The position numbers and the translations under genes were made by a program. The notes below the pieces were generated by a model, which worked only from the letters and a program-made list of their open reading frames with translations, was not told the origin of the DNA and did not search any database. Positions 1 through 64,000 of a stretch of DNA of 64,000 nucleotides are shown one piece after another. Within the stretch, counting starts at the first letter, position 1, and every line of letters begins with the position of its first letter. The stretch covers positions 1 through 64,000 of the forward strand of contig NZ_JAFWOM010000168.1 of the NCBI RefSeq assembly GCF_017545445.1, given 5' to 3'. The stretch comes from Fibrobacter sp. GTDB taxonomy: Bacteria; Fibrobacterota; Fibrobacteria; Fibrobacterales; Fibrobacteraceae.

Positions 1-100
1 ATTTTTGAAGGTATATTCCCACATGGGTTTTGTGTTTGCCAAACTGGCAAGCGTATGTTTAACGAATTTAAGTGTTCTATGATTGGAGAAACGTAGCAGT

Positions 101-1618
101 ATGACCCTAAAGAAACTGGTCTTAATTACGGCCGGGGCGATGCTTCTTTCTGGAACCGCCATGGCAAAGAATATCAACGTGCCTGGCGATTTCGCAAAGA
201 TTGCTGATGCTCTCGGAAATGCGGATGCCGGGGATACCATCCTTGTCAAACGCGGTGTTTATAACGAAAACATCACCCTTATCATGGGTGTTGTTCTTAA
301 GGGCGAGGACCCTTTGACGACCATCATTGATGGTGGCCGCCGAGGTCCGACCGTCATGGGTACTTCGGGCGCCGAAATGTCGCACTTCACAGTGAGGAAC
401 GGTCTCGAAGGTATTCTTTGCGAAAACGCAGCTCCCTACATTCATCATTGCTATGTGATCGATAACCATGCCACGGGTATCGGTGCTTTTATTTCTCTGC
501 CTTGGCTCCGCAACAACGTGGTCTATGGCAACCGCTGGTCCGGCATTCTCGCCTGGGGTGCTAAGTCTCTCGATGCCTACGTCGAACAGAACGTTGTGCT
601 CCGCAACGGCTACTCTGGCCTTGCTTTGAAGGGACCGACCAACATTATCGCTCGTAACAACATCTTCATGGAAAACCACTATTACGGTGTGTTTGCTGAT
701 CCGGCTGCCGGTCAGACGAAGGTGGAATACAACAACATCTACAAGAACTACTACCCGTTCAACCAGTTCATCAAGGTGAACCGCACGAACGTGTCTCTGG
801 ATCCGAAGTTCATCAGCCCGTCTCTCGGCAAGCCGAACTTCTTCTGCCAGTCCACTTCCCCGATGCTCAAGCGCGGTAAGGGCAAGCTGGATATCGGCCT
901 TACGGCAACTGATGTCGTCAAGGAAGAAGAAGCTGTCGAAGAAACCCGCAATCCGGATACCGATGGCGACGGCCTTTGCGATCCGTGGGTTTCCGAAGAA
1001 GGCCTTGCAGAAAAGTACGCTGCAATGTGCTCCGGCTTTGACAACTGCCCGGAAGAACCGGAAGACTTCGATGGCTTCCAGGATGACGACGGTTGCCCGG
1101 ATCCGGATAACGACCGTGACGGTCTCTGCGACCCGTGGGTAGAAGCAAAGGGTATGCTTGCTCAGAACGCTCACATCTGCAAGGGCGTTGACCTTTGCCC
1201 GGACCAGTCCGAATCTCTCAACAACTACAAGGACGACGATGGATGCCCGGACGAAGTTCCGCAGCCGCCTAAGAAGGTCTTTGTGCTTGATGGCGTGAAC
1301 TTTGAATCTGGAAAGTCTACCATTACTCAAGACTCCTACATCTCCTTGATGAAGGTTGTCGATATCATGGAAACCTTCCCGGAATCTACATTTGAAATTG
1401 TGGGTCATACCGATAACATCGGTAACAAGGACAAGAACCTGACTCTCTCCGCAGACCGTGCTTTGGCTGTGAAGAACTTCCTTGTTGAAAAAGGCATTAA
1501 CGAAAGCCGTATGACTACGAAGGGCCTCGGCGATACTAAGCCTGTGGCTTCCAACAAAACACCTGAAGGACGTGCGCAGAACCGTCGTATTGAGTTCATC
1601 CGCACGGATATTAAGTAA
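101..1618 (+). CDS. Exported beta-helix / thrombospondin type 3 / OmpA-domain protein
   Basis: Predicted envelope protein of 505 residues that should anchor an extracellular or periplasmic fibre to peptidoglycan. The ATG at 101 is chosen because GGAGAA lies 10 bases upstream at 85-90; a TTG at 83 would destroy that site. Residues 1-22 form a signal peptide (Lys-Lys, hydrophobic core, AMA cleavage). Residues about 25-250 repeat Asn-rich turns typical of NosD/pectate-lyase right-handed beta-helices. Residues about 285-390 carry two Asp-rich TSP3-like calcium repeats (DTDGDGLCDPW and DNDRDGLCDPW) with paired cysteines. The last 100 residues are an OmpA peptidoglycan-binding domain with the HTDNIG...LS..RA signature. 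The domain order is seen in the sequence; the anchoring role is inferred. It is first in a run of envelope genes and is followed by the next gene after 11 bases. Codon use is strongly biased, suggesting high expression. Confidence 0.85.
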   Translation: MTLKKLVLITAGAMLLSGTAMAKNINVPGDFAKIADALGNADAGDTILVKRGVYNENITLIMGVVLKGEDPLTTIIDGGRRGPTVMGTSGAEMSHFTVRNGLEGILCENAAPYIHHCYVIDNHATGIGAFISLPWLRNNVVYGNRWSGILAWGAKSLDAYVEQNVVLRNGYSGLALKGPTNIIARNNIFMENHYYGVFADPAAGQTKVEYNNIYKNYYPFNQFIKVNRTNVSLDPKFISPSLGKPNFFCQSTSPMLKRGKGKLDIGLTATDVVKEEEAVEETRNPDTDGDGLCDPWVSEEGLAEKYAAMCSGFDNCPEEPEDFDGFQDDDGCPDPDNDRDGLCDPWVEAKGMLAQNAHICKGVDLCPDQSESLNNYKDDDGCPDEVPQPPKKVFVLDGVNFESGKSTITQDSYISLMKVVDIMETFPESTFEIVGHTDNIGNKDKNLTLSADRALAVKNFLVEKGINESRMTTKGLGDTKPVASNKTPEGRAQNRRIEFIRTDIK

Positions 1619-1629
1619 AGGAGTAGGTG

Positions 1630-3867
1630 ATGATGCATACTAGTTTCATCAAGACGTCCGTTCTTGGACTTGCCGTAGCTAGCACTTCTTTGTTTGCTGA
1701 GGCAACCTACACGCCGAATAAGTACCAGCAGAACGATTGGTTTGCAGAATATGGTGGAAACACTGCCATGTACGTGAACCCGGCAGGTATTTCTGAAACG
1801 GATCAGTTAGAATTGAGCTTGGGCTTCTTTAGCACGATTAGTGGCGAAGCTAGCCAGGAATACGTCAGCTTGACTTACCCGATTGATTACAAGCATACGT
1901 GGGGTATTTCCCTTTTTGAAAACGGTGCTTCTATCGAAGGTGGCCAGTCCTATAGCGAAATTGCCGCATTGATCGGCTACTCCTATAGAGTTATGCAGTT
2001 GCTCGCTGTCGGTATCGACCTTTCCATCTTGTACATCAACCAGTTTGATGAAATCAAGCAGCTTACTGTCGGTGCTGACGTGGGCTTGAGCTGGAACCCG
2101 CTCGCTTCTTCGAAGTTCGGTTACTTGCTCATTGGCGTTGCCGTGCAGAACTTGCTCGCTCCGGCTGTGAGCGAAGCTCAAGCTGAAGATGGTCTCAAGT
2201 TCGTGTTTATGGGTGCAAAAGACGCCTATAAGATTCCGACGAACCTCAACTTCTCCCTCTTCTGGCGCGGTTTCAACCGTCTCCTCGAATTGAAGGCTGA
2301 ACTTTCCTTGATCGATATCATTCACGATTCCAAGGAAGGTGGCAAGGGTGCTAACCTCGAAATGAGCTTCACCTTGACCTACTACCTCTCTTCTCATCTT
2401 GGCGTTCGCGCTCGTTTCACGAAGGAAGGCTACCCGGTTATCGGTGCTACGGTTAACGTCAAGGATGTCAGCATCTTCCGTTACCTCGCTCTTGACCTCG
2501 AAATGTCTCACGACGATCTTTGGGCCAAGAAGAACCGTGGCTTCGTTTGGGCTGTCAAGCTTACAAGCCGCTTCGGTGACACTCGTGAAGAGAAAATCGG
2601 TGAAGAACGTTATCGCCGTTTGAAGATCGAACCTGAAAACGACTACCGTGCTGCAATGCGCCTCTACTTGAACCGTCAGTTCCTCGAAGCCGCTTATGCC
2701 TTCGGTAAGGTTCAGACCAAGTATCCGGCATTCCACTTGGTGGACCAGGCTGCGTTCTACAAGGCTAAGTCTTTCGAAAACCTCCGTATGCACAAGGCTG
2801 CTAAGTCCGTTTACGAAGACGCCATCAAGCGTTATCCGCAGAGCGACCAACGTGCCAAGTATCACTTCCAGTTGATGAACATCGACTATAAGGAAGGCAA
2901 ATATACGGAAGCCATGAACAAGTACCAGAATATTGCTCAGAAGTTCGGCGAAAGCGACGTGAAGGCTGACGCAGACTACGTTGCCGGCCAGATCAAGTTC
3001 GAACAGGGCCTCTATCAGGAAGCTGTTGACCTGCTCGCCGCCATTCTTCCGGGTAACGCCAACTACTTCTACGCTCGCTATACCATGGGTATTGCCAATA
3101 GCCGTTTGCAGAAATGGGAAGAATCTGAAAACTGCTTCCGCGATATTACGGAACAGCCGGTTTCCAACCAGTCTGAACGCGACTTGCAGGATGCTGCCAA
3201 GGTGAAGCTCGGCCACCTCTTCTTCTCTGGTGAAAAGCCGGACATTGCTCAGGCTGCCCAGATGTATGGTCAGGTCCAGAAGGGTTCTCCGGTGTTTGAC
3301 GAAGCTATGCTCGGTATCGCATGGTCCTTCCTCAAGGTTCACAAACCGGATGATGCTATCAAGCCGGCTCAGTGGATCATTAGCAACCTCCCGGAATCCT
3401 TCCTCGTCTCGGAAGCTTATCTCGTGGTTGGTTACTGCCACTTCATGAAGAAGGAATATCAGAAGTCTGCCGAAGCTTTGACCAAAGCTGTGGATCTTTC
3501 GGATAAGCCTGTTGTGTCTGGTGCTGCTCGCGATAGTGCTCGTCAGGCATTCGAATCAATGCAGGGTCAGTTCGACTCCGTCCAGGTCCTTGCCTTGGAT
3601 CTTGCTCGCCAGCTGCCGACTCCGCGTGTGGAAAGCAAGCGTGAAGCTTTGCGTCCGACATTTGACAAGGCTAATCAGGCTATTGAGGACTATGCATCGT
3701 TCATGCAAAGGTCCATTCAGAGTGACCGCTTTGAATCCAACCGTCAGCGTATTAGAGATGATGCCGGCTTTACTTTGGCTACTGTTAAGACCTTGCTTAC
3801 AGGTGTTCCCACTGGTCCTGGCTCTACGGGTGAGTCGTCTGGTGGTGGATTGGATGATCTGGAATAA
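1630..3867 (+). CDS. PorV/UPF0164-like outer-membrane barrel fused to TPR repeats
   Basis: Protein of about 745 residues. AAAGGAG at 1617-1623 precedes tandem ATG codons at 1630 and 1633; a GTG at 1627 is too close. A signal peptide ends near SLFA. Residues about 25-330 alternate short amphipathic strands and include the phrase GGNTAMYVNPAGI, typical of PorV/UPF0164-type outer-membrane barrels in which an Asn-Pro-Ala segment follows the N-terminus. Residues about 340-700 are helical TPR-like repeats (for example AAYAFGKVQTKYP and AKSVYEDAIKRYPQSD), so the protein probably joins a barrel to a periplasmic scaffold. The C-terminus is a Ser/Gly-rich tail ending in acidic residues. It lies between the OmpA-type protein and a very large TPR protein, with 22 bases to the latter. 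Barrel and TPR assignments rest on pattern only; no exact family name is claimed. Confidence 0.75.
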   Translation: MMHTSFIKTSVLGLAVASTSLFAEATYTPNKYQQNDWFAEYGGNTAMYVNPAGISETDQLELSLGFFSTISGEASQEYVSLTYPIDYKHTWGISLFENGASIEGGQSYSEIAALIGYSYRVMQLLAVGIDLSILYINQFDEIKQLTVGADVGLSWNPLASSKFGYLLIGVAVQNLLAPAVSEAQAEDGLKFVFMGAKDAYKIPTNLNFSLFWRGFNRLLELKAELSLIDIIHDSKEGGKGANLEMSFTLTYYLSSHLGVRARFTKEGYPVIGATVNVKDVSIFRYLALDLEMSHDDLWAKKNRGFVWAVKLTSRFGDTREEKIGEERYRRLKIEPENDYRAAMRLYLNRQFLEAAYAFGKVQTKYPAFHLVDQAAFYKAKSFENLRMHKAAKSVYEDAIKRYPQSDQRAKYHFQLMNIDYKEGKYTEAMNKYQNIAQKFGESDVKADADYVAGQIKFEQGLYQEAVDLLAAILPGNANYFYARYTMGIANSRLQKWEESENCFRDITEQPVSNQSERDLQDAAKVKLGHLFFSGEKPDIAQAAQMYGQVQKGSPVFDEAMLGIAWSFLKVHKPDDAIKPAQWIISNLPESFLVSEAYLVVGYCHFMKKEYQKSAEALTKAVDLSDKPVVSGAARDSARQAFESMQGQFDSVQVLALDLARQLPTPRVESKREALRPTFDKANQAIEDYASFMQRSIQSDRFESNRQRIRDDAGFTLATVKTLLTGVPTGPGSTGESSGGGLDDLE

Positions 3868-3889
3868 AATAATAGGTGGATAGACAACG

Positions 3890-6800
3890 ATGAAAAATTT
3901 ATTGCTCGTCTCGGCGATTGTTTGTTCCATGGTGGGAACATCATTTGCCGCATCGGATCCGTGTAAAGAAAAAACGGAAGAAGCTAAAAAACTGTTTGCC
4001 AAGTGCAAGTCCATAGGAAAGGGCAATTCTGGTTATGAACAGTGCGCTAGTTCCTATAAGGTTCTGAAAAGCCAGACTGAACAAGCTTGCCGTTCTGGCA
4101 ACTTGGACGAAGCAGGCATGCGAGATGCCATTGCTGAATGGGAACGTCAAGTCGATCGTTGCAAGGGTAAGGTGAGCAATCGTTGCGCATCCGCCTTGCA
4201 GCAACTCGGTCATTACCAGTTCCAACTCGAAGAAAAGCAGTTCCTCGATAAGAACGCTCAATACGAAGAAGATGTCGCTTGGTGCGCTGACCGCGATAAC
4301 AAACCGGCAAAGTGCGCCAACATTGGCCAGTTCCCGAAGCCAGACCATCAGAAGTCCTTGGGTTACTTCCTCGAATACATTGACAAGTATCCGAAGGAAT
4401 CTAAGGCTCCGACCGTGATTTATCAGGCTGCTGCTGTGCAGGAAGCTAGCGGCGAAGATGACAAGGCATACAAGCTTCGTATGCAGCTCGTCAAGGACTT
4501 CCCGGATCACGGTCTTGTGCCGAAGGCATGGCTCCGTATTGCTGAATACCACTTCATGAACCGCAAGTTCAAGGACGCTATATCTGCCTATAAGCAGGTG
4601 ACCGGTTTCGACAACTTGACGGGTAAGGAAGCGGCTCTTGCCATGTACCACTTGGCTGAATCTTACTATAATACTGCAGAATACGAAATCGCTGCTAAGC
4701 AGTACTTCGATTACATCGTTGGTGCTGACAAGGGTAAGTATCCTGCTGACTTGCGCGCTGAAGCTATGGACTTCATGGCTGCATCTTTCTCTGACTTGGA
4801 AGGTGGTGGTGTCCAGGAAGCTGAAGCTTTCTTGAGAGACAAGAAGGTTGCGTTCAAGGATTCTGTCTATTACCGTATCGGTATGAAGAACAAGGACCAT
4901 GACCGTAACGAAGAAGCTGTCCAGTCCTTCAAGCGTTTGATGAACATCAACCCGGACTATATCGACGCTCCGCTCGCCGATATCGCCATGATCGAAATCT
5001 TGATCGTTCAGCAGAAGTTTGAAGATGCTCAGGCTCACCGTTACGAAGTGGTGAAGCGTTACGACCGCAACTCTTCTTGGTACAAGAAAAACCAGATGTA
5101 CCCGGAATCCGTGAAGAACGCTGAAGCTGCTATCCGCGGCGCTATGCTCGATATTCCGCAGTATCACCATGCTCAGGCTGCCAAGCTCACCAAGGAAGGT
5201 GATATCGAAGGTGGCAAGAGACAGTATGCCAAGGCTATTGAAGCTTACGAAGCATTCTTGAAGCGTTATGCCAAGGAACCGACCTGGGACGAATACAAGG
5301 TTCACATCAACCTCGCTCTCGTCTATCAGGAAATGGGCCAGCATGCTAACGCTGCCAAGATGTTCAACTGGATCGTCGAAACCGATACGACTCGCTATGG
5401 CCGTCGCGAATTGGGTTCCGGCACTCTCCTCACGAAGGATGAAGCTGGTTACAACGCCGTTCTCATGATGGACCAGGCTCGTGAAAATGCTCGCAAGTCC
5501 AAGGCTAACGATGATGCTGTCCAGGCATACAACTTGCCCGAAACCAAGGCTTACTTCGAACAGGTCGATAAGTACATGGCCAAGTTCGGCAAGAACAAGG
5601 AAGCTGCAGAACTTGCATACAACGCTGCAATCGTCCATTACGATGCAAAGCAGTTCAGTGTTGCTGTGAACGTCCTCCGCAAGCTCAAGAAGGACTTCCC
5701 GAAGCATCAGTACATCTTGCTCATCAGCCGTATGCTTGCCCAGTCTCTCTTGGAATCCAATCAGCTCGATGAATCCCTCACCGAATTCGAATGGCTCCTC
5801 AAGCAGTACAAGGCCAAGGAAACTCGCAATGACTCCATGGCTCGCGAAATCGAAAAGGCTATTGCTTACGTTCTCTTCCAGAAGGCCGAAACCTCTGTGA
5901 AGGAAGGCAAGCCGGAAGTCGGTGCCAAGGCTTACTTAGACCTCATCAAGCGTTACCCGACTATCGACATTGCTGACAAGGCCGTGTTCGAAGCCGCTGC
6001 CGCTTACGAAAGCGTGAACCAATTTACCAAGGCTGCTGAAACCTTCATGCTCCTCCCGAAGAACTACAAGTCTTCTCCGCTCACTGTCAAGGGTATCTTG
6101 CGTGCTGCTAGCAACTACAAGAAGGACAAGAAGCCGGTGGTTGCTGCCCAGACGTTCTTGTTCATCACGGACAACTTCCCGCAGGATTCCATGGCCTTCC
6201 CGGCAATTGGCTTTGCCGCACAGACCTACGATTCCATCCCGGACAAGAAGCAAGCCGCTTTGACCTTCGAACTTGCTTACAAGCGTTATCCGAAGAACGA
6301 AGAAACTCCGGCCTTCCTCTATAGCGCCTGCTTGAGCTACGACGAAGCCAAGATGACGAACGAAGCTATCCGCTGCTCCAAGGACCTCGTCCGCGACTAT
6401 CCGAAGAGTTCTTACGCTGTTGACGCTGCCTTCTCTATCCCGATGGCATACGCTAACGCTAAGAAGTGGGACCTCGCCATCCAGGAATACAACAACTTCA
6501 TCAGGATGTATCAGGAAGACAAGGAAAAGCTGATTGCCGCTTATATCGGTATCGCCCGTGCCTACCGCAATGTCAAGGATGTTGAAAACTCTGTTGACGC
6601 CTATAAGAAGACTCTCGAAGCTTACGACAAGTACGGCTTGCAGATCAAGAATGCAGACGCTGCTATCCCGGCTGAAGCTGCTTACTACATGGGCGAATAC
6701 GAATACAACAAGATGACTCCGGTTGTCTTGAAGGGCAAGGAAAAGGAAAAGGCCAAGATTATCAAGAGCTTGGTGGAAACCCTCCAGAAGGCTATGGGTC

Positions 6801-7771
6801 ACTACTCCAAGTCTGCTGCCTACGCATCTGAAAAGTGGACGTTCCGTGCCACGAACAAGATGGGTATGCTCTTCGTGACGATGGCTGCAAAGATTCGTGA
6901 ACAGCAGCTCAACGGTAAGAAGGAAGAAGAAAAGTTCGCCGAACGTATCGGTATCGTGCAACAGCTCCCGTCTTACTACGAACAGGCTCGTCCGATCTTC
7001 CAGAAGAACATTGACCTCGCTCGTGACCAGGGCTTCTACAACAAGGACGTTATTGCCGCAGAAATGGGCTACATCGAAATGTACTACCAAGGCTGCGCTG
7101 TGTTCGTCGAAGTTGCCGATGCTTTCGCCAACTCCCCGATTCCTGATAGTGCTTTGATTGTACGCGAATACGTCGGTCAGGGCATGGTGAAGGATGACGC
7201 TATCATGGCTGCTCACGAAGACTTGGAAGCCTACCGTGAAGAACTCAACAACCGTTCCGATGCCGCCAAGCAGCTCGCTATCCCGCAGTGCGCTACGGGT
7301 ATCAAGGCCTCTGCACACTATGGCATTGACAACGAATGGACGAAGAAGCTTTACGAAACGCTCAGAAAGCTCGATGAAGCCAACGAAGATCTGAACACCC
7401 AGATTGTGAAGTTCGATCCTTCTACGCTGTTTGCTGACCCGGCTTACTTCAAGTTGAAGGCTCGTATTGAACAGATTGAAAAGTCTGACGCTATGACCTT
7501 GGAAGAAAAGGTGGCTACATTCCGCAACATCGTCAAGGAAACAAAGGACGATCGTACAAAGCTTGAAGAAGAACTCGCCAAGCTCAAGCAGTGGATGGCC
7601 GATCCTAGCCAGATCCCGGCTTCTGAAAGAGGTGTCGAATCTACTTCTGAATCTTCTAGCGAAGAAGAAGTGGTTACTACGTCCTCTAAGAAGAAGGGCA
7701 AGAAGGGCAAGAAGGCTAAGGCTGAATCCAAGAAGTCCAAGAAAAAAGCCAAAAAAGGCAAGAAAAAATAG
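3890..7771 (+). CDS. Giant TPR-repeat envelope protein with Lys-rich tail
   Basis: Exported protein of 1293 residues: a signal peptide (MKNLLLVSAIVCSMVGTSFA) followed by a Cys-containing N-terminal region and a very long array of TPR-like helix pairs with recurring A..Y...YP and F.KRYPK turns through residue 1100. Residues about 1175-1235 look like a coiled coil. The last 35 residues are almost only Lys, Gly, Ala and Ser, a basic tail that could bind peptidoglycan, nucleic acid or an acidic partner. Long periplasmic TPR proteins of this kind (AglT, PglI) accompany the Agl/Glt motility apparatus of myxobacteria, and the neighbours here fit that picture; this is an analogy, not a proven orthology. 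Nearly all Lys codons are AAG, so expression is probably high. An intrinsic terminator follows at 7790. Confidence 0.8.
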   Translation: MKNLLLVSAIVCSMVGTSFAASDPCKEKTEEAKKLFAKCKSIGKGNSGYEQCASSYKVLKSQTEQACRSGNLDEAGMRDAIAEWERQVDRCKGKVSNRCASALQQLGHYQFQLEEKQFLDKNAQYEEDVAWCADRDNKPAKCANIGQFPKPDHQKSLGYFLEYIDKYPKESKAPTVIYQAAAVQEASGEDDKAYKLRMQLVKDFPDHGLVPKAWLRIAEYHFMNRKFKDAISAYKQVTGFDNLTGKEAALAMYHLAESYYNTAEYEIAAKQYFDYIVGADKGKYPADLRAEAMDFMAASFSDLEGGGVQEAEAFLRDKKVAFKDSVYYRIGMKNKDHDRNEEAVQSFKRLMNINPDYIDAPLADIAMIEILIVQQKFEDAQAHRYEVVKRYDRNSSWYKKNQMYPESVKNAEAAIRGAMLDIPQYHHAQAAKLTKEGDIEGGKRQYAKAIEAYEAFLKRYAKEPTWDEYKVHINLALVYQEMGQHANAAKMFNWIVETDTTRYGRRELGSGTLLTKDEAGYNAVLMMDQARENARKSKANDDAVQAYNLPETKAYFEQVDKYMAKFGKNKEAAELAYNAAIVHYDAKQFSVAVNVLRKLKKDFPKHQYILLISRMLAQSLLESNQLDESLTEFEWLLKQYKAKETRNDSMAREIEKAIAYVLFQKAETSVKEGKPEVGAKAYLDLIKRYPTIDIADKAVFEAAAAYESVNQFTKAAETFMLLPKNYKSSPLTVKGILRAASNYKKDKKPVVAAQTFLFITDNFPQDSMAFPAIGFAAQTYDSIPDKKQAALTFELAYKRYPKNEETPAFLYSACLSYDEAKMTNEAIRCSKDLVRDYPKSSYAVDAAFSIPMAYANAKKWDLAIQEYNNFIRMYQEDKEKLIAAYIGIARAYRNVKDVENSVDAYKKTLEAYDKYGLQIKNADAAIPAEAAYYMGEYEYNKMTPVVLKGKEKEKAKIIKSLVETLQKAMGHYSKSAAYASEKWTFRATNKMGMLFVTMAAKIREQQLNGKKEEEKFAERIGIVQQLPSYYEQARPIFQKNIDLARDQGFYNKDVIAAEMGYIEMYYQGCAVFVEVADAFANSPIPDSALIVREYVGQGMVKDDAIMAAHEDLEAYREELNNRSDAAKQLAIPQCATGIKASAHYGIDNEWTKKLYETLRKLDEANEDLNTQIVKFDPSTLFADPAYFKLKARIEQIEKSDAMTLEEKVATFRNIVKETKDDRTKLEEELAKLKQWMADPSQIPASERGVESTSESSSEEEVVTTSSKKKGKKGKKAKAESKKSKKKAKKGKKK

Positions 7772-7789
7772 CGGTAAAAACTATTTTAC

Positions 7790-7822
7790 GGGGAATCCTG
7801 GTTCATGGGATTCCCCTATTTT
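7790..7822 (+). terminator. Intrinsic terminator after giant TPR gene
   Basis: Perfect 9-bp stem GGGGAATCC / GGATTCCCC with a 9-nt loop, followed by TATTTT. It separates the first three envelope genes from the ExbB/ExbD group, so the block 101-12431 is probably at least two transcription units. Confidence 0.8.
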
Positions 7823-7961
7823 ATTGGGCTTGAGGGCGATTGACATGCGGTAAAGAAAGTTTTACTACTAAAATTTCCCACAACGCTCAAAAAAAAAATA
7901 AATATGAACGAAGATTATCAAAAACAACAAAAAAACAATAACTCAATTAAAGGAGTCTCTA

Positions 7962-8600
7962 ATGTCTAAATTGCTTCAATCCTTCAGCCCTGAATCTGAT
8001 GGTTACCAGTTCATGTGGATCATCTTGGTCGTGTTCGTCATCGGCCTCGGCTTCTCCATCGAACGCTTCACTTACATCATGATTAAGAGCTCTAAGGGCC
8101 GTGCTAAGTTCATGGCTGATTTCGGTAAGCTCGTCATGCAAAACCAGCTCGAACAGGCTCTCCAGTTCGCCAAGAGCTCTAAGCTCCCGATTGCTAAGGT
8201 TATGGACGCTATTGTCGGTGCAAAGCTCAACTGCAAGGATGCTGACAAGGCTCGCGATATGATGACTGCTGCTTCTGACGCTGTGTTCCTCACTGAAGCT
8301 CCGCGCCTCACTCGTTACATCTCCATCATTTCCGTTATGGCTTCCATCTCCACGTTGCTCGGACTTATGGGTACGATTTACGGTCTGATCTACACCTTCG
8401 ACGCTGTTGCTAACAAGCCGGCTTCTGAACGTGCTAAGGCTCTTGCTGACGGTATTGCTATCGCTATGGGTACTACGCTCCTCGGACTTCTCTCTGCAGT
8501 TCCTCTCCTCGTCATCGTCGGTCTTCTCAACATGAACTCCGAACGCCTCATCCAGGAAATGGAAGAAAAGGGCCTCAAGATTATCAACTCCCTCGCATAA
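7962..8600 (+). CDS. MotA/TolQ/ExbB-type proton-channel protein
   Basis: Inner-membrane motor stator of 212 residues. Three membrane segments are visible: residues about 16-36, 118-141 and 164-188. The paired motifs STLLGLMGTIYGLI and GIAIAMGTTLLGLLS in the second and third segments carry the small and Thr residues that line the ion path in TolQ/ExbB. AAAGGAG at 7949-7955 sits 6 bases before the ATG. The leader from about 7880 is extremely A-rich, which may raise translation. Two ExbD/TolR proteins follow at once, so this gene should encode the channel of a proton-motive-force-driven complex like TolQR or AglRQS. The family is certain; which machine it powers is inferred from the neighbours. 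Confidence 0.93.
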   Translation: MSKLLQSFSPESDGYQFMWIILVVFVIGLGFSIERFTYIMIKSSKGRAKFMADFGKLVMQNQLEQALQFAKSSKLPIAKVMDAIVGAKLNCKDADKARDMMTAASDAVFLTEAPRLTRYISIISVMASISTLLGLMGTIYGLIYTFDAVANKPASERAKALADGIAIAMGTTLLGLLSAVPLLVIVGLLNMNSERLIQEMEEKGLKIINSLA

Positions 8601-8639
8601 TCAATCAGAGAGTTTAATTTTAACTGGAGTTTATAAAAC

Positions 8640-9530
8640 ATGGCAAAACAAATCAAGAAACCAGGAAAGGTCGAAGAACCGGATTTGCTTCCGGCGATGG
8701 GCTTGTTCACCATCTTGATTCCTATGCTTCTGACCATGACTGCTTTCTCCAAGCTCGCTATTGTCGAAGTGAATCTGCCTGAACGTAGCCAGATGATCAT
8801 GGACAATAATGAACCGCCTCCGCCGGATGAGCAGGCATTGAACTTGTCACTCGCCATCGCTAGCGATTACCTCGTTATCGGTGCACGCGGTGGTTTCCAG
8901 CCGAACGTCTATTTCAAGGAAATGTGGACGTTCCGCTGCAAGTCCGATGCTAAGCTTGTTACTTATTCGGCAGAAGACGTCAAGAAAGTTGTAGAAGGCG
9001 GACGTGGCCCGGCGTGCAAAGATGGTTCCGAGATGGATAAAGATAAGTATCTTTATGACATCGAAGCTATTGAACTGTGGGCTATCCAGAAGGAATCCGA
9101 AGAAGATGCGGGTCGTGTAATCTGGGCTGCTTACAAGAACGACGGTAGCGCTGAAGAAGCTCACGCTGACAGTGCTTATGTCGATGGTGCTAACAACTTC
9201 TTGTCTCTTCCGGGTGAAGGTGTTGGTGGACTCACTCCGCCGCCGGCTCTCAAGGCTCCGAATCCGGGCACGGCTGTTGCAACACTTCAGCCGAACTCTG
9301 CTCGTACTCTCAAGCCGGGTGACAAGAGCATGATTTATCCGCTTTCCGCATACGATCTCATCGCTAAGGACTTGATCGCTATCCATACTCAGTTCATCGA
9401 CTTGGACGACGTTGATAACATCATCATCGTTGCAAACGACGACACTCAGTTCGACAAGATCATCCAGCTTATGGACCGTGCCAAGGAAGCTGGTTTCAGC
9501 AAGATCAACCTTGCTAAGTTGGGAGGTTAA
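8640..9530 (+). CDS. ExbD/TolR-like subunit lacking the membrane aspartate
   Basis: 296 residues, about twice the usual ExbD/TolR length. One membrane segment (residues about 18-40, LPAMGLFTILIPMLLTM) follows a short basic N-terminus. In ExbD and TolR an Asp stands at the start of this helix, in the sequence P-F-I-D; here the aligned place is P-A-M-G (Gly21), so the proton-carrying residue is absent. A Pro-rich stretch EPPPPDEQ follows, then a periplasmic domain enlarged by an insert with two cysteines and an Ala/Pro-rich region, ending in the normal ExbD fold (IIIVANDDTQFDKIIQLMDRAKEAGF). The ATG at 8640 has GGAG at 8627-8630. The stop is 2 bases before the second ExbD gene, so the two are surely co-transcribed. 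Confidence 0.85.
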   Translation: MAKQIKKPGKVEEPDLLPAMGLFTILIPMLLTMTAFSKLAIVEVNLPERSQMIMDNNEPPPPDEQALNLSLAIASDYLVIGARGGFQPNVYFKEMWTFRCKSDAKLVTYSAEDVKKVVEGGRGPACKDGSEMDKDKYLYDIEAIELWAIQKESEEDAGRVIWAAYKNDGSAEEAHADSAYVDGANNFLSLPGEGVGGLTPPPALKAPNPGTAVATLQPNSARTLKPGDKSMIYPLSAYDLIAKDLIAIHTQFIDLDDVDNIIIVANDDTQFDKIIQLMDRAKEAGFSKINLAKLGG

Positions 9531-9532
9531 TC

Positions 9533-10027
9533 ATGGCTAGAAAAGCTCGTAAATACAGCGAAGACGTACCTTTCTCCCTCACGTCCATGATGGACATGAT
9601 GACCATCATCTTGGTGTTCATGATCAAGAACATGGACGCTGAAGGTCAGCTTTTGACCCAGGCAGAAAACTTGATTCTTCCGATCTCGACCTCCAAGGTC
9701 CAGCCGAAGGAAGTTTCTCTGACTGTCGTGGTCGATGCTAACTACGTTATCGTTGACAATGAACAGGTGGTGCCGACCGCCGACGTTCTCGCTCAAGAAG
9801 ATCTCCTTGTCACCAAGGTTGACGAAGTCTTGAAGGACCGTCGTGCTATCGAACAGGAACACGCTCTCAAGATGGGCCTTCCTGCTGACGAAGCCGGTCA
9901 CATCGTTGTGCAGATTGACAAGAACATCCCGTATGATGCGATGTACAAGGTGATGGCCACTTGCGGTTTCTCCGGATACACGAACGTCGCATTCGCCGTG
10001 ATGCAGAAGAACGGCGGGGAGGAATAA
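9533..10027 (+). CDS. ExbD/TolR-type biopolymer transport protein
   Basis: 164 residues with a basic N-terminus, one membrane segment (LTSMMDMMTIILVFMI) and a periplasmic ExbD domain. Asp21 at the start of the helix matches the essential proton-binding Asp of TolR, ExbD and AglQ, so this copy can power the motor while its upstream partner cannot. GGGAGG lies just before the ATG inside the end of the previous gene. The periplasmic part ends with YDAMYKVMATCGFSGYTNVAFA, which fits the final helix and strand of the family. The gene overlaps none of its neighbours; 2-bp gaps on both sides suggest translational coupling through the whole ExbB-ExbD-ExbD-TonB series. Confidence 0.93.
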   Translation: MARKARKYSEDVPFSLTSMMDMMTIILVFMIKNMDAEGQLLTQAENLILPISTSKVQPKEVSLTVVVDANYVIVDNEQVVPTADVLAQEDLLVTKVDEVLKDRRAIEQEHALKMGLPADEAGHIVVQIDKNIPYDAMYKVMATCGFSGYTNVAFAVMQKNGGEE

Positions 10028-10029
10028 GC

Positions 10030-10956
10030 ATGGCTAAAAAGAATATAGATCCGTTTATTGCGTCGCTTATGCCGGAATCCGACAAGAAGATGGGCGCAAT
10101 CGCCGGTGTCTCTCTTGTGGTTGCTTTGGCTATGTGTATTTGGGCTTCCATGTACGAACAGGTCGTCGCTGAAGTCGTGTTCGACAATGCAGACTCTGTT
10201 GACCTTACTACTTCCATGCAGATTGAGCAGAAGGAAGAAAAGAAGGAAGAAAAGAAGAAGCCTGAACCGAAGAAGCCTCGTAAGAAAGCTGGTGGCGGTG
10301 GCAAGCCGCGCGGTAAGGGTCAGCCGAACGCTCCGCAGACTCGCGGCGTGCTCAAGCTCCTTACCGCTCAGACCAAGAATGCCTCTGCTGCTGCTTACGA
10401 CTTGATGAAGAACCAGAAGTTCACCAAGGACATCGATAAGGTGCTCAAGGACGTGGCTGGCCTCCAGACGACGGGTAAGACCGTTCTCGGCGGTCGTCGC
10501 GGCAAGGCTGATGGCGGCTTCAACGAAGGTTACGCAGAAGGTGGTTCCGGTGGTATCGGTGACGGCCTTGCAGGTCTCCTTGGCGGTGGTGGCGGTGGTA
10601 TCGCTACTAAGGCTAAGGGTTCCATCAAGACTCCGTCTATGCGCGATATCGACATGGGTGCCGGTGGCGGTTCTCGCAGCGCAGCGGACATCATGAAGGT
10701 CGTTCGTCAGCGTACTCCGGGCCTTCGCCACATCTATAACAAGTGCCTGAAGAAGAAACCGGGATTCCAGGGTAAGGTTACCTTGAGATTCACGATCGCT
10801 CCGGGTGGCGAAATCATCAGCATTTCCACTGTTTCTTCTACGACTGGTTACGGCGAATTTGACAACGAAATCAAGAATGCCGTCAGCCGCTGGACGTTCA
10901 GCAAGGTGAAATCCGGTAACACGACGGTTACGATTCCGTTCACGTTCTCCGAATAA
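10030..10956 (+). CDS. TonB-like protein with AgmX/PglI-type C-terminal domain
   Basis: 308 residues. GGGGAGGA before the ATG at 10030 fixes the start. A membrane segment (residues about 22-42) is followed by a Lys/Glu/Pro-rich stretch (KEEKKEEKKKPEPKKPRKK), typical of TonB proteins that span the periplasm, then Gly-rich linkers. The C-terminal 90 residues (I.K.VRQ..PG..HIYNKCLKK.P...G.V..RFTI...G) match the domain at the C-terminus of AgmX/PglI (GltG/GltJ) gliding proteins and of many deltaproteobacterial TonB-like proteins; I name the family from memory of its pattern. It should transmit motor work from the ExbB/ExbD complex to the outer membrane. It ends the motor operon before a terminator. 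Confidence 0.88.
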   Translation: MAKKNIDPFIASLMPESDKKMGAIAGVSLVVALAMCIWASMYEQVVAEVVFDNADSVDLTTSMQIEQKEEKKEEKKKPEPKKPRKKAGGGGKPRGKGQPNAPQTRGVLKLLTAQTKNASAAAYDLMKNQKFTKDIDKVLKDVAGLQTTGKTVLGGRRGKADGGFNEGYAEGGSGGIGDGLAGLLGGGGGGIATKAKGSIKTPSMRDIDMGAGGGSRSAADIMKVVRQRTPGLRHIYNKCLKKKPGFQGKVTLRFTIAPGGEIISISTVSSTTGYGEFDNEIKNAVSRWTFSKVKSGNTTVTIPFTFSE

Positions 10957-10978
10957 TCCTTAGGAAAACTTGAAAAAA

Positions 10979-11004
10979 GGCCAGACTTTTGTCTGGTCTT
11001 TTTT
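10979..11004 (+). terminator. Intrinsic terminator of motor operon
   Basis: Stem GGCCAGAC / GTCTGGTC (one G-T pair), loop TTTT, then six T. Placed 22 bases after the TonB-like gene. Confidence 0.85.
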
Positions 11005-11123
11005 GTCTCTATTTTTCATTGAATGAAAAAAAGCAAAAAAATGATGCGTTTCATTAAATTTTTGTTGCGTTTTTTATTTTATAAAACTAACTTTATAGAT
11101 GAATTTTCAATAGGAGTTATTCC

Positions 11124-12431
11124 ATGAACTTAAAAACCGTAGCTGCAGTTGGCACCGCTTTCGGAATCTTGGGTGTCGGGTCTGCATTTGCAACATTTGC
11201 CCGTATTGAATCTATGGGTAAAAATACGACTTACATCATGGACGATGTGAGCATCTTTGACAACCCGGCAAACATCAACCTCTACTCCAATTACTTGATT
11301 GGTGAATTCGGTCCTTATACCAATAACGATATGAAGGCGGGCGGAAACGTCGATCCGCAGCACCCGAATTTCGGTGGTATCTTCGCCATTTCCCTTGGCG
11401 ACGCTAACAATCCTGATCCGCGAATCTCCATCGGTGGTCTCTTTGGCCGCATCAATACGGACCTTGTGCAGTACTTGCCGGACGCTGTAACTGGCGACAA
11501 TGGCACTACGACTAAGGTTCCCGAAACGGTGACGAACTTCGATGGCTTCTTGGGCGGTACGCTTTCGAATGGCAACGCTTGGGGCTTGCATATTTATATT
11601 GCACAGCAGGACGGCGGCGACAAGGATGAAGATGGCAACTACCAGGTCAAGAAGGACGCTTACGCTTCTATCGTGGAAGCTGGCGGCGGTATGAATTTCC
11701 AGTTTACTAACTCCTTCGATTTGGAAGCTTCTCTTTCATTGGCCCGTATCCAGTACGGTCCGGAACACCACAACTTCTTTGACGATGGCAACTTCTCTTG
11801 GCTCATCAAGTCCCGTGCGTTCTTTACCTTGGACGCTATCAACGGCGAACTTGTCCCGGCATTGAACCTCAAGTTCATCGATGCTCCGGGTCTGGATGAA
11901 AAGCATGCCCAGGTGGGTGTCGGCGTGAACGTCGCTCTCGATCGTGGCTTCTTCTGGATGGGCTTGGACTTCATTTGGAACAAGAGAAAAGCTCACGACT
12001 GGCTCTATGACACAGAATCCAAGACTTGGACTTACGATTCACGTAACGATGACAACAAGCATTGGGACGAACGTTCCGATATTGGCGGCATGATCAGCTT
12101 CGGTATTGAACGTAACATCTGGTGGGACTGGTTCGTGATTCGCGTGGGCGGCCAAAAGTCTATCCTTTATACAGAATGCAATGTCAACAGCAAGAACGAA
12201 GACAAGTATAAAGACGGTAAGTTCGGCATCTGCAAGGAAGACGGCAACTTCTTTACGACGAACCCGCTTGCTGACGGTACTTCCAAGGACCACATTGGCT
12301 TCGGTTTCGGTATCAACATCGAAGAAAAGCTGAAGATTGACGTGACTGTTGCTGAAGACCTCCTCTTCCGTAACCCGTTCCAGGGCGAAGGCCGCATCTT
12401 CTCCAGAATCTCTGCGACGTACTCGTTCTAA
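11124..12431 (+). CDS. Outer-membrane beta-barrel protein, unknown function
   Basis: 435 residues; TAGGAG precedes the ATG. A signal peptide (MNLKTVAAVGTAFGILGVGSAFA) leads to a sequence of alternating aromatic strands with Asp/Gly/Asn turns. The last residues ISATYSF end in Phe, the usual signal for the Bam machinery. The N-terminal phrase FDNPANINLYSNYLIGEFGPY resembles PorV-like and FadL-like barrels in which an N-terminal plug segment has an Asn-Pro-Ala turn; I cannot assign a substrate. It has its own leader after the motor-operon terminator and may be transcribed alone, but the direction and envelope location link it to the same block. A terminator and a heptad repeat follow. Confidence 0.75.
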   Translation: MNLKTVAAVGTAFGILGVGSAFATFARIESMGKNTTYIMDDVSIFDNPANINLYSNYLIGEFGPYTNNDMKAGGNVDPQHPNFGGIFAISLGDANNPDPRISIGGLFGRINTDLVQYLPDAVTGDNGTTTKVPETVTNFDGFLGGTLSNGNAWGLHIYIAQQDGGDKDEDGNYQVKKDAYASIVEAGGGMNFQFTNSFDLEASLSLARIQYGPEHHNFFDDGNFSWLIKSRAFFTLDAINGELVPALNLKFIDAPGLDEKHAQVGVGVNVALDRGFFWMGLDFIWNKRKAHDWLYDTESKTWTYDSRNDDNKHWDERSDIGGMISFGIERNIWWDWFVIRVGGQKSILYTECNVNSKNEDKYKDGKFGICKEDGNFFTTNPLADGTSKDHIGFGFGINIEEKLKIDVTVAEDLLFRNPFQGEGRIFSRISATYSF

Positions 12432-12437
12432 AATAGA

Positions 12438-12526
12438 GTGGTTAGTAAACAGTGGTTAGTAAGCAGGAATGTAACAGGAACGTTCTTATTGCAATCCTAA
12501 CCACTAATCACTAACCACTAATCACT
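12438..12526. repeat. Inverted heptad tract with shared 63-bp core (copy A)
   Basis: Left arm (12438-12467) repeats GTGGTTAGTAAACA; right arm (12495-12526) repeats CTAACCA CTAATCA with a 7-bp period. The arms are complementary in their GTGGTTAG / CTAACCAC units. The 63 bases 12464-12526 match 62003-62065 at 59 positions, and the left arms agree at 28 of 30. Confidence 0.85.
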
Positions 12527-12540
12527 GGCAACAATTTTCG

Positions 12541-12570
12541 AAGCGCATTCCACTTGAGTGCGTTTCTTTT
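12541..12570 (+). terminator. Intrinsic terminator after outer-membrane barrel gene
   Basis: Ten-base-pair stem AAGCGCATTC / GAGTGCGTTT (two G-T pairs) with loop CACTT and a following T-rich run. Confidence 0.75.
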
Positions 12571-12584
12571 TTTATTTTATAGTC

Positions 12585-12947
12585 ATGAAAAAGATTTTAT
12601 TCCTCTTAGTTCTTGCGTTGCTTTCGTCTTGTTCTGAACCGACGGAGCGTATTGAAAAGAAACTCCTTCCGTACTTGCAGGAAGACTTGAAGTTCATGGT
12701 CGCGGAAGCCTTGAATGCCAATACGAAAAAGGAAGATTTGCTCGACGAACCTTATTACAAAATTCGGGATTTTAGGTTGTTCGAAGGTGCCGAGGCGGAA
12801 ATCTATGCGGCGTACGCCGAGGTGGATTTTTACCTCTACAGGAACATGGCTCTTTACGCAAAACGCAAGTATCGCTACGAAGTCCATGGCAGACACTGGG
12901 ATCGTTATTACAAAGTTCTTAAATTTGGCAGAGATAAAGATCCTTAG
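12585..12947 (+). CDS. Small lipoprotein, unknown function
   Basis: 120 residues from the ATG at 12585. MKKILFLLVLALLSSC is a lipoprotein signal with Cys16 as the lipidated residue. The mature part is charged, with a Tyr-rich centre (AAYAEVDFYLYRNMALYAKRKYRYEVHGRHWDRYY). I recognise no family. It stands just upstream of mreB in the same direction, 65 bases apart, so it may be transcribed with the rod-shape genes, but a separate TTG-started mreB leader is also possible. Going upstream, there is a terminator and then a repeat, so this gene must carry its own promoter. Confidence 0.7.
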   Translation: MKKILFLLVLALLSSCSEPTERIEKKLLPYLQEDLKFMVAEALNANTKKEDLLDEPYYKIRDFRLFEGAEAEIYAAYAEVDFYLYRNMALYAKRKYRYEVHGRHWDRYYKVLKFGRDKDP

Positions 12948-13012
12948 GGAATAAATCCATCTAATTTAGTTATATTTCGTATGGGATTTTCTATTCTATA
13001 GAGGGTTAAATT

Positions 13013-14035
13013 TTGTTCGGACTTTTCTCTTGTGATATCGGTATCGACCTGGGTACTGCAAATACGCTTGTCCATGTAGCTGGACAGGGCATTGTCATTA
13101 ACGAACCGACCGTGATTGCTGTTGACCGTAAGAGCAACCGCGTGACTGCCATTGGCGGCGAAGCGAAAAAGATGCTTGGCCGTACGTCTGGCGAGAGCCG
13201 TGCAATACGCCCTATGCGTGACGGCGTGATTGCCGATTTCGAACTTGTAGAAACGCTTTTGCAGACCTTCATCAAGCGCGTGCAACGCTATCCGCTGTGG
13301 GTGGTAAAACCGCGTGTGGTGGTTGGCGTGCCGAACGGGATTACGGAAGTGGAAACGCGTGCCGTGATTGATGCCGCGAAAATGGCTGGTGCAAAGGAAG
13401 TTCACTTGGTGCACGAACCGATGGCTGCCGCTATCGGCATGGGCATTCCGGTTGAAGACCCTGTCGGCAACATGATTGTCGATATTGGCGGCGGTACGTC
13501 CGATATTGCCGTGATTGCCTTGAACAAGTCCGACTGTAACGGTTCTGTGCGCGTGGGCGGTGACGAAATGGACGAAGCCATTGTGCGCTACTTGCGCACG
13601 ATGTACAACCTCTGCATTGGCGAAAGCACTGCCGAACAGATCAAGATACAGATTGGTTCTGCAAGTCCGCTCGAAGAAGAATTGTCGATGGATGTCAAGG
13701 GCCTTGACTTTGTCGCTGGCATGCCGCGTACGATTTCGATTGGAAGTGCCGAAATCCGCGAAGCCATCAATGAGCCGGTGACGTCGATTATCGAAGCGGT
13801 GAAGCAGGCTTTGAGCATGACGCTCCCGGAACTTTCTGCCGATATTTACGACAAGGGCATTATCCTCACGGGCGGTGGCTCGCAGTTGCGCGGCCTTGAC
13901 GAACGCATCCGCAAGGAAACAGGCCTTTCTGTGAACGTGATTGACGACCCGATGACTTGTGTTTGCAAGGGTGCAGCCCGTATTCTTGAAGACTTGGACA
14001 AGTACCGTCCTGTTTTGGTCGCTTCTTCGACGTAA
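13013..14035 (+). CDS. mreB: Rod-shape actin homologue MreB
   Basis: 340-residue bacterial actin that organises the elongation peptidoglycan machinery under the inner membrane. Visible signatures: IDLGTANTLV (phosphate 1), AAIGMGIPV and IVDIGGGTSDIAVI (phosphate 2), and ILTGGGSQLRGLD near the C-terminus (adenosine site). The best start is the TTG at 13013, giving MFGLFSCDIGIDLG, with GAGGG at 13001-13005; no in-frame ATG lies upstream of the first conserved motif. First of five genes mreB-mreC-mreD-mrdA-rodA in canonical order. Confidence 0.98.
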   Translation: MFGLFSCDIGIDLGTANTLVHVAGQGIVINEPTVIAVDRKSNRVTAIGGEAKKMLGRTSGESRAIRPMRDGVIADFELVETLLQTFIKRVQRYPLWVVKPRVVVGVPNGITEVETRAVIDAAKMAGAKEVHLVHEPMAAAIGMGIPVEDPVGNMIVDIGGGTSDIAVIALNKSDCNGSVRVGGDEMDEAIVRYLRTMYNLCIGESTAEQIKIQIGSASPLEEELSMDVKGLDFVAGMPRTISIGSAEIREAINEPVTSIIEAVKQALSMTLPELSADIYDKGIILTGGGSQLRGLDERIRKETGLSVNVIDDPMTCVCKGAARILEDLDKYRPVLVASST

Positions 14036-14055
14036 TTTTTTGAAATTGCACTTCG

Positions 14056-14883
14056 ATGCTTAGAGCTTTTCGCTTTATTGTCGATTTGTTTACCCAAAGG
14101 CATGGCATTGTCGCTTTTGCCTTTTTTCTCGTTTTAGGGATTCTGATGCATTCGGCATCGACGAAGGTGCGCGAGAGCATTGTCGAAAGTGCACTTTCGA
14201 CGGTGTTCTATCCGGTGCAGCTGTTGGCGTCGTCGGTCAACAACTTCAAGTCGTTGCAGGCCGAAAACGAGCATCTGAAAGAAGAAAATGCAAGGCTTAG
14301 GCAAGAGACGTACCATGCGAGCGAAGGTTTGCAGGAACTCGCCAGGCTCCATACGCTGGTGCGTTTTGACGACAAGTGGGATTTTCCGATTGTGACATCT
14401 CGCGTGGTAGGGCATAATCCGGGGCGCTTTTTGACGACGCTCGTGATTAACCGCGGAATGCGTCATGGGGTCAAGGACAACATGCCGGTATTTTCGATGA
14501 AGGGACTTGTCGGGAAGATTTCTAAAGCGATGCTTACGCATTCCCGCGTGCAGTTGTTGGTCGATCCGAACTTGAAACTTTCCGTGCTGGAGCGCAGGAC
14601 CCGAGTGGTGGGCTTTCTAGAATCCATGGACGGGCGATTGCTCACGGCGATGATTCCCTCGCATGCGGGCGTTGCCGAGGGCGATACGCTGATTACGTCC
14701 GGGCTTGGCGGCATTTTCCCGAAGGGGATCCCGGTGGGGACGGTGCGGGCGGTCCGCAAGGCGGATTTGGACGTGATGAGCTTGATGGACGTGGAGCCGT
14801 TCCAGGAATTTTCGACGCTGGAAGAAGTGTTTGTGATGCAAAAGGAGCCGGATTGGATTATCCAGGAGTTGCTTGATGAGTAA
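14056..14883 (+). CDS. mreC: Rod-shape protein MreC
   Basis: 275 residues. An N-terminal membrane anchor (residues about 15-32), a coiled coil rich in Glu/Asn/Leu (residues about 55-85) and a double beta-barrel periplasmic domain with the family motif LTHSRVQLLVDPN.K and SGLGGIFPKGIPVG. MreC forms periplasmic filaments that bind PBP2 and activate it. The 3' end overlaps mreD by 8 bases. Confidence 0.97.
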   Translation: MLRAFRFIVDLFTQRHGIVAFAFFLVLGILMHSASTKVRESIVESALSTVFYPVQLLASSVNNFKSLQAENEHLKEENARLRQETYHASEGLQELARLHTLVRFDDKWDFPIVTSRVVGHNPGRFLTTLVINRGMRHGVKDNMPVFSMKGLVGKISKAMLTHSRVQLLVDPNLKLSVLERRTRVVGFLESMDGRLLTAMIPSHAGVAEGDTLITSGLGGIFPKGIPVGTVRAVRKADLDVMSLMDVEPFQEFSTLEEVFVMQKEPDWIIQELLDE

Positions 14884-15361
14884 TCGAGGATGGCTGTGGA
14901 CGCTTCTTTTGTTTGTATTGGCTTTTGCGGTACAGACGACTGTTGCCGAATGGTTGCAGATTTTGGGCGTAGGGCCTGATTTTGTTGTCATCTTCATAGT
15001 GTCCGTGGCAATCCGTTATGGTGCCGCCGCGGGGTGTTTGTGGGGATTCTTGGCGGGCTTTACGCAAGATGTTTATGCCCCGGTGGAGTGGCTTGGGGCA
15101 AATTCGATTGCGATGACGATTGTGGGCTTTGCCGTGGGGCAGCTCGAAGAGCGTTTCCTTACGTTGAATTTACCTGCAAAGGTTGGTGTTCTTGGCCTTG
15201 CGTTCTTTGTAAACGACATGTTCTATTTCCTCATTACTGGGCTTGAAAAAGATGTGGTGACGACGCTCTTTGTTGCAAAAACTGTGCCGGAGAGTGTTTA
15301 CACCATGATTCTTGGTGGAATTTTGTTCTACCTCTCTTCGGGGAAAAAGTCGAATGTATAA
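14876..15361 (+). CDS. mreD: Rod-shape membrane protein MreD
   Basis: 161 residues, nearly all hydrophobic, with about five membrane segments. CCAGGAG at 14861-14867 within mreC favours the ATG at 14876 over a TTG three bases earlier. Position between mreC and the PBP2 gene plus the phrase GAAAGCLWGFLAGFTQDVYA support MreD. It overlaps mrdA by 8 bases. Confidence 0.95.
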   Translation: MSNRGWLWTLLLFVLAFAVQTTVAEWLQILGVGPDFVVIFIVSVAIRYGAAAGCLWGFLAGFTQDVYAPVEWLGANSIAMTIVGFAVGQLEERFLTLNLPAKVGVLGLAFFVNDMFYFLITGLEKDVVTTLFVAKTVPESVYTMILGGILFYLSSGKKSNV

Positions 15362-17204
15362 CGATACTTCGGAAAACGAGGCGAGAGTCCGCAGGAATTG
15401 GAACGTCTTGATTTTCTTGGCGGGTGTGGTTGTCGTTTTTTCGGTAATCCTGTTCAAGCTTTTTTCGTTGCAGTACATCCACTACGAAGAAAATTTCCAG
15501 CGTTCCGAAAACAACCGCTTGCGACGCATCGAGTTGATTGCGAACCGCGGCTACATTTACGACAGGAACGGGAATGTGCTGGTGCGTAACAGACCCTCGT
15601 ACCAGATTGCTTTGCAGGCGATGGAAATGCCTAAAAAAAAGGCAGATAGGGATTCTGTATTTAAGCGTCTTTTGAACATTCGCGATTCGTCGGGAACGCG
15701 CCTTTTTGATTCGCTTTCGCTCGATACGGCGTTCCAAAGAATCCGCTGGGTGCGTACGCGCCCGGTCCGCATTCTGGAAGATGCGACGATGGAGCAGGTG
15801 GCGGTGATTGAAGAACATTCGACGGAGCTGCCCGGTGTTTCCGTGATTATCGAGTCTCGCCGAGAATACCCTTACGGGATGCTTGCTTCGCACGTGCTGG
15901 GTTACACGAGCGAGATTTCGGAAGAACAGCTGAAGTTGCCTGAGTACGAATCGTATTCACAGGGCGACCGCGTGGGGCAAAAAGGGCTGGAGCAGGAATA
16001 TGACAAGGAATTTCGCGGCGTGAACGGAATGAAGCTTGTCGAGGTGAACGCTTCTGGACGTGAAGTGCGCGCTCTTTCGGATGTGGGGGCGTTGATTGAA
16101 CCTGTTCCCGGCTTGCACATGGTTTCGACGATTGATTTGAAGTTGCAGAAGGTGGCGGAAGCGGCGATTCCTGACACGGTGAAGGGAGCGCTTGTCGCGA
16201 TTGACCCCCGCAATGGTGAAATTTTGGCGATGGTTTCTTCGCCGAGGCTTGACCCGAACATTTTTTCGCTGAAACGTCGTGAACGCAACAAGGGGTGGGC
16301 TCATGTAGCTCTGGATTCTATGCGTCCGCTCACGAACCGTGCTATTTCGGGCGTTTATCCTCCGGCGTCTATTTTTAAACTTGTGACGGCTGGTGCCGGG
16401 CTTGAAAGCGGAATCATTTCGGAGACGAAATATTACCCCAAGCCTTGCACGGGCGGCTACCAGTACGGTGCCCGGTACCAAAAATGCTGGGGCGTGCATG
16501 GGAACTTGAATGTGGTGCATGCGCTGCGTCTTTCGTGCGACGTGTATTTTTACCAGGCAGGGCTTGAAATCGACATGGCGCGTATCAATGAATTTGGACG
16601 CCGCTTTGGCTATGGCGAAAAATTGCTGGGCGTGGATATTCCGGGAGAGCGTGCGGGATGGCTCCCCGATTCGGTGTCGTTCAACCAGCGAAACAAGCGC
16701 TTGGGCTGGCGATGGGCGAGGGGGCTTATTCTGAACCTCTCGATAGGGCAAGGGCAAATGGTCACTCCGTTGCAGCAGGCTGTTTTTGTCGGGTCGCTGG
16801 CGACGAACAAGGGCGTGTATCGACCGCATTTTATGAAGGAGTTGCGTGATGATCAGGGAAAAGTGGTACGCCGCTTTGAACCGGAGATTATCCGTCCGGG
16901 AACGATGAAACCCGAAACGCACCGTGTGCTGATGGCGGCGATGGACTCTGTAGTGAACCATCCGGGCGGAACCGGAAAGAAAGGGGCGGTTCCTGGAATC
17001 CGCGTGGGGGCAAAGACTGGTTCTGGCGAATGGAAGAAAGGCCAAAAGACGCATGCCTGGTATGCGGCGGTCGCTCCTCTTGAAGACCCGCAAATTGCCG
17101 TCGCCGTGATTATGGAAGCTGCCGGTGGCGGTGGCGCGGTGGCGGCTCCGATTGCTCGCAAGGTGCTGATGGCATACTTCGGGAAGGAGGAAGAGGAAAA
17201 ATGA
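15354..17204 (+). CDS. mrdA: Penicillin-binding protein 2 (peptidoglycan transpeptidase)
   Basis: 616 residues. One membrane anchor (about 19-40), a pedestal/dimerisation domain and a transpeptidase domain with S339-I-F-K342, SCD at 394-396 and KTG at 554-556, all catalytic motifs of class B PBPs; SCD in place of SxN is normal for PBP2. It cross-links peptidoglycan during elongation together with RodA. The ATG at 15354 lies inside mreD; an upstream in-frame start would give a hydrophilic extension before the membrane anchor. The stop overlaps the rodA start (ATGA). Confidence 0.97.
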   Translation: MYNDTSENEARVRRNWNVLIFLAGVVVVFSVILFKLFSLQYIHYEENFQRSENNRLRRIELIANRGYIYDRNGNVLVRNRPSYQIALQAMEMPKKKADRDSVFKRLLNIRDSSGTRLFDSLSLDTAFQRIRWVRTRPVRILEDATMEQVAVIEEHSTELPGVSVIIESRREYPYGMLASHVLGYTSEISEEQLKLPEYESYSQGDRVGQKGLEQEYDKEFRGVNGMKLVEVNASGREVRALSDVGALIEPVPGLHMVSTIDLKLQKVAEAAIPDTVKGALVAIDPRNGEILAMVSSPRLDPNIFSLKRRERNKGWAHVALDSMRPLTNRAISGVYPPASIFKLVTAGAGLESGIISETKYYPKPCTGGYQYGARYQKCWGVHGNLNVVHALRLSCDVYFYQAGLEIDMARINEFGRRFGYGEKLLGVDIPGERAGWLPDSVSFNQRNKRLGWRWARGLILNLSIGQGQMVTPLQQAVFVGSLATNKGVYRPHFMKELRDDQGKVVRRFEPEIIRPGTMKPETHRVLMAAMDSVVNHPGGTGKKGAVPGIRVGAKTGSGEWKKGQKTHAWYAAVAPLEDPQIAVAVIMEAAGGGGAVAAPIARKVLMAYFGKEEEEK

Positions 17205-18448
17205 GTTCCGGTCGATACCTGGACAAGTCGTTAAAGTTCGACTGGTTCTTTATTGGTTTGACGCTTACGTTGATGACCTGCGGCGTGTTCTTAGTTTATT
17301 CGGCGACTATGAACGAGGAAATTGTCTTTTACGATACCCATTGGTTTAGACAAATTATTTACTTCGTGACGGGCATTGCCATTGCGGTTGGGCTTATCTT
17401 TGTGAAGATTGATTGGCTCAAGCGGGCGGCGGTTCCTTCGTATGTGATTGCCCTTGTGTTGCTTGTATTCGTGCTTTTTTTTGCGGGTGACGTGAAAGGT
17501 GCCGGGCGTTGGATTGACTTGAAGGTCATTAAACTCCAGCCTTCGGAATTTGCAAAGATTGCGTACTTGATTACGATTTCGTATTGGCTTTCGAAACATC
17601 CTGTGAGTTTGTATAACTTAAAAACATTTGCTGTGCCGCTTGGGCTTTTTATCGTGCCGTTCGCGTTGGTGCTGAAACAGCCGGATTTGAGCACGGCACT
17701 TGTGTTTACTGCGGTGACGCTTGTAGGATTCTTTTTTGCCGGGCTTACGTTTACGGACATGTTCTTGATTTTGAGTCCAGTGCTTTCGGTGCTGTTCTCG
17801 CATTCGCAGTCGATGGTGCTGCAAGTTTTGTGGGGCGTGCTGATTTGCCTTGTCGTGTTCTCCGTGTTGCGCAGGCACTTGTCCAAAAAACTTTCGGGAT
17901 TGATTATCGCGACGAACATTTTGGCGGGGTACGCAAGTTCAATGGTGTGGAATATGCTGGCGCCTCACCAGCAGAAACGCGTGAATACGTTCTTGGATCC
18001 GATGAGCGACCCGTTGGGCGATGGTTACCAAGTGTTGCAATCACTGACGGCAATCGGAAGCGGTGGCATTCAGGGCAAGGGCTTTGGGAACGGTTCGCAG
18101 ACGAATCTTTCGTTTTTGCCCGAAGAGCATACGGACTTTATTTTTAGCGTGCTCGGGGAGCAGTTCGGCTTTGTCGGGTGCGCTACGATTCTTGTGCTGT
18201 TTGCTCTGTTCCTGTGGCGAGCGTCGTCGATTTGCAAGACGAATGACGACCCGTTCGTGACGCTTGTGACGATGGGGGCCGCGACAATCTTTTTGTTCCA
18301 CATTACGGTGAATATTGCGATGACGATTGGGCTTATGCCGGTGACGGGGCTTCCACTGCCGTTCATTTCGTATGGCGGCTCGTTTGCGCTTGTGTGCATG
18401 TTCCTGGTTGGACTTTTAATGTGCATGAGATATCAGGGGAATAAGTGA
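17201..18448 (+). CDS. rodA: RodA SEDS peptidoglycan glycosyltransferase
   Basis: 415 residues with about ten membrane segments and the SEDS signatures LQPSEFAK, GDGYQVLQSLTAIGSGGI, FLPEEHTDFIFSVLGE and GLPLPFISYGGS. AAGGAGGAAGAGG precedes the ATG. It polymerises lipid II with PBP2. The segment from residue 190 to 240 contains an extra hydrophobic stretch, so the loop between the middle helices is slightly longer than in E. coli RodA (370 residues). Last gene of the mre operon; the downstream gap is filled by repeats and not by a simple terminator. Confidence 0.97.
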   Translation: MSSGRYLDKSLKFDWFFIGLTLTLMTCGVFLVYSATMNEEIVFYDTHWFRQIIYFVTGIAIAVGLIFVKIDWLKRAAVPSYVIALVLLVFVLFFAGDVKGAGRWIDLKVIKLQPSEFAKIAYLITISYWLSKHPVSLYNLKTFAVPLGLFIVPFALVLKQPDLSTALVFTAVTLVGFFFAGLTFTDMFLILSPVLSVLFSHSQSMVLQVLWGVLICLVVFSVLRRHLSKKLSGLIIATNILAGYASSMVWNMLAPHQQKRVNTFLDPMSDPLGDGYQVLQSLTAIGSGGIQGKGFGNGSQTNLSFLPEEHTDFIFSVLGEQFGFVGCATILVLFALFLWRASSICKTNDDPFVTLVTMGAATIFLFHITVNIAMTIGLMPVTGLPLPFISYGGSFALVCMFLVGLLMCMRYQGNK

Positions 18449-18469
18449 GAATTAGACGAGAGAACGCCG

Positions 18470-18668
18470 CTTCTCCACAAAGTGGATAACAGCAACTAAG
18501 GCAACAAGTTGCCAAGTTTTGTATAGCGGCTACAGACGACAAATGCGTAAGGCGAGAGTCGCGACCATGGTTGACGCTTTGCGTCCGCAACTTCAGCTCA
18601 GCCATAAAAAATGCAAGCATTTTTTGCGGCGTTCGCTTTGTATGCTTTTGCATGGGCATGACCGAGTC
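18470..18668. repeat. Modular hairpin element, copy 1 (module order X-Y'-Z')
   Basis: Three modules seen again at 53010-53190. X (18474-18529): hairpin TCCAC-aaa-GTGGA, then GATAACAGCAACTAA, hairpin GGCAAC-aa-GTTGCC, then AAGTTTTGTATA. Y' (about 18539-18604) contains GACGC-ttt-GCGTC. Z' (18605-18667) begins with the terminator-like palindrome AAAAAATGCAAGCATTTTTT. Relative to copy 2, Y and Z are inverted and X changes place. Confidence 0.85.
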
Positions 18669-18725
18669 CTGCATTTGGGATTAGAGCGAAGCGATAATCC
18701 AAAGACGAAAGGTGGCGACGGAGTT

Positions 18726-18872
18726 GTAGTAGGAAGTAGACAGTAGGCAGTAGAAAGGGGGCTTCGCGAGAATAGTCATTCTCGACCGAAGGGAGGGAAT
18801 CCATACAGTTCTGATCGCAGATACGGATCTTCTTGCATCCCCCTAACCCCTATAACCTACAACCTAAAACCT
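18726..18872. repeat. Heptad tracts flanking a REP-like hairpin
   Basis: 18726-18757 repeats GTAGTAG GAAGTAG ACAGTAG GCAGTAG; 18840-18872 repeats CCTAACC CCTATAA CCTACAA CCTAAAA. Both have period 7 and face each other. Between them are GAGAATAGTCATTCTC and a GGGAGGGAATCC unit. No open reading frame of interest lies in 18449-18950. Confidence 0.8.
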
Positions 18873-18950
18873 TGTTAACGAAAAATTACAGTCCAAAATC
18901 CTGAAAAAAGCGTGTTATAAAGAAGAGAAGTTTTTTATCAGGAGGTTAAG

Positions 18951-19676
18951 ATGGATTTCTTTCGGACTGTAGCTAATTTCGTTTTTGGAATGGAGTGCTT
19001 GGGGTGCGGGAACTCGTCGGAGCGGCTGGATCCGTGGCTTTGCCCTGCGTGTGCTGCGGAACTTGTGCGGGAATCGAGTTCGCCTGCGTTCCCGAACGAG
19101 GACGCATTTTGCCTTTTTCCGATGCGGCCTTTGACGCGGCGTCTGGTGCATGCGCTCAAGTACCGCAATATTCCGGGACTTGCATCGTACTTGGTGCGTC
19201 GTTCGTCGGCGGTAAAAGGGATGGTGGGGCAGGAACTTTTGATGCTCGCCCAGCCGCTTTATTTTGTGCCGGTGCCGCTCCACCATGCGAGGTATCGCGA
19301 ACGCGGTTATAATCAGGCGGAACTGTTGGCGGCTGCACTTGCGACTGCGACTGGCGGTAAGGTGTGTCGCTGGCTTAAACGCAAGACGTTCGTCGTATCG
19401 CAGACGAAACTTTCTAAGGATGAACGCGAAATGAATGTGGCGGGGGCTTTTGTTCCGAATTTCCCGCAGAAGATGATTGCACGGGGGAGTGTTGTGGTTG
19501 TCGATGATGTTTTTACGACGGGGGCGACGACTTCGGCGTGCATGGCTGCGTTCGGGGCGGACTTCGCATTGCCGTTGAAAGTTTGTACGTTACTTTACGA
19601 CGAGCCTTCGACGGCGGCAGCGGACTTTGCTGCTGATTGCCAGGCCGATTGGGACGGGCTTCGCAGTAGGCGGTAG
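18951..19676 (+). CDS. comF: ComF-family phosphoribosyltransferase
   Basis: 241 residues. Two N-terminal Cys pairs (CLGCG and CPAC) make the zinc ribbon of ComF. The PRPP-binding loop VVVVDDVFTTGATTSAC is near residue 185, and VPVPLHHARYRERGYNQAELLA is the other family block. ComF proteins support uptake of DNA in competent bacteria; in other species they are thought to be general phosphoribosyltransferases. CAGGAGG precedes the ATG. The final codons (CGC AGT AGG CGG TAG) coincide with the beginning of a heptad repeat tract, so the natural C-terminus may have been altered by repeat insertion. Confidence 0.92.
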   Translation: MDFFRTVANFVFGMECLGCGNSSERLDPWLCPACAAELVRESSSPAFPNEDAFCLFPMRPLTRRLVHALKYRNIPGLASYLVRRSSAVKGMVGQELLMLAQPLYFVPVPLHHARYRERGYNQAELLAAALATATGGKVCRWLKRKTFVVSQTKLSKDEREMNVAGAFVPNFPQKMIARGSVVVVDDVFTTGATTSACMAAFGADFALPLKVCTLLYDEPSTAAADFAADCQADWDGLRSRR

Positions 19677-19740
19677 GAAGTAGGCAGTAGGAAGTAGGAA
19701 GGCGAGGATTGTCATCCTCGACCGTTAGGGAGGGGATCCA
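19671..19740. repeat. Heptad tract plus REP-like hairpin at comF stop
   Basis: GCAGTAG GCGGTAG GAAGTAG GCAGTAG GAAGTAG, period 7, starts inside the comF coding end and runs to about 19701. It is followed by ATTGTCATCCTCGACC and GGAGGGGATCCAGTG, the GGATCC / GATGAC element seen in other gaps. Confidence 0.85.
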
Positions 19741-19770
19741 GTGAAGTTAGGGGTAGGATGGATGAAATGA

Positions 19771-19803
19771 AAAACAAAAAAGCTCCCCGAAGGGAGCTTT
19801 TCG
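19771..19803 (-). terminator. Terminator of tRNA-Ser(TGA)
   Basis: Stem AAGCTCCC / GGGAGCTT with loop CGAA; on the minus strand it is followed by a T-rich run. It also has T residues on the plus side and could serve both strands. Confidence 0.8.
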
Positions 19804-19884
19804 CGGAGGAAGAGGGACTCGAACCCCCAAGCCTTACGGCGGCGGTTTTCAAGACCGCTGACTTACCAATTAGCCTATTCCTCC
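19804..19884 (-). tRNA. tRNA-Ser(TGA)
   Basis: 81-nt cloverleaf on the minus strand. The acceptor GGAGGAA pairs with TTCCTCC, the anticodon loop CTTGAAA carries TGA, the variable arm GCC-GTAA-GGC is of class II type, and the T loop is TTCGAGT. CCA is not encoded. Confidence 0.95.
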
Positions 19885-19970
19885 AATTGGTGCGCAAAGA
19901 ATAGAAAAAATGACCGTATTCGTCAATGATACTTTGAATTTTGTGTGAAATTAACTATTTTTTACATGTT

Positions 19971-21164
19971 ATGAGCTACCAGGAAAACGTTACCGATCTT
20001 GGAGACGGCGAAGTTGCTGCTCTCTTATTCGAGTACATGCCTAAAATTGCTGCCGAACATAAAACGGACAGTCTATTGGTACTTATGGCGGATTTAGGCC
20101 GGCAGATTGTTCAGGCTGACCGCTGTTCTCTTTGGCTTATCGATGAACAGAGAAACGAACTGTGGACGAAGGTTGCCCATGGTGTTGACGAACTTCGAAT
20201 TCCGCTTTCTGCAGGCTTTGTTGGGTATTCCCTGAAGACCGGACAGCCTCTTTTAGTCGATGACGCTTATCAGGATTCCAGATTCGACCGCCGAAGCGAT
20301 ATCAAGAGCGGTTACCATACGACATCGGTGATGACGATGCCGTTGGAAAGCGATGACCGCGTGATGGGCGTGTTCCAGGCCATCAATAAAGTCGGGGACA
20401 ACGTATTCTTCTCCAAGAAAGATCTGGAACGTCTCAAGCTCATTTCTGTTTATTCTGCGAAGACGATTGAATCGGCTATTCGTGCCGAAGCTTTGGAGCG
20501 TTATGCGAAAGAGCTGGAAATCAAGGCCGAAGAATTGAAGTCTGCGCACATGGAGCTCATTCGCATTTTGGGTGAAGTTTCTGAATTCCGCAGCCATGAA
20601 GTGGGCGACCATATTCACCGTGTTGCTGAAATTTCGTTGAAGCTGGCCCGCTACTATGGGCTTTCGTCGGAAGAACAGGAACTGATTTATTATGTGGCTC
20701 CGCTGCATGACCTTGGAAAGGTCGGCATCCCGGATATGATTTTGAATAAGGCTGGCCGTCTCACGCCAGAAGAGTTCAGCAAGATGAAGAGCCATTCGGA
20801 AATTGGACGAACCTTGCTCCGCGAATCGAAAACGGATTTACTTTGTATGGGCGCCGACATTGCCGGTGCTCACCATGAACGCTGGGACGGTACGGGCTAC
20901 CCGGATGGTCTCAAGGGCGAACAGATTCCGCTTCCGGCCCGTATTTGTGCTGTGGCGGATGTCTTGGACGCTCTCGCAAGTCCGCGTTGCTACAAGCCGG
21001 CCTGGTCCGAAGATCGCGTGAAAGAAGAAATGAAGAATTCTGGCGGAACGCATTTCCAGCCGGAACTCATAGACATTTTGATGGAGCATTGGGATGAATT
21101 CTACTCTTGCTACAAGCCGGGTGGAATGTTCATCAAGAAGGGACTGCTCCCGCCAGTCCAGTGA
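19971..21164 (+). CDS. GAF and HD-GYP domain protein (cyclic-di-GMP phosphodiesterase)
   Basis: 397 residues. A GAF sensor domain occupies residues about 30-170, a coiled-coil signalling helix about 172-205, and an HD-GYP domain the rest. Catalytic residues are present: H246-D247 in APLHDLGKVGIPD, and HHERWDGTGYP at 301-311. HD-GYP proteins split cyclic-di-GMP (some act on cGAMP); the GAF domain should tune this to a small ligand. No membrane segment is visible, so it is cytosolic. No clear ribosome-binding site lies before the ATG at 19971, and an extended start at 19941 is possible but unsupported. It stands alone between two tRNA genes on the opposite strand. No diguanylate cyclase is in the window. 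Confidence 0.92.
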   Translation: MSYQENVTDLGDGEVAALLFEYMPKIAAEHKTDSLLVLMADLGRQIVQADRCSLWLIDEQRNELWTKVAHGVDELRIPLSAGFVGYSLKTGQPLLVDDAYQDSRFDRRSDIKSGYHTTSVMTMPLESDDRVMGVFQAINKVGDNVFFSKKDLERLKLISVYSAKTIESAIRAEALERYAKELEIKAEELKSAHMELIRILGEVSEFRSHEVGDHIHRVAEISLKLARYYGLSSEEQELIYYVAPLHDLGKVGIPDMILNKAGRLTPEEFSKMKSHSEIGRTLLRESKTDLLCMGADIAGAHHERWDGTGYPDGLKGEQIPLPARICAVADVLDALASPRCYKPAWSEDRVKEEMKNSGGTHFQPELIDILMEHWDEFYSCYKPGGMFIKKGLLPPVQ

Positions 21165-21193
21165 TTAGAATTTAGAGATTCATTTTTTGAATT

Positions 21194-21220
21194 AAGGTGT
21201 GGCGGTGCTCACACCTTTTT
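21194..21220 (+). terminator. Terminator of GAF/HD-GYP gene
   Basis: Perfect 8-bp stem AAGGTGTG / CACACCTT, 8-nt loop, T run. Confidence 0.85.
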
Positions 21221-21284
21221 GTTTTTGTGCGTTGTGGTTGTGAGGGCCAGATACGGGATTATGTGGGACTCCCGAAATGGGTTA

Positions 21285-21320
21285 AAAAAAAGAAAAAACC
21301 TCGATTTTCATCGAGGCTTT
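21285..21320 (-). terminator. Terminator of tRNA-Phe
   Basis: Stem CCTCGAT / ATCGAGG with loop TTTC; on the minus strand it is followed by a long T run. Confidence 0.85.
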
Positions 21321-21324
21321 TTCG

Positions 21325-21397
21325 TGGTTCCGATTGGAATTGAACCAACGACACGCGGATTTTCAGTCCACTGCTCTACCAACTGAGCTACAGAACC
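21325..21397 (-). tRNA. tRNA-Phe(GAA)
   Basis: 73-nt cloverleaf on the minus strand. The acceptor GGTTCTG / CGGAACC has an internal mismatch-free stem, the D arm is GCTCAGTTGGTAGAGC, the anticodon loop CTGAAAA carries GAA, and the T loop is TTCAATT. CCA is not encoded. Confidence 0.96.
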
Positions 21398-21569
21398 ATT
21401 TTGATGACCCAAAGATAGTTTAAATATCACATCTTGTCAAGGGTAAATAGAATATTACTGTTATTTTTTTGAAAAAAAACTAAATTTATTGTCGTTGGAT
21501 GGAATTATTTGGTGTCCCATGGTATTTTGCTATGGGGAAGTGTGTTCTTTTACTTTTTAGGTGGTCGTC

Positions 21570-24098
21570 GTGATTCGCACAAAAAAATGGTTTAGAGCGT
21601 CCGTTTCCCTGTTGGCGGCTTTCGGCTCGGCTTTCGTAGTCGCCTGCGCTGATGATAATGATAACGCGGTAATTGTACCGATGTCCAATGCGACTAGTAC
21701 GTGTGAAGCGTTGAATAATTGCGGCTCGTCTGCAAGTGTTCTGCAAGGAAATTCTTCGAGCAGTGAGGCTGGTAGTATCAACTGGAGTCACGGCATTGAT
21801 ACTACGAAGGTTATTATTGGAACCGATACGCTTTGGTTTTACGATACTATTCCTCTGCCTCCGGATACATCTGTCCAGTGGGTCGGAGAGTCTGCGCTGC
21901 GCATTACGGAAATCGCTCCTCTCAACTTGGATTTCTTTGACGAAGAAGGGAAAGACCCGGCTTGGGTGGAACTTTACAACTCGAGCGATAAAGATGTGGA
22001 CCTGAAGGGGTATGTCCTTATTGAAAACTTGCAGAAGCTTATCGATAAGGAAAAGAATATCCGCAAGTTCGTTTTTGGAAGCGATATCATCAAGGCGAAA
22101 TCCTTTAAAGTTATCTTTTGCGACGGCAAGAACATTTCTGCTGTAAAGAGCGAAGACAAGGAAGGTCGCCATACACGTCCGCATGCGGACTGGAAGCTGG
22201 ACAAAAAAGGCGGTACAGTTTATCTGTTGGATAAATTTAACGGAATCCGAGATTCGGTTGATTATCCAGAACTGACCAGCGGTGTTAGTTGGGGCATTGT
22301 CGATGGCGGCTATTGGGATTATTTTGAAAAGCCGACTCCGGAAAGGCCGAATTCGGAATCCAAGGGCTATGAAGAAATTGTTCCAGTTCCCGACATGAGT
22401 GGAATCAAGTCCGGTTTCTATAATGAGCCGTTTACTTTGAATCCTCCGGCTCTTGAAGATGGCGTGAAGCTCCGTTGCACGACGAACGGATCTGAGCCGA
22501 CTGAAAATTCCCCGGAATTCAATGCTCCGATGAAGATTGATCATAACATGGCTTTCCGTTGTGCTTCTTTCAAGAAAGGAGCTCTTTCGACCAAGGTTAT
22601 CACTCGTACGTTCTTTGTTGATGAAGACCAAGTGAAAATGCCGATTGTGGCTATCAGTGTGGATTCTAGCTTCTTCCGTCAACATTACATCAAGACGAGT
22701 TGCAGTGCTCCAAGGAATTGCCCGGATAGTGCCGGCCTCTATGCTGATGTTGAAATCCCGGTCCACGTGGAATATTTCGAGAAGGGTTCTAGCACGAAGG
22801 GTGCGACTTGGGAAAAGGATGCCGGTATTTCTTTGATGGGTGGCTATAGCCGCTTGAACGACAAGAAGTCCGTTTCTATCCGCCTCCGCGAAGAATACGA
22901 AGATGGTAGCATCAATTATCCGTTGTTCGAAACTCGCAAGGGCGTGAACGACAAGTACAAGTCTTTCAACTTGCGCAATAACGGTAACCGTTTTGTGAGT
23001 GACTACATTGAAGATGCCATGGGTGGTGCTCTCCTCGAAGGTACTAGCGTGGATTATCAGAGAAGCCGTCAGGTGGTGGTGTTCTACAACGGTAAGTACC
23101 AAGGCATTCACGACATGCGCGAACGCTTCAACAAGCATTATGTAGAAACGAATTACAAGATTGATGCTAATTCGGTGAACTTCATCAAGCATTTGGAAGA
23201 CAAAGTAGAGGCTAGCAATGGTACGATTGACGCTTACATGAACATGCTTCACTTTGTGGCCACTAATGATTTCTCGGGTGAAAACAACGCCAACTATGAA
23301 AAAGTGAAGACGATGCTCGATGTGGGCAACTTGGCCGATTACATGGCTGCTGAAATTTATATGCACAATGGTGACTGGCCGAATAACAACGTGCGTGCCT
23401 GGTCTGCACCGGAACACCCGTGGAAGTTCATGGTCTATGACCTTGACCATGGCTTTGACTGGATGTGGGGCGTGAACGATAAGGAATTCACTCAGGAAAC
23501 CAATATGTTCTCTTGGATCAAGAAGGGCGGCGGAAACCATCCGTGCAAGGAAGAAGGCTGCTTTGCTAACCTCTATATCCAGCTCATCAAGAATCCGGAA
23601 TTTAAGCGCATGTTCATTAACCGTTCTGCTGTGATGTTCAATAGCTATACGAACTTTGCTAACGTGACTAAGATCGTCAACGCTATGACGGCGACAATCG
23701 ACGCTAACGAAATGACGCGCGACCTTGCTAAGTTCAAGCAGGACCAGAAGTGGTATGAAAACTCTTGCGGTCATGGATTTGACAAGTCTGGTTCTTGCAT
23801 GAAGGAATGGGCTGAAAAACGCGATCCGAAAGTACTTCAGGAATATCAGGAAGAATTCGGCTTGAGCGGTACCGTTTCAGTGAGCATCAAGGCTGATGGA
23901 AACGGCGCTGTGCTCATGGAAGGCATGTCGCTTCCGAGCAAGGATTTCAAGGGCAAGTTCTTTGGCGGCGTGAAGATGGAACTCAAGGCTGTTCCGGCTG
24001 AAGGTGCTACGTTTACGGGCTGGAGCGATGGCGTGAATGACAATCCGCGTATGGTAAACCCGACAGAAGGTGCCTCCTTTACGGCAAACTTTAAATAA
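21570..24098 (+). CDS. Surface lipoprotein: lamin-tail, chitobiase-like and CotH domains
   Basis: About 842 residues from the GTG at 21570 (AGGTGG lies 5 bases upstream; the GTG at 21561 overlaps that site). A lipoprotein signal ends in VVAC. Then come an LTD lamin-tail domain (LRITEIAPLNLDFFDEEGKDPAWVELYN), a chitobiase C-terminal-like beta domain (YNEPFTLNPPALEDGVKLRC), and a CotH-like kinase domain with SLMGGYSRLNDKKSV, FYNGKYQGIHDMRERFN and the metal-site phrase MVYDLDHGFDW. The C-terminal 75 residues form a beta-repeat ending in SFTANFK, as in InlB/flg_new-type modules. Such LTD-CotH lipoproteins are common on the surface of fibre-degrading bacteria; CotH kinases phosphorylate proteins, but no substrate can be named here. 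It is monocistronic with a terminator at 24126. Confidence 0.85.
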   Translation: MIRTKKWFRASVSLLAAFGSAFVVACADDNDNAVIVPMSNATSTCEALNNCGSSASVLQGNSSSSEAGSINWSHGIDTTKVIIGTDTLWFYDTIPLPPDTSVQWVGESALRITEIAPLNLDFFDEEGKDPAWVELYNSSDKDVDLKGYVLIENLQKLIDKEKNIRKFVFGSDIIKAKSFKVIFCDGKNISAVKSEDKEGRHTRPHADWKLDKKGGTVYLLDKFNGIRDSVDYPELTSGVSWGIVDGGYWDYFEKPTPERPNSESKGYEEIVPVPDMSGIKSGFYNEPFTLNPPALEDGVKLRCTTNGSEPTENSPEFNAPMKIDHNMAFRCASFKKGALSTKVITRTFFVDEDQVKMPIVAISVDSSFFRQHYIKTSCSAPRNCPDSAGLYADVEIPVHVEYFEKGSSTKGATWEKDAGISLMGGYSRLNDKKSVSIRLREEYEDGSINYPLFETRKGVNDKYKSFNLRNNGNRFVSDYIEDAMGGALLEGTSVDYQRSRQVVVFYNGKYQGIHDMRERFNKHYVETNYKIDANSVNFIKHLEDKVEASNGTIDAYMNMLHFVATNDFSGENNANYEKVKTMLDVGNLADYMAAEIYMHNGDWPNNNVRAWSAPEHPWKFMVYDLDHGFDWMWGVNDKEFTQETNMFSWIKKGGGNHPCKEEGCFANLYIQLIKNPEFKRMFINRSAVMFNSYTNFANVTKIVNAMTATIDANEMTRDLAKFKQDQKWYENSCGHGFDKSGSCMKEWAEKRDPKVLQEYQEEFGLSGTVSVSIKADGNGAVLMEGMSLPSKDFKGKFFGGVKMELKAVPAEGATFTGWSDGVNDNPRMVNPTEGASFTANFK

Positions 24099-24125
24099 GT
24101 TAGCAACGGCATTGAAATGAAATTC

Positions 24126-24157
24126 GCGGCTTGGATGAAAATCCAGGTCGCTTTTTT
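24126..24157 (+). terminator. Terminator of CotH-domain gene
   Basis: Eleven-pair stem GCGGCTTGGAT / ATCCAGGTCGC with G-T pairs, loop GAAA and six T. Confidence 0.8.
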
Positions 24158-24175
24158 ATTTCTACATTTTGCGAT

Positions 24176-24997
24176 ATGATAAGCCCTGTGCGTAAGATGT
24201 TCGATGGCATTGCAAGCCGTTACGATTTCTTGAATCATTTCTTGAGTTGCTATCAGGATGTGCTGTGGCGTAGGTACTGCTGCAAGTGTTTGAAAAAGAT
24301 GATGGCGGTGGATGGTGCGAACGCCGTGTCGGAAAATGCGCCGGGGTCTGTGCGGATTGCAAGGAATGCGATGGATGATGCTGAATGCGCGGCAGGTACT
24401 GCGCGGACGGTCCGCTTGCTGGATTTGTGCGGGGGCACGGGCGATTTTGCGAATACGTTTAGGAAAATTTTTGAGGGCTCGTCATCGAAGGGGGCTGCGT
24501 GCGGCTTTAGCGTTGAGCCTGCGGTGATTGGCGACTTTTCGTACGGCATGCTGGCCGAAGTCAAACCGAAAAAAATCGATGCGTATGCGGTGCAGCTCGA
24601 TGCGATGAAAATGCCGTTTGCAGAGCGTCGATTTGACGTTATTTTGAACGGCTTTGGGATGCGTAACGTGCCCGATGCACGCGGAGCCCTGATGGAATCG
24701 TATCGCGTGCTGGATGCGGGCGGCTACCTTTGCGTTTTGGAATTTTTCTCGCCGAGAAATTTGTTCAACAAGTTCTTTTATAAAGTGCTCGCCCCGCTTT
24801 TTATCCCGGTGATGGGCGCATTCTTTAGCGGCAAGCGAGACGCCTACGAATATTTGGTGAATTCGATTATCCGCTTTTTGCCGGTCGATGAATTCTGCAA
24901 GATGGCCGAAGAATGCGGCTTTGAAGTCAAAAAAGTCAAGATGTTCGATGGCGGAATTTCGTTTGGCGTATTCTTACACAAGCCGGGGAACGCATGA
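24176..24997 (+). CDS. menG: Menaquinone C-methyltransferase
   Basis: 273 residues, UbiE/MenG family, which methylates demethylmenaquinone with S-adenosylmethionine. Motifs: N-terminal VRKMFDGIASRYDFLNHFLS, SAM loop LLDLCGGTGDFANTF, NGFGMRNVPD and RVLDAGGYLCVLEFFSPRN. The ATG at 24176 begins exactly at the conserved region. Residues about 47-85 carry an insert rich in Ala/Glu between the first helix and the SAM loop, not seen in E. coli UbiE. It overlaps the ubiX-like gene by ATGA. Confidence 0.93.
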   Translation: MISPVRKMFDGIASRYDFLNHFLSCYQDVLWRRYCCKCLKKMMAVDGANAVSENAPGSVRIARNAMDDAECAAGTARTVRLLDLCGGTGDFANTFRKIFEGSSSKGAACGFSVEPAVIGDFSYGMLAEVKPKKIDAYAVQLDAMKMPFAERRFDVILNGFGMRNVPDARGALMESYRVLDAGGYLCVLEFFSPRNLFNKFFYKVLAPLFIPVMGAFFSGKRDAYEYLVNSIIRFLPVDEFCKMAEECGFEVKKVKMFDGGISFGVFLHKPGNA

Positions 24998-25563
24998 GTC
25001 GGTTTGTGCTTGGAGTGACGGGGGCAAGCGGCAGCATTTACGCGACCCGTACGGCGATGTACTTGCAGCGTTTTCATCATGAGGTGACGCTCATCGTGAC
25101 GCACCCGGGCAAACAGGTGCTCGAGTACGAGGGCCAAAGTGCGCTTTTCGACTATTGCAAAGACGTGTGCAACGTGGATGATTTTTTTGCGGAATGCGCA
25201 AGCGGCAGTGCTGATTACGCCGGCATGGCTGTAGTGCCGTGTTCCATGGGAACGCTTGGGCGCATTGCTGCTGGTACTTCGGACAACTTGCTTGTGCGTG
25301 CGGTGGATGTTTGCCTCAAGGAACGCCGCCCGCTTGTGATTGTGCCGCGGGAAATGCCGTACAACTTAATTCATATCGAAAATATGAAACGCGTGACTTT
25401 GGCCGGTGCGGTAGTGATTTCTGCTTCGCCGCAGTTCTACAGCAAGCCTACGAGCATTGAAGAACTTGTCGATACCGTGGTCGCGAAAATTTTAAAACAC
25501 TTGGGAGTGGATGCATCGCAAGTGGCAACTGTCGCACGTGCATGGGGTGGGGAAAATGCCTGA
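24994..25563 (+). CDS. ubiX: UbiX/Pad1-type flavin prenyltransferase
   Basis: 189 residues. Family blocks: N-terminal FVLGVTGASGSIYA, AVVPCSMGTLGRIAAG(T)SDNLLVRA, KERRPLVIVPREMPYN and the C-terminal SPQFYSKP. UbiX makes the prenylated flavin used by UbiD decarboxylases. Lying between menG and a UbiA-like prenyltransferase, it is most likely the UbiX homologue of the futalosine menaquinone route (MqnM), in which a UbiD partner (MqnL) removes the carboxylate; the partner is not in this window. The pathway assignment is inference. Confidence 0.92.
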   Translation: MSRFVLGVTGASGSIYATRTAMYLQRFHHEVTLIVTHPGKQVLEYEGQSALFDYCKDVCNVDDFFAECASGSADYAGMAVVPCSMGTLGRIAAGTSDNLLVRAVDVCLKERRPLVIVPREMPYNLIHIENMKRVTLAGAVVISASPQFYSKPTSIEELVDTVVAKILKHLGVDASQVATVARAWGGENA

Positions 25564-25569
25564 TGCTCA

Positions 25570-25762
25570 AACCTTAACTAGATCCTTCGACTACACCCTT
25601 GCGGGTTTCGCTCAGGATGACACTCGGTCGGTGAACTCGTCGAACCGCTCTCGTCTCTCGTCTGTAGGCTCGCAGAGCCGTTCTTTCGTCTCATCTACTC
25701 TCATTTCCCTAAATCACTGTTTACTAACCTCTGCCTACTTCCTACTTCTAACTTCCTACTAA
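25570..25762. repeat. REP-like element and heptad tract
   Basis: AGATCCTTCGACTACACCC with CGCTCAGGATGACAC (25580-25625) is a GGATCC / GGATGAC hairpin. TCGTCTC / TCGTCTG units follow, and 25727-25760 repeats CTACTTC CTACTTC TAACTTC with period 7. No gene is seen here. Confidence 0.8.
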
Positions 25763-25765
25763 ATC

Positions 25766-26656
25766 ATGAATAAACTTCTCGAATTTACACATCTTGTTCG
25801 GCTTAGCCATTCGCTGTTTGCGATGCCTTTTGCGCTTGGTTCCATGTGGGTGGCCGCGAACGGTTTTCGCGATATGAGCGCTTTTGAAACCGCTCGCATT
25901 ATTGTGCTTATCGTGCTTTGCATGGTGACGGCCCGTAACAGCGCTATGAGCTTTAACCGCATTGCTGATGCCAAGTTCGATGCCGAAAATCCGCGCACGG
26001 CGAAACGCCATTTGCCGGCGGGCCGCCTCAGCCGCAAGTCGGTGATCGCATTCTTGGCGTTGAACGGCATTTTGTTCGTGGTGTTCGCAGCGCTTTTGCA
26101 ACCCCTCGCTGGCTGGCTTGCGTTCCCGGTGTGGCTCTTGTTGCTCTCATATTCGTACTGGAAACGTTTTAGCTGGCTTTGCCATTGGTTCCTTGGCTTT
26201 GCGATTGGCATGAGTCCGCTCGGAGCTTGGATTGCCGTTCGCGGCGAATTTGCCGTGTTCCCGATTTTTCTTTTGTTCATTCTGATGCTTTGGATGGGCG
26301 GCTTCGACATCATTTACGCAACGCAAGACATTGAAATTGACCGCAAGCAGGGCTTACATTCCGTGCCGGCACGCTTTGGCCTTGAAAAGTCGCTGCGCAT
26401 TGCGCTTGCAAGCCACTTGGCGATGCTTTTGCTTTGCGTTGTGTTCGGATTCTTCTGGAGCATGGGCTGGATTTGGTGGACGGTGACTGGCCTTATGGCG
26501 ACAGCAATTGTCTATATTCACTTGTTCAGAAAGTCAAACGATTTGGATGCGATGAACCGCGACTTTTTCCTCGCGAATGTCGCCATCAGTGCGCTCGTGA
26601 TGGTGGGACTCATTGTCTGGATTTGCATGGGAGGTGATGTCAATGCCCTTTACTAA
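25766..26656 (+). CDS. ubiA: UbiA-family aromatic prenyltransferase (menaquinone pathway)
   Basis: 296 residues with eight or so membrane segments. Both metal-diphosphate motifs are present: NRIADAKFDAENPRTAKRHLP near residue 72 and YATQDIEIDRKQGLHSVPARFG near 185. UbiA proteins attach a polyprenyl chain to an aromatic acid. Because menG and a ubiX-like gene are upstream and no ubiquinone gene is seen, the menaquinone (futalosine, MqnP-type) role is preferred over 4-hydroxybenzoate prenylation; this is inference. The 3' end overlaps the next small gene by 14 bases. Confidence 0.92.
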   Translation: MNKLLEFTHLVRLSHSLFAMPFALGSMWVAANGFRDMSAFETARIIVLIVLCMVTARNSAMSFNRIADAKFDAENPRTAKRHLPAGRLSRKSVIAFLALNGILFVVFAALLQPLAGWLAFPVWLLLLSYSYWKRFSWLCHWFLGFAIGMSPLGAWIAVRGEFAVFPIFLLFILMLWMGGFDIIYATQDIEIDRKQGLHSVPARFGLEKSLRIALASHLAMLLLCVVFGFFWSMGWIWWTVTGLMATAIVYIHLFRKSNDLDAMNRDFFLANVAISALVMVGLIVWICMGGDVNALY

Positions 26657-26864
26657 AATGCCGAAAGGAAAGTTCACGAACGAAGAAAAAGTAAAGATGT
26701 TCCATACGATGGGGGCTACTGCCGCCGTCATCGCTCTCGTGCTTGTGGTTCTCTTGGAAACGGGGCTTGTGGGCGAACGACGCGAACTGGCCGACATGGG
26801 CCTTACCGCGATGATTGTGGTGCTTGCCGTATCGCTTGTGGGCAGCATGTATTTTAAAAAGTAA
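26643..26864 (+). CDS. Small two-helix membrane protein
   Basis: 73 residues. A perfect Shine-Dalgarno GGGAGGTGAT (26629-26638) within the ubiA-like gene sets the ATG at 26643. A charged N-terminus (PKGKFTNEEKVKMF) is followed by two hydrophobic helices (residues about 23-42 and 52-70) and a Lys-Lys end. I recognise no family. Overlap with the prenyltransferase gene suggests it is co-translated and could assist the membrane enzyme. Confidence 0.75.
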   Translation: MPFTKMPKGKFTNEEKVKMFHTMGATAAVIALVLVVLLETGLVGERRELADMGLTAMIVVLAVSLVGSMYFKK

Positions 26865-26928
26865 ATGAAGCTGTTTTAAGAAATCTGCTATTGCAGGTTG
26901 AAATGGAAGGGGGCGGCTTTTGCAGCCC

Positions 26929-26956
26929 TTGACATTGTTTCTTTTTTGTTTACATT
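26929..26956 (+). promoter_or_regulatory. Candidate sigma-70-type promoter for FISUMP lipoprotein
   Basis: TTGACA (26929-26934), 16-base spacer, TACATT (26951-26956), 30 bases before the ATG. A second TTGACA at 26956-26961 is also present. Pattern only. Confidence 0.4.
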
Positions 26957-26986
26957 TGACATGTAGAATTTTACAGAGGCTTATTT

Positions 26987-29776
26987 ATGTTGAAAAAAAA
27001 GTTCTCGCGAACTGTGCAATCTGTTGCATTTTCACTCTTTGTTTCTGTCCCTTCATTTATTCTCGTTGCTTGCGGCGACACTGATGGCGACTCAAAAGGA
27101 ACGGCTCCTGAAGGCGGTAATGCCGCGGTTCCTGCAGAAGATGTTTATGAAAGCGAAGACGATTTGCCGGGTTGCATGGAAAAGTTTGAAGGCAAAGTCG
27201 CTTTTGTCGAAGATGGTTCTGTCGCATTCAAGTGCGAAGATGGCCGTTGGGAAAACAAGGGAACATTCTATGCAACGAACGACGACATCAAGAACTGTAC
27301 CTCGAAACGTGAAGGTGAAGCGGCCTATATCGTCGATGAAGACAAAAGCCTCGTCTGTCAGGACGGCAAGTGGGTGAAGGCAGAGATTGCTTCGAACTCT
27401 TCGAGTTCTCGCAATGACAAAAATGTGGGCGAATCCAGCTCTTCGGGAAAGGTCCCTGAGCCTGCCGAAGGGACTAGTTCTTCTGCGAAGTCTTCCAACT
27501 CGTCAAAGTCGAGCAGTAGCACGAAGAACATTTCCTCCTCTTCCGTCGCCCAGAGCAGTAGCGGCATAAAGAACGCATCTTCTTCCTCCGTCATTCAGAG
27601 CGAATGCGATGATTCGACAAGCTCATCAACCAAATCCAGTAAATGTTCTTCTAACTCCGCAAAGTCGAGCAACAGCACAAAGAACGGCTCATCATCTTCC
27701 GTCATTCTAAGCAGTAGTGCAAAGAGCGGTTCCTCCTCTTCCGTCATTCAGAGCAGCAGTGCAAAGAATGTTTCCTCCTCAAATTCCGCGAAGTCCAGCA
27801 GTTCTGCAAAATCAAGTTCCTCTGTAAAGTCATCCAGTTCTTTGGCAAAGTCGAGCAGTTCTGTAAAATCATCCAGTTCTGTGAAGTCTTCGTCTTCTGT
27901 CGCTTCTAGCAGTTCTGTCAAATCGTCTTCTAGCATGAATATGAATGCTGGTAGCGAATACAATGCAGCTTCAAATACATTGAAAGATTTGCGTGATGGC
28001 AAAACTTACAAGACGACAACTATTGGAACGCAGGTGTGGATGGCGGAGAACTTGAATATTGAAGTCGCCGATAGCTACTGTTACGCGAATAAACCAGCTA
28101 ACTGTACTATGTATGGACGCTTGTACAACGCTAAAACCGCTCAATCTGTCTGCCCAAGTGGTTGGCATTTGCCTAACCAAAATGAATTTCAAGAACTTCT
28201 AGACAATACAGGAAATAACTTTAAAAATTTGAAGTCGAAAGAATGGGATGGTTTGGACAGTTATGGCTTTGCTGCATTGCCTGCAGGAAAACAAGATGCC
28301 GTTAAAGGAAAATCCTCTTTTACCAATACTCAGTTTGCGACGGGGTGGTGGTTGAGCACGACATCTATTAGAACATGGTCTCCTCTTTACGGTGTTTATC
28401 TAGGGACAGCAGGTTTTGATCATGACGATAGTGTGAATGGATTTTCTGTGCGTTGCTTGTATGACAAACGTAGTCCTAAGTCGAGTAGCTCTTCTATCGC
28501 CTCTAGCAGTTCTGTAAAATCGTCTTCGAGTATTAATGTGAATGCTGGGAGCAGATACGATGCTGCATCCAATACATTGACGGATTTGCGAGACGGCAAA
28601 ATTTACAAGACTACGAAAATCGGAACGATGATCTTTACGGCAGAAAACATGAATATCGAATTAGAGAATTCTTACTGCTATGAAAATGATTCTTTAAATT
28701 GTGTCAAATACGGACGACTCTATGTGTGGGACGCCGCGAGTAAAGCGTGTCCGTCTGGTTGGCATTTGCCAGAATCGGCGGAATGGAGTGCTTTACTTGA
28801 CGAGGTTGGTGGAAAAAAGATAGCAGGAATAAAGCTTAAATCTGCGGATGGCTGGAGCAATGGAGGAAATGGCACGGATGATTTTTCGTTCAATGCTTTA
28901 TCTGCTGGTGGGCGTTATCCTGATGGAAGGTCTTTCTCCCAAGGAATACTAGCGTCATTTTGGGGCTCTACAAAGAAAAGTAATAGTTATGTTAATCTTT
29001 ATTTTATGGATAATACTGATGTGGGGTATATTGAGTATTCGCCAAAAGAGTATGGCATGAGTATACGTTGTATAAAAGATGGGTCATACGTTCCACCGCC
29101 TCCGATAGATTCAAGCGTATATGATGCTTCGGCAAATACCTTGAAGGATTTGCGAAATAATAAAACTTATAAAACGGTAAAAATCGGTTCTCAGATTTGG
29201 ATGGCGCAAAACCTCAACTATTCCGATAGTGTCCAGACGCCCAGTTTGAAAGGCCGGAGTTGGTGCCACAACAATTCTGCAGATACTTGTGCCAAATATG
29301 GTCCCTTTTACAGTTGGGCTGCTGCCATTGACTCGGTTGCGTTGTATGATGGAGGTCGTGGAATAGATTGTGGACATGGCAAGGAATGTGTGCTCCCTGA
29401 CAAAGTTCGAGGGATTTGTCCTAGTGGTTGGCATTTGCCTGATTCGGTGGAATGGAGTGCTTTACTTGTCGAGGTTGGTGGAAAAAAAACTGCAGGAGTT
29501 GCTCTCAAATCTAAGACGGGTTGGAAGGTCCGTAGTGATGGCAGTAGCGGCAATGGTTCAGACCTTTACGGCTTTTCCGTACAGCCTATGGGTTCCTGGA
29601 GCACCAATTACAACGGTTTTCATTCTGGCTTTGGCAGAGATGCTCTCTTCTGGAGTGCTACTCAATCGGGGCCTGGTGGATCCTTTGGTCTTGTTGTGCA
29701 ATCTGAAGGCGACATAGTGTACCTTTCTTGGTATTCGAGTGATGCAGGGTATAGCATCCGCTGCTTAAAGGACTGA
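26987..29776 (+). CDS. Lipoprotein with poly-Ser linkers and three FISUMP domains
   Basis: 929 residues. A lipoprotein signal ends in LVAC. Residues about 50-135 contain two short Cys-bearing repeats (CMEKFEGKVAFVEDGSVAFKC and a cousin, CTSKREGEAAYIVDEDKSLVC). Residues 138-320 are a low-complexity Ser/Lys linker (SSSAKSSSS and SSSVK units). Three FISUMP domains follow, each opening with NTL.DLRDGK.YKT..IG.Q.WMAENLN and containing CPSGWHLP; a second Ser linker separates the first from the second, and a short Pro-rich linker the second from the third. FISUMP is a paralogous exported domain known mainly from Fibrobacter; its biochemical role is unknown to me. Probable surface anchoring is inferred from the lipid signal and Ser linkers. 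Confidence 0.92.
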   Translation: MLKKKFSRTVQSVAFSLFVSVPSFILVACGDTDGDSKGTAPEGGNAAVPAEDVYESEDDLPGCMEKFEGKVAFVEDGSVAFKCEDGRWENKGTFYATNDDIKNCTSKREGEAAYIVDEDKSLVCQDGKWVKAEIASNSSSSRNDKNVGESSSSGKVPEPAEGTSSSAKSSNSSKSSSSTKNISSSSVAQSSSGIKNASSSSVIQSECDDSTSSSTKSSKCSSNSAKSSNSTKNGSSSSVILSSSAKSGSSSSVIQSSSAKNVSSSNSAKSSSSAKSSSSVKSSSSLAKSSSSVKSSSSVKSSSSVASSSSVKSSSSMNMNAGSEYNAASNTLKDLRDGKTYKTTTIGTQVWMAENLNIEVADSYCYANKPANCTMYGRLYNAKTAQSVCPSGWHLPNQNEFQELLDNTGNNFKNLKSKEWDGLDSYGFAALPAGKQDAVKGKSSFTNTQFATGWWLSTTSIRTWSPLYGVYLGTAGFDHDDSVNGFSVRCLYDKRSPKSSSSSIASSSSVKSSSSINVNAGSRYDAASNTLTDLRDGKIYKTTKIGTMIFTAENMNIELENSYCYENDSLNCVKYGRLYVWDAASKACPSGWHLPESAEWSALLDEVGGKKIAGIKLKSADGWSNGGNGTDDFSFNALSAGGRYPDGRSFSQGILASFWGSTKKSNSYVNLYFMDNTDVGYIEYSPKEYGMSIRCIKDGSYVPPPPIDSSVYDASANTLKDLRNNKTYKTVKIGSQIWMAQNLNYSDSVQTPSLKGRSWCHNNSADTCAKYGPFYSWAAAIDSVALYDGGRGIDCGHGKECVLPDKVRGICPSGWHLPDSVEWSALLVEVGGKKTAGVALKSKTGWKVRSDGSSGNGSDLYGFSVQPMGSWSTNYNGFHSGFGRDALFWSATQSGPGGSFGLVVQSEGDIVYLSWYSSDAGYSIRCLKD

Positions 29777-29792
29777 TTTTGTGCAAATCTTT

Positions 29793-29837
29793 ACCAAAAG
29801 TGGGTGCAAAAGGGTACTTTTGGTCATTATTTTTTTT
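29793..29837 (+). terminator. Terminator of FISUMP lipoprotein
   Basis: Perfect stem ACCAAAAGT / ACTTTTGGT with 14-nt loop and an eight-T run. The convergent birA gene ends 50 bases further on. Confidence 0.85.
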
Positions 29838-29884
29838 GTTTCGGATGATTCTCTTTGTTCTTTTATCCGGAACTCGTCGGGCGG

Positions 29885-30781
29885 TTAAATTTCCAAATCC
29901 GCCGATATGACGGACTCAATGGTTCCGTCGTCGCATTCAAAGAGCAGGCTGCCGTCATCGTTCATGTTGATGATGCGGCCTGTTTTTTTGATGGCTCCAG
30001 CACTGTTGCCATCGCGGTTTTGATCGGTGCAGTGGTTGTTCACGATGATGGTGCCGCGGGCGCCGATAAACTGGTCCATGCGTTTCCAAGCATCGACCCA
30101 GGGGCGAATGCCGAAGGCTTTGAACTGCCCGATGGCGCGTTCGAGGTTGCCGATGAGCATTTGCAACAGCTTTTCGCGGTTGATGGAATGTCCGAAAATT
30201 GCCTTGAGCGTGGTGACTTCACGATTCAAGTGGGCGTAATCGGCGGGGTCGCTATTGACGTTGATGCCGACTCCCATCGAAAGGACGGGGCGCGGCGCAT
30301 TTTCGCTTGTCATTCCGCGTGTATAAACGATTTCCGCTAAAATTCCGCAGAACTTGCTTTTGCCGTAGAGAATGTCGTTTGGCCACTTGACTGTGATTTT
30401 TGAGGAATTCGCACATTTTGATTTTGCGCAATCCCGGCTTACAATTGTTGCGTCTTCTTGGATGTTGTTGAATGTTTCTGCAAATGTGAGTGCGGCTATT
30501 TGCGTAATTTGTGCGAAATGGTTGCTTGGGATGCCGTCGAGTGGAATCAGAATGTTGAAGTAGAGGTTTTTACCGGCGGGGGAGTCCCAGGTGCGTTCGT
30601 GACGGCCATGCCCATCGCTTTGCGAATCAGCGACAAAGAGTGTCCCCGGTTCGATTTCTCCTGATGCGGTCATGGACTTCATGAGCTTGTGCGTGCTGCC
30701 TATGGTTTCAAAAAGGAAGGCTGGCGCATCGCCGAATCCTGTGAGTTTCCAATCGGTGAATGGACGTTCTTGCGAAAACAT
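29885..30781 (-). CDS. birA: Biotin-protein ligase (catalytic type, no DNA-binding domain)
   Basis: 298 residues. Biotin-AMP-binding region GHGRHERTWDSPAGKNLYFN, the KWPNDILYGKSKFCGILAE lysine block and GVGINVNS are visible; a short SH3-like C-terminal domain follows. It loads biotin on carboxylase carrier proteins. There is no N-terminal helix-turn-helix, so it cannot act as a biotin-operon repressor as E. coli BirA does. The usual GRGRxGRxW loop reads GHGRHERTW, a small change. On the minus strand, with convergent repeats at both sides. Confidence 0.93.
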   Translation of the reverse strand: MFSQERPFTDWKLTGFGDAPAFLFETIGSTHKLMKSMTASGEIEPGTLFVADSQSDGHGRHERTWDSPAGKNLYFNILIPLDGIPSNHFAQITQIAALTFAETFNNIQEDATIVSRDCAKSKCANSSKITVKWPNDILYGKSKFCGILAEIVYTRGMTSENAPRPVLSMGVGINVNSDPADYAHLNREVTTLKAIFGHSINREKLLQMLIGNLERAIGQFKAFGIRPWVDAWKRMDQFIGARGTIIVNNHCTDQNRDGNSAGAIKKTGRIINMNDDGSLLFECDDGTIESVISADLEI

Positions 30782-30787
30782 TTGCTT

Positions 30788-30866
30788 AGTCGTTAGTCAA
30801 TGGTCATTAGTTGTTTGCGAAGAGCGTATTTCCTAATCCCTAAAACCTACAACCTAACACCTACTC
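30788..30866. repeat. Heptad tracts between birA and unknown exported gene
   Basis: CGTTAGTCAATGGTCATTAG (30791-30810) and CCTAATC CCTAAAA CCTACAA CCTAACA CCTACTC (30832-30866), period 7, facing arms. The right arm reaches the stop codon of the 30861-31286 gene. Confidence 0.75.
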
Positions 30867-31286
30867 GTCGGCTTGCTTTTCTTGCAGTTCCTTGAGGGCT
30901 TCTTCAGGGAAGATGTTGAAGAATTCACGCTTTCGGTCTTCGAAGAGTTGCAACATGCGTTCTTGCTCGAACTGCTCGCGGTCGATGTTCTGCATAAAGA
31001 ATTCGTCGCTGGCAAAATCGCGGGTGGACATGAGTTTTTTCATGTCTTCGGAAAGGTCGATGTTGTCCCACAGGATGTAGTACGACTGCACGTCCAAGCT
31101 TCCAAAAATATCGACGTTCAACTTAATGGAATTGGCACTGCTCGAATCGACGAGTTCGACTTTCGTTTCACGTTTTTCGGGGCGGAATACGTCAACATCG
31201 CTTACGGGTTTGCTCAAATCCTGAGCTCCGCAGAGAACCACGGCTGCGAGAAGGAACATTACTACATGTTTACACAATAAAATCAT
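30861..31286 (-). CDS. Exported protein, unknown function
   Basis: 141 residues from the ATG at 31286, or 132 from an internal ATG (MFLLAAVVLCG); no ribosome-binding site decides. The N-terminus is a hydrophobic signal with Cys at its end, but the residue before Cys is Leu, not a good lipobox. The mature part is acidic and predicted helical, ending in a Glu-rich tail (EEALKELQEKQADE). I recognise no family. The stop codon lies within a heptad tract, so the last codons may have been changed by it. Confidence 0.65.
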   Translation of the reverse strand: MILLCKHVVMFLLAAVVLCGAQDLSKPVSDVDVFRPEKRETKVELVDSSSANSIKLNVDIFGSLDVQSYYILWDNIDLSEDMKKLMSTRDFASDEFFMQNIDREQFEQERMLQLFEDRKREFFNIFPEEALKELQEKQADE

Positions 31287-31423
31287 ATTTACAATATACA
31301 ATGAAAATTCACGAAAAAACACAGAGAAAGTAAAAAAGCATACTCAAAAACGCGGCGAATAAGGGTATACGACTATTATGATACGCTTTTGTCATACGAA
31401 GAGTATTATATAGCTCGTTTATA

Positions 31424-31724
31424 AACTACCGCCTACTAAGCTCTACCCACTAAACCTCATACCCCATAGGCGCGCAGCGCCGTGCCCATAGCCCACTTGC
31501 CCATAACATCACTGGATCCTTCGCGATGCTCAGGATGACGTTTATACTTCCTACTTCCTACCGCCTACTTCCTACTAAGCTCTAAGTTCTAAGCTCTACC
31601 AACTAAAAACATCACTGGATCCTTCGCGATGCTCAGGATGACGAGTCTTTCGTCTCTCGTCTGTAGGCGCGTAGCGCCGTTCTCTCGTCTATGTCCCTAC
31701 TGCCTACAACCTAAGACCTAAAAC
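31424..31724. repeat. Compound repeat region: heptad tracts and duplicated REP-like element
   Basis: CTACCGC CTACTAA and CTTCCTA CTTCCTA CCGCCTA tracts alternate with two copies of CACTGGATCCTTCGCGATGC + TCAGGATGACG (31510-31540 and 31615-31645). GGCGCGCAGCGCCGT and AGGCGCGTAGCGCCGTT palindromes are also duplicated. The 31323-31423 stretch is A/T rich and may hold the promoter of the minus-strand gene at 31286. No gene is visible in 31323-31724. Confidence 0.85.
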
Positions 31725-32732
31725 CTACAATGCGAGTGGCATCCACGGCTTTACGACATCGATGGATTCGAGCTTTCCTTGCAACTTGCGGCGGATAGCG
31801 GCGGCGGCGATCATCGCTCCGTTGTCTGTACTCAGGCTGCGGTCCGGTACGCAAAAGCGGATTCCCTTCTTGTCACAGTAGTCCTGCAAACGGGTTCTGA
31901 GCCAACTGTTCGCACTTACGCCTCCGCCCATGACAAGAGTTTTCATCTTGGTTTTCTTAAGAGCGTTGATGGTCTTTGAAACTAAGCTATCGACAATCGC
32001 ATCTTCGAGCGAGGCACAGATATCGCCCAAATTATCTTGAATAAATTGCGGGTCGTGAGTTTCTGTGTAACGGAGCACGGCGGTCTTTAAACCGCTGAAC
32101 GAAAATTCGCAGTTGTCGTGCGTATGGAGTGCACGCGGAAATTCCACGAATTTGCGGTTCTTGTCTTTGCCGAGGCGGCTAATCGTTGCGCCTGCCGGGT
32201 ATTTGAGTCCAATGAGCTTGCCGCACTTGTCGAACGCTTCGCCGGCAGCGTCATCGCGGGTACGTCCGATGCTTGTGTATTTGAATCCCGGTTCTTCCAT
32301 CACGAGTTCCGTGTGACCGCCCGAAACGGTGAGCGTCAAAAACGGCGGTTCGATGTCCGGATTGCTGAGCCATGCGGCGGCGAGGTGGCCTTCGAGGTGG
32401 TTCATGCCGTAAGCTGGGATGTTCAAATCGCGGGCGAGGCCCTTGGCAAAGCTTGCGCCGACGAGAAGCGGTCCCATAAGGCCTGGGCCCGTGGTGTAGG
32501 CGATGGCGTCGATGTCCTTGAGTTCGATGCCTGCTTCCTTGACGGCGGCTTCGGCAATGGGGGCGATTTTTTGCAGATGGGCACGCGCTGCAATTTCGGG
32601 AACGACTCCGCCGTACAAAGCGTGTTCGTCAATTTGGCTGTAGAGTGGATTAGAGAGAACTTTGAGCGGGTCGTCTTGCAAAACGGCGCATGCAGTTTCG
32701 TCGCAGCTGGATTCAATTCCAAGCCAAATCAT
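31725..32732 (-). CDS. tsaD: tRNA threonylcarbamoyladenosine synthase subunit TsaD
   Basis: 335 residues, normal length. Signatures: IWLGIESSCDETA at the start, the metal-binding HLEGH block (GMNHLEGHLAAAW), SGGHTEL, and VMGGGVSANSWLR. TsaD with TsaB/TsaE makes t6A37 on ANN-reading tRNAs. The start overlaps the stop of the YbbR gene by ATGA, so the two are coupled. Confidence 0.97.
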   Translation of the reverse strand: MIWLGIESSCDETACAVLQDDPLKVLSNPLYSQIDEHALYGGVVPEIAARAHLQKIAPIAEAAVKEAGIELKDIDAIAYTTGPGLMGPLLVGASFAKGLARDLNIPAYGMNHLEGHLAAAWLSNPDIEPPFLTLTVSGGHTELVMEEPGFKYTSIGRTRDDAAGEAFDKCGKLIGLKYPAGATISRLGKDKNRKFVEFPRALHTHDNCEFSFSGLKTAVLRYTETHDPQFIQDNLGDICASLEDAIVDSLVSKTINALKKTKMKTLVMGGGVSANSWLRTRLQDYCDKKGIRFCVPDRSLSTDNGAMIAAAAIRRKLQGKLESIDVVKPWMPLAL

Positions 32733-33709
32733 ATTCCGTATTCCTCGTCTTTGTCTTCGTCGTCGGTTTGTGTCTTGATGAGCCTGATCTTGTCGGGCTT
32801 GACGACAACGGCCTTGATGGACATGTCGCGATCTACATTAGGCGGCAAAGTCAGCTTGATGGTCGGGGCTAGGCTGTCGGCGTCTTCGATGGCGAAGCGG
32901 TTGTATTCGATGAAAAGCTCGATGTCGTTGTACTTGATGGCGTCAAGGGTTTGGTTGCCGCCGGTAATTTCGACGGTCGCAGTTTGCGGGGAGAGCGTGT
33001 TCAAAGCACGGTCGTAGAAGCCGATAAGTTGTACAGGAATATCCTTGAATTCTTTGGATGTGATTTTTTGGACATCGACAAAAATCTTTGCCACGGAATC
33101 GCTAGGCGTCACAAACTGCGGAAGTTGATCGGTGATGAGCGGTACAGAATACGTCTGGCTGACCTTGAGGCTGTCGATGAACATGGAATCCGTAGGAATG
33201 TCGATAATGCGAGTGAGTGCGTTACGGGCTCCGGCGACCTTGAGGAATTCGTGCATGAGCTTGGGCGGCTGAACGATAACGTAACCTGGAGCTGCGTTGA
33301 AGACGACGTTGTTCTTGATGGGAATGTTGCGTTCGATTTTCGTATCGACAGCGACATCGATGAAGAGGTACTGCTTGTCGGGTTCGATGTAGTGGACTGA
33401 CGAAAAGTTCGGGGCGACGAAATTCTTTGCGTCTAGGTGGATGCGTTTGGAACCGAGTTCCGCGTTGTGCATATCGACGACCATGGCCGATTGCTTCTGC
33501 GATTGCAAGCGGATAAGATCGAGGGGCTTTCCTTCGACGGTCACGGAAACGGTGCTGGGCGGTTTAGACGCAATCGCTAAAGCTTCGGGCAACTTCACGA
33601 ACGTGAGCGGAACTTCCATCGTCAGTTGGAAGTCCTTCAGCGAGATGACGTAGAACCAGAGGGCCATCGCGCATATCAGTGCGGTAATCTTTAATATGAT
33701 GTTTCCCAT
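32729..33709 (-). CDS. YbbR-domain membrane-anchored protein
   Basis: 326 residues. The ATG at 33709 begins MGNIILKITALICAMALWFYV, one membrane helix; longer in-frame starts would add an uncharged leader before it. Repeats of about 80 residues with P..F and V.V.G....L motifs follow, typical of YbbR modules; CdaR, an activator of the diadenylate cyclase in firmicutes, has the same build, but no cyclase gene is adjacent here. It is divergent from ftsX with only 45 bases between, so the two promoters must overlap. Confidence 0.8.
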   Translation of the reverse strand: MGNIILKITALICAMALWFYVISLKDFQLTMEVPLTFVKLPEALAIASKPPSTVSVTVEGKPLDLIRLQSQKQSAMVVDMHNAELGSKRIHLDAKNFVAPNFSSVHYIEPDKQYLFIDVAVDTKIERNIPIKNNVVFNAAPGYVIVQPPKLMHEFLKVAGARNALTRIIDIPTDSMFIDSLKVSQTYSVPLITDQLPQFVTPSDSVAKIFVDVQKITSKEFKDIPVQLIGFYDRALNTLSPQTATVEITGGNQTLDAIKYNDIELFIEYNRFAIEDADSLAPTIKLTLPPNVDRDMSIKAVVVKPDKIRLIKTQTDDEDKDEEYGI

Positions 33710-33754
33710 AAAAGCCCCATAAAGAACCTCATTAAATTTAATTATATTCCAACC

Positions 33755-34642
33755 GTGTTCGGACAATTAGGTTACTTAATATCGGAATCTTTCCGTGGAT
33801 GGAAGCAGCACCGCACGGTGATCCTCCCGTCCCTTTTGACGATTTTCTTGTGCTCGCTCCTTTTGGCGGCGTCCTTTACGGCTTTAGGCGTTTCGTTCAA
33901 GCTCATCTCTGCGGAGAAATCCTTGTACGTCATCGAGGCGTTCTTGAACGATCATGTTCCTGCGGATTCCGTTGCGGCTATCCAGACGCGATTGGAGCAT
34001 ACCCGCCATGTGGAATCGGTATCGTTCGTAAGTGCGGATTCTGCGCTGGCGGATTTCCGCAACCATTTTTCGCCGGACATGCTGGAACTTGTCGAAGGGA
34101 ACCCCATCCCGGCATTTTTCCGGGTGTCGCTCCGCAGCGAGGCCCGTAACCCGCAGGACCTTTCCGAAGTGCGCCATGCGATTGCTGAAGAATCATACTT
34201 TGAAGAAGTCCAGGCTCCGATAGAATGGGCCACGCGCATTGCCACTTGGAAATTCAAGATGATTTTCTGGCCGGTTTGCATCAGCATCCTTTTGCTTATC
34301 GCGCTTTCGCTCATCATTTGCAACTCGGTGCGTCTTTCGCTTTTGTCCCGTAAGCTCTTGGTCGAAAACATGAAGTACGCCGGAGGAAGCTACATGTTCA
34401 TCGAGTTCCCGTTCGTGTTGGAAGGGGCGGCTCAAGGATTTGTCGGTAGCGGAGTTGCAATTATCTTGCTTGGCCTTGTTATCAAGTCGATCGTGCAAAC
34501 GTTCCCGATTGCTGCAAGCGGCGTTACGTATTTTGGAATCGTCGCCCTTTTTACGGTGCTTCTCGAAACGACTCTTGCGGGCTACTTTAGTTTCCGCACG
34601 GTGCGTAGTTTCTTGTTCGAAAAGAAGGGTGAGCAGGAATAA
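33755..34642 (+). CDS. ftsX: Cell-division protein FtsX
   Basis: 295 residues. Four membrane segments with a large periplasmic loop after the first, as in FtsX. The GTG at 33755 starts MFGQLGYLISESFRGWKQHR, the usual FtsX beginning. The family block RLSLLSRKLLVENMKYAGGS is present before the second membrane segment pair. FtsX normally pairs with the ATPase FtsE, which is not encoded here; the upstream space is occupied by a divergent gene. The EnvC-like gene downstream starts within its stop (TAATG), so the activation pair FtsX-EnvC is in one unit. Confidence 0.93.
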   Translation: MFGQLGYLISESFRGWKQHRTVILPSLLTIFLCSLLLAASFTALGVSFKLISAEKSLYVIEAFLNDHVPADSVAAIQTRLEHTRHVESVSFVSADSALADFRNHFSPDMLELVEGNPIPAFFRVSLRSEARNPQDLSEVRHAIAEESYFEEVQAPIEWATRIATWKFKMIFWPVCISILLLIALSLIICNSVRLSLLSRKLLVENMKYAGGSYMFIEFPFVLEGAAQGFVGSGVAIILLGLVIKSIVQTFPIAASGVTYFGIVALFTVLLETTLAGYFSFRTVRSFLFEKKGEQE

Positions 34643-35952
34643 TGCGCCTTGTTTCTCGGTTGTTCTCTTTCTTGAGTTTCGTTTTGGCCGTTGTGGCTTT
34701 AGCGACGGTATCTGCTGTTGCCGCTCCCAAGAAGACGGATGCCCAGATTGACGAACAAAAGAATGCGTTGAAAAAGCTGGAAGTCGATTTGGCGAAAAAG
34801 CGAGAAGAACTTGCTGTGCTTGAGACCGAAGAAAAGGGTGTTTTGAACACGATTTCGCTCTTGGACCAGAACTTGAACCGCACGCGTTCGTACTTGTCGG
34901 CGCTTTCGAAAAACGAAGATATGCTGCAAGATGCGGTGAAGCAATTGGTACTAGATATTGACTCGCTGGATCACAAAATCAAGGACCGCAAACGCGCCAT
35001 GCGAAAGCGAATTAGGAATTTGTATGTACATGGCCGTAGCAGCGATGCCGAAATTTTATTTGATCTCTTGACCAAGAACGGAAACCCGGAGCGTGAAGTT
35101 TATTGGGTTCATCACTTGTTGAACCGCGACCACGAGGATGTAGAAACTCTTCGCAGTCTTGTCGCGGAACGCACGCAAAAGCAACAGGCTCAAGAAAAAA
35201 ATTTGGCGGAACTCACGAGACTCCGCTCCCGCAAGGCGGTCGAAGAACGCAGTCTTGTGGCGCAGATGAACGGACAGTCGCGAGTGCTCAATTCCCTCAA
35301 GCAGGACAAGGCTTTGCAACGCATGGCCCTCAAGGAATTTGAACGCAACCAGAAGACGATGCTCGCTCTTTTGAAAAAGCTCGAAGAACGCCGCAAGCGC
35401 GAAATCGAAGAAGCGAAAAAAGCTGAAGCGGCCCGCCTTGCCGCCCTCAAGAAAAAGGAACGTGAAGCCGAGAAAAAGCGTCAGGCCGAAAAGAAACGCG
35501 AAGCGGAGAAGAGTCGCCAGAGCGAAACGGCGAAAAAGACGGTTCAGGCGTTGCCGTTCAAAGGCCCGAAGTGCATGCCCATGGAAGGCCCGATTATCAG
35601 CGAATACGGCTTGCAGGAACATCCGGTGCTCCACATCATGACGCGTAACTTGGGTGTCGAAATCCGCGGAAAACGCGGTGGCCGCATCCGCGCCGCTGCT
35701 GCCGGAACCGTGGCGATGGTCTCCGAAATTGACGGTCGCGGCCCCTCCGTCATCATCGAACATGAGGACGGAACCTACACAGTTTATGGTCACATGAAAG
35801 CAATTCACGTCCAAGAGGGCAAAAGTGTCAAGAAATGCGAGGAAATTGGAGAAGTGGGCGATATCGCTTCGTTAAATGGAATTAAATTGTACTTTCAAGT
35901 AAGCGAAGGGACACAAACCGTGGACCCATTGCAATGGTTGAAGCAAAAATGA
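34642..35952 (+). CDS. envC: EnvC-like murein hydrolase activator (degenerate LytM)
   Basis: 436 residues. A signal peptide is followed by two long coiled-coil stretches (about 30-115 and 170-300, the second rich in Lys/Glu/Ala) and a C-terminal M23/LytM domain. The zinc ligands are incomplete: the first His is not followed by the Asp (HIMTRNLGVEI), and the last HxH is replaced by LYFQV, so it should not cut peptidoglycan itself. EnvC of E. coli is likewise inactive and activates amidases on command of FtsX. The coupling to ftsX supports this role. Confidence 0.9.
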   Translation: MRLVSRLFSFLSFVLAVVALATVSAVAAPKKTDAQIDEQKNALKKLEVDLAKKREELAVLETEEKGVLNTISLLDQNLNRTRSYLSALSKNEDMLQDAVKQLVLDIDSLDHKIKDRKRAMRKRIRNLYVHGRSSDAEILFDLLTKNGNPEREVYWVHHLLNRDHEDVETLRSLVAERTQKQQAQEKNLAELTRLRSRKAVEERSLVAQMNGQSRVLNSLKQDKALQRMALKEFERNQKTMLALLKKLEERRKREIEEAKKAEAARLAALKKKEREAEKKRQAEKKREAEKSRQSETAKKTVQALPFKGPKCMPMEGPIISEYGLQEHPVLHIMTRNLGVEIRGKRGGRIRAAAAGTVAMVSEIDGRGPSVIIEHEDGTYTVYGHMKAIHVQEGKSVKKCEEIGEVGDIASLNGIKLYFQVSEGTQTVDPLQWLKQK

Positions 35953-37073
35953 TAGAATATCGCTTGAATGGTCCCGCCTCCCAGGAACGAATTCGCATTC
36001 GTCTTATGTCGGCGTTGCGTGAGAACCGGTTCCCGCAGTCGATTCTAATCGACGGTCCTGTAGGCATTGGCAAAAAGGCCTTGGCGATGGAAATTGCCCA
36101 GGCGTTGCAGTGCACGAATGCAAGCGTTCGTCCCTGCGGAAAATGCTTCGGCTGCAAGATGGCCGCCGATACCGGCGTGACGGACAACTGGGTCGTGCCG
36201 ATGGAAGCGAAAGAAGCGAGCGCCCGCAATGCAGCTGATGTCTCTGCCGGGAGTTCCGCTAAGACGATCCAGGACTTCAAGCAGGCGTACATCGAAGAAA
36301 TTACGAAGAACCCGTACCGCGTCGATATTTTCAGCGCCGGCGCCCTTATTTCGGTGGAACTCATCCGCACGATGACCGCCTCTTTTGCGATGAAGGGCGA
36401 CCGCGTCCGCGTGGTGATTATTGCAGAAGCCGACCGCATGAACGATTCTGCGGCAAACGCGTTCCTCAAGACGCTCGAAGAAGTTCCGCCGAACACGTAT
36501 TTCATTTTGACGACCTCGTCCCGCGAAAAACTTTTGCAGACCATCCGTTCGCGTTGTTTGGCTTTGCATTTGCCGCCATTGACGGATGACGAAGTCCGCA
36601 AGGAAGCTGCCCGCGTGGGCGGCGAAGAATTTGACGAATCGACTCTGACCGATGACGTGGTTGGGCTTGCGGTGGGTTCTCCCGGCATGGCCCTTTACTA
36701 TGCGGAACATGCGAAGGCGTGGTGCTCACTCGCTGTCGATTTTATCGAGAAATCGCTTTCGCAAGATTACACGGACTTGTTCTTTGAACTGGATGATTCC
36801 GGCCTCGAAGACCCGGCGATCGTGAACCGCTTCTTGGAGGTCCTGTCGTTCTTGATTGCGGACTTGCTGCGCCAACAATCGGGTGCTCCGCTCCGCATTC
36901 CTGATGCTACAAGCCGCGTGAATCTTGAACGCTATCCGCAGGTGGGAGCTTCGGCTTTGGAACTTGGGCTTGTGTGCGTCCAGGAAACGATGTCGCAAAT
37001 TGCCTCAAGACGTATGGCGGCAGTCATGTGCCTCCAGAATCTTGCCATGAAACTTTTTGAAGGCTACAAGTAA
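35949..37073 (+). CDS. holB: DNA polymerase III delta' subunit
   Basis: 374 residues from the ATG at 35949 (ATGA overlap with the envC-like stop). AAA+ clamp-loader features: Walker A GPVGIGKKAL, zinc module CGKCFGC, a long insert, then VVIIAEADRMN, AFLKTLEEVPPNTYFILTTSS and the SRC motif (IRSRC). Delta' helps open the sliding clamp. It lies in a run from ftsX to recJ with no gap, so cell-division and replication genes are co-transcribed here. Confidence 0.92.
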   Translation: MIEYRLNGPASQERIRIRLMSALRENRFPQSILIDGPVGIGKKALAMEIAQALQCTNASVRPCGKCFGCKMAADTGVTDNWVVPMEAKEASARNAADVSAGSSAKTIQDFKQAYIEEITKNPYRVDIFSAGALISVELIRTMTASFAMKGDRVRVVIIAEADRMNDSAANAFLKTLEEVPPNTYFILTTSSREKLLQTIRSRCLALHLPPLTDDEVRKEAARVGGEEFDESTLTDDVVGLAVGSPGMALYYAEHAKAWCSLAVDFIEKSLSQDYTDLFFELDDSGLEDPAIVNRFLEVLSFLIADLLRQQSGAPLRIPDATSRVNLERYPQVGASALELGLVCVQETMSQIASRRMAAVMCLQNLAMKLFEGYK

Positions 37074-37074
37074 A

Positions 37075-38787
37075 ATGGAAGATCTTGTCGCCTCAACTTT
37101 GTCCTCTACGTTAAAGATTCCGCATGCGGTGGCGAGGTTCCTCGTTTCGCGTGGCATTAAGACGGTGGCCGATGCGTACCACATGCTGTGTTCCAGCGAA
37201 TGCGATGTGCACGACCCGTTCCTCATGATGGGTATGGACAAGGCTGTGGAATGGATTCTCGCGGTCCGCGAACGCGGCGAGCGTGTGTTCATTTTTGGCG
37301 ATTACGACTTGGACGGTATGACCTCGGTCACACTTTTGACGCGTTGCCTCAAAATGGTGGGCGTCGAATCGGAATGGCGACTGCCAAACCGCTTTGGCGA
37401 CGGCTACGGGCTTTCTGTGGCTGCCGTGGATGAAATGTACGCTGCTGGCGCCCGTAACTTGATTACCGTGGATACCGGCATTACTGCGAATGTGGAAATC
37501 GCATACGCCAAGCAACTGGGCATGGCGGTCATGGTCATGGACCATCACCAACCGTCGGGCGATGGACTGCCCGTGAGCGATGTGCTCTTGGACCCGCACC
37601 AGGATGGCGATGATTACCCGAATCCTGAACTTTGCGGTGTCGGTGTTTCGTATAAGTTTATCTGTGCCTTGTTCAGCCGCCTCGGAAAGCCGAACCCCGT
37701 GGAATATTTGGACTTGGTCGCTCTCGGGACGCTTGCGGACTTGGTGCAGATGACTCCCGAAAACCGCTACTTTACGCGTTCGGGGTTGGATTGTTTGAAG
37801 AATAGCCGCTGGCCTGGTGTGCAAGAAATGTACGCCTCCCTCATGAAACCGCACAGCTGCGTGGGCGGCATCGACGTGATGTACAAGCTCGCTCCGCTCC
37901 TGAATGCTCCTGGCCGCATGGAACGCCCGGACCCGGCCCTTAAACTTCTTTTGTGCGAAAATAAGAGCGAGGCTCCGCAGCTTCTGGAAGAACTCAAAAA
38001 GTGGAACACGCTCCGCAAGGAAAAAGAAGCCGAAATCACCGGAATGGCGATGGAACAGGTCAAGTCGCTTTACGGCGATACCGTCCCGACGGTCATTGTG
38101 GTTGCCGGTGAAAATTGGCATGTGGGCGTGATTGGCATTGTCGCGGCAAAGCTTGCGCAGGAATTCCATAGGCCGTCTGCGGTGCTTTCGATTATCGACG
38201 GCATGGCGCATGCGAGTGCCCGTGCTGTTCCCGGATTCAACTGGCATAAGGCTCTCTTTGAAAGCCGCGACCTGTTCGACCGTTGGGGCGGACATGCGAA
38301 TGCGGCTGGCTTTTCGCTCGAATCTGCAAAAATAGAAGAACTGCGCGGTCGATTGTTGCAGTCTGCAAAAGATCAAGGCTACACGGGCGAAATCATTGAC
38401 GTGGATGAATCGTACCCCTACGACATCAAAATTGCTCTCCGTGAATTGACTGTAGAAACGCGAGTCCCGAGCGGAAGATTCCCTGTCCGTGAACGTTCGA
38501 TTCTCGAATTCATCGACTTGCTCGAACCGTTTGGCGGTAATTTCCCGTATCCAGTGTTCCGTGCGGAAGGCGTTACAGTGCATCGGGTGCGTGAACTGCG
38601 CGGTGGCCATTTGCAGATGGAAATTTCTCAGGCGGGGAGTGCTGTATATCCGGCTATTGCTTTTGGGCTTCGCAAGAGCAAGGCTTTGCTTGGGCGTTCC
38701 CGTCCGGTGACTGTCGTTTTCGAACCCATTTGGAATTACTACAACAACACCAAGACGGTGCAGCTTTGCATCAAGTCCATCGAGTAG
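37075..38787 (+). CDS. recJ: Single-strand DNA exonuclease RecJ
   Basis: 570 residues. DHH phosphoesterase motifs: FGDYDLDGMTSV, VDTGIT, VMDHHQP, and a DHHA1 motif GGHANAAGF; the C-terminal OB-like region is normal. RecJ resects 5' ends in repair and recombination. The ATG at 37075 follows the holB stop by one base (TAAAATG). Confidence 0.95.
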   Translation: MEDLVASTLSSTLKIPHAVARFLVSRGIKTVADAYHMLCSSECDVHDPFLMMGMDKAVEWILAVRERGERVFIFGDYDLDGMTSVTLLTRCLKMVGVESEWRLPNRFGDGYGLSVAAVDEMYAAGARNLITVDTGITANVEIAYAKQLGMAVMVMDHHQPSGDGLPVSDVLLDPHQDGDDYPNPELCGVGVSYKFICALFSRLGKPNPVEYLDLVALGTLADLVQMTPENRYFTRSGLDCLKNSRWPGVQEMYASLMKPHSCVGGIDVMYKLAPLLNAPGRMERPDPALKLLLCENKSEAPQLLEELKKWNTLRKEKEAEITGMAMEQVKSLYGDTVPTVIVVAGENWHVGVIGIVAAKLAQEFHRPSAVLSIIDGMAHASARAVPGFNWHKALFESRDLFDRWGGHANAAGFSLESAKIEELRGRLLQSAKDQGYTGEIIDVDESYPYDIKIALRELTVETRVPSGRFPVRERSILEFIDLLEPFGGNFPYPVFRAEGVTVHRVRELRGGHLQMEISQAGSAVYPAIAFGLRKSKALLGRSRPVTVVFEPIWNYYNNTKTVQLCIKSIE

Positions 38788-38790
38788 GCC

Positions 38791-39312
38791 ATGTTGAAAC
38801 GTAACGCTCCTATGTTCGCTTTTATGCTCGTCTTTGTGGCGGTGCTATACTTTGTCTATAGCATTCCTCATTACGAACCCATCGTGGAAGTCGAAGAAGA
38901 AAAAAAAGAGGATGTTGTTGAGGAATCGTTTAACGGGCGTGTTGAAATGCCTTCCATTGATGAAATTTATGTGATTGAAAATACCGCAGGGCGTGACTTG
39001 AATAAAATTGCACTGTTCTTGGAAGGCCGTGCTGCCGGATTGCATTATCTTTCGTCGGAGTATTTCAAAAAATTCAAGGTTCGCCACAAAAGTAACAGAG
39101 CTGTAAAATCCGACGATGATGTGTTTCTTGGATTGCATCTCACGCTCGATAGCCTTGGACGCTTTAATAGCCCCAAAATCATGTTCTCGGATTCCGATGA
39201 CGAGGTCTTCACGGTCAAACTGCTGAAGCATGTCGAATACTTTTGGCGACTGCCTCCTAGCAAGCAGGGCCTGCTTGAAATGTGGATCCCCATCCGCTTC
39301 CATGCGAATTAG
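38791..39312 (+). CDS. Membrane-anchored protein with TonB-like C-terminal region
   Basis: 173 residues: one membrane helix (residues about 8-25), an acidic Glu/Lys linker (VEVEEEKKEDVVEE), and a C-terminal domain in which KVRHKSNRA..., LDSLGRFNSPKI and FWRLPPSKQGLLEMWIPIRF recall the TonB C-terminal fold (a strand, a helix ending in W.LPP, a final strand). The resemblance is weak and only by pattern. It follows recJ after 3 bases. Downstream is a heptad tract. Confidence 0.65.
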   Translation: MLKRNAPMFAFMLVFVAVLYFVYSIPHYEPIVEVEEEKKEDVVEESFNGRVEMPSIDEIYVIENTAGRDLNKIALFLEGRAAGLHYLSSEYFKKFKVRHKSNRAVKSDDDVFLGLHLTLDSLGRFNSPKIMFSDSDDEVFTVKLLKHVEYFWRLPPSKQGLLEMWIPIRFHAN

Positions 39313-39375
39313 TAGCTAGTCAATAGTCATTGGTCATTAGTTTTTGGTTCGTAGTCCTTAGTCATTAGTTATTGA
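39309..39375. repeat. Heptad tract
   Basis: TAGTCAA TAGTCAT TGGTCAT TAG and CTTAGTC ATTAGTTATTG, period 7, starting at the stop codon of the 38791-39312 gene (TAGTAG). Confidence 0.75.
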
Positions 39376-39402
39376 CAAAAAAGAAGCCCCACTATGTGGG
39401 GC
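39375..39402 (-). terminator. Terminator of minus-strand unknown gene
   Basis: Perfect stem GCCCCAC / GTGGGGC, loop TAT, followed on the minus strand by TTCTTTTTT. Confidence 0.85.
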
Positions 39403-39464
39403 ATGAAAAAGATTTGTGGAGACGACAATGAACTTTGCCATCGACCACAGTGCTGAGATCGGCT

Positions 39465-39893
39465 TTACTTGTTTCTCAGAATTTCGACGAGCTGCTTTGC
39501 GTTCTTTTCGATGAGGACGAACGCTTCGAACATGCGGGCTTCGCGCCACTTGGTCATGAACTTCGTCTGCCAATCGACGGCGATAGACTGCGGATCCTTC
39601 GGACCGTTTTCGTTCTGGTACCAGACTTCTTTCGTGATTTCGCGGATCATGGCGCCCATTTCGGCTGCCGGCTGGAGGGAACCCTTGCAAAGAAGCAGAG
39701 CGCGCAAATTGTCGAGCAGAATTTCGTCAGAAGGCTGTTCTGCATCCTCGTGGGCGCATTCCCAAATTTCATCACGATGGCGTTCCGTCCAGTCAATCAA
39801 GTGCTTTTTCATCTTTTCGAGCTCGCCCTTGGCCAACTTTTCATCAACCGCTTCACGCGGGTAGTAGATGCTGTTCGGATAGAATTCAATCAT
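39465..39893 (-). CDS. Conserved-looking cytosolic helical protein, unknown function
   Basis: 142 residues, no signal or membrane segment. GGTGG precedes the ATG. Predicted all-helical and acidic; notable phrases are MIEFYPNSIYYPREAVDEKLAKGELEK and PKDPQSIAVDWQTKFMTKWREARMFEAF. No family is recognised. Has its own terminator and a tRNA-Leu upstream on the same strand, so it could share the tRNA promoter. Confidence 0.65.
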   Translation of the reverse strand: MIEFYPNSIYYPREAVDEKLAKGELEKMKKHLIDWTERHRDEIWECAHEDAEQPSDEILLDNLRALLLCKGSLQPAAEMGAMIREITKEVWYQNENGPKDPQSIAVDWQTKFMTKWREARMFEAFVLIEKNAKQLVEILRNK

Positions 39894-39934
39894 GATGTTC
39901 CACCTTCACGATGTTGAAGCTTCGTAAAAAACAA

Positions 39935-40017
<83 letters not shown>

Positions 40018-40246
40018 AGGTTGTGCATGCAGAATATAGCAAATTTTGAGGCTTTTAAATCAAATAAAATGGAAAACCTTTATGGTTTTTATCACATTTT
40101 TCTCTAAAAATTATTTTCTGTTTGCAAATATTTACTTTTGGGTTCCATTAATATATATTATGGAGTGGACTAGATGAAAAAAGATTTTAATTGCTAACTT
40201 TTGATTTGGCTTAGATTTAGGAGATTTATTGCGTGGAGATTTTGCT

Positions 40247-40807
40247 ATGAAGGTAGGTCAATCTAGAAAGAAAGGCTTTACGCTGGTAGAAGTCTTAGTT
40301 GTCGTTGTCATTATGGGCATTTTGTCTTCAATGGGCGTTGTGAGTATTGCCGGTGCTGTCGCTAATGCTCGTGTGAAGGACTATGCTCAAAATACCGCAG
40401 CTTTTTTTGAGCGCATTGCCAATGATGCCAATAGAATGTCCAAGCCTCTTTGCATCAAAATAGATCGGGAACGTCGAAATCCGGTTTTTCTTGTATATAC
40501 AGACGCCGCATGTGAAACGGATCTTTATGACTCTTTAGTGCTTGAAACGCCTGCCAGATATGATTGCGTGAGTGAGTTTGAAGACGATCTTTTTGAATCT
40601 TTTTGTCAAAATGAAGGTTCCGATAACAGTGATTGGTCGAATGGGGTCTTTTTTAGACCTCGTATAGGGCTTTCTGCGGCACCAAGCAAGATGTCTTTAT
40701 GTATCCAGTATGGGGATGATCGTGTTTTCGGTGGAATTGTAAAATGCGCAAATAAAAACATGATTCTTCCTGTGTGGAATTCAGGTGACGCTTGGCTTTC
40801 ATTATAG
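40247..40807 (+). CDS. Type II/IV pseudopilin (GspH/FimT type)
   Basis: About 186 residues. KKGFTLVEVLVVVVIMGIL is the prepilin cleavage site and hydrophobic helix; processing by prepilin peptidase after Gly is expected. Two starts are plausible: ATG 40247 with GGAG 8 bases upstream, or TTG 40229 with TAGGAG. The rest of the protein contains Cys pairs and a globular domain resembling GspH/FimT minor pilins. A second pseudopilin gene follows 14 bases later. Core secretion or pilus genes are not in the window, so this is an outlying minor-pilin pair. Confidence 0.85.
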   Translation: MKVGQSRKKGFTLVEVLVVVVIMGILSSMGVVSIAGAVANARVKDYAQNTAAFFERIANDANRMSKPLCIKIDRERRNPVFLVYTDAACETDLYDSLVLETPARYDCVSEFEDDLFESFCQNEGSDNSDWSNGVFFRPRIGLSAAPSKMSLCIQYGDDRVFGGIVKCANKNMILPVWNSGDAWLSL

Positions 40808-40821
40808 AAGGTAATTGATTT

Positions 40822-41292
40822 ATGACGAATGTTTTTAAGAATAAGAAAGGATTTGGTATAGCGGAAATCTTGGTTGCTGCGGCAGTCCTTGGTTTTATGT
40901 ATATGGCCGTGTTGAACATGCATAGTGGAAATCATGATGCGCTATTGCGTATTCGCGGTCGTGATGGTGCGGTCGATGTTGCACAGCAGGTCATAGATTC
41001 TCTCAAGTCTGTGGGACTCGCTTCTATTCCGTCGAAATCTGACGAACCGACGACTTTCGATGTGGATCCTATTGAGCGCTCTTGGGAGCGTAGCACTAGT
41101 TGGGGTGGCGGTTCCGCCAAGGTGACTTACACACCGGTGGTTACGGTTGAGCCGACTGCTGATTACACATCGGAATCATCATCGCAGTTCGAGACGATCC
41201 AGCGTGTCTATGCAAAACAAGTGAAAGTCAGAGTGTCTTGGAACTTTAAAGGTACCACGCAGTCGATAGAAGTTTCGAGCGTTATTAGATAA
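40822..41292 (+). CDS. PilV/GspI-like minor pseudopilin
   Basis: 156 residues beginning MTNVFKNKKGFGIAEILVAA: a divergent prepilin motif in which the usual TLVE is replaced by GIAE, keeping Glu5. It resembles minor pilins that share an operon with FimT (PilV). The globular part holds a W.R...W stretch and ends at the start of a heptad repeat tract. It presumably assembles with the gene product upstream. Confidence 0.8.
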   Translation: MTNVFKNKKGFGIAEILVAAAVLGFMYMAVLNMHSGNHDALLRIRGRDGAVDVAQQVIDSLKSVGLASIPSKSDEPTTFDVDPIERSWERSTSWGGGSAKVTYTPVVTVEPTADYTSESSSQFETIQRVYAKQVKVRVSWNFKGTTQSIEVSSVIR

Positions 41293-41412
41293 TAGGTTAC
41301 AGGTTGTAGGTTATAGGTTGTAGGAATAATGTCACGTGCTTCGCACGTATTTATAGGACGGCTTCGCCGTGATTATAAATCCTAATCCCTAACCCCTATC
41401 ACCTATCCCCTA
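41292..41412. repeat. Inverted heptad tracts between convergent genes
   Basis: TAGGTTA CAGGTTG TAGGTTA TAGGTTG TAGG (41292-41325) faces CCTAATC CCTAACC CCTATCA CCTATCC CCT (41380-41412). Between the arms are ACGTGC-TTC-GCACGT and ACGGC-TTC-GCCGT hairpins. The right arm forms the last codons of the YwqK-type gene. Confidence 0.85.
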
Positions 41413-42655
41413 AAAGATGCATAATTACCGGCCGGTTCTTGCCGTGTTCTGTCTTGTGGATGGTGAGCTTGCCTGTGCTGTCGTAGCTGAACTGGTCGCC
41501 TACGCGTTCTCCGTTTACGTACGTAAGGCTGTCTTTCAATATCCCGCTTTTGTACCAGTTGCGCCAGATGCCATGCCGCTTGGCGTCGCCATCCTGGTTT
41601 GATTGCCAGAATCCTTCGCTTGCCATTTTGCCACCCAAGCTGTCCGGGTAAAAACTGCGGCTTTCCATAATTTGTCCGTTGTCCCAAACTTCTTCGTACT
41701 TGAGTACGTGCCCTTTCTTGTAGTGCCAGAGCGTTCCGGTAATGAGGTCGTCGTCTGCAATACGGACAAACGTGGATTCTGCACAAACTTTATACGTTGT
41801 CTTGTCTCCGTTGCTTGTGCCACAAATGCCAAAGTCCGTTCGCAGGTCGTCTTGCAAAATGGATTTTGCAATGACGTTTCCTTCGCCATCAAAATAAAGC
41901 CATGTGGAATCGCGGTGTCCGTCTTTCCAGAATTCTTTCTTTTGTATATCACTGTTTCCGTAAAAGAAAATGCGCTCCCCGTCGAGTTTCCCCAGTAGCC
42001 AGTTTTCGCGGAGCTGCAACGTTTTTCCGTTCGGGTAATAGAAATCGCTCAATCCGTTTTTAATACCTTGTTTGCAATTCTGCTCGAATTCCAAGGCTCC
42101 GTCCGGTGCGTATTGCTTAAAAACGCCCGCATCTGTTGTGCTAAAACAGGAATTTTCTATAGCAGGTTTTCCATTGCTATGCCATTTTTTCCAGATGCCG
42201 ATGGAATCGCCTTTGTCGTTGTAGTGTTCTTCGAAGGATTTTACTTTTTCGTCGTGGGTGCTTGCGGTATGGTGAAAGCCTTCCCAGTCGCCTACGGGGT
42301 GGTCGTCCTTGTAATAGCGGATGGCCTCGACTTTCTTGTTCTGGTAGTAGCTCGTCCATTTGCCGTCGCGGAGCCCGTCCTTGTACGAGCCTATCATAGC
42401 GACATCACCAAAGCCTGTCCAGCGTTTGAATTCTCCGTTGGGCATGTTGTTCTTGTACGGTATTTCGAGTTCCTTGATGCCGTCGTTGTACCATTCGTTG
42501 CGTTTGAGGATGGTTCCGTCCGAATAGACCCAGATGGAGGTCTTCTTGACTCCGTTGACGTGCCTTGCGATGATTTGTTCTTCGGCACGTTCGACGGTAC
42601 AGCCGGCGAAACTGCATAAAAGGGCAAAAAAAGCGAGAGAAATAGAAAACTTCAT
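41399..42655 (-). CDS. Lipoprotein with YwqK/MORN-like repeats
   Basis: 418 residues from the ATG at 42655. A lipoprotein signal ends in FAGC. The rest is a chain of about 15 short repeats of the form G....W...G......Y..G (for example DGLRDGKWTSYYQNKKVEAIRYYKDDHPVGDWEGF), the YwqK/MORN variant (COG2849). Such proteins are sometimes labelled antitoxins, but no toxin gene is adjacent and the lipid signal points to an envelope role. The final codons lie in a heptad tract. Divergent from the gene at 42690 with only 34 bases between. Confidence 0.82.
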   Translation of the reverse strand: MKFSISLAFFALLCSFAGCTVERAEEQIIARHVNGVKKTSIWVYSDGTILKRNEWYNDGIKELEIPYKNNMPNGEFKRWTGFGDVAMIGSYKDGLRDGKWTSYYQNKKVEAIRYYKDDHPVGDWEGFHHTASTHDEKVKSFEEHYNDKGDSIGIWKKWHSNGKPAIENSCFSTTDAGVFKQYAPDGALEFEQNCKQGIKNGLSDFYYPNGKTLQLRENWLLGKLDGERIFFYGNSDIQKKEFWKDGHRDSTWLYFDGEGNVIAKSILQDDLRTDFGICGTSNGDKTTYKVCAESTFVRIADDDLITGTLWHYKKGHVLKYEEVWDNGQIMESRSFYPDSLGGKMASEGFWQSNQDGDAKRHGIWRNWYKSGILKDSLTYVNGERVGDQFSYDSTGKLTIHKTEHGKNRPVIMHLLGDR

Positions 42656-42689
42656 TGTTCGTAAAGTAGAAAAAAAGTAATTTCTAGGT

Positions 42690-43475
42690 GTGAATGAACA
42701 GGTAAAAAAATCGATTGCACAAACTTTGCAGCAAAGAATACAAACCCCATGGGTTTGGCTTGTCTTTGTTCTCACGATTTGTTTGACGGCCCTGTTTTAC
42801 GTTTCGCAAAAACCGCAAGTCGCCGTTTATTCGCAGTACGTCAAGTCGCTGAGCGATTACCAGTATGCCGAGGTGAGCTTGATGCGTTCCATGGAGCGGG
42901 TGCGGGGCGGCTTCGAGGTGGATTCTTTGTTTGTCATTTCGCAGATGATGACACTTCGCGAGGTGGCGGTTTCGTTCGAAAAGGGCGTTCAGAAATTGGA
43001 GCAGGCCGGGTTCTCGTCGCCGCCCAAGGCTGCTGTTTCGCAATTCGAGACGAACGTTGTCGCTAAAGTCGCATGCTTGCGCCGTTATCTTTCAGAGCGT
43101 TTGGCGTGGTTTACCGAGCTGGAATACTTCTATATCGCGATGGAATTGAATTCTGCGGAAGTCGATTTACAGCTTATGCGAAAGCTGGATTCCGCAAAAG
43201 CGGGGTACGCCGTCAGGCCGGATTCGGTGGATTTGCCTATGCCGCTTGCAAGGAGCGCGGAACTGTTGCTTCAAAAGAATTTGGAACTTCGCAATGCTTG
43301 GAATCAGTTCGATAACGACAAGACTCTTAGCGTAAGCGATGAACTGCTCCACTTTTTCCAGATGGAAAACTTGAAAGAAATTTCTTTGTCGGAAAATGTT
43401 CCGCTTGTGTTTTACTTTTTGTCGCTGGTGCTTTTGCTAGCCACATTTTTCTTTATATTCAAGTCTAAACAGTAA
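42690..43475 (+). CDS. Membrane protein with periplasmic helical domain, unknown function
   Basis: 261 residues from a GTG at 42690. One membrane helix at about 22-40 and another at about 237-257, with a helical and charged periplasmic part between. No family is recognised. The build (two helices flanking a helical domain) resembles sensor inputs, but no signalling domain is attached. It is followed after 10 bases by another membrane gene of similar build. Confidence 0.65.
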   Translation: MNEQVKKSIAQTLQQRIQTPWVWLVFVLTICLTALFYVSQKPQVAVYSQYVKSLSDYQYAEVSLMRSMERVRGGFEVDSLFVISQMMTLREVAVSFEKGVQKLEQAGFSSPPKAAVSQFETNVVAKVACLRRYLSERLAWFTELEYFYIAMELNSAEVDLQLMRKLDSAKAGYAVRPDSVDLPMPLARSAELLLQKNLELRNAWNQFDNDKTLSVSDELLHFFQMENLKEISLSENVPLVFYFLSLVLLLATFFFIFKSKQ

Positions 43476-43485
43476 AGGGTTGAAA

Positions 43486-44061
43486 ATGTCTTTTTTCCGT
43501 GTCCGTAAAGTTGCTTTTATTAATTTCGGTCTGCTTTTTATGTTCCTTGCATGCTGGCTGTTCTGGTATATTTACCCAGTCGCAAGGAGTATTACCAAGG
43601 AATTTTCTTTTGAATATGGATTTGCCGCTGCCGAGTGGTCGGATCATGTTTTTTACGGCAAAGTGAGTTATGCGGCGATTCCTAGCCTGTTCGGTGGATC
43701 GAACATTCCGTTTTTCGACAAGACGTTCTTCCAAATCAACGGGGACACGGGGGCTACGTTTGTTCTTTATGCTGACGATGAAATTCTCGACCGCATGGCG
43801 GAGTGGTTCGACTTTTCGGCAGAGAACGCAAGCGAGGTGCCGCTTGAAATTTACGCTGTGAAAGTAGGGGACAAGTATATCGTAAAGTCGATGGCTTCGA
43901 CAGAGGGTGAACTCAGTTGGGAAGAGTTGTCGGTTGATTATCATTTTTATTGGTGCTTCGTGGGACTCGGCCTAGTCTCTTTGATGTTTATCGGTGGATT
44001 GACTCTTGTATTGATTGGCATATTCCATAAGCCGCGCCGGAGAAAATTAGAGGAAGAATGA
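43486..44061 (+). CDS. Membrane protein, unknown function
   Basis: 191 residues from the ATG at 43486 (AAAGGG upstream). Membrane helices at about 10-30 and 152-178 enclose a periplasmic domain with several beta-like stretches; the C-terminus is Arg/Lys rich and cytosolic. The overall plan mirrors that of the gene before it. Not recognised. The stop overlaps the following gene (ATGA). Confidence 0.65.
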   Translation: MSFFRVRKVAFINFGLLFMFLACWLFWYIYPVARSITKEFSFEYGFAAAEWSDHVFYGKVSYAAIPSLFGGSNIPFFDKTFFQINGDTGATFVLYADDEILDRMAEWFDFSAENASEVPLEIYAVKVGDKYIVKSMASTEGELSWEELSVDYHFYWCFVGLGLVSLMFIGGLTLVLIGIFHKPRRRKLEEE

Positions 44062-44843
44062 GGCGGTTTTATTTTGTAATGGCTCTGTTGCTTGCGAATG
44101 CGCTTGCGTTTGCGGCTTCGGATTCGCTTTCTGTTCCGGTGGGGACTTCCGGCTTGCAGAGTCCGACGGGAATTTGGTGGCCAGATCATCCATCGCCTTC
44201 GACGAAATTGCAGAAAGCGAAGAAGTCGCCCAAAGAAAAAAAATTGCAAAGCGTGCGGGCAGACGTGTGGGCCGATGCAGCATCTTCGCCTGTGGTTGTC
44301 TGGTTTCATGGCGGAATGAGCAGTTCAAATTGTGCGAAAGGGCTTGTTGCGGGGGCTGACTTTGCGGAACTTTACCCTGGAAAAATAACGGTGAGCGTTT
44401 CTGCTTGTCGCGAGAACCATTGGGTCACGAAGGGGATGATTGACGCTGTTGATGCTGCGCTGGATTCCGTGGCGGCCCGTCGGAAATCGCCTGTGGAAAA
44501 GGTTTCGCTGGTAGGCATTTCGGATGGCTCTCTTGGCGTGCTCGTCTATTCGCTCGAAGGCCGTCGGGCGGTGGAAGACCATTTGCTGATGAGTTCTTTT
44601 GGAGGTTTCCTGGGAGAGCCGCAGGCTGTTGCGTCGCCAATGAAAATGCATTCGGGACGGTGGCGTTTTTTGCAGGGAGGCAAGGACCGGCTTTACCCGT
44701 CGGACAAAACTGTTCCGTGGATAACAGAATTCTGCAAGGCTGTTCAGGTGGACTGCGAACTCCGGTTCGACCCGGAGGGCGAGCATGACTGGTCGTATTG
44801 GCGGAACAAACGAATGGACTGGATCAACGACGCGGTGAAATAA
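44058..44843 (+). CDS. Exported alpha/beta-hydrolase
   Basis: 261 residues. A signal peptide is followed by VVVWFHGGMSSS (oxyanion region), the nucleophile elbow GISDG, GGKDRLYP with the acid, and HDWSYW with the catalytic His: the full triad in the expected order. The substrate is not clear; the build resembles feruloyl/acetyl esterases or poly-ester hydrolases. It is coupled by ATGA to the membrane gene upstream. Confidence 0.75.
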   Translation: MRRFYFVMALLLANALAFAASDSLSVPVGTSGLQSPTGIWWPDHPSPSTKLQKAKKSPKEKKLQSVRADVWADAASSPVVVWFHGGMSSSNCAKGLVAGADFAELYPGKITVSVSACRENHWVTKGMIDAVDAALDSVAARRKSPVEKVSLVGISDGSLGVLVYSLEGRRAVEDHLLMSSFGGFLGEPQAVASPMKMHSGRWRFLQGGKDRLYPSDKTVPWITEFCKAVQVDCELRFDPEGEHDWSYWRNKRMDWINDAVK

Positions 44844-44898
44844 TTTGGTGGATGAACCCGTAGAGTTGCGTAAATAAACTCCAAATTGCGGCGACCCC

Positions 44899-44927
44899 TT
44901 GACAAAAGCGCGTTTTTTTTCAAAATT
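44899..44927 (+). promoter_or_regulatory. Candidate promoter of tRNA-Leu(CAG)
   Basis: TTGACA at 44899-44904 with an A/T-rich place (CAAAATT) 16 bases later, ending 12 bases before the tRNA. The -10 box is poor. Confidence 0.35.
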
Positions 44928-44938
44928 TGGTGCACCAC

Positions 44939-45022
44939 GCGGATGTGGTGGAACTGGTAGACACGCTAGATTCAGGTTCTAGTGCTCGCGAGGGCATGAA
45001 GGTTCAAGTCCTTTCATCCGCA
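44939..45022 (+). tRNA. tRNA-Leu(CAG)
   Basis: 84-nt class II cloverleaf. The acceptor GCGGATG / CATCCGC is perfect; the anticodon loop TTCAGGT carries CAG; the variable arm is GCTCGCGAGGGC and the T loop TTCAAGT. CCA is not encoded. Confidence 0.95.
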
Positions 45023-45025
45023 CTG

Positions 45026-45055
45026 AAAAACCCGGTAGTTCGCTATCGGGTTTTT
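45026..45055 (+). terminator. Terminator of tRNA-Leu(CAG)
   Basis: Stem CCCGGTAG / CTATCGGG (one G-T pair), loop TTCG, T run; A residues on the left side add further pairs. Confidence 0.9.
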
Positions 45056-45119
45056 CGTTTTTTAACATGAATAATTAGCTTGGATAAAATAGGAGAGGTT
45101 AAACAAAGGTTCTAGCCAA

Positions 45120-45710
45120 TTAGCAGAAATCTTTGGCTAAAAGAGCAAAACGTATATGGTCTTCGTAGCGACCATGGAGGCGTTCGTACTCGCGGCAAAT
45201 TCCTTCTTCGCAGAACCCGGCACGGCGGGCGACGGCGGCACTTTTCGGGTTGTGGACTGATGCAGATAGTTCTAGACGATTGATGCCAATCGCAAATGCT
45301 TCGCTAGCCATCAAGAGGAGTGCTTCTGTTGCTAGTCCGCGACCGCAAAAACGCTTGCCAAGCCAGTAACTGACGGTTGCAGAACGATTTGCCCATTGCA
45401 CGTAGCCGAGCATGATGCAGCCAGCCACGACTTCGCCGCTCGGAGTCTTTTCAAAAATTCCCCAGCAAGCCCCGTTTGCCATTTGCGATTGCATTTCCCA
45501 TGATTCAATCATTGCCGAAACGTATTCGGTCGATTGGCATTCGTCCGGCCATGGCAAATGTTCAGACAAGAAATCCCGCGATTCGTCAATAAGCGTAAAC
45601 AGAGGTTGCACATCTGGTTTACTAAGCGGACGCAACACAACTCGGTCGCCTGCAATTTCTTCAAGCGGAATTTCGTTCAATTCCATGACGCTATCGATTC
45701 TTTCGCTCAT
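45120..45710 (-). CDS. GNAT acetyltransferase (RimJ/RimL type)
   Basis: 196 residues from the ATG at 45710, which has AGAGGTTG just upstream. GNAT blocks: VVLRPLSKPDVQPLF at the start, GRGLATEAL for acetyl-CoA binding, NRLELSASVHNPKSAAVARRAGF and the ending G.CREYERLHGRYEDHIRFALL. RimJ/RimL-type enzymes acetylate protein N-termini or small amines; the substrate here is not defined. Confidence 0.9.
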   Translation of the reverse strand: MSERIDSVMELNEIPLEEIAGDRVVLRPLSKPDVQPLFTLIDESRDFLSEHLPWPDECQSTEYVSAMIESWEMQSQMANGACWGIFEKTPSGEVVAGCIMLGYVQWANRSATVSYWLGKRFCGRGLATEALLLMASEAFAIGINRLELSASVHNPKSAAVARRAGFCEEGICREYERLHGRYEDHIRFALLAKDFC

Positions 45711-45756
45711 TACAACCTCTTGTAGATGTAAACGTAAAAAAATTGTGAAACACTGG

Positions 45757-45797
45757 GTTATCACTCGTCTCTCGTCTTTCGTCTTTCATCTCTCGTC
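45757..45797. repeat. Heptad tract (TCGTCTT type)
   Basis: TCGTCTC TCGTCTT TCGTCTT TCATCTC TCGTCTT, period 7, upstream of the GNAT gene and the xylan cluster. Confidence 0.75.
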
Positions 45798-45929
45798 TTT
45801 AACCCCATTACCAAAGTGTCAATGGAAAATTTTTGCGTTTTTGAAAGAATTTCCCATGGCTGTGGTAGATTTAAATTGAACCTTCGTGCGTTTTAGTAGA
45901 ACTGTGCGAAATAAAATGGGAGATATGAA

Positions 45930-48005
45930 ATGAAGTGTATGGGTGATGTTTTGAAGGTGACCGCTTTCGGTTTGGCTTTTTCTATTCCGGCGTTTGCTTC
46001 TACCGTGAATGTAGATGTAACTGAAGAACATCAGGTGATTCGCGGTTTTGGCGGCATGGTGCATAACGAATGGCAGGGCGGTAGCGGCCTTTCCGAAGCC
46101 GATGCAAAGCTTGCGTTCGGTACGGGTGACGGTCAGATTGGTTTGAATACGCTCCGCATTCCGGTGTATGCGAACTCCAATTCGTTTAACAAGGAAGTGA
46201 ACGCTGCAAAGTACGCTAAGAAATATGCGGGCGATGACTTTATCTTATATGCAACGCCTTGGACTTCGCCGTATGCAGGTGCGAACCAGCACATGTCTTC
46301 GTCGAACTACCAGAAGTATGTCGATCACCTGAATAACTTCAATGACTACATGAAGAATCAGGGTGTTCCTTTGTATGCAATTTCCATCAGTAACGAACCG
46401 GACTGGTGCGGCGAATGGGCTTGCTGGAGCGCCGATGAAATCTACAACTTCACCAAGGGCTATGCCGATAAGATGCGCAAGAACGGCGTCAAGGTGATTT
46501 CGACGGAGTCATTCCGCTACGACAAGAATCTTTACAACAAAGTCTTGAACGACGCCAATGCCCTCAAGAACTGGGATATTCTCGGTGCGCACTTCTATGC
46601 AAGTGACAGAAGAACCGGGGACAACTTCTTCCAATATTCTTTGGCTGACCAGAAAAAGGTCGAACGCTGGATGACGGAACACTACACCGAAAGCCAGGGC
46701 AGTGGCAACTACTGGCGCACGATTACGAATACGGGTGACCAGGCGAACGCCAACAAGCGCGATACCGTGAACGCCATGGACGTGGCTTACGAAATGCATC
46801 GCGGGCTTGTCCTCGGAAACTTCAGCCAATATACTTGGTGGTACATCCGTCGCTGCTACGGCCTCATCATGGAAAAGGACTTTGGCAACAAGCTTCAGAT
46901 TCCGCAGAACGAAATCGGCAAGGTCAGTAAGCGCGGTTACGTGATGAGCCAGTTCGCTCGCTTTATCCGCCCGGGTGCGGTCCGCGTGGGGGCTACGGCA
47001 AATCCCGAGAAGGAGGTTTTTGCATCCGCTTACAAGAGCAAGGATGGCGATAGCGTTATCGTGGTGCTCGTGAACCGCGACTATAAGAATAGCAAGACTG
47101 TAACCGTGAAGGTGCAAGGCGCCGATGTTCAGACCTTCCACATGTACACCACCAGCGAAGCAAAGAACGCCAAGGATGAAGGCGAAGTCGAGGTCAAGAA
47201 TGGCTCCGTGACGATTACGATGGATGCTGGTAATGCAATCAACAAGGACTGCATCGTGACGCTCGTGGGCGTTGGTACTCCGGCAGATCCTGTGCCGCGT
47301 GAACCGTTTGGTGGCAAGGTCGCTGAAATTCCGGGCAAGGTTGAAGCTGAAAACTTCGACATTCCGGGTACGGGCAAGGCTAACAAATCCTACTACGAAA
47401 ACGATTCCGAAGACCGTGGCGAAACGAACTACCGCGAAGGCACGGGCGTTGACATTTACAAGAAGGGTACCGGCTACGTCGTAGGCTACAACGAAGAAGG
47501 CGAATGGCTCGAATACTCCGTGAACGTGAAGGAAGCTGGCGATTATACCATGTTCGCTTCTGTCGCTACGTCTAATTCGACATCTGGTTTCTCGCTCTCT
47601 TTGGATGGCGATGTGCTTGTTGAAAATGTCGCTCTTTCGGGCTCAAGCTTTGACGAATTTACCAAGGTCAAGGCCAACGTGAAGCTCCCGGCGGGTGAAC
47701 ATATCCTCCGCATGACGGTGACGGGTTCCTGGTTCGATATCGACTACTTCAACTTTGCAAAGGGCAAGGACGCCAAGGATCCGGATGACGAAACGAATGC
47801 TTTGCGTGGCTCGGCTTTCCGCATGATGACCGGGGTCGAACATTATAGTGTCTTTGATTTGAACGGCATGCTTGTGGGCAAGTTCGAGGCTCGGGATGCG
47901 GCTGATGTGGCCCGCCTTACCAAGAATGTGGCTCGCAGGGGTGGCGTTTATTTAGTCAAGTCGCTGCGCGGCGGTAAGGCCTACCGCATCTCGGTCGTCA
48001 AATGA
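45930..48005 (+). CDS. GH30 glucuronoxylanase with CBM6 and Fibrobacter C-terminal module
   Basis: 691 residues. A signal peptide (AFA) leads to a GH30 barrel: RGFGGM.HNEWQG near the start, ISISNEPDW with E156 as acid/base, and WMTEHYTE with E250 as nucleophile. The sequence and the Arg/Tyr-containing loops fit subfamily 8 (glucuronoxylan xylanohydrolases). A beta-sandwich side domain ends about residue 455. Residues about 465-610 are a CBM6 (PGKVEAENFD...GEWLEYSVNV, W.DIDYFNF). The last 65 residues (SVFDLNGMLVGKF...GGVYLVKSL) match the C-termini of the two esterases downstream, as in the FPm-1 module of F. succinogenes. It breaks 4-O-methylglucuronoxylan; the acetyl xylan esterases would remove blocking acetates. 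Confidence 0.9.
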   Translation: MKCMGDVLKVTAFGLAFSIPAFASTVNVDVTEEHQVIRGFGGMVHNEWQGGSGLSEADAKLAFGTGDGQIGLNTLRIPVYANSNSFNKEVNAAKYAKKYAGDDFILYATPWTSPYAGANQHMSSSNYQKYVDHLNNFNDYMKNQGVPLYAISISNEPDWCGEWACWSADEIYNFTKGYADKMRKNGVKVISTESFRYDKNLYNKVLNDANALKNWDILGAHFYASDRRTGDNFFQYSLADQKKVERWMTEHYTESQGSGNYWRTITNTGDQANANKRDTVNAMDVAYEMHRGLVLGNFSQYTWWYIRRCYGLIMEKDFGNKLQIPQNEIGKVSKRGYVMSQFARFIRPGAVRVGATANPEKEVFASAYKSKDGDSVIVVLVNRDYKNSKTVTVKVQGADVQTFHMYTTSEAKNAKDEGEVEVKNGSVTITMDAGNAINKDCIVTLVGVGTPADPVPREPFGGKVAEIPGKVEAENFDIPGTGKANKSYYENDSEDRGETNYREGTGVDIYKKGTGYVVGYNEEGEWLEYSVNVKEAGDYTMFASVATSNSTSGFSLSLDGDVLVENVALSGSSFDEFTKVKANVKLPAGEHILRMTVTGSWFDIDYFNFAKGKDAKDPDDETNALRGSAFRMMTGVEHYSVFDLNGMLVGKFEARDAADVARLTKNVARRGGVYLVKSLRGGKAYRISVVK

Positions 48006-48028
48006 TTTAAATAATCCTCCTCCTAAAT

Positions 48029-48083
48029 AACCTTTTCGTCATTTTTTTTGCTGATTTAAGCGAACGGGGATGACGAGAAGGTT
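48029..48083 (+). terminator. Inverted repeat after GH30 gene
   Basis: AACCTTTTCGTCAT (48029-48042) pairs with ATGACGAGAAGGTT (48070-48083), 13 of 14 Watson-Crick and one G-T. The loop contains a run of eight T. No T run follows, so it may instead be a regulatory or REP-like palindrome. Confidence 0.5.
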
Positions 48084-48118
48084 TCTTAAAATTGTTTGTT
48101 TGGTTATGGGATATCACT

Positions 48119-49735
48119 ATGAGTGCGAAAAAACACTTTAGGAAAGCGATGGCTGTCGCAGGCGTTGCTGTCGGCTTTTCCTTGTTTGCTGTTACGGATG
48201 CCAATGCCGCTCCGGATCCGAACTTCCATATCTACATTGCTTACGGGCAATCGAACATGGAAGGTAACGCCACGAACTTTACCGACAAGGACAAAAAGGA
48301 ACATCCCCGCGTCAAGATGTTCGCGACGACGTCTTGCCCCAGGCTGAACCGCCCCACGGTGGGCGAGATGTACCCGGCCGTGCCTCCGATGTTCAAGTGT
48401 AATGCCGGCCTTTCTCCGGCTGACTGGTTTGGCCGCCACATGGCAGACTCTTTGCCGGACGTGACTATCGGTATTATCCCGGTGGCGCAAGGCGGTACGA
48501 GCATTCGTTTGTTCGATCCGGACGATTACAAGAACTACATCGCCTCTGCTGCCGACTGGCTCCAGAGCGGCGCGAAGGCTTATGGTAATGATGGTAATGC
48601 CATGGGCCGAATCATCGAAGTGGCCAAAAAGGCTCAGGAAAAGGGTGTCATCAAGGGCATCATCTTTCACCAGGGTGAAACCGATGGCGGCATGAGCAAC
48701 TGGGAACAGATTGTCAAGAAAACCTACGAGTACATGCTCAAGCAGCTGAACCTCAAAGCCGAAGAAACTCCGTTTGTCGCCGGTGAAATGGTCGATGGAG
48801 GTTCTTGCGCTGGTTTCAACTCTCGTGTGAATAACCTTTCCAAGTACATCGTGAACTTTGGCGTGGCCAGTTCCAAGGGTTACGGCAGCAAGGGTGATGG
48901 ACTCCACTTTACCGTGGAAGGCTACCGTGGCATGGGACTCCGCTATGCGCAGCAGATGCTCAAGCTCATCAATGTAGCGCCGGTGGATCCTGTTCCGCAA
49001 GAGCCGTTCAAAGGCAAGGCTATTGAAATTCCGGGCAAGATTGAAGTCGAGGATTTCGACAAGCCAGGTATTGGCAAGAACGATGATGGCACGAGTAATG
49101 CCTCGTTTAGCGACGAAGATTCCGAAAACCACGGCGATAGCGATTACCGCAAGGACACGGGCGTGGACCTGTACAAGACCGCAGATGGTGTTGCTCTGGG
49201 CTACACGCAGGTTGGCGAATGGCTCGAATATACTGTTGAAGTCATAGCTGATGGCGAATACAGCGTCGAGGCTAGTGTCGCCGCAGGCAATTCAACTTCC
49301 GCATTCAAGCTTTACATCGACGAAAAAGCCATAACGGATGAAGTTTCCGTGCCGCAGACCGCCGACAACAAGTGGGATACGTACAAGACGATAGATATCA
49401 AGGATAAGGTCGCCTTAAAGGCTGGCAAGCATGTGCTCAAGCTCGAAATTACCGCCAATTACGCGAACATCGACTGGATCCAGTTCAGCCGACTGGGCGA
49501 GGTACTGCCCTATGAAAGTATTGCAAAAGTCCGTTTTGACGCTACCGAAACAGAAAGCAACTTTAGCGTGTATAACATGCAGGGTAAAAAGCTCGGAACT
49601 TTCACCGCCAAGGGAATGGCCGCTGCGATGAACCTCGTCAAGTCCGACGCAAAACTCCGCAAGCACTCGCAGGGCGTGTTTTTCATCCGTAAAAACGGCG
49701 AATCGCACATCAAGAAGGTGGTCGTCCATGAATAA
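48119..49735 (+). CDS. CE6 acetyl xylan esterase with CBM6 and C-terminal module
   Basis: 538 residues. A signal peptide ending ANA, then an SGNH-type esterase: IYIAYGQSNMEG holds the nucleophile Ser, IIFHQGETDGG is the conserved central block, and GDGLHFTVEGY supplies Asp/His. A CBM6 follows (PGKIEVEDFDKPG, GEWLEYTVEV) and the C-terminal 70 residues end in SQGVFFIRKNGESHIKKVVVHE. It removes acetyl groups from xylan outside the cell. Two CE6-CBM6 esterases side by side are known from F. succinogenes (Axe6A/Axe6B); the match to those is by memory of the architecture. The stop overlaps a micro-ORF (ATGAATAA). Confidence 0.9.
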   Translation: MSAKKHFRKAMAVAGVAVGFSLFAVTDANAAPDPNFHIYIAYGQSNMEGNATNFTDKDKKEHPRVKMFATTSCPRLNRPTVGEMYPAVPPMFKCNAGLSPADWFGRHMADSLPDVTIGIIPVAQGGTSIRLFDPDDYKNYIASAADWLQSGAKAYGNDGNAMGRIIEVAKKAQEKGVIKGIIFHQGETDGGMSNWEQIVKKTYEYMLKQLNLKAEETPFVAGEMVDGGSCAGFNSRVNNLSKYIVNFGVASSKGYGSKGDGLHFTVEGYRGMGLRYAQQMLKLINVAPVDPVPQEPFKGKAIEIPGKIEVEDFDKPGIGKNDDGTSNASFSDEDSENHGDSDYRKDTGVDLYKTADGVALGYTQVGEWLEYTVEVIADGEYSVEASVAAGNSTSAFKLYIDEKAITDEVSVPQTADNKWDTYKTIDIKDKVALKAGKHVLKLEITANYANIDWIQFSRLGEVLPYESIAKVRFDATETESNFSVYNMQGKKLGTFTAKGMAAAMNLVKSDAKLRKHSQGVFFIRKNGESHIKKVVVHE

Positions 49736-49811
49736 AAGAGAATTGACTATCGTAAAGCAAATTGCGTTCTTTAGCATTGTGGCGGTCGTGCTAGGCCTCG
49801 TTTACGGGTAG
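49728..49811 (+). CDS. 27-residue membrane micro-protein coupled to esterase 1
   Basis: MNKRELTIVKQIAFFSIVAV + VLGLVYG. The ATG overlaps the esterase stop in ATGAATAA, and AAGGTGG inside the esterase codons serves as ribosome-binding site at a good distance. A charged N-terminus is followed by a single hydrophobic helix. A paralogue sits in the same place behind the second esterase (51810-51893). Between the two, 11 codons differ silently and 5 change the residue, which points to selection on the protein. Confidence 0.75.
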   Translation: MNKRELTIVKQIAFFSIVAVVLGLVYG

Positions 49812-49876
49812 GCTGTTTTAGATTTGTCACCCCGGCATGACAATCCTCTCTGCTTACATGGTGCTTCTCACATTTG

Positions 49877-49932
49877 TCACCCCGGATTTAGGTTGGTGAG
49901 CTTGCCGAACCATTCCGGGGTCGGCTTTTTTT
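49877..49932 (+). terminator. Terminator with CCCCGGA / TCCGGGG stem
   Basis: Perfect 7-bp stem (49880-49886 with 49914-49920) and a seven-T run. The left arm TTTGTCACCCCGG also occurs at 49823-49835, so it is part of a short repeated element. Confidence 0.7.
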
Positions 49933-49960
49933 AATGTATGGCCACACGGATTCGATTTTA

Positions 49961-50001
49961 CTAACGTAAAATCTGTCTAAGACAAAAACGTTAGCTTTTT
50001 T
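49961..50001 (+). terminator. Second terminator-like hairpin upstream of esterase 2
   Basis: CTAACGT (49961-49967) pairs with ACGTTAG (49988-49994), followed by six T. The rest of 50002-50158 shows no gene and should hold the promoter of the second esterase. Confidence 0.6.
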
Positions 50002-50158
50002 CGATAATGCGTAAGGCAATTTTTTTGCGTTTTTGGCGCGAAATGGGGGAGTTTGGCTATCGTAAAGGAGTACAACGCTAAATGGAAATTTTTTAGCGAA
50101 TTTGAAAAATTAAGGGTAATTTTAAGCATGTAAAAACAATTGGATTGAGGGCTTTTCT

Positions 50159-51817
50159 ATGAGTGTGGAAAAAAATCTCAAAAAATTAATGGTTGCCGCA
50201 GGCGTTGCTGCTGTTTTTTCCCTGTTTGCGGTTTCGGGTGCGAGTGCTGCCCCCAACCCCAATTTCCATATCTATATTGCCTATGGCCAAAGCAACATGT
50301 CAGGTAACGGCGATATCGTGCCTGCAGAGGACCAGGCTACGGATCCTAAGAATTTCATCATGCTGGCGTCGCACACGGCTAATGCGAGCCAGCGTAGCGG
50401 TCGCACCACCCAGTCCATCAAGACGGGCGAATGGTATCCGGCGATTCCCCCGATGTTCCATCCTACCGAGAACCTCTCCCCGGCGGACTATTTCGGTCGT
50501 GCGATGGTCGATTCGTTGCCGGGTGTCACCGTGGGCATTATACCTGTAGCGATAGGTGCTGTAGCCATCAAGGCTTTCGACAAGGATCAGTACAAAGCTT
50601 ATTTTAATTCTGCTGAAAGTTATATCAAGAACTGGGCGAAGGACTACGATTCCAATCCCTATCAGAGAATTGTAGATTTGGGCAAGAAGGCCAAGGAAGT
50701 GGGCGTCATCAAAGGCTTTATTTTCCATCAAGGCGAAACCGATGGTTCTGGATCAGATTGGCAGAATAATGTCTATAAGACCTACAAGGACTTTATAACG
50801 GCTCTTGAATTGGACGAAAACGAAGTGGCGTTTGTGGCGGGCGAATTGCTCCAAGAAGGCAACAACTGCTGCGGTAGCAAGAATGCCGGTATTGCCCAGC
50901 TTAAAAACAAGTTCAAGAAGTTTGGTTTGGCCTCTTCCAAGGGCTTGCAGGGCAATGGCAGGGACCCTTACCACTTTGGCCGTGCCGGCGTGATTGAACT
51001 AGGCAAACGTTACTGCTCCGAAATGCTCAAGCTTATCGATAAGACGATTGACCCGAACGCCCCGGCTGTGAACTTGGTGGATCCTACCAAATCGACGGTT
51101 CCCGATGAACCTCCCGAGGAATACGGTCCCTATGGCGATGCTCCCGCAATTATTCCTGGCACTATTGAAGCCGAAAACTATAACAAGGGCGGTGCAAACA
51201 AGGCCTATATGGACTTGAGTGAAGGCAACGAAGGGAACAAGTTCCGCAAGGATGACGTGGATATTTATCAGCCGAACATGGGTATTGCTGTTGGCCACTG
51301 CCAAAAGACGGAATGGCTCAAATATTCCGTGAAGGTGGAAGCCGATGGCGATTACGAAATTTCTGCCAAAGTGGCTGGCGATAACGGAACGGGTAGCTTT
51401 GTGCTCTATATGGACAGTGTGCGTATCGGCGATGAAATAAAGAACGAAGGAAAGGGTAATGATGTGTATTCCGTCGTGAGCGGCGGCAAGGCGACTTTGA
51501 AAAAAGGCGAACACGAATTGAAGCTCGAAATCACGAACGACTGGATTGATATCGACTACATCGAATTCAAGGCGGCAAAAGATACGGTTTCTGACGGGAT
51601 TGCTAACATCCGCATTGGCACGATCGAAGCCGAAAGCAACTTTAGCGTCTATAACATATACGGTCAAAAACTCGGCTCGTTTACCGCCAAGGGCATGGCC
51701 GATGCCATGAATTCCGTGAAGACCGATGCAAAGCTCCGCAAACAGTCCCAGGGCGTGTTCTTCATCCGCAAGGATGGCGAAAAACTCCATACGAAAAAGG
51801 TGGTTGTCCATGAATAA
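50159..51817 (+). CDS. Second CE6 acetyl xylan esterase with CBM6 and C-terminal module
   Basis: 552 residues, paralogue of the previous esterase with the same plan. Signal peptide ending ASA; GQSNMSG (nucleophile Ser), GFIFHQGETDG and GRDPYHFG (Asp/His). A CBM6 starts at PGTIEAENYNKGG. The C-terminal module ends SQGVFFIRKDGEKLHTKKVVVHE. The catalytic domains differ well beyond the tails, so the duplication is not recent. TGAGGG lies upstream of the ATG. A tandem micro-ORF overlaps its stop in the same way as in the first copy. Confidence 0.9.
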   Translation: MSVEKNLKKLMVAAGVAAVFSLFAVSGASAAPNPNFHIYIAYGQSNMSGNGDIVPAEDQATDPKNFIMLASHTANASQRSGRTTQSIKTGEWYPAIPPMFHPTENLSPADYFGRAMVDSLPGVTVGIIPVAIGAVAIKAFDKDQYKAYFNSAESYIKNWAKDYDSNPYQRIVDLGKKAKEVGVIKGFIFHQGETDGSGSDWQNNVYKTYKDFITALELDENEVAFVAGELLQEGNNCCGSKNAGIAQLKNKFKKFGLASSKGLQGNGRDPYHFGRAGVIELGKRYCSEMLKLIDKTIDPNAPAVNLVDPTKSTVPDEPPEEYGPYGDAPAIIPGTIEAENYNKGGANKAYMDLSEGNEGNKFRKDDVDIYQPNMGIAVGHCQKTEWLKYSVKVEADGDYEISAKVAGDNGTGSFVLYMDSVRIGDEIKNEGKGNDVYSVVSGGKATLKKGEHELKLEITNDWIDIDYIEFKAAKDTVSDGIANIRIGTIEAESNFSVYNIYGQKLGSFTAKGMADAMNSVKTDAKLRKQSQGVFFIRKDGEKLHTKKVVVHE

Positions 51818-51893
51818 TCGAGAAAAGGCTATTGTAAAACAAATCGCGTTCTTCTTTATTGTTGCTGTAACCCTCGGCCTCGTGTATGGGTAG
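51810..51893 (+). CDS. 27-residue membrane micro-protein coupled to esterase 2
   Basis: MNNREKAIVKQIAFFFIVAV + TLGLVYG. It overlaps the esterase stop in ATGAATAA, has AAGGTGG upstream, and matches the first copy at 22 of 27 residues while third codon positions differ freely. One hydrophobic helix, basic/charged start. The function is unknown; placement suggests a link to secretion or membrane handling of the esterases. Confidence 0.75.
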   Translation: MNNREKAIVKQIAFFFIVAVTLGLVYG

Positions 51894-51928
51894 TGGATTC
51901 TAGCGAATTGAATTTACTGCATTATTTT

Positions 51929-51962
51929 GCCCGACTCAATTAAATTTGATCGGGCTTTTTTT
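51929..51962 (+). terminator. Terminator of esterase 2 unit
   Basis: GCCCGACTCAA / TTGATCGGGC stem (one bulge) with an A/T loop and seven T. Confidence 0.85.
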
Positions 51963-51995
51963 ATTTCTTTCATATAATTTGTATATTACGTTAAA

Positions 51996-52349
51996 ATGAG
52001 AATGTTTCGCAGTTTATTGATTGTTTTCTTACTAGCCTCTTCTTTGTGGGCGAAAACCGAGTATTTTATTTTGCCTGTGCAATTGCAGGGAGTCCATGAA
52101 GATTATGCCGAAAGAATAATTTCATTGGTCAAGGAATATGCTGCTATAGATGGCTATGCCATTGTCTCCAATGAAAAAGATTGCGATTACTTGTTGCAGA
52201 TAAAATTGCTTCGCGAAGAAATCGGTGTTGCCGTTATTTTTGAAAAGAAAAAAAAGAACGATAAAGTTGTATGGTCTTATGGACACATAGCCTATACGCC
52301 GAATGATTTTATTCCTATCGTGAGCTATGTCTCGCGTGAAATAAAGTGA
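51996..52349 (+). CDS. Small exported protein, unknown function
   Basis: 117 residues (ATG 51996; a second ATG at 52002 is possible). The signal peptide ends LWA. The mature part has a Glu/Tyr-rich helix and a Lys-Lys-Lys-Lys turn. It is probably periplasmic. Not recognised. A lipoprotein gene follows 25 bases after it. Confidence 0.7.
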   Translation: MRMFRSLLIVFLLASSLWAKTEYFILPVQLQGVHEDYAERIISLVKEYAAIDGYAIVSNEKDCDYLLQIKLLREEIGVAVIFEKKKKNDKVVWSYGHIAYTPNDFIPIVSYVSREIK

Positions 52350-52374
52350 TGATTATAATAGGAACTTTGGGCGT

Positions 52375-52812
52375 ATGAATCGAATTCTTGTTTTGCTTGC
52401 TCTGTCTTTGCCGCTTGTGGGGTGCATGGGCATGATGGTGCGTGTCTCTGACGGCAGGGCTGATTATTCTATTTATAAGAATGGTTCTTTAGCTTGCACG
52501 CGAAGCGATAGCTGCGAGGTCTATGTTTCTGGTGGTGATGCTATGTATTTGGATGCTCGCCGAAATAATGTTGTCTATGGCGGTATGGCCGTTTATAGAC
52601 AGTGCAATTCTTATGAAGGGGCTTCTGGGCCTTCGTTCGTTTCTCCGACAGAAGGTGTTTTAGCTTCTTCTGTTTTGAGCGTGTTTTCTTTGACGTCTTG
52701 GGCGGCAACTGCTGGCGATTGCCGAGGCTATTTCCCTCTCGAAGTAGAAATTCCTATCGGTCCGAGAGATTCATTACAAGCGAACTATCCGTGGGAAAAA
52801 CCTATAAAGTAA
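52375..52812 (+). CDS. Small lipoprotein, unknown function
   Basis: 145 residues. A lipoprotein signal ends in LVGC. The mature part has several Cys residues (LACTRSDSCEVY, RQCNSYEG, GDCRGYF) and a Ser-rich hydrophobic middle that could be a second helix (GVLASSVLSVFSLTSWAATAG). No family is recognised. It probably shares a transcript with the gene before it. Confidence 0.7.
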   Translation: MNRILVLLALSLPLVGCMGMMVRVSDGRADYSIYKNGSLACTRSDSCEVYVSGGDAMYLDARRNNVVYGGMAVYRQCNSYEGASGPSFVSPTEGVLASSVLSVFSLTSWAATAGDCRGYFPLEVEIPIGPRDSLQANYPWEKPIK

Positions 52813-52848
52813 CACAAATTTTCTAATCCGCTAATTACAAGACTTTAC

Positions 52849-52884
52849 TGGATCCCTCGTCGCTTCGCTTCTCGGGATGACGCT
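52849..52884. repeat. REP-like element
   Basis: CTGGATCCCTCGTCGCTTCG with CTTCTCGGGATGACG: the GGATCC / GGATGACG element that also occurs at 31510, 31615 and, degenerate, at 19709 and 25580. Confidence 0.75.
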
Positions 52885-53009
52885 TTCTTTCTACTTGCAC
52901 TTTCACTTCGTTCAAGTGCCAATAGTGTGCAAGGTTATGACGCAGCAGAATACTTGTATTTTGATATGTCATAATCGCAGCCACGAACGCCAACGGCGTT
53001 CAATGCTGG

Positions 53010-53190
53010 CCTCGGTCATGTCCATACAAAAGCGTACAAAGCGAATGCCGCAAAAAATGCTTGCATTTTTTCCTCATAGAGGATAACTCAACTAGAGAAC
53101 AGATGTTCTAAGTTTCGTATATATGGCTGAGCTGAAGTTGCGGACGCGAAGCGTCAACTATGGCCGCGACGCTCGACCTACGCATTTGCA
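53010..53190. repeat. Modular hairpin element, copy 2 (module order Z-X-Y)
   Basis: Z (53010-53070) is the reverse complement of 18605-18667 with few changes. X (53071-53122) has hairpins TCCTC-ata-GAGGA and AGAAC-agat-GTTCT with GATAACTCAACTAG between and AAGTTTCGTATA after. Y (53123-53190) is the reverse complement of 18539-18604. In X both hairpins keep pairing though their bases differ from copy 1. Confidence 0.85.
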
Positions 53191-53261
53191 CTTCGTGCAA
53201 CCCCTTCGGCTCGGATATACGAAAATAAATTTTCATGCATCACTCGCCTTACTGGGGTTTG

Positions 53262-53325
53262 TCCTACCGCCTACTTCTAACTTCCTACCGCCTACTTCCT
53301 ACTTCCTACTGCCTACTGCTCTTGT
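53262..53325. repeat. Heptad tract (CTACTTC type)
   Basis: CTACCGC CTACTTC TAACTTC CTACCGC CTACTTC CTACTTC CTACTGC CTACTGC, period 7. The remaining parts of 52813-53419 show no gene. Confidence 0.85.
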
Positions 53326-53419
53326 GTGCTACATCATATCTTTTTTCAGGATTCCTTAAAAGACTTGATTTTAAGGGGTGAAAATTTCTATCTTTGGCTC
53401 GGTTAAATCATGAGGTGAT

Positions 53420-55246
53420 ATGGTAAAATCAACACGGTCCGAATCAAAGTACAAGCGTTTGAGCCGTATTTATTACAATCGAATGTTCCCGCGTCGTCAG
53501 GATGCCGTGCAGGTGGCATGGTCTGTTGCGGCGGGTGTTTTTATCGGTATTTGGCCTACAATTGGCGTTGCTATTATCTTGACGGTTGCGTTCTGTGCGC
53601 TTTTCAGGCTGCCGAAGGTTCCGGGAATCGTTTCGTCTTTTGTAGCCAATCCGTTGACCCAGTTCGGCTTTTTCTACCCGACGGGTTATATGCTCGGCTG
53701 CAAAATCGTTCATCCGGAAGCGATTAAGTTTGATTTTCTCGAAGAATTTCAGGGGCTTTCTTTCAAAAATTTTACATCGGTGATTTCTCATTTGTGGAAT
53801 GATGCCGCAGACCACCTGTTGGCGTTCATGATTGGCATCACAATTGTCGCGGCCATCGGCGGAGCCATCTTCTTTTTTCTAGCTTATTTCATCGTAAGTT
53901 ACAGAAAGAAAAAATGGATTGAGGCAAAGACGGGTTATATCCATAACTTGATTGCCGAAGATGAAGTTTTAATCAAAGAAGCTCACAAAGGAAAGAAACC
54001 TATGATGCACATTTTCCCGTTCAAGGCTTTGCGTCCGGTGAACCCGGCTGAAGCCGAGACTATCTCTGCGCTCCCTTACGACGTGATGAACCGCGCCGAA
54101 GCCAAGGCCATGGCCGAGGGCTTGCCGCATTCTTATTTGCGCGTGACCCGTGCCGAACTCGAACTTCCGGATTCCGTCGATGCTTATGATCCGAAGGTCT
54201 ATGCCCACGCTCGCGAGAACTTGGACAAGATGATTGAAGATGGCGTGATTGCTTTCGACAAGAAGCCTTGCCTCTACGTCTATCGCCAGACGATGAACGG
54301 TCGCGAACAGTATGGCCTTGTGTGCTGCGTTCCGGCTGCAGATTACTTCAACGGCATTATCAAGAAGCACGAACTGACACGTGCGGACAAGGAAGAAGAC
54401 CGTCTGCGTCATGTGCTCGCCACTAACGCCAACACCGGTCCGGTGTTCCTTACGTATCGCGACAACGGCCAGTTCGATATCTTCGGGGCCGTGACCAAGC
54501 GCAAGCCTGTTTATGACTTCGTGAGCAAGGGCGACGGCTTTGGCCACACGGTTTGGGTCATTGATGACGATGCCGAAATCGAAGCTATCCGCAAGTCTTT
54601 TGAATCTGTGCCGGTGAGCTACATCGCCGATGGTCACCACCGCAGTGCCGCCGGTGCCCGTGCCGCTAGCTACCGTGCCGAACAGAACCCGAACAACACG
54701 GGTAACGAAGAATACAACCGTTACCTCGCGATTCTCTTCCCGAGCACCCAGCTCAAGATTCTCGACTACAACCGCGTATTGAAGGACTTGAACGGCCGCA
54801 CGCCGGAACAGCTCATGGAAGAATTGAAGAAGGTGTTCGATATCGCTGAACTCGATTCTATGCAGAGCCCCTCTAAGCAGAATCAGGTGAACTTCTACAT
54901 GGGTGGCAAGTGGTACGCTTGCACGTTCAAGGACAAGTACCTCAAGAACTTGGGCCCGGTCGATAGCCTTGACGTGGCTCTCCTCCAGAAACTCGTGCTG
55001 GGTCCGCTTTTCGATATCGATGATCCGCGTACCTCGAAGCGCATCGACTTTGTCGGTGGCATCCGTGGCCTCGGCGAACTCGTGAAGCGCGTCGATAGCG
55101 GTGAATGCGCCTGCGCATTTGCGATGTATCCGACCACGCTTGACCAGCTGATGAGCATTGCGGACGCCGGCGCCATCATGCCGCCGAAGAGCACTTGGTT
55201 CGAACCGAAGCTCCGTGACGGTCTCTTGGTCCACACGCTCGACTAG
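53420..55246 (+). CDS. DUF2062 membrane domain fused to DUF1015 domain
   Basis: 608 residues. Residues about 20-170 are DUF2062, a membrane domain with the block VQVAWSVAAGVFIGIWPTIG and a second helix pair near residue 135. Residues about 195-605 are DUF1015, a soluble domain with ISALPYDVMNR, the metal-like block YIADGHHRSAAGARAA and CACAFAMYPTTLDQLMSIAD. GAGGTGAT precedes the ATG. Inside the frame, AAAGGAAAG at 53985-53993 precedes ATG-ATG at 54001, so a separate soluble product is possible. Codon use becomes much more biased after 54000, as if two genes were joined. Neither domain has a known reaction that I can state with confidence. Confidence 0.85.
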   Translation: MVKSTRSESKYKRLSRIYYNRMFPRRQDAVQVAWSVAAGVFIGIWPTIGVAIILTVAFCALFRLPKVPGIVSSFVANPLTQFGFFYPTGYMLGCKIVHPEAIKFDFLEEFQGLSFKNFTSVISHLWNDAADHLLAFMIGITIVAAIGGAIFFFLAYFIVSYRKKKWIEAKTGYIHNLIAEDEVLIKEAHKGKKPMMHIFPFKALRPVNPAEAETISALPYDVMNRAEAKAMAEGLPHSYLRVTRAELELPDSVDAYDPKVYAHARENLDKMIEDGVIAFDKKPCLYVYRQTMNGREQYGLVCCVPAADYFNGIIKKHELTRADKEEDRLRHVLATNANTGPVFLTYRDNGQFDIFGAVTKRKPVYDFVSKGDGFGHTVWVIDDDAEIEAIRKSFESVPVSYIADGHHRSAAGARAASYRAEQNPNNTGNEEYNRYLAILFPSTQLKILDYNRVLKDLNGRTPEQLMEELKKVFDIAELDSMQSPSKQNQVNFYMGGKWYACTFKDKYLKNLGPVDSLDVALLQKLVLGPLFDIDDPRTSKRIDFVGGIRGLGELVKRVDSGECACAFAMYPTTLDQLMSIADAGAIMPPKSTWFEPKLRDGLLVHTLD

Positions 55247-55286
55247 TGATTGTCGCTGCTGTGTAGCGCATAAGCGAAATTTTAAG

Positions 55287-55317
55287 ACGCACTCGACTAA
55301 AAATCGGGTGCGTTTTT
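55287..55317 (+). terminator. Terminator of DUF2062-DUF1015 gene
   Basis: Ten-pair stem ACGCACTCGA / TCGGGTGCGT (one G-T pair), 7-nt loop, T run. Confidence 0.9.
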
Positions 55318-55319
55318 GT

Positions 55320-55720
55320 TTTGTTTAAAAGCATTTTTATCATAAATCATTTGCGTGTAACTTGGTGAAAATCAATAAGTTACATTTTTCTGAAAATAAA
55401 AAAGTGCCGTTTTTTAATCAAAATAGCCATTTTTGTGATAATTTGTATGCTTTATGTAAGAAAATTCTTGTCAAGGGATAGTTGAAAAAATTCCTGTTGA
55501 TAAGTTGTGCTAATACATAGTGATAATAGTGTTGTTCGTACGTTTGTAAGAATGGTGTAAATTGGAAAAATTTGGATAAAAAGTGTTTTAAAAAAAAATT
55601 TGGCTTTTTTGAAGCAAAAAAGGGCATTTAAAATTTTTTTCGTTTGAGGCGCTTGTTCTTCGGCTTTCCTTTCTTATTTTTTGCTTGCCTCTTTTATACT
55701 ACTGGTTGGTTTTTTAGATC
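55320..55720. other. A/T-rich region upstream of dnaA, candidate origin
   Basis: 400 bases of very high A/T content with several A or T runs. TGTTGATAA (55495-55503) and TTTGGATAA (55571-55579) each differ by one base from the DnaA box TGTGGATAA; other TGATAA places occur. Perfect boxes are absent. Many chromosomes have their origin beside dnaA, but dnaN and other origin neighbours are not here. It may simply be the dnaA promoter region. Confidence 0.35.
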
Positions 55721-57184
55721 GTGGAAAATACTGTTTCTTTGTTGGATATTGCAGAGTCGCCTTGGCAACAGGTGCTTGATCGCGTGCGTTCGGAATGCAA
55801 GGATTTTTTTGGTGCCGTGATTCTCGACGCTCTTGGTTATGAGGGATTTTGCAATGGCTATGCTTTGCTCACTGTTCCTGATGAACTTCGCGAAAACTGG
55901 GTGAATTCCCACTATGGCGATTTGTTGCGCAAATCCTTTACAACTGTATTTGGTAGCGAGTTTGTTGATTATCGCATTCGTCAGATTGCACCTTCGGATC
56001 CGATTCCGGAAATCAAGCTCACGAAGCCTGTTATTCCGCGAGTGACAGAAGGCCCGAAGGTGGTCAAGCGTCCGAAACAGCCTTTAGCACTTTATGCCCG
56101 CTACACTTTTGAAAACTTTGTTGAAGGGGAGTGCAATTCTACGGCGTTCCGTGCATGTCAGGCGGTCGCTGAAAATCCAGGCGATCCTTCTTTGAATCCG
56201 CTGTTCGTTTATGGTGAAACGGGACTTGGCAAGACTCATTTGTTGCAGTCTATCGCTGCGAAAATCCAGAAGAACCGTCCGGAAGCTTCCATTGTCTATT
56301 GCCATGCTTACGACTTTTTGCGTGACGCGACTGCGATGGCTTCGGCTTTGCATAACAAGACGGGCAATGTGCGCGAACTTGCAGAGAAGTTCCGTGAACG
56401 CTATGAACTTTGCGATGTGCTTTTGCTCGATGATGTGCAGCTTTTGGAAAAGGGTCTCTGGACGCAGGAACGCCTTGCTATTTTGATTAGGCATTTGCGT
56501 GCTGAGGGCAAGCAGGTCGTGATTTCTTGCGACCGCCATCCGTCCAAGTTCAAGGTTGTCGATACGGATAACGATGCCCGCAGCGCTTCGAGGTCTTCGA
56601 TTCCGAGTATTTCCAAGAAGCTCCTCACGCCGCTGGAATGTTGCGTTGCCGTGGGCCTTGACGAACCGGATTTGGCAACCCGCATGCACTTGATTAGCAA
56701 AAAGTCCGAAGATTTGCCGTTTGCCAAAGCGGACCGCGAAGAAATTTGCCGTTACCTCTCGATGCCGCCGCGCAAGAACGTGCGACTCATTGAAGGGCTT
56801 CTGAACTTCCTTGGCGCCATGAACATGTTCTGCAAGGCGGATTTGAACTTGAGTAGCGTGAAGCGTCTTGTCGCTCCGTCGGAACATGGTGGCCATGTGG
56901 AATTGACGGCGAAGAACATTACCGAAGCGGTTGCGTTGGAATACCATGTCGAAGTTTGCGAACTTTCGTCCAAGCGTCAGTCTGCTGCGATTTCGATGCC
57001 CCGCAAGGTGGCAATGTTCCTATGCCGCGAACTCACGACGGATTCGCTACAAAATATTGGTGCGATGTTCTGCAGGGACTATGCCACTGTAATCGCCGCC
57101 ATAAATTCCCTGAAAAAGCAGATGGAAACGGATGCGTCCCTTGCAAGGCGCGTTCAGGATATCCGTTATATGCTGGAAGCCTAG
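55721..57184 (+). CDS. dnaA: DnaA-family initiator, divergent
   Basis: 487 residues from a GTG. Domain I about 1-85, short linker, AAA+ domain with Walker A GETGLGKTH (165-173) and Walker B LLLDDVQ (234-240), DNA-binding domain IV at the C-terminus. It differs from normal DnaA in two key places: box VII reads KLLTPLECCVAVGLDEPD, with Pro304 where the arginine finger of the RFE motif should stand, and the DnaA signature reads IGAMFCRDYATVIAA, one residue shorter than IG..FGGRDHTTV and with His and Thr replaced by Tyr and Ala. It may be the main initiator of a divergent lineage or a second, regulatory DnaA. No clear ribosome-binding site is present. Confidence 0.85.
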   Translation: MENTVSLLDIAESPWQQVLDRVRSECKDFFGAVILDALGYEGFCNGYALLTVPDELRENWVNSHYGDLLRKSFTTVFGSEFVDYRIRQIAPSDPIPEIKLTKPVIPRVTEGPKVVKRPKQPLALYARYTFENFVEGECNSTAFRACQAVAENPGDPSLNPLFVYGETGLGKTHLLQSIAAKIQKNRPEASIVYCHAYDFLRDATAMASALHNKTGNVRELAEKFRERYELCDVLLLDDVQLLEKGLWTQERLAILIRHLRAEGKQVVISCDRHPSKFKVVDTDNDARSASRSSIPSISKKLLTPLECCVAVGLDEPDLATRMHLISKKSEDLPFAKADREEICRYLSMPPRKNVRLIEGLLNFLGAMNMFCKADLNLSSVKRLVAPSEHGGHVELTAKNITEAVALEYHVEVCELSSKRQSAAISMPRKVAMFLCRELTTDSLQNIGAMFCRDYATVIAAINSLKKQMETDASLARRVQDIRYMLEA

Positions 57185-57185
57185 C

Positions 57186-58055
57186 ATGATCGCTCTTTTG
57201 ACGGGTGGCGCCGGCGTCGTAGGGAAGGCGTTGTGTCGGGAACTCATAGCACGCGGAGTGTGTGTCCGCGTCTTGACGCTTCCGAGCGATTCTCTGGCAA
57301 AATCCTTGCCGGCTGAGGTTGATGTCCGTTATGGCGATGTGACCGATTTTGAATCTATTCGAAGTGCGTTTGATGGGGTCGATGTCGTCTATCATTTGGC
57401 GGCAATTCTTTTATCGACCAAGCGCGGTGCGTTTGAACAGGTGAATACCGGAGGGACGCGGAATGTCTTGGAAGCCTGCAAACTTGCGAATGTCCGCCGG
57501 TTCCTTTACGTATCGAGTATTTCTGTGACCTACCCGGTGCTCACGCCTTATGGCGAAAGCAAAAAGAAAGGGGAGGTGCTTGTGCATGCGTCCGGACTCG
57601 ACTGGACGATTGTGCGTCCGACGCTTGTGATTGGCGATGGGGGCGGGGTCGAGTTCAACATGTTCCGCGATTACGTAAAGCGTTTCCCGGTCTATTTTAT
57701 GCCGGGAGGCGGCAAATGCTTAAAACGTCCGGTCCGCAGTGTCGATTTGGTCAAGGGTATTGCCGTTGCCGGGCTAGAATCGAAAGCTGTAGGAAAAACC
57801 TACGCCCTCGCGGGGTCAACGGTGATGACGATGGCGGAGATGGCCGCGCATGTTTTGAAAAACGCTGGGATGCGTCACTTGATGATTCCGCTGCCATGGT
57901 GGATTTCTCGAAAGCTGGCTGTTTTGAAGAATTGGATTGGCGGGGAGCGTGTTTCTGCCGAACAAGCGTTGGCTGGCTTTTTGTACGATGCCGCGCCGTC
58001 CATCGAAGAAGCCGAAAAAGACCTAGATTACCATCCCGGCTGCCCGTTTTTTTAG
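57186..58055 (+). CDS. NAD(P)-dependent epimerase/dehydratase (extended SDR)
   Basis: 289 residues. The N-terminal GGAGVVGKALCREL is a GxxGxxG dinucleotide fold; VVYHLAAIL and the YGESKKKGE (Tyr/Lys) active-site block follow, then DWTIVRPTLVIGDGGG. It resembles the SDR group that acts on NDP-sugars or steroid-like substrates (3-beta-HSD type). The substrate is unknown. It starts one base after the dnaA stop (TAGCATG), so it shares its transcript. Confidence 0.85.
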   Translation: MIALLTGGAGVVGKALCRELIARGVCVRVLTLPSDSLAKSLPAEVDVRYGDVTDFESIRSAFDGVDVVYHLAAILLSTKRGAFEQVNTGGTRNVLEACKLANVRRFLYVSSISVTYPVLTPYGESKKKGEVLVHASGLDWTIVRPTLVIGDGGGVEFNMFRDYVKRFPVYFMPGGGKCLKRPVRSVDLVKGIAVAGLESKAVGKTYALAGSTVMTMAEMAAHVLKNAGMRHLMIPLPWWISRKLAVLKNWIGGERVSAEQALAGFLYDAAPSIEEAEKDLDYHPGCPFF

Positions 58056-58065
58056 ACGAAAGAAC

Positions 58066-58252
58066 GGCTCTTCGAGCCTATAGACGATAGACGAAAGAGG
58101 GGGAACCGTCATTCCCGCGAAGGCGGGAATCTAATGCTTTAAGATCCTCACCTCCGTGAGGATGACACGCCTCCAGGATGACAAATTCCTAACCACCAAC
58201 CACTAATCACTAACCACTGTCTACTTCCTACTTCCTACTAATCAATCGTCTA
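58066..58252. repeat. REP-like palindromes and heptad tracts
   Basis: GGCTCTTCGAGCC and ATAGACGATAGACGA, GTCATTCCCGCGAAGGCGGG with AATCT (58108-58132), CTCACCTCCGTGAGGATGAC, then CCTAACCACCAACCACTAAT and CTACTTC CTACTTC tracts with period 7 (58187-58250). 58253-58343 is A/T rich and should hold the promoter of the next gene. Confidence 0.8.
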
Positions 58253-58343
58253 AATTGTATAGTATAAAAGAAATTTCGTATCATATCCGTAATTTTTAAC
58301 AGATTCTTATCTCATTCCTTATAAATAATTTATATTGTAATGC

Positions 58344-59699
58344 ATGAATAAGAAAAAAATTTTAGCTCTTTTAGTTTCCTCCGCATTCCTCTTTGCGGCT
58401 TGCGGCGATGATGACAGCCCGTCATCTCCTAAGAATGAAAAAGAAATTTCGTCTTCTTCTGAGGATGATTGCGATTCCGATGAGTGCGATGAAGGAAAAT
58501 CCTCTTCTTCAAAGAAGAGCGGTTCTAAGTCCTCGTCTTCCAAAGCGAACGATAAAAAGTCTTCCGATTCTAAAGATTCCAAGTCATCTTCCTCGGTTAA
58601 GAATTCTGATAAATCGTCTTCGAGTGCCGCGAAGGATGAAAAATCTTCGTCTTCTGTCGCCAAGGACGAGCCTAAATCATCTTCTGCCAAGGACGAGCCG
58701 CAGTCTTCTTCTTCGTTTGTCGCTCCGAGCGGTGAACATGTGGCCTTCATCGAAGAATTGGAGAAGAATATGGAGCTGAAGTTGTTCGGCCATACGGTTT
58801 ATCTCTCTACCGGTAGCAAGCAAGGCTTTTTCGCGCTCCGCATACCCGATGAACTTTGGGTTGTAACGTATTCCAATTTTGAAAATGGCGAAGTTGTGTT
58901 TAAAGAGGGTGCCGTTGGCATGGAATACGCCGATACTGATGCTGCAAAGCAAATTAAGGAAAAAACGAAGGACGGCATCACGATTTCCTTTAAGGTCGAT
59001 AAGGATGGCGTGCTCAAGTATGCCGTCAATGGCGCGAAGGAATATAACGAAGCCGTAAAGGCTAACGTCGCGGTTCAGAAGGGCAAGGTCTCCAAGGCCG
59101 AAACGATTATGAATAAAGTTTATACTTGCTCGGATGGCGATACGACAAGGACGTTTACTTTCTTCGATAATTCCTACATCTTAGAAAATATTGCAAAAGA
59201 AAAAACCGTGAGTTGGATTGCTGGCCACTACGATATCCAGCGTAGCACGTTGCTGATGCGGCCTGCTTATTACGACAAGCAGATTTATACGATGTACAGC
59301 TATACGGTAGGTGAAGACAAAACGATTGTGGCATCTAACGGAAAGTCGATGAATTGCGCTGTAAAAGACAACGCTGTGACATACGTAAAGAAATCGGATG
59401 TGGTGAACGAATGGCAAGCGACCGATAATGGTGTTGAATGGATGCTCACTATAAAGTCCAGCGGTGAATTTGAAATAGAAGCATACGAAAATAGAAAGAA
59501 CATCGAAGTCAAGACGGGCCTTTGGGAAATCTATGGAAACCAGCTCATGATGCGCAATAAGAGCTGCTTGAATCCTGATAAATGCTCGACAAGTGTTCAT
59601 GGAGCCGTTACAATAACGTCGGACGGTATGGAATACAAGCATCTTAATTCGGATACGCCGAAGATGCCGCAGAAGTGGACTGTGCCGGAATACGAATAA
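58344..59699 (+). CDS. Ser-rich linker lipoprotein, unknown function
   Basis: 451 residues. A lipoprotein signal ends in FAAC. Residues about 22-128 are acidic and Ser-rich (SSSSKKSGSKSSSS, KDEPQSSSS), a flexible surface linker like the one in the FISUMP lipoprotein. The folded C-terminal part (about 130-450) has several beta-rich sections with Cys residues; a phrase W.ATDNGVEWMLTIKSSGEFE.EAYEN resembles lipocalin-like or DUF-type domains, but I cannot name a family. Terminator at 59737. Confidence 0.8.
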   Translation: MNKKKILALLVSSAFLFAACGDDDSPSSPKNEKEISSSSEDDCDSDECDEGKSSSSKKSGSKSSSSKANDKKSSDSKDSKSSSSVKNSDKSSSSAAKDEKSSSSVAKDEPKSSSAKDEPQSSSSFVAPSGEHVAFIEELEKNMELKLFGHTVYLSTGSKQGFFALRIPDELWVVTYSNFENGEVVFKEGAVGMEYADTDAAKQIKEKTKDGITISFKVDKDGVLKYAVNGAKEYNEAVKANVAVQKGKVSKAETIMNKVYTCSDGDTTRTFTFFDNSYILENIAKEKTVSWIAGHYDIQRSTLLMRPAYYDKQIYTMYSYTVGEDKTIVASNGKSMNCAVKDNAVTYVKKSDVVNEWQATDNGVEWMLTIKSSGEFEIEAYENRKNIEVKTGLWEIYGNQLMMRNKSCLNPDKCSTSVHGAVTITSDGMEYKHLNSDTPKMPQKWTVPEYE

Positions 59700-59736
59700 G
59701 GCTTTATACATCTTTATGGACTCTTTTATAACAAGT

Positions 59737-59767
59737 GTACCGCTCGAATGCGGTGCATTTTTTTATT
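59737..59767 (+). terminator. Terminator of Ser-rich lipoprotein gene
   Basis: GTACCGC / GCGGTGC stem, loop TCGAAT, seven T. Confidence 0.85.
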
Positions 59768-59789
59768 TTCTAGCTAGAGGTTTGAAATC

Positions 59790-61259
59790 ATGAAACTTTA
59801 TGTGGTACAGATGAAAATTTTGCCGGGGAATGTCTCGGCGAATATGCAAACGATGAAAGCTGCTTTTGACCGTGCGAAGGCTGCCGAAGTGGATTGCGTT
59901 GTTTTTCCACGATATGCTTTGACTGGACCGAGTAATAAGTCCCTCCCTGTGGATTGGGCCGAAATTCGTAAATACGCGGGCACGATGCCGTTCTTTTTGA
60001 GCGGGGATGCTCTTGACGATACTCCGCTTTTGGGAATTGCCCATGTGACGCATGGCAATGATTTTTATGCTGTCGGTCGTCGCGAAGAAGAAAACAAGGA
60101 ATTTTCACGTGTGGCATTGGATAGCGCGATGCCCATTGTCTGCGTGAACGGAGTGGGGACTGACAACACCGGTAAGAACATTTATGCACTTTCTGGCGGA
60201 AGCCGTGTCTTTGACTGCGATGGCCGCGTTGTTTTTGAAATGCCGCTGTTTAGCGAAGCTGAAGCGGTCGTAGAGTTTACGGAAGGCGAGGTCTTGGTTC
60301 ACTCGGAATTTACGAAGCCCTATAAAAATGAAATCGCCGAGATTCATGATGCGCTTGTGTTCATGATTCGCGAAAACTTGAACATGTTCCACATCAAGCG
60401 CATGGTGATTGGTGCAAGCGGCGGCATTGACAGTGCTGTTTCTGCTGTACTTTATTCGAGAGCGATTGGACCTGAAAATGTTTTCCTTGTAAACATGCCG
60501 ACGCGTTTCAATTCGGATACGACGAAAAATGCGGCTCGTGATCTCGCGGAAAACTTGGGCACGCCGTACATGGTCGCTCCGATTTCTGATATCATCGAGT
60601 CTGTATGCCATACGCTGGAAAATTGCTCTTTTGTGCGTAACGATACGGTGATGAAGGTCGCTGGAATCAACCATGAAAATTTACAGGCGAGAACTCGTTC
60701 TGCATCCATCCTTTCGACGGTTGCTTCCGTGGTAGGGGCTGGAGTGACTTGCAACGGCAACAAGAGCGAAGCGATGGTGGGCTATTGTACGTTGTACGGC
60801 GACACCTGCGGCGTGATGTGCGCATTGGGCGACTTGTGGAAAACGCAGGTTTATGCTCTTGCGCGTTACATCAATCGCGACAAGGAAATAATTCCGTCGG
60901 CATCGATTAACATCCCAGCAAGTGCAGAACTCTCTGATGCGATGAACGTCGATGAAGGCAAGGGCGATCCGATCCTTTATCCGTATCACGATAAGTTGTT
61001 TGCGATGTGGGTCGAAAAGGGTGCAAGCCTTGAGCAAACGGAAAAGCTGTTGATGGACGGAACGCTTTGTGAAACGCTTGGCGTTGACGCTGCTTATTTC
61101 AAAAAGCAATTGCCGACGGTCGAGGCTGCGCTAGAAGACATGCGGCATTGGTACCGCCGGTTCAAGGGGCTTGCGTTGGCAAAGCGTATCCAATTCCCGC
61201 CGATTCTGTCTTTAAGCGGGCATGCATTCGGTGGTGAATATCACGAAAGCCAAGTGTAA
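59790..61259 (+). CDS. nadE: NAD+ synthetase with decayed glutaminase domain
   Basis: 489 residues. Residues about 1-175 have the fold pattern of the nitrilase-type glutaminase domain of long NadE, but it is shortened by about 90 residues: the catalytic Glu position reads FPRYALTG (Arg41 instead of Glu) and the segment that should carry the catalytic Cys is missing. Residues about 185-489 are the synthetase domain with the P-loop SGGIDSAVS (210-218), RTRSASILSTVAS and the KSEAMVGYCTLYGD block. It adenylates nicotinate adenine dinucleotide and should use free ammonia, not glutamine. Terminator at 61311. Confidence 0.92.
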   Translation: MKLYVVQMKILPGNVSANMQTMKAAFDRAKAAEVDCVVFPRYALTGPSNKSLPVDWAEIRKYAGTMPFFLSGDALDDTPLLGIAHVTHGNDFYAVGRREEENKEFSRVALDSAMPIVCVNGVGTDNTGKNIYALSGGSRVFDCDGRVVFEMPLFSEAEAVVEFTEGEVLVHSEFTKPYKNEIAEIHDALVFMIRENLNMFHIKRMVIGASGGIDSAVSAVLYSRAIGPENVFLVNMPTRFNSDTTKNAARDLAENLGTPYMVAPISDIIESVCHTLENCSFVRNDTVMKVAGINHENLQARTRSASILSTVASVVGAGVTCNGNKSEAMVGYCTLYGDTCGVMCALGDLWKTQVYALARYINRDKEIIPSASINIPASAELSDAMNVDEGKGDPILYPYHDKLFAMWVEKGASLEQTEKLLMDGTLCETLGVDAAYFKKQLPTVEAALEDMRHWYRRFKGLALAKRIQFPPILSLSGHAFGGEYHESQV

Positions 61260-61310
61260 TAAGCGGCGTCTCTGCGACTCTGTACGCTTTCTTGAACAAG
61301 AAGATTTACG

Positions 61311-61340
61311 AACCAAGGAGCTTTCGTTCCTTGGTTTTTG
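61311..61340 (+). terminator. Terminator of nadE
   Basis: AACCAAGGA / TCCTTGGTT stem, 6-nt loop, T run. Confidence 0.85.
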
Positions 61341-61355
61341 TTTGTAGATGCAAAA

Positions 61356-61390
61356 TAAAAAAAGACCGCTTTTTAAAAGCGGTCTAAAAA
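61356..61390 (-). terminator. Terminator of rpoZ
   Basis: AGACCGCTTTT / AAAAGCGGTCT stem; on the minus strand followed by seven T. It has A/T on the other side too and could stop both strands. Confidence 0.85.
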
Positions 61391-61408
61391 TTCGTGTTTT
61401 AACGAGGA

Positions 61409-61723
61409 TTAGAAAGCGTCTGCTGCGGATTCGCTAGCTTCTGCAATAACTTCAGCACTCGGAGCCACTTCAGCAGCAGCGGCCTTCACTACATCAGCAG
61501 TGATATCGTTAGTACCTTTTTCGACCATCTTGAGCTTGTGTTCCTTAAAACGGTTCATAGCGATAGTCGTCGGCTTCTGTGTAAGTTGGATATAACCCTG
61601 CTTGGACTGATTGTTAATGAAGCGAGCTTCGTGAGCCATCATAACGACAGCACGGAAAACCGAGCCTTGGCATTCTTCACTAGCATAGATATCATCAAGA
61701 TAAACTCTTTGAGATTCAGCCAT
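61409..61723 (-). CDS. rpoZ: RNA polymerase omega subunit
   Basis: 104 residues from the ATG at 61723, with GAGGT 7 bases upstream. The blocks AVVMMAHEARFINNQ and QKPTTIAMNRFKEHKL fit the Rpb6/omega fold. The C-terminus is an Ala/Glu/Val-rich tail that extends beyond the fold. It helps assemble the beta' subunit. It lies just downstream of tRNA-Ser(GGA) and may be read from the same promoter. Confidence 0.88.
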   Translation of the reverse strand: MAESQRVYLDDIYASEECQGSVFRAVVMMAHEARFINNQSKQGYIQLTQKPTTIAMNRFKEHKLKMVEKGTNDITADVVKAAAAEVAPSAEVIAEASESAADAF

Positions 61724-61746
61724 TTGGGTACCTCGAAAAATTTTAG

Positions 61747-61831
61747 AAGAGGGAGAGGGATTCGAACCCTCGTTACCGTAAGGTAAACACGCTTTCCAAG
61801 CGTGCGCCTTCAACCACTCGGCCATCCCTCC
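61747..61831 (-). tRNA. tRNA-Ser(GGA)
   Basis: 85-nt class II cloverleaf. D arm GCCGAGTGGTTGAAGGC, anticodon loop TTGGAAA with GGA, variable arm TTACCTTACGGTAA, T loop TTCGAAT. The acceptor GGAGGGA faces TCCCTCT, so the first pair is G-T and the discriminator is T. CCA is not encoded. Confidence 0.93.
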
Positions 61832-61924
61832 ATTAGGATGTGCGCCAATTATAACTAATTATTTTTGCTTTGTCAAGGGATGTTGTTGAAATTTTCAAAA
61901 AAAATCATTTTTTTTGAAAATTTA

Positions 61925-62065
61925 GTGGTTGGTAAACAGTGGTTAGTAAACAGGATGTTTTAAGTGGGTTAGTATGTTGTGGCTTGGCCTTTAGGCCGTA
62001 AACAGGAATGTAAAAGGAACGCTCTTATTGCAATCCTAACCACTAACCACCAACCACTAATCACT
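61925..62065. repeat. Inverted heptad tract with shared 63-bp core (copy B)
   Basis: Left arm GTGGTTGGTAAACAGTGGTT; right part 62003-62065 is 59/63 identical to 12464-12526. Unlike copy A it holds about 45 extra bases with GGCCTTTAGGCC between the arms. It ends 2 bases before the stop codon of the M3 peptidase gene. Confidence 0.85.
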
Positions 62066-62067
62066 AT

Positions 62068-63762
62068 TTACAGCTTGCTCAGCTCATCCCACACGACTTG
62101 CATCAGGGGTTCCAGCGTCTTGGGCGTGAAATCGAACTTGATATTGGCCGTGGCGAAGAGCTCTGGAATCGGACGGCTGCTGCCGAGGCTTTCGGCCTTG
62201 AACAAGTCGTCAATCGCCTTTTGCGGATCCTTCTTGAAGTTTGCCCAGACCTGCAGTGCTCCAATTTGTGCGATGCCGTATTCAATATAATAGAACGGAC
62301 ATTCGAACAAATGAAGCTGTTTTTGCCACAAGTTGCGGCGGACGGCTTCAAGTCCGCTGTAATCGACTCCGGCATCGTAGCGGTCCATGATTTCACTCCA
62401 GATATCGCTGCGGTCTTCGGCGGTATGCTCTGGAAAGTTGTACAGGCGATGCTGGAAACTGTCGATGCTTGCCACCCACGGGAATAGCCAAATCACGTCG
62501 GCAAGTTCGCCTTCGGTGCTGCGGACAATCGCATCATGATCATCACCGTAGAACGGCTTCAAGTTTGACATGCCGATGAGTTCCATGCTCATGCTTGCGA
62601 CTTCGGCAAATTCTGCCGGCACGTCGCGGTAAGCGAAAATAGGCTGCTTTGCTAGTGCAAACTGGTGGAACGAATGGCCTGATTCATGCAACAGCGTGTA
62701 AATGTCGCGGTCCGTCTTGGCGGAATTCATGAAGATGAAGGGGAGGCGGCTCTCGTCAAAACCGATTTGATAACCGCCCGGAGCCTTTCCAAGTCTGCTG
62801 TCTGGGTCAATCAGCTTTTTCGCCTGCATTTCGCGGGCCCACTTGCCTGCTTGCGAATGGATGCTCTCGAAAATGCTATCGACTTTTTCGATGAGTTCTT
62901 CGCCGCTTTGGTACGGTGTGAGTGGCGGCCTGCTAAGCGGATCGACGTCCAAGTCCCATGGGCGCAAGCGTTCAAGTCCCATCTTCTTTGCTCGACGCTT
63001 GTACATTTCCTTCTGCAGCGGGAGCACAAGCTTCTCGATGCTTTCGTGGAACGCTTCGCAGTCGGCTGGGGTGTAGTCAAAACGATGCTTTGCAAGGAAG
63101 ATGTAGTCTATGAAATCCTTGCAATGTGCATTCTTGGCAATTTGCTTGCGAATTTTAAATAACTTGTCGTATGATTCGTCAAGTGCAACTTTGTCCTGAA
63201 GACGGCGTTCCCACATGGCGCGCCAAGCGCGTTCGCGGAGGTCGCGGTCGGTCTTTTCCATGTAGGCGGCGAGCTGCTGCATGGTCTTGACTTCGCCATC
63301 GAATTTGACGCTCATGCCACCTGTAATTTTCTGGTAGGCTTGAACGGCTTTATTCTCTTCGGTTTCAAGCGGAATGTTGTCCGGGGAGAACAAGTCCAGC
63401 GAAACCTGCACGCCTTTAAGCCATTCGCCAAATTCGCCTTTGAGGGCATCTTTGGACGGATGTGCCATCAGCTTGCGGTTCAGCTTGTCGTCGTATTCAA
63501 TCATCAACGGCTGGATGTTTTCTACAAAATCCGAATAGGCCTTGGCGGCTTTCTCGTCGCGGGTGTCGCATGTCATTGCCACGTAACGCCTGCTGCTCAC
63601 TTCGCCAAGGACAGATTCCAGTTCGCTCCAGTCCATCACCCATTTGCGGAGTTTATCCGCATTTACGGGAATGTCTCGTTGCAGGAGCGAACGGTACAGT
63701 TTCGAAATTTCTTTTTCATCATCCGGATTCAAATTCTCCGGAACAAAGTTGCGTTTTACCAT
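62068..63762 (-). CDS. pepF: M3-family oligoendopeptidase
   Basis: 564 residues, cytosolic (no signal). The zinc motif HESGH is at 359-363 (LLHESGHSFHQ) with the third ligand Glu in AEFAEVASMSMEL. Substrate-binding C-terminal helices are normal (WLFPWVASIDSFQHRLY and ECPFYYIEYGIAQIGALQVW). It cuts oligopeptides of about 7-17 residues. It lies 20 bases after the partial gene upstream, so it is probably the second gene of a unit. Confidence 0.93.
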   Translation of the reverse strand: MVKRNFVPENLNPDDEKEISKLYRSLLQRDIPVNADKLRKWVMDWSELESVLGEVSSRRYVAMTCDTRDEKAAKAYSDFVENIQPLMIEYDDKLNRKLMAHPSKDALKGEFGEWLKGVQVSLDLFSPDNIPLETEENKAVQAYQKITGGMSVKFDGEVKTMQQLAAYMEKTDRDLRERAWRAMWERRLQDKVALDESYDKLFKIRKQIAKNAHCKDFIDYIFLAKHRFDYTPADCEAFHESIEKLVLPLQKEMYKRRAKKMGLERLRPWDLDVDPLSRPPLTPYQSGEELIEKVDSIFESIHSQAGKWAREMQAKKLIDPDSRLGKAPGGYQIGFDESRLPFIFMNSAKTDRDIYTLLHESGHSFHQFALAKQPIFAYRDVPAEFAEVASMSMELIGMSNLKPFYGDDHDAIVRSTEGELADVIWLFPWVASIDSFQHRLYNFPEHTAEDRSDIWSEIMDRYDAGVDYSGLEAVRRNLWQKQLHLFECPFYYIEYGIAQIGALQVWANFKKDPQKAIDDLFKAESLGSSRPIPELFATANIKFDFTPKTLEPLMQVVWDELSKL

Positions 63763-63782
63763 GTTTTTATTTTGTCACGTCT

Positions 63783-64000
63783 TTATAAATTCAGAAGTTT
63801 ACCCAGTTTGCCAATCCAGTCGTTTACAAGCATCTTCAAGAGCTTGTCACGGATGATGTCTTCAAGTTTCTTGACATCTTCTGGTGTAACTTCTTTCGTG
63901 ATGCTGAAATCCTGCGAAACAGATTTTCCGCCAGCAGTGAGGGAGACGTCGATAAATCCTGCAATGCCGTATTTTCTGACTTCGTTGAGCTTAAATACGC
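63783..64000 (-). CDS. C-terminal part of an unknown gene cut by the window edge
   Basis: An open frame on the minus strand runs from the window end to TAA at 63783-63785. The last 71 codons read ...VFKLNEVRKYGIAGFIDVSL, then TAGGKSVSQDFSITKEVTPED, then VKKLEDIIRDKLLKMLVND and WIGKLGKLLNL. Its start lies beyond the window. The amphipathic helix at the end and two beta-like strands before it do not identify a family. Confidence 0.65.
   Translation of the reverse strand, partial: VFKLNEVRKYGIAGFIDVSLTAGGKSVSQDFSITKEVTPEDVKKLEDIIRDKLLKMLVNDWIGKLGKLLNL

Follow-up and report, generated by a model that had tools for sequence, protein, structure and literature searches.

A Fibrobacter family of 27-residue predicted membrane microproteins encoded at the ends of acetyl xylan esterase genes and as free genes

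Two esterase genes and their terminal micro-ORFs

The window (the whole stretch of 64,000 nucleotides analysed here, from a Fibrobacter sp. contig) carries a pair of adjacent CE6 acetyl xylan esterase genes that share the same end, ATGAATAA, within which a second reading frame opens a micro-ORF overlapping the esterase gene by 8 nt (Table 1). Both micro-ORFs are intact over 27 codons, and at both loci the AAGGTGG element lies six bases ahead of the ATG. The positions of the two ORFs, their overlap with the esterase ends and the placement of the putative ribosome-binding site within the esterase-tail codons had been proposed from the letters of this stretch (hereafter, the sequence-only reading) and are borne out at both loci; the overlap and the Shine-Dalgarno-like site likewise point to a translation start that is probably tied to the esterase gene, as that reading had suggested. 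The terminator-like elements downstream of the micro-ORFs were found by direct reading, their loops exceeding the limit of the hairpin scan. An Rfam search of positions 48000-52500 returned no match, a type of search that unknown RNAs would escape.

Table 1. Features of the two esterase loci in the window
Feature	Position	Strand	Remarks
CE6 acetyl xylan esterase gene, A-type	48119..49735	+	SASA, CBM6 and T9SS-like C-terminal tail
AAGGTGG, Shine-Dalgarno-like	49715..49721	+	Inside Lys-Val-Val codons of the A-type esterase tail
Micro-ORF 1, MNKRELTIVKQIAFFSIVAVVLGLVYG	49728..49811	+	8-nt overlap with esterase end; profile E=6.9e-16
Terminator-like CCCCGGA...TCCGGGG, long loop, then T-run	49880..49933	+	3' of micro-ORF 1; direct reading
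CE6 acetyl xylan esterase gene, B-type	50159..51817	+	SASA, CBM6 and basic C-terminal tail
AAGGTGG, Shine-Dalgarno-like	51797..51803	+	Inside Lys-Val-Val codons of the B-type esterase tail
Micro-ORF 2, MNNREKAIVKQIAFFFIVAVTLGLVYG	51810..51893	+	8-nt overlap with esterase end; profile E=1.1e-14
Terminator-like GCCCGA...TCGGGC, then TTTTTTT	51929..51962	+	3' of micro-ORF 2; direct reading

The tail of the A-type esterase matches the T9SS sorting tail Por_Secre_tail below the cut-off (E=7e-4), and the basic tail of Fibrobacter proteins has been proposed as a T9SS signal by a proteome study (PMC6851124). The arrangement of the window resembles the Axe6A/Axe6B-type pair of F. succinogenes S85 (Fisuc_1766 and Fisuc_1767; PMC3079729), which are also adjacent esterases of CE6-CBM6-BTD architecture. 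Tags 1766, 1767 and 1768 of S85 follow one another without a gap, each denoting a carbohydrate esterase (PMC3079729), so that, judged from the tags alone, the numbering leaves no place for a micro-ORF between the CE6 genes of that strain.

A conserved microprotein family of Fibrobacter

A protein search followed by a profile search recovered 130 intact family copies in 64 of 80 Fibrobacter genomes, most of them apparently metagenome-assembled and with genes near the copies called by a simple ORF rule. Every copy scores below E=1e-9 against the profile, which was built from 40 members, and none contains an internal stop codon. The tally leaves aside eleven genomes, which would raise it to 75 of 80, that were matched only by an unrelated protein: their 32-residue match (MVALLSAV...FVFGRGG) forms the C-terminal half of another, two-helix protein of about 60 residues. 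Two matches in G054 were likewise rejected, being weak and lying within long frames of 312 and 980 codons. Among 168 genomes of the phylum, the sole clear relative outside Fibrobacter belongs to another genus of the same taxonomic family (G159; profile E 8.6e-6). This homologue, MSNSEIRIIKQIAVMGLLVVILGMLFS, overlaps the final 11 nt of a gene for a 580-residue CE6 esterase and finishes in MLFS, lacking the Tyr and not keeping the Tyr/Gly end described below.

Selection on the protein, claimed by the sequence-only reading from the two window copies, extends to the whole family. Specifically, a recount of the codons of the two micro-ORFs agrees with the earlier one (11 identical, 11 silent and 5 replacement), and by the Nei-Gojobori method 12.8 of 18.7 synonymous sites differ against 8.2 of 62.3 nonsynonymous sites. 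Across the family, pN/pS is 0.25 in esterase-coupled, 0.23 in free and 0.18 in GH43-linked copies, indicating purifying selection in each class. Moreover, dN is lower than dS without exception in the 1018 within-class pairs of moderate divergence (747 of 747 coupled, 260 of 260 free and 11 of 11 GH43-linked); the pair statistics take no account of ancestry and the pairs depend on one another, but not one of them runs the other way. The reading frame is thus both intact and under selection at the amino acid level. Because 130 intact relatives exist in the genus and dN falls below dS in every pair, the micro-ORFs are not chance frames, and on this sequence evidence the two in the window are genuine genes belonging to a microprotein family of Fibrobacter.

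The 102 distinct sequences of the family share a well-defined anatomy. L22, G23 and Y26 are invariant, position 10 is occupied only by K or R and position 11 only by Q or H, while position 19 holds Ala in 92% and position 27 holds Gly in 96% of the sequences; the C-terminal signature reads L-G-[FL]-x-Y-G, with [F/L]xYG present in nearly all members. Residues 12-26 have a mean Kyte-Doolittle value of 2.6-2.7, and charges are confined almost wholly to residues 2-11, with a mean of 0.05 charged residues beyond residue 11. Given this confinement of charge, one membrane helix with the N-terminus inside and the C-terminus outside is the natural reading of the peptide. A hydrophobic segment and a positive-inside pattern are both predicted, in agreement with the single helix seen by the sequence-only reading, although the segment is short, at 19 residues including K10/Q11. 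The small-residue spacing A19-x3-G23-x3-G27 is of a kind typical of helix packing. Shuffling tests over different spans give p values of 0.03-0.13 for clustering of the conserved residues on one face of the helix, which is only suggestive.

Searches of Pfam and NCBIfam gave no convincing match for any of the 40 members, and no description of the family was found in open-access papers, where absence is no proof of novelty. Judged by Pfam, NCBIfam, Rfam and the open-access literature, this is a new microprotein family.

Esterase-coupled, GH43-linked and free copies

By genomic setting, the 130 copies divide into 61 coupled to a CE6 gene, nine behind a GH43 gene and sixty free. The most frequent make-up of a genome is one coupled and one free copy, and exactly this combination occurs in 31 of the 64 family-bearing genomes; in the protein tree coupled and free copies cluster without forming two clean clades, 27 columns being too few. 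The expectation that similar ORFs would lie behind other Fibrobacter CAZyme genes is borne out by the further CE6 genes and by the GH43-linked copies, which sit 3 nt behind the GH43 gene in nine genomes (the GH43 domain was checked in one representative). Coupling by overlap is nearly uniform: the micro-ORF starts 8 nt inside the CE6 gene in 27 copies and 11 nt inside it in 28, making 55 of the 61, and AAGGTGG is present in 52 of 61.

The overlapping frames and the A-rich codons just upstream could also be taken as signs of programmed frameshifting, by which the micro-ORF would serve as a C-terminal membrane anchor of the esterase. This is extremely improbable: free copies start on their own, and in 28 of the 61 coupled copies an in-frame stop stands two codons ahead of the ATG, so that a fusion would be possible only within the last few codons.

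Putative expression signals set coupled and free copies apart. Among the 61 coupled copies, 52 have a terminator-like hairpin no more than 200 nt beyond the stop (vs 2 in the shuffled control), and the coupled micro-ORF is usually the final ORF ahead of it. Conversely, a promoter-like TTACA...TA element lies upstream of 46 of the 60 free copies (vs 0.8 in shuffles) and of none of the 61 coupled ones; it is so near the ATG of some free copies that their mRNA may be leaderless. Both the position of the micro-ORF at the transcript end beside a terminator and the possibly leaderless free copies would suit a regulatory ORF, namely a translation-arrest or secretion-monitor peptide or a protector of the mRNA 3' end, whose translation would matter rather than its product. 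We consider such a role improbable, because the micro-ORF is the last before the hairpin in those 52 coupled copies, and in one lineage the next gene lies on the opposite strand, which leaves nothing downstream to attenuate. The position upstream of a controlled gene that marks leader and arrest peptides is not seen, and conservation spans the helix alike in coupled and free copies.

The link to the esterase was followed at CE6 loci gathered with a CE6 fragment as query. Of 92 CE6 ORFs, 62 are followed by the micro-ORF and 30 are not, and behind these 30 no remnant of it was found, the esterase stop running directly into the terminator region of the other loci (a clear example being the A-type genes of L072, L086, L095 and L102 compared with L073). 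Frameshifts or stops in orthologous loci, which would have spoken against a protein-coding ORF, were thus not encountered: the loci showed either an undisrupted copy or a clean absence. In five genomes (G022, G028, G033, G068 and G092) the micro-ORF stands behind the A-type gene of the cluster, and the B-type CE6 lies elsewhere without it. Clean presence or absence, together with these five genomes, indicates at the sequence level that the cistron is acquired or lost as an entire unit and follows the cluster more closely than any single enzyme.

A B-type CE6 (E below 1e-200) occurs in 60 of 64 family-bearing genomes vs 1 of 16 family-less ones (Fisher p 9e-12), which is an association and not proof, because most of the family-less genomes may come from a single lineage. 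The free copy is not dependent on the B-type gene, since one genome that is 92% complete (G091) has the former and lacks the latter. A few free copies remain within the same CAZyme cluster, and the free copy of G014 is found behind a broken CE6 frame.

These distributions bear on the proposal that the microprotein is a dedicated helper of the upstream enzyme, acting in export, folding or temporary membrane retention of T9SS-tailed CE6 or GH43 proteins. In its favour are the overlap coupling of nearly all esterase-linked copies, the co-occurrence with B-type CE6 (confounded by ancestry), the same esterase/micro-ORF pair in the sister genus and the T9SS signal proposed for the basic esterase tail (PMC6851124). 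As a general rule it is unlikely: 60 of 130 copies are not behind CE6 or GH43, some of the 30 CE6 ORFs without a micro-ORF have similar tails, and the five genomes just named carry it behind the A-type gene and not the B-type one. T9SS was rejected as the determinant of family presence, because almost every genome of the genus has the SprA component (76 of 80, with most family-less ones among them). The esterase-helper idea of the sequence-only reading is therefore only partly supported, since about half of the copies are independent of any esterase, most of these have a promoter-like element of their own, and a coupled copy may stand behind either CE6 paralogue.

Candidate modes of action and their meaning

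Single-helix accessory microproteins are well known in E. coli, where AcrZ, KdpF, CydX and MgtS are examples. The Fibrobacter family resembles them in size, in its one predicted helix, in having no enzymatic domain and in a helix that would make up most of the interaction surface; conversely, it has no sequence relation to them above cut-off, is lineage-restricted, and is coupled to secreted-hydrolase genes and not to those for a transporter or oxidase. To AcrZ there is a weak match (Pfam PF10766, 2 of 40 members, best E=0.048) that falls short of membership.

DltX, a part of the Dlt teichoic acid D-alanylation pathway, is also a single-helix microprotein with a conserved Tyr near its outer C-terminus, and it gives the best of the weak Pfam matches (PF12459, 2 of 40 members, with E=0.0052 the best of the 40 queries). 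By analogy, the invariant C-terminal Tyr could shuttle an acyl group between an MBOAT protein as donor and an SGNH enzyme as acceptor: CE6 esterases are of the SGNH type, the [F/L]-x-Y-G end resembles the first part of the FxYxxF shuttle motif (PMC12148441), and family-less genomes mostly have one MBOAT match where family-bearing ones mostly have two or more. However, the family lacks the FxYxxF motif, ending one residue past the Tyr, which the sister-genus homologue does not have, and no Dlt-type partner was seen. All 16 Fibrobacter MBOATs read carry a C-terminal motif of their own (FLYFQF, FIYANF, FIYFQF or FIYGQY), so that none of them needs a shuttle microprotein; these FxYxxF-type ends led us to reject an acyl shuttle of the DltX type, which is very improbable.

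YohP and TimP of enterobacteria (PMC12719787, PMC7667032) are similarly very small, hydrophobic and easily missed by gene calling; YohP is stress-linked, TimP is repressed by an sRNA, and neither is known to be linked to carbohydrate esterases. The size, the hydrophobicity and the several paralogues per genome would fit a membrane-active type I toxin-like peptide (cf. TimP, TisB), but this is quite unlikely for a peptide that is conserved in 64 of 80 genomes, has a conserved, non-cationic L-G-x-x-Y-G end and lies in cis to enzyme genes, where no repressor is visible. The region has no Rfam match either, although an unseen antisense RNA is possible.

The search for a membrane partner in the synteny around family copies found none: the neighbours of free copies vary among lineages, and synteny therefore names no partner. 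DUF3392, which adjoins several free copies (in seven loci it lies 24-27 nt downstream and in four it lies 132-135 nt upstream), was rejected as a partner, being absent from many family-bearing genomes and present in three family-less ones.

The reading that we favour, with somewhat less than even confidence and by analogy, is an inner-membrane accessory microprotein with an AcrZ/KdpF-like mode of action, which translational coupling would produce each time the xylan cluster is switched on. Specifically, ribosomes finishing the esterase would re-initiate at the overlapping ATG, and the microprotein would thus appear whenever the cluster is expressed. It would insert N-in/C-out as one helix and pack on a larger inner-membrane protein, possibly via A19, L22, G23, Y26 and G27, modulating this putative partner as AcrZ or KdpF do theirs, while the free copy would supply the same activity at other times.

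Fibrobacter, which digests plant fibre, is a main fibre degrader of the rumen, and to our knowledge the control and export of its surface enzymes are poorly understood. A broader and more doubtful proposal is that this Fibrobacteraceae-specific microprotein links the breakdown of fibre outside the cell to a membrane machine for uptake, export or sensing: each burst of xylan esterase synthesis would deliver, by re-initiation on the same mRNA, a helix that retunes the machine, and the cistron would have moved as a clean unit between CE6 genes, GH43 genes and stand-alone promoters with its protein kept. In this family nature offers a clear example of a single microprotein retained in two settings, as a free gene and as a 3' cistron translationally coupled to genes for secreted enzymes, and owing to this dual occurrence a small number of strains would suffice to test its function. 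With its conservation and its tie to xylan esterase genes, the microprotein would offer an unexplored handle on how Fibrobacter controls and exports its surface enzymes.

Surroundings of the free copies

The gene of a DUF3392 product, a 107-residue membrane protein, adjoins free copies of the microprotein family (those not behind an esterase or GH43 gene), lying 24-27 nt 3' of the copy in 7 genomes (comparison loci L098, L100, L036, L037, L055, L110, L111) and 132-135 nt 5' of it in 4 (L166, L132, L134, L144). One lineage of free copies carries a promoter-like element, TTACA...TATTTT, with TTACA ~43 nt 5' of the ATG, and its mRNA is therefore probably leaderless.

Comparison loci of two features
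Feature	Loci	Example
~60-residue two-helix protein	L148-L157, L165	L149 = G061:C13:72640-72708
Free copies with TTACA...TATTTT	L035, L036, L044, L046, L053 and similar	

Genomes without the family and a CE6 fragment

Eleven Fibrobacter genomes without the microprotein family encode a different conserved two-helix protein (MKQKLPGIIFLLAMPCSVLLFVQVEKWSGSE...FVFGRGG...NRR), in most of them a short distance 3' of a GH10 xylanase gene. Separately, contig JAILIX010000058.1 (L206), filed as Fretibacterium sp. and probably a misbinned Fibrobacter contig, holds a CE6 fragment with 95% identity to the window's CE6.

MBOAT C-termini

All 16 Fibrobacter MBOAT proteins read (L208-L223) end in an FxYxxF-type motif (variants FLYFQF, FIYANF, FIYFQF and FIYGQY), the ending to be expected of self-contained acyl-shuttle acyltransferases.
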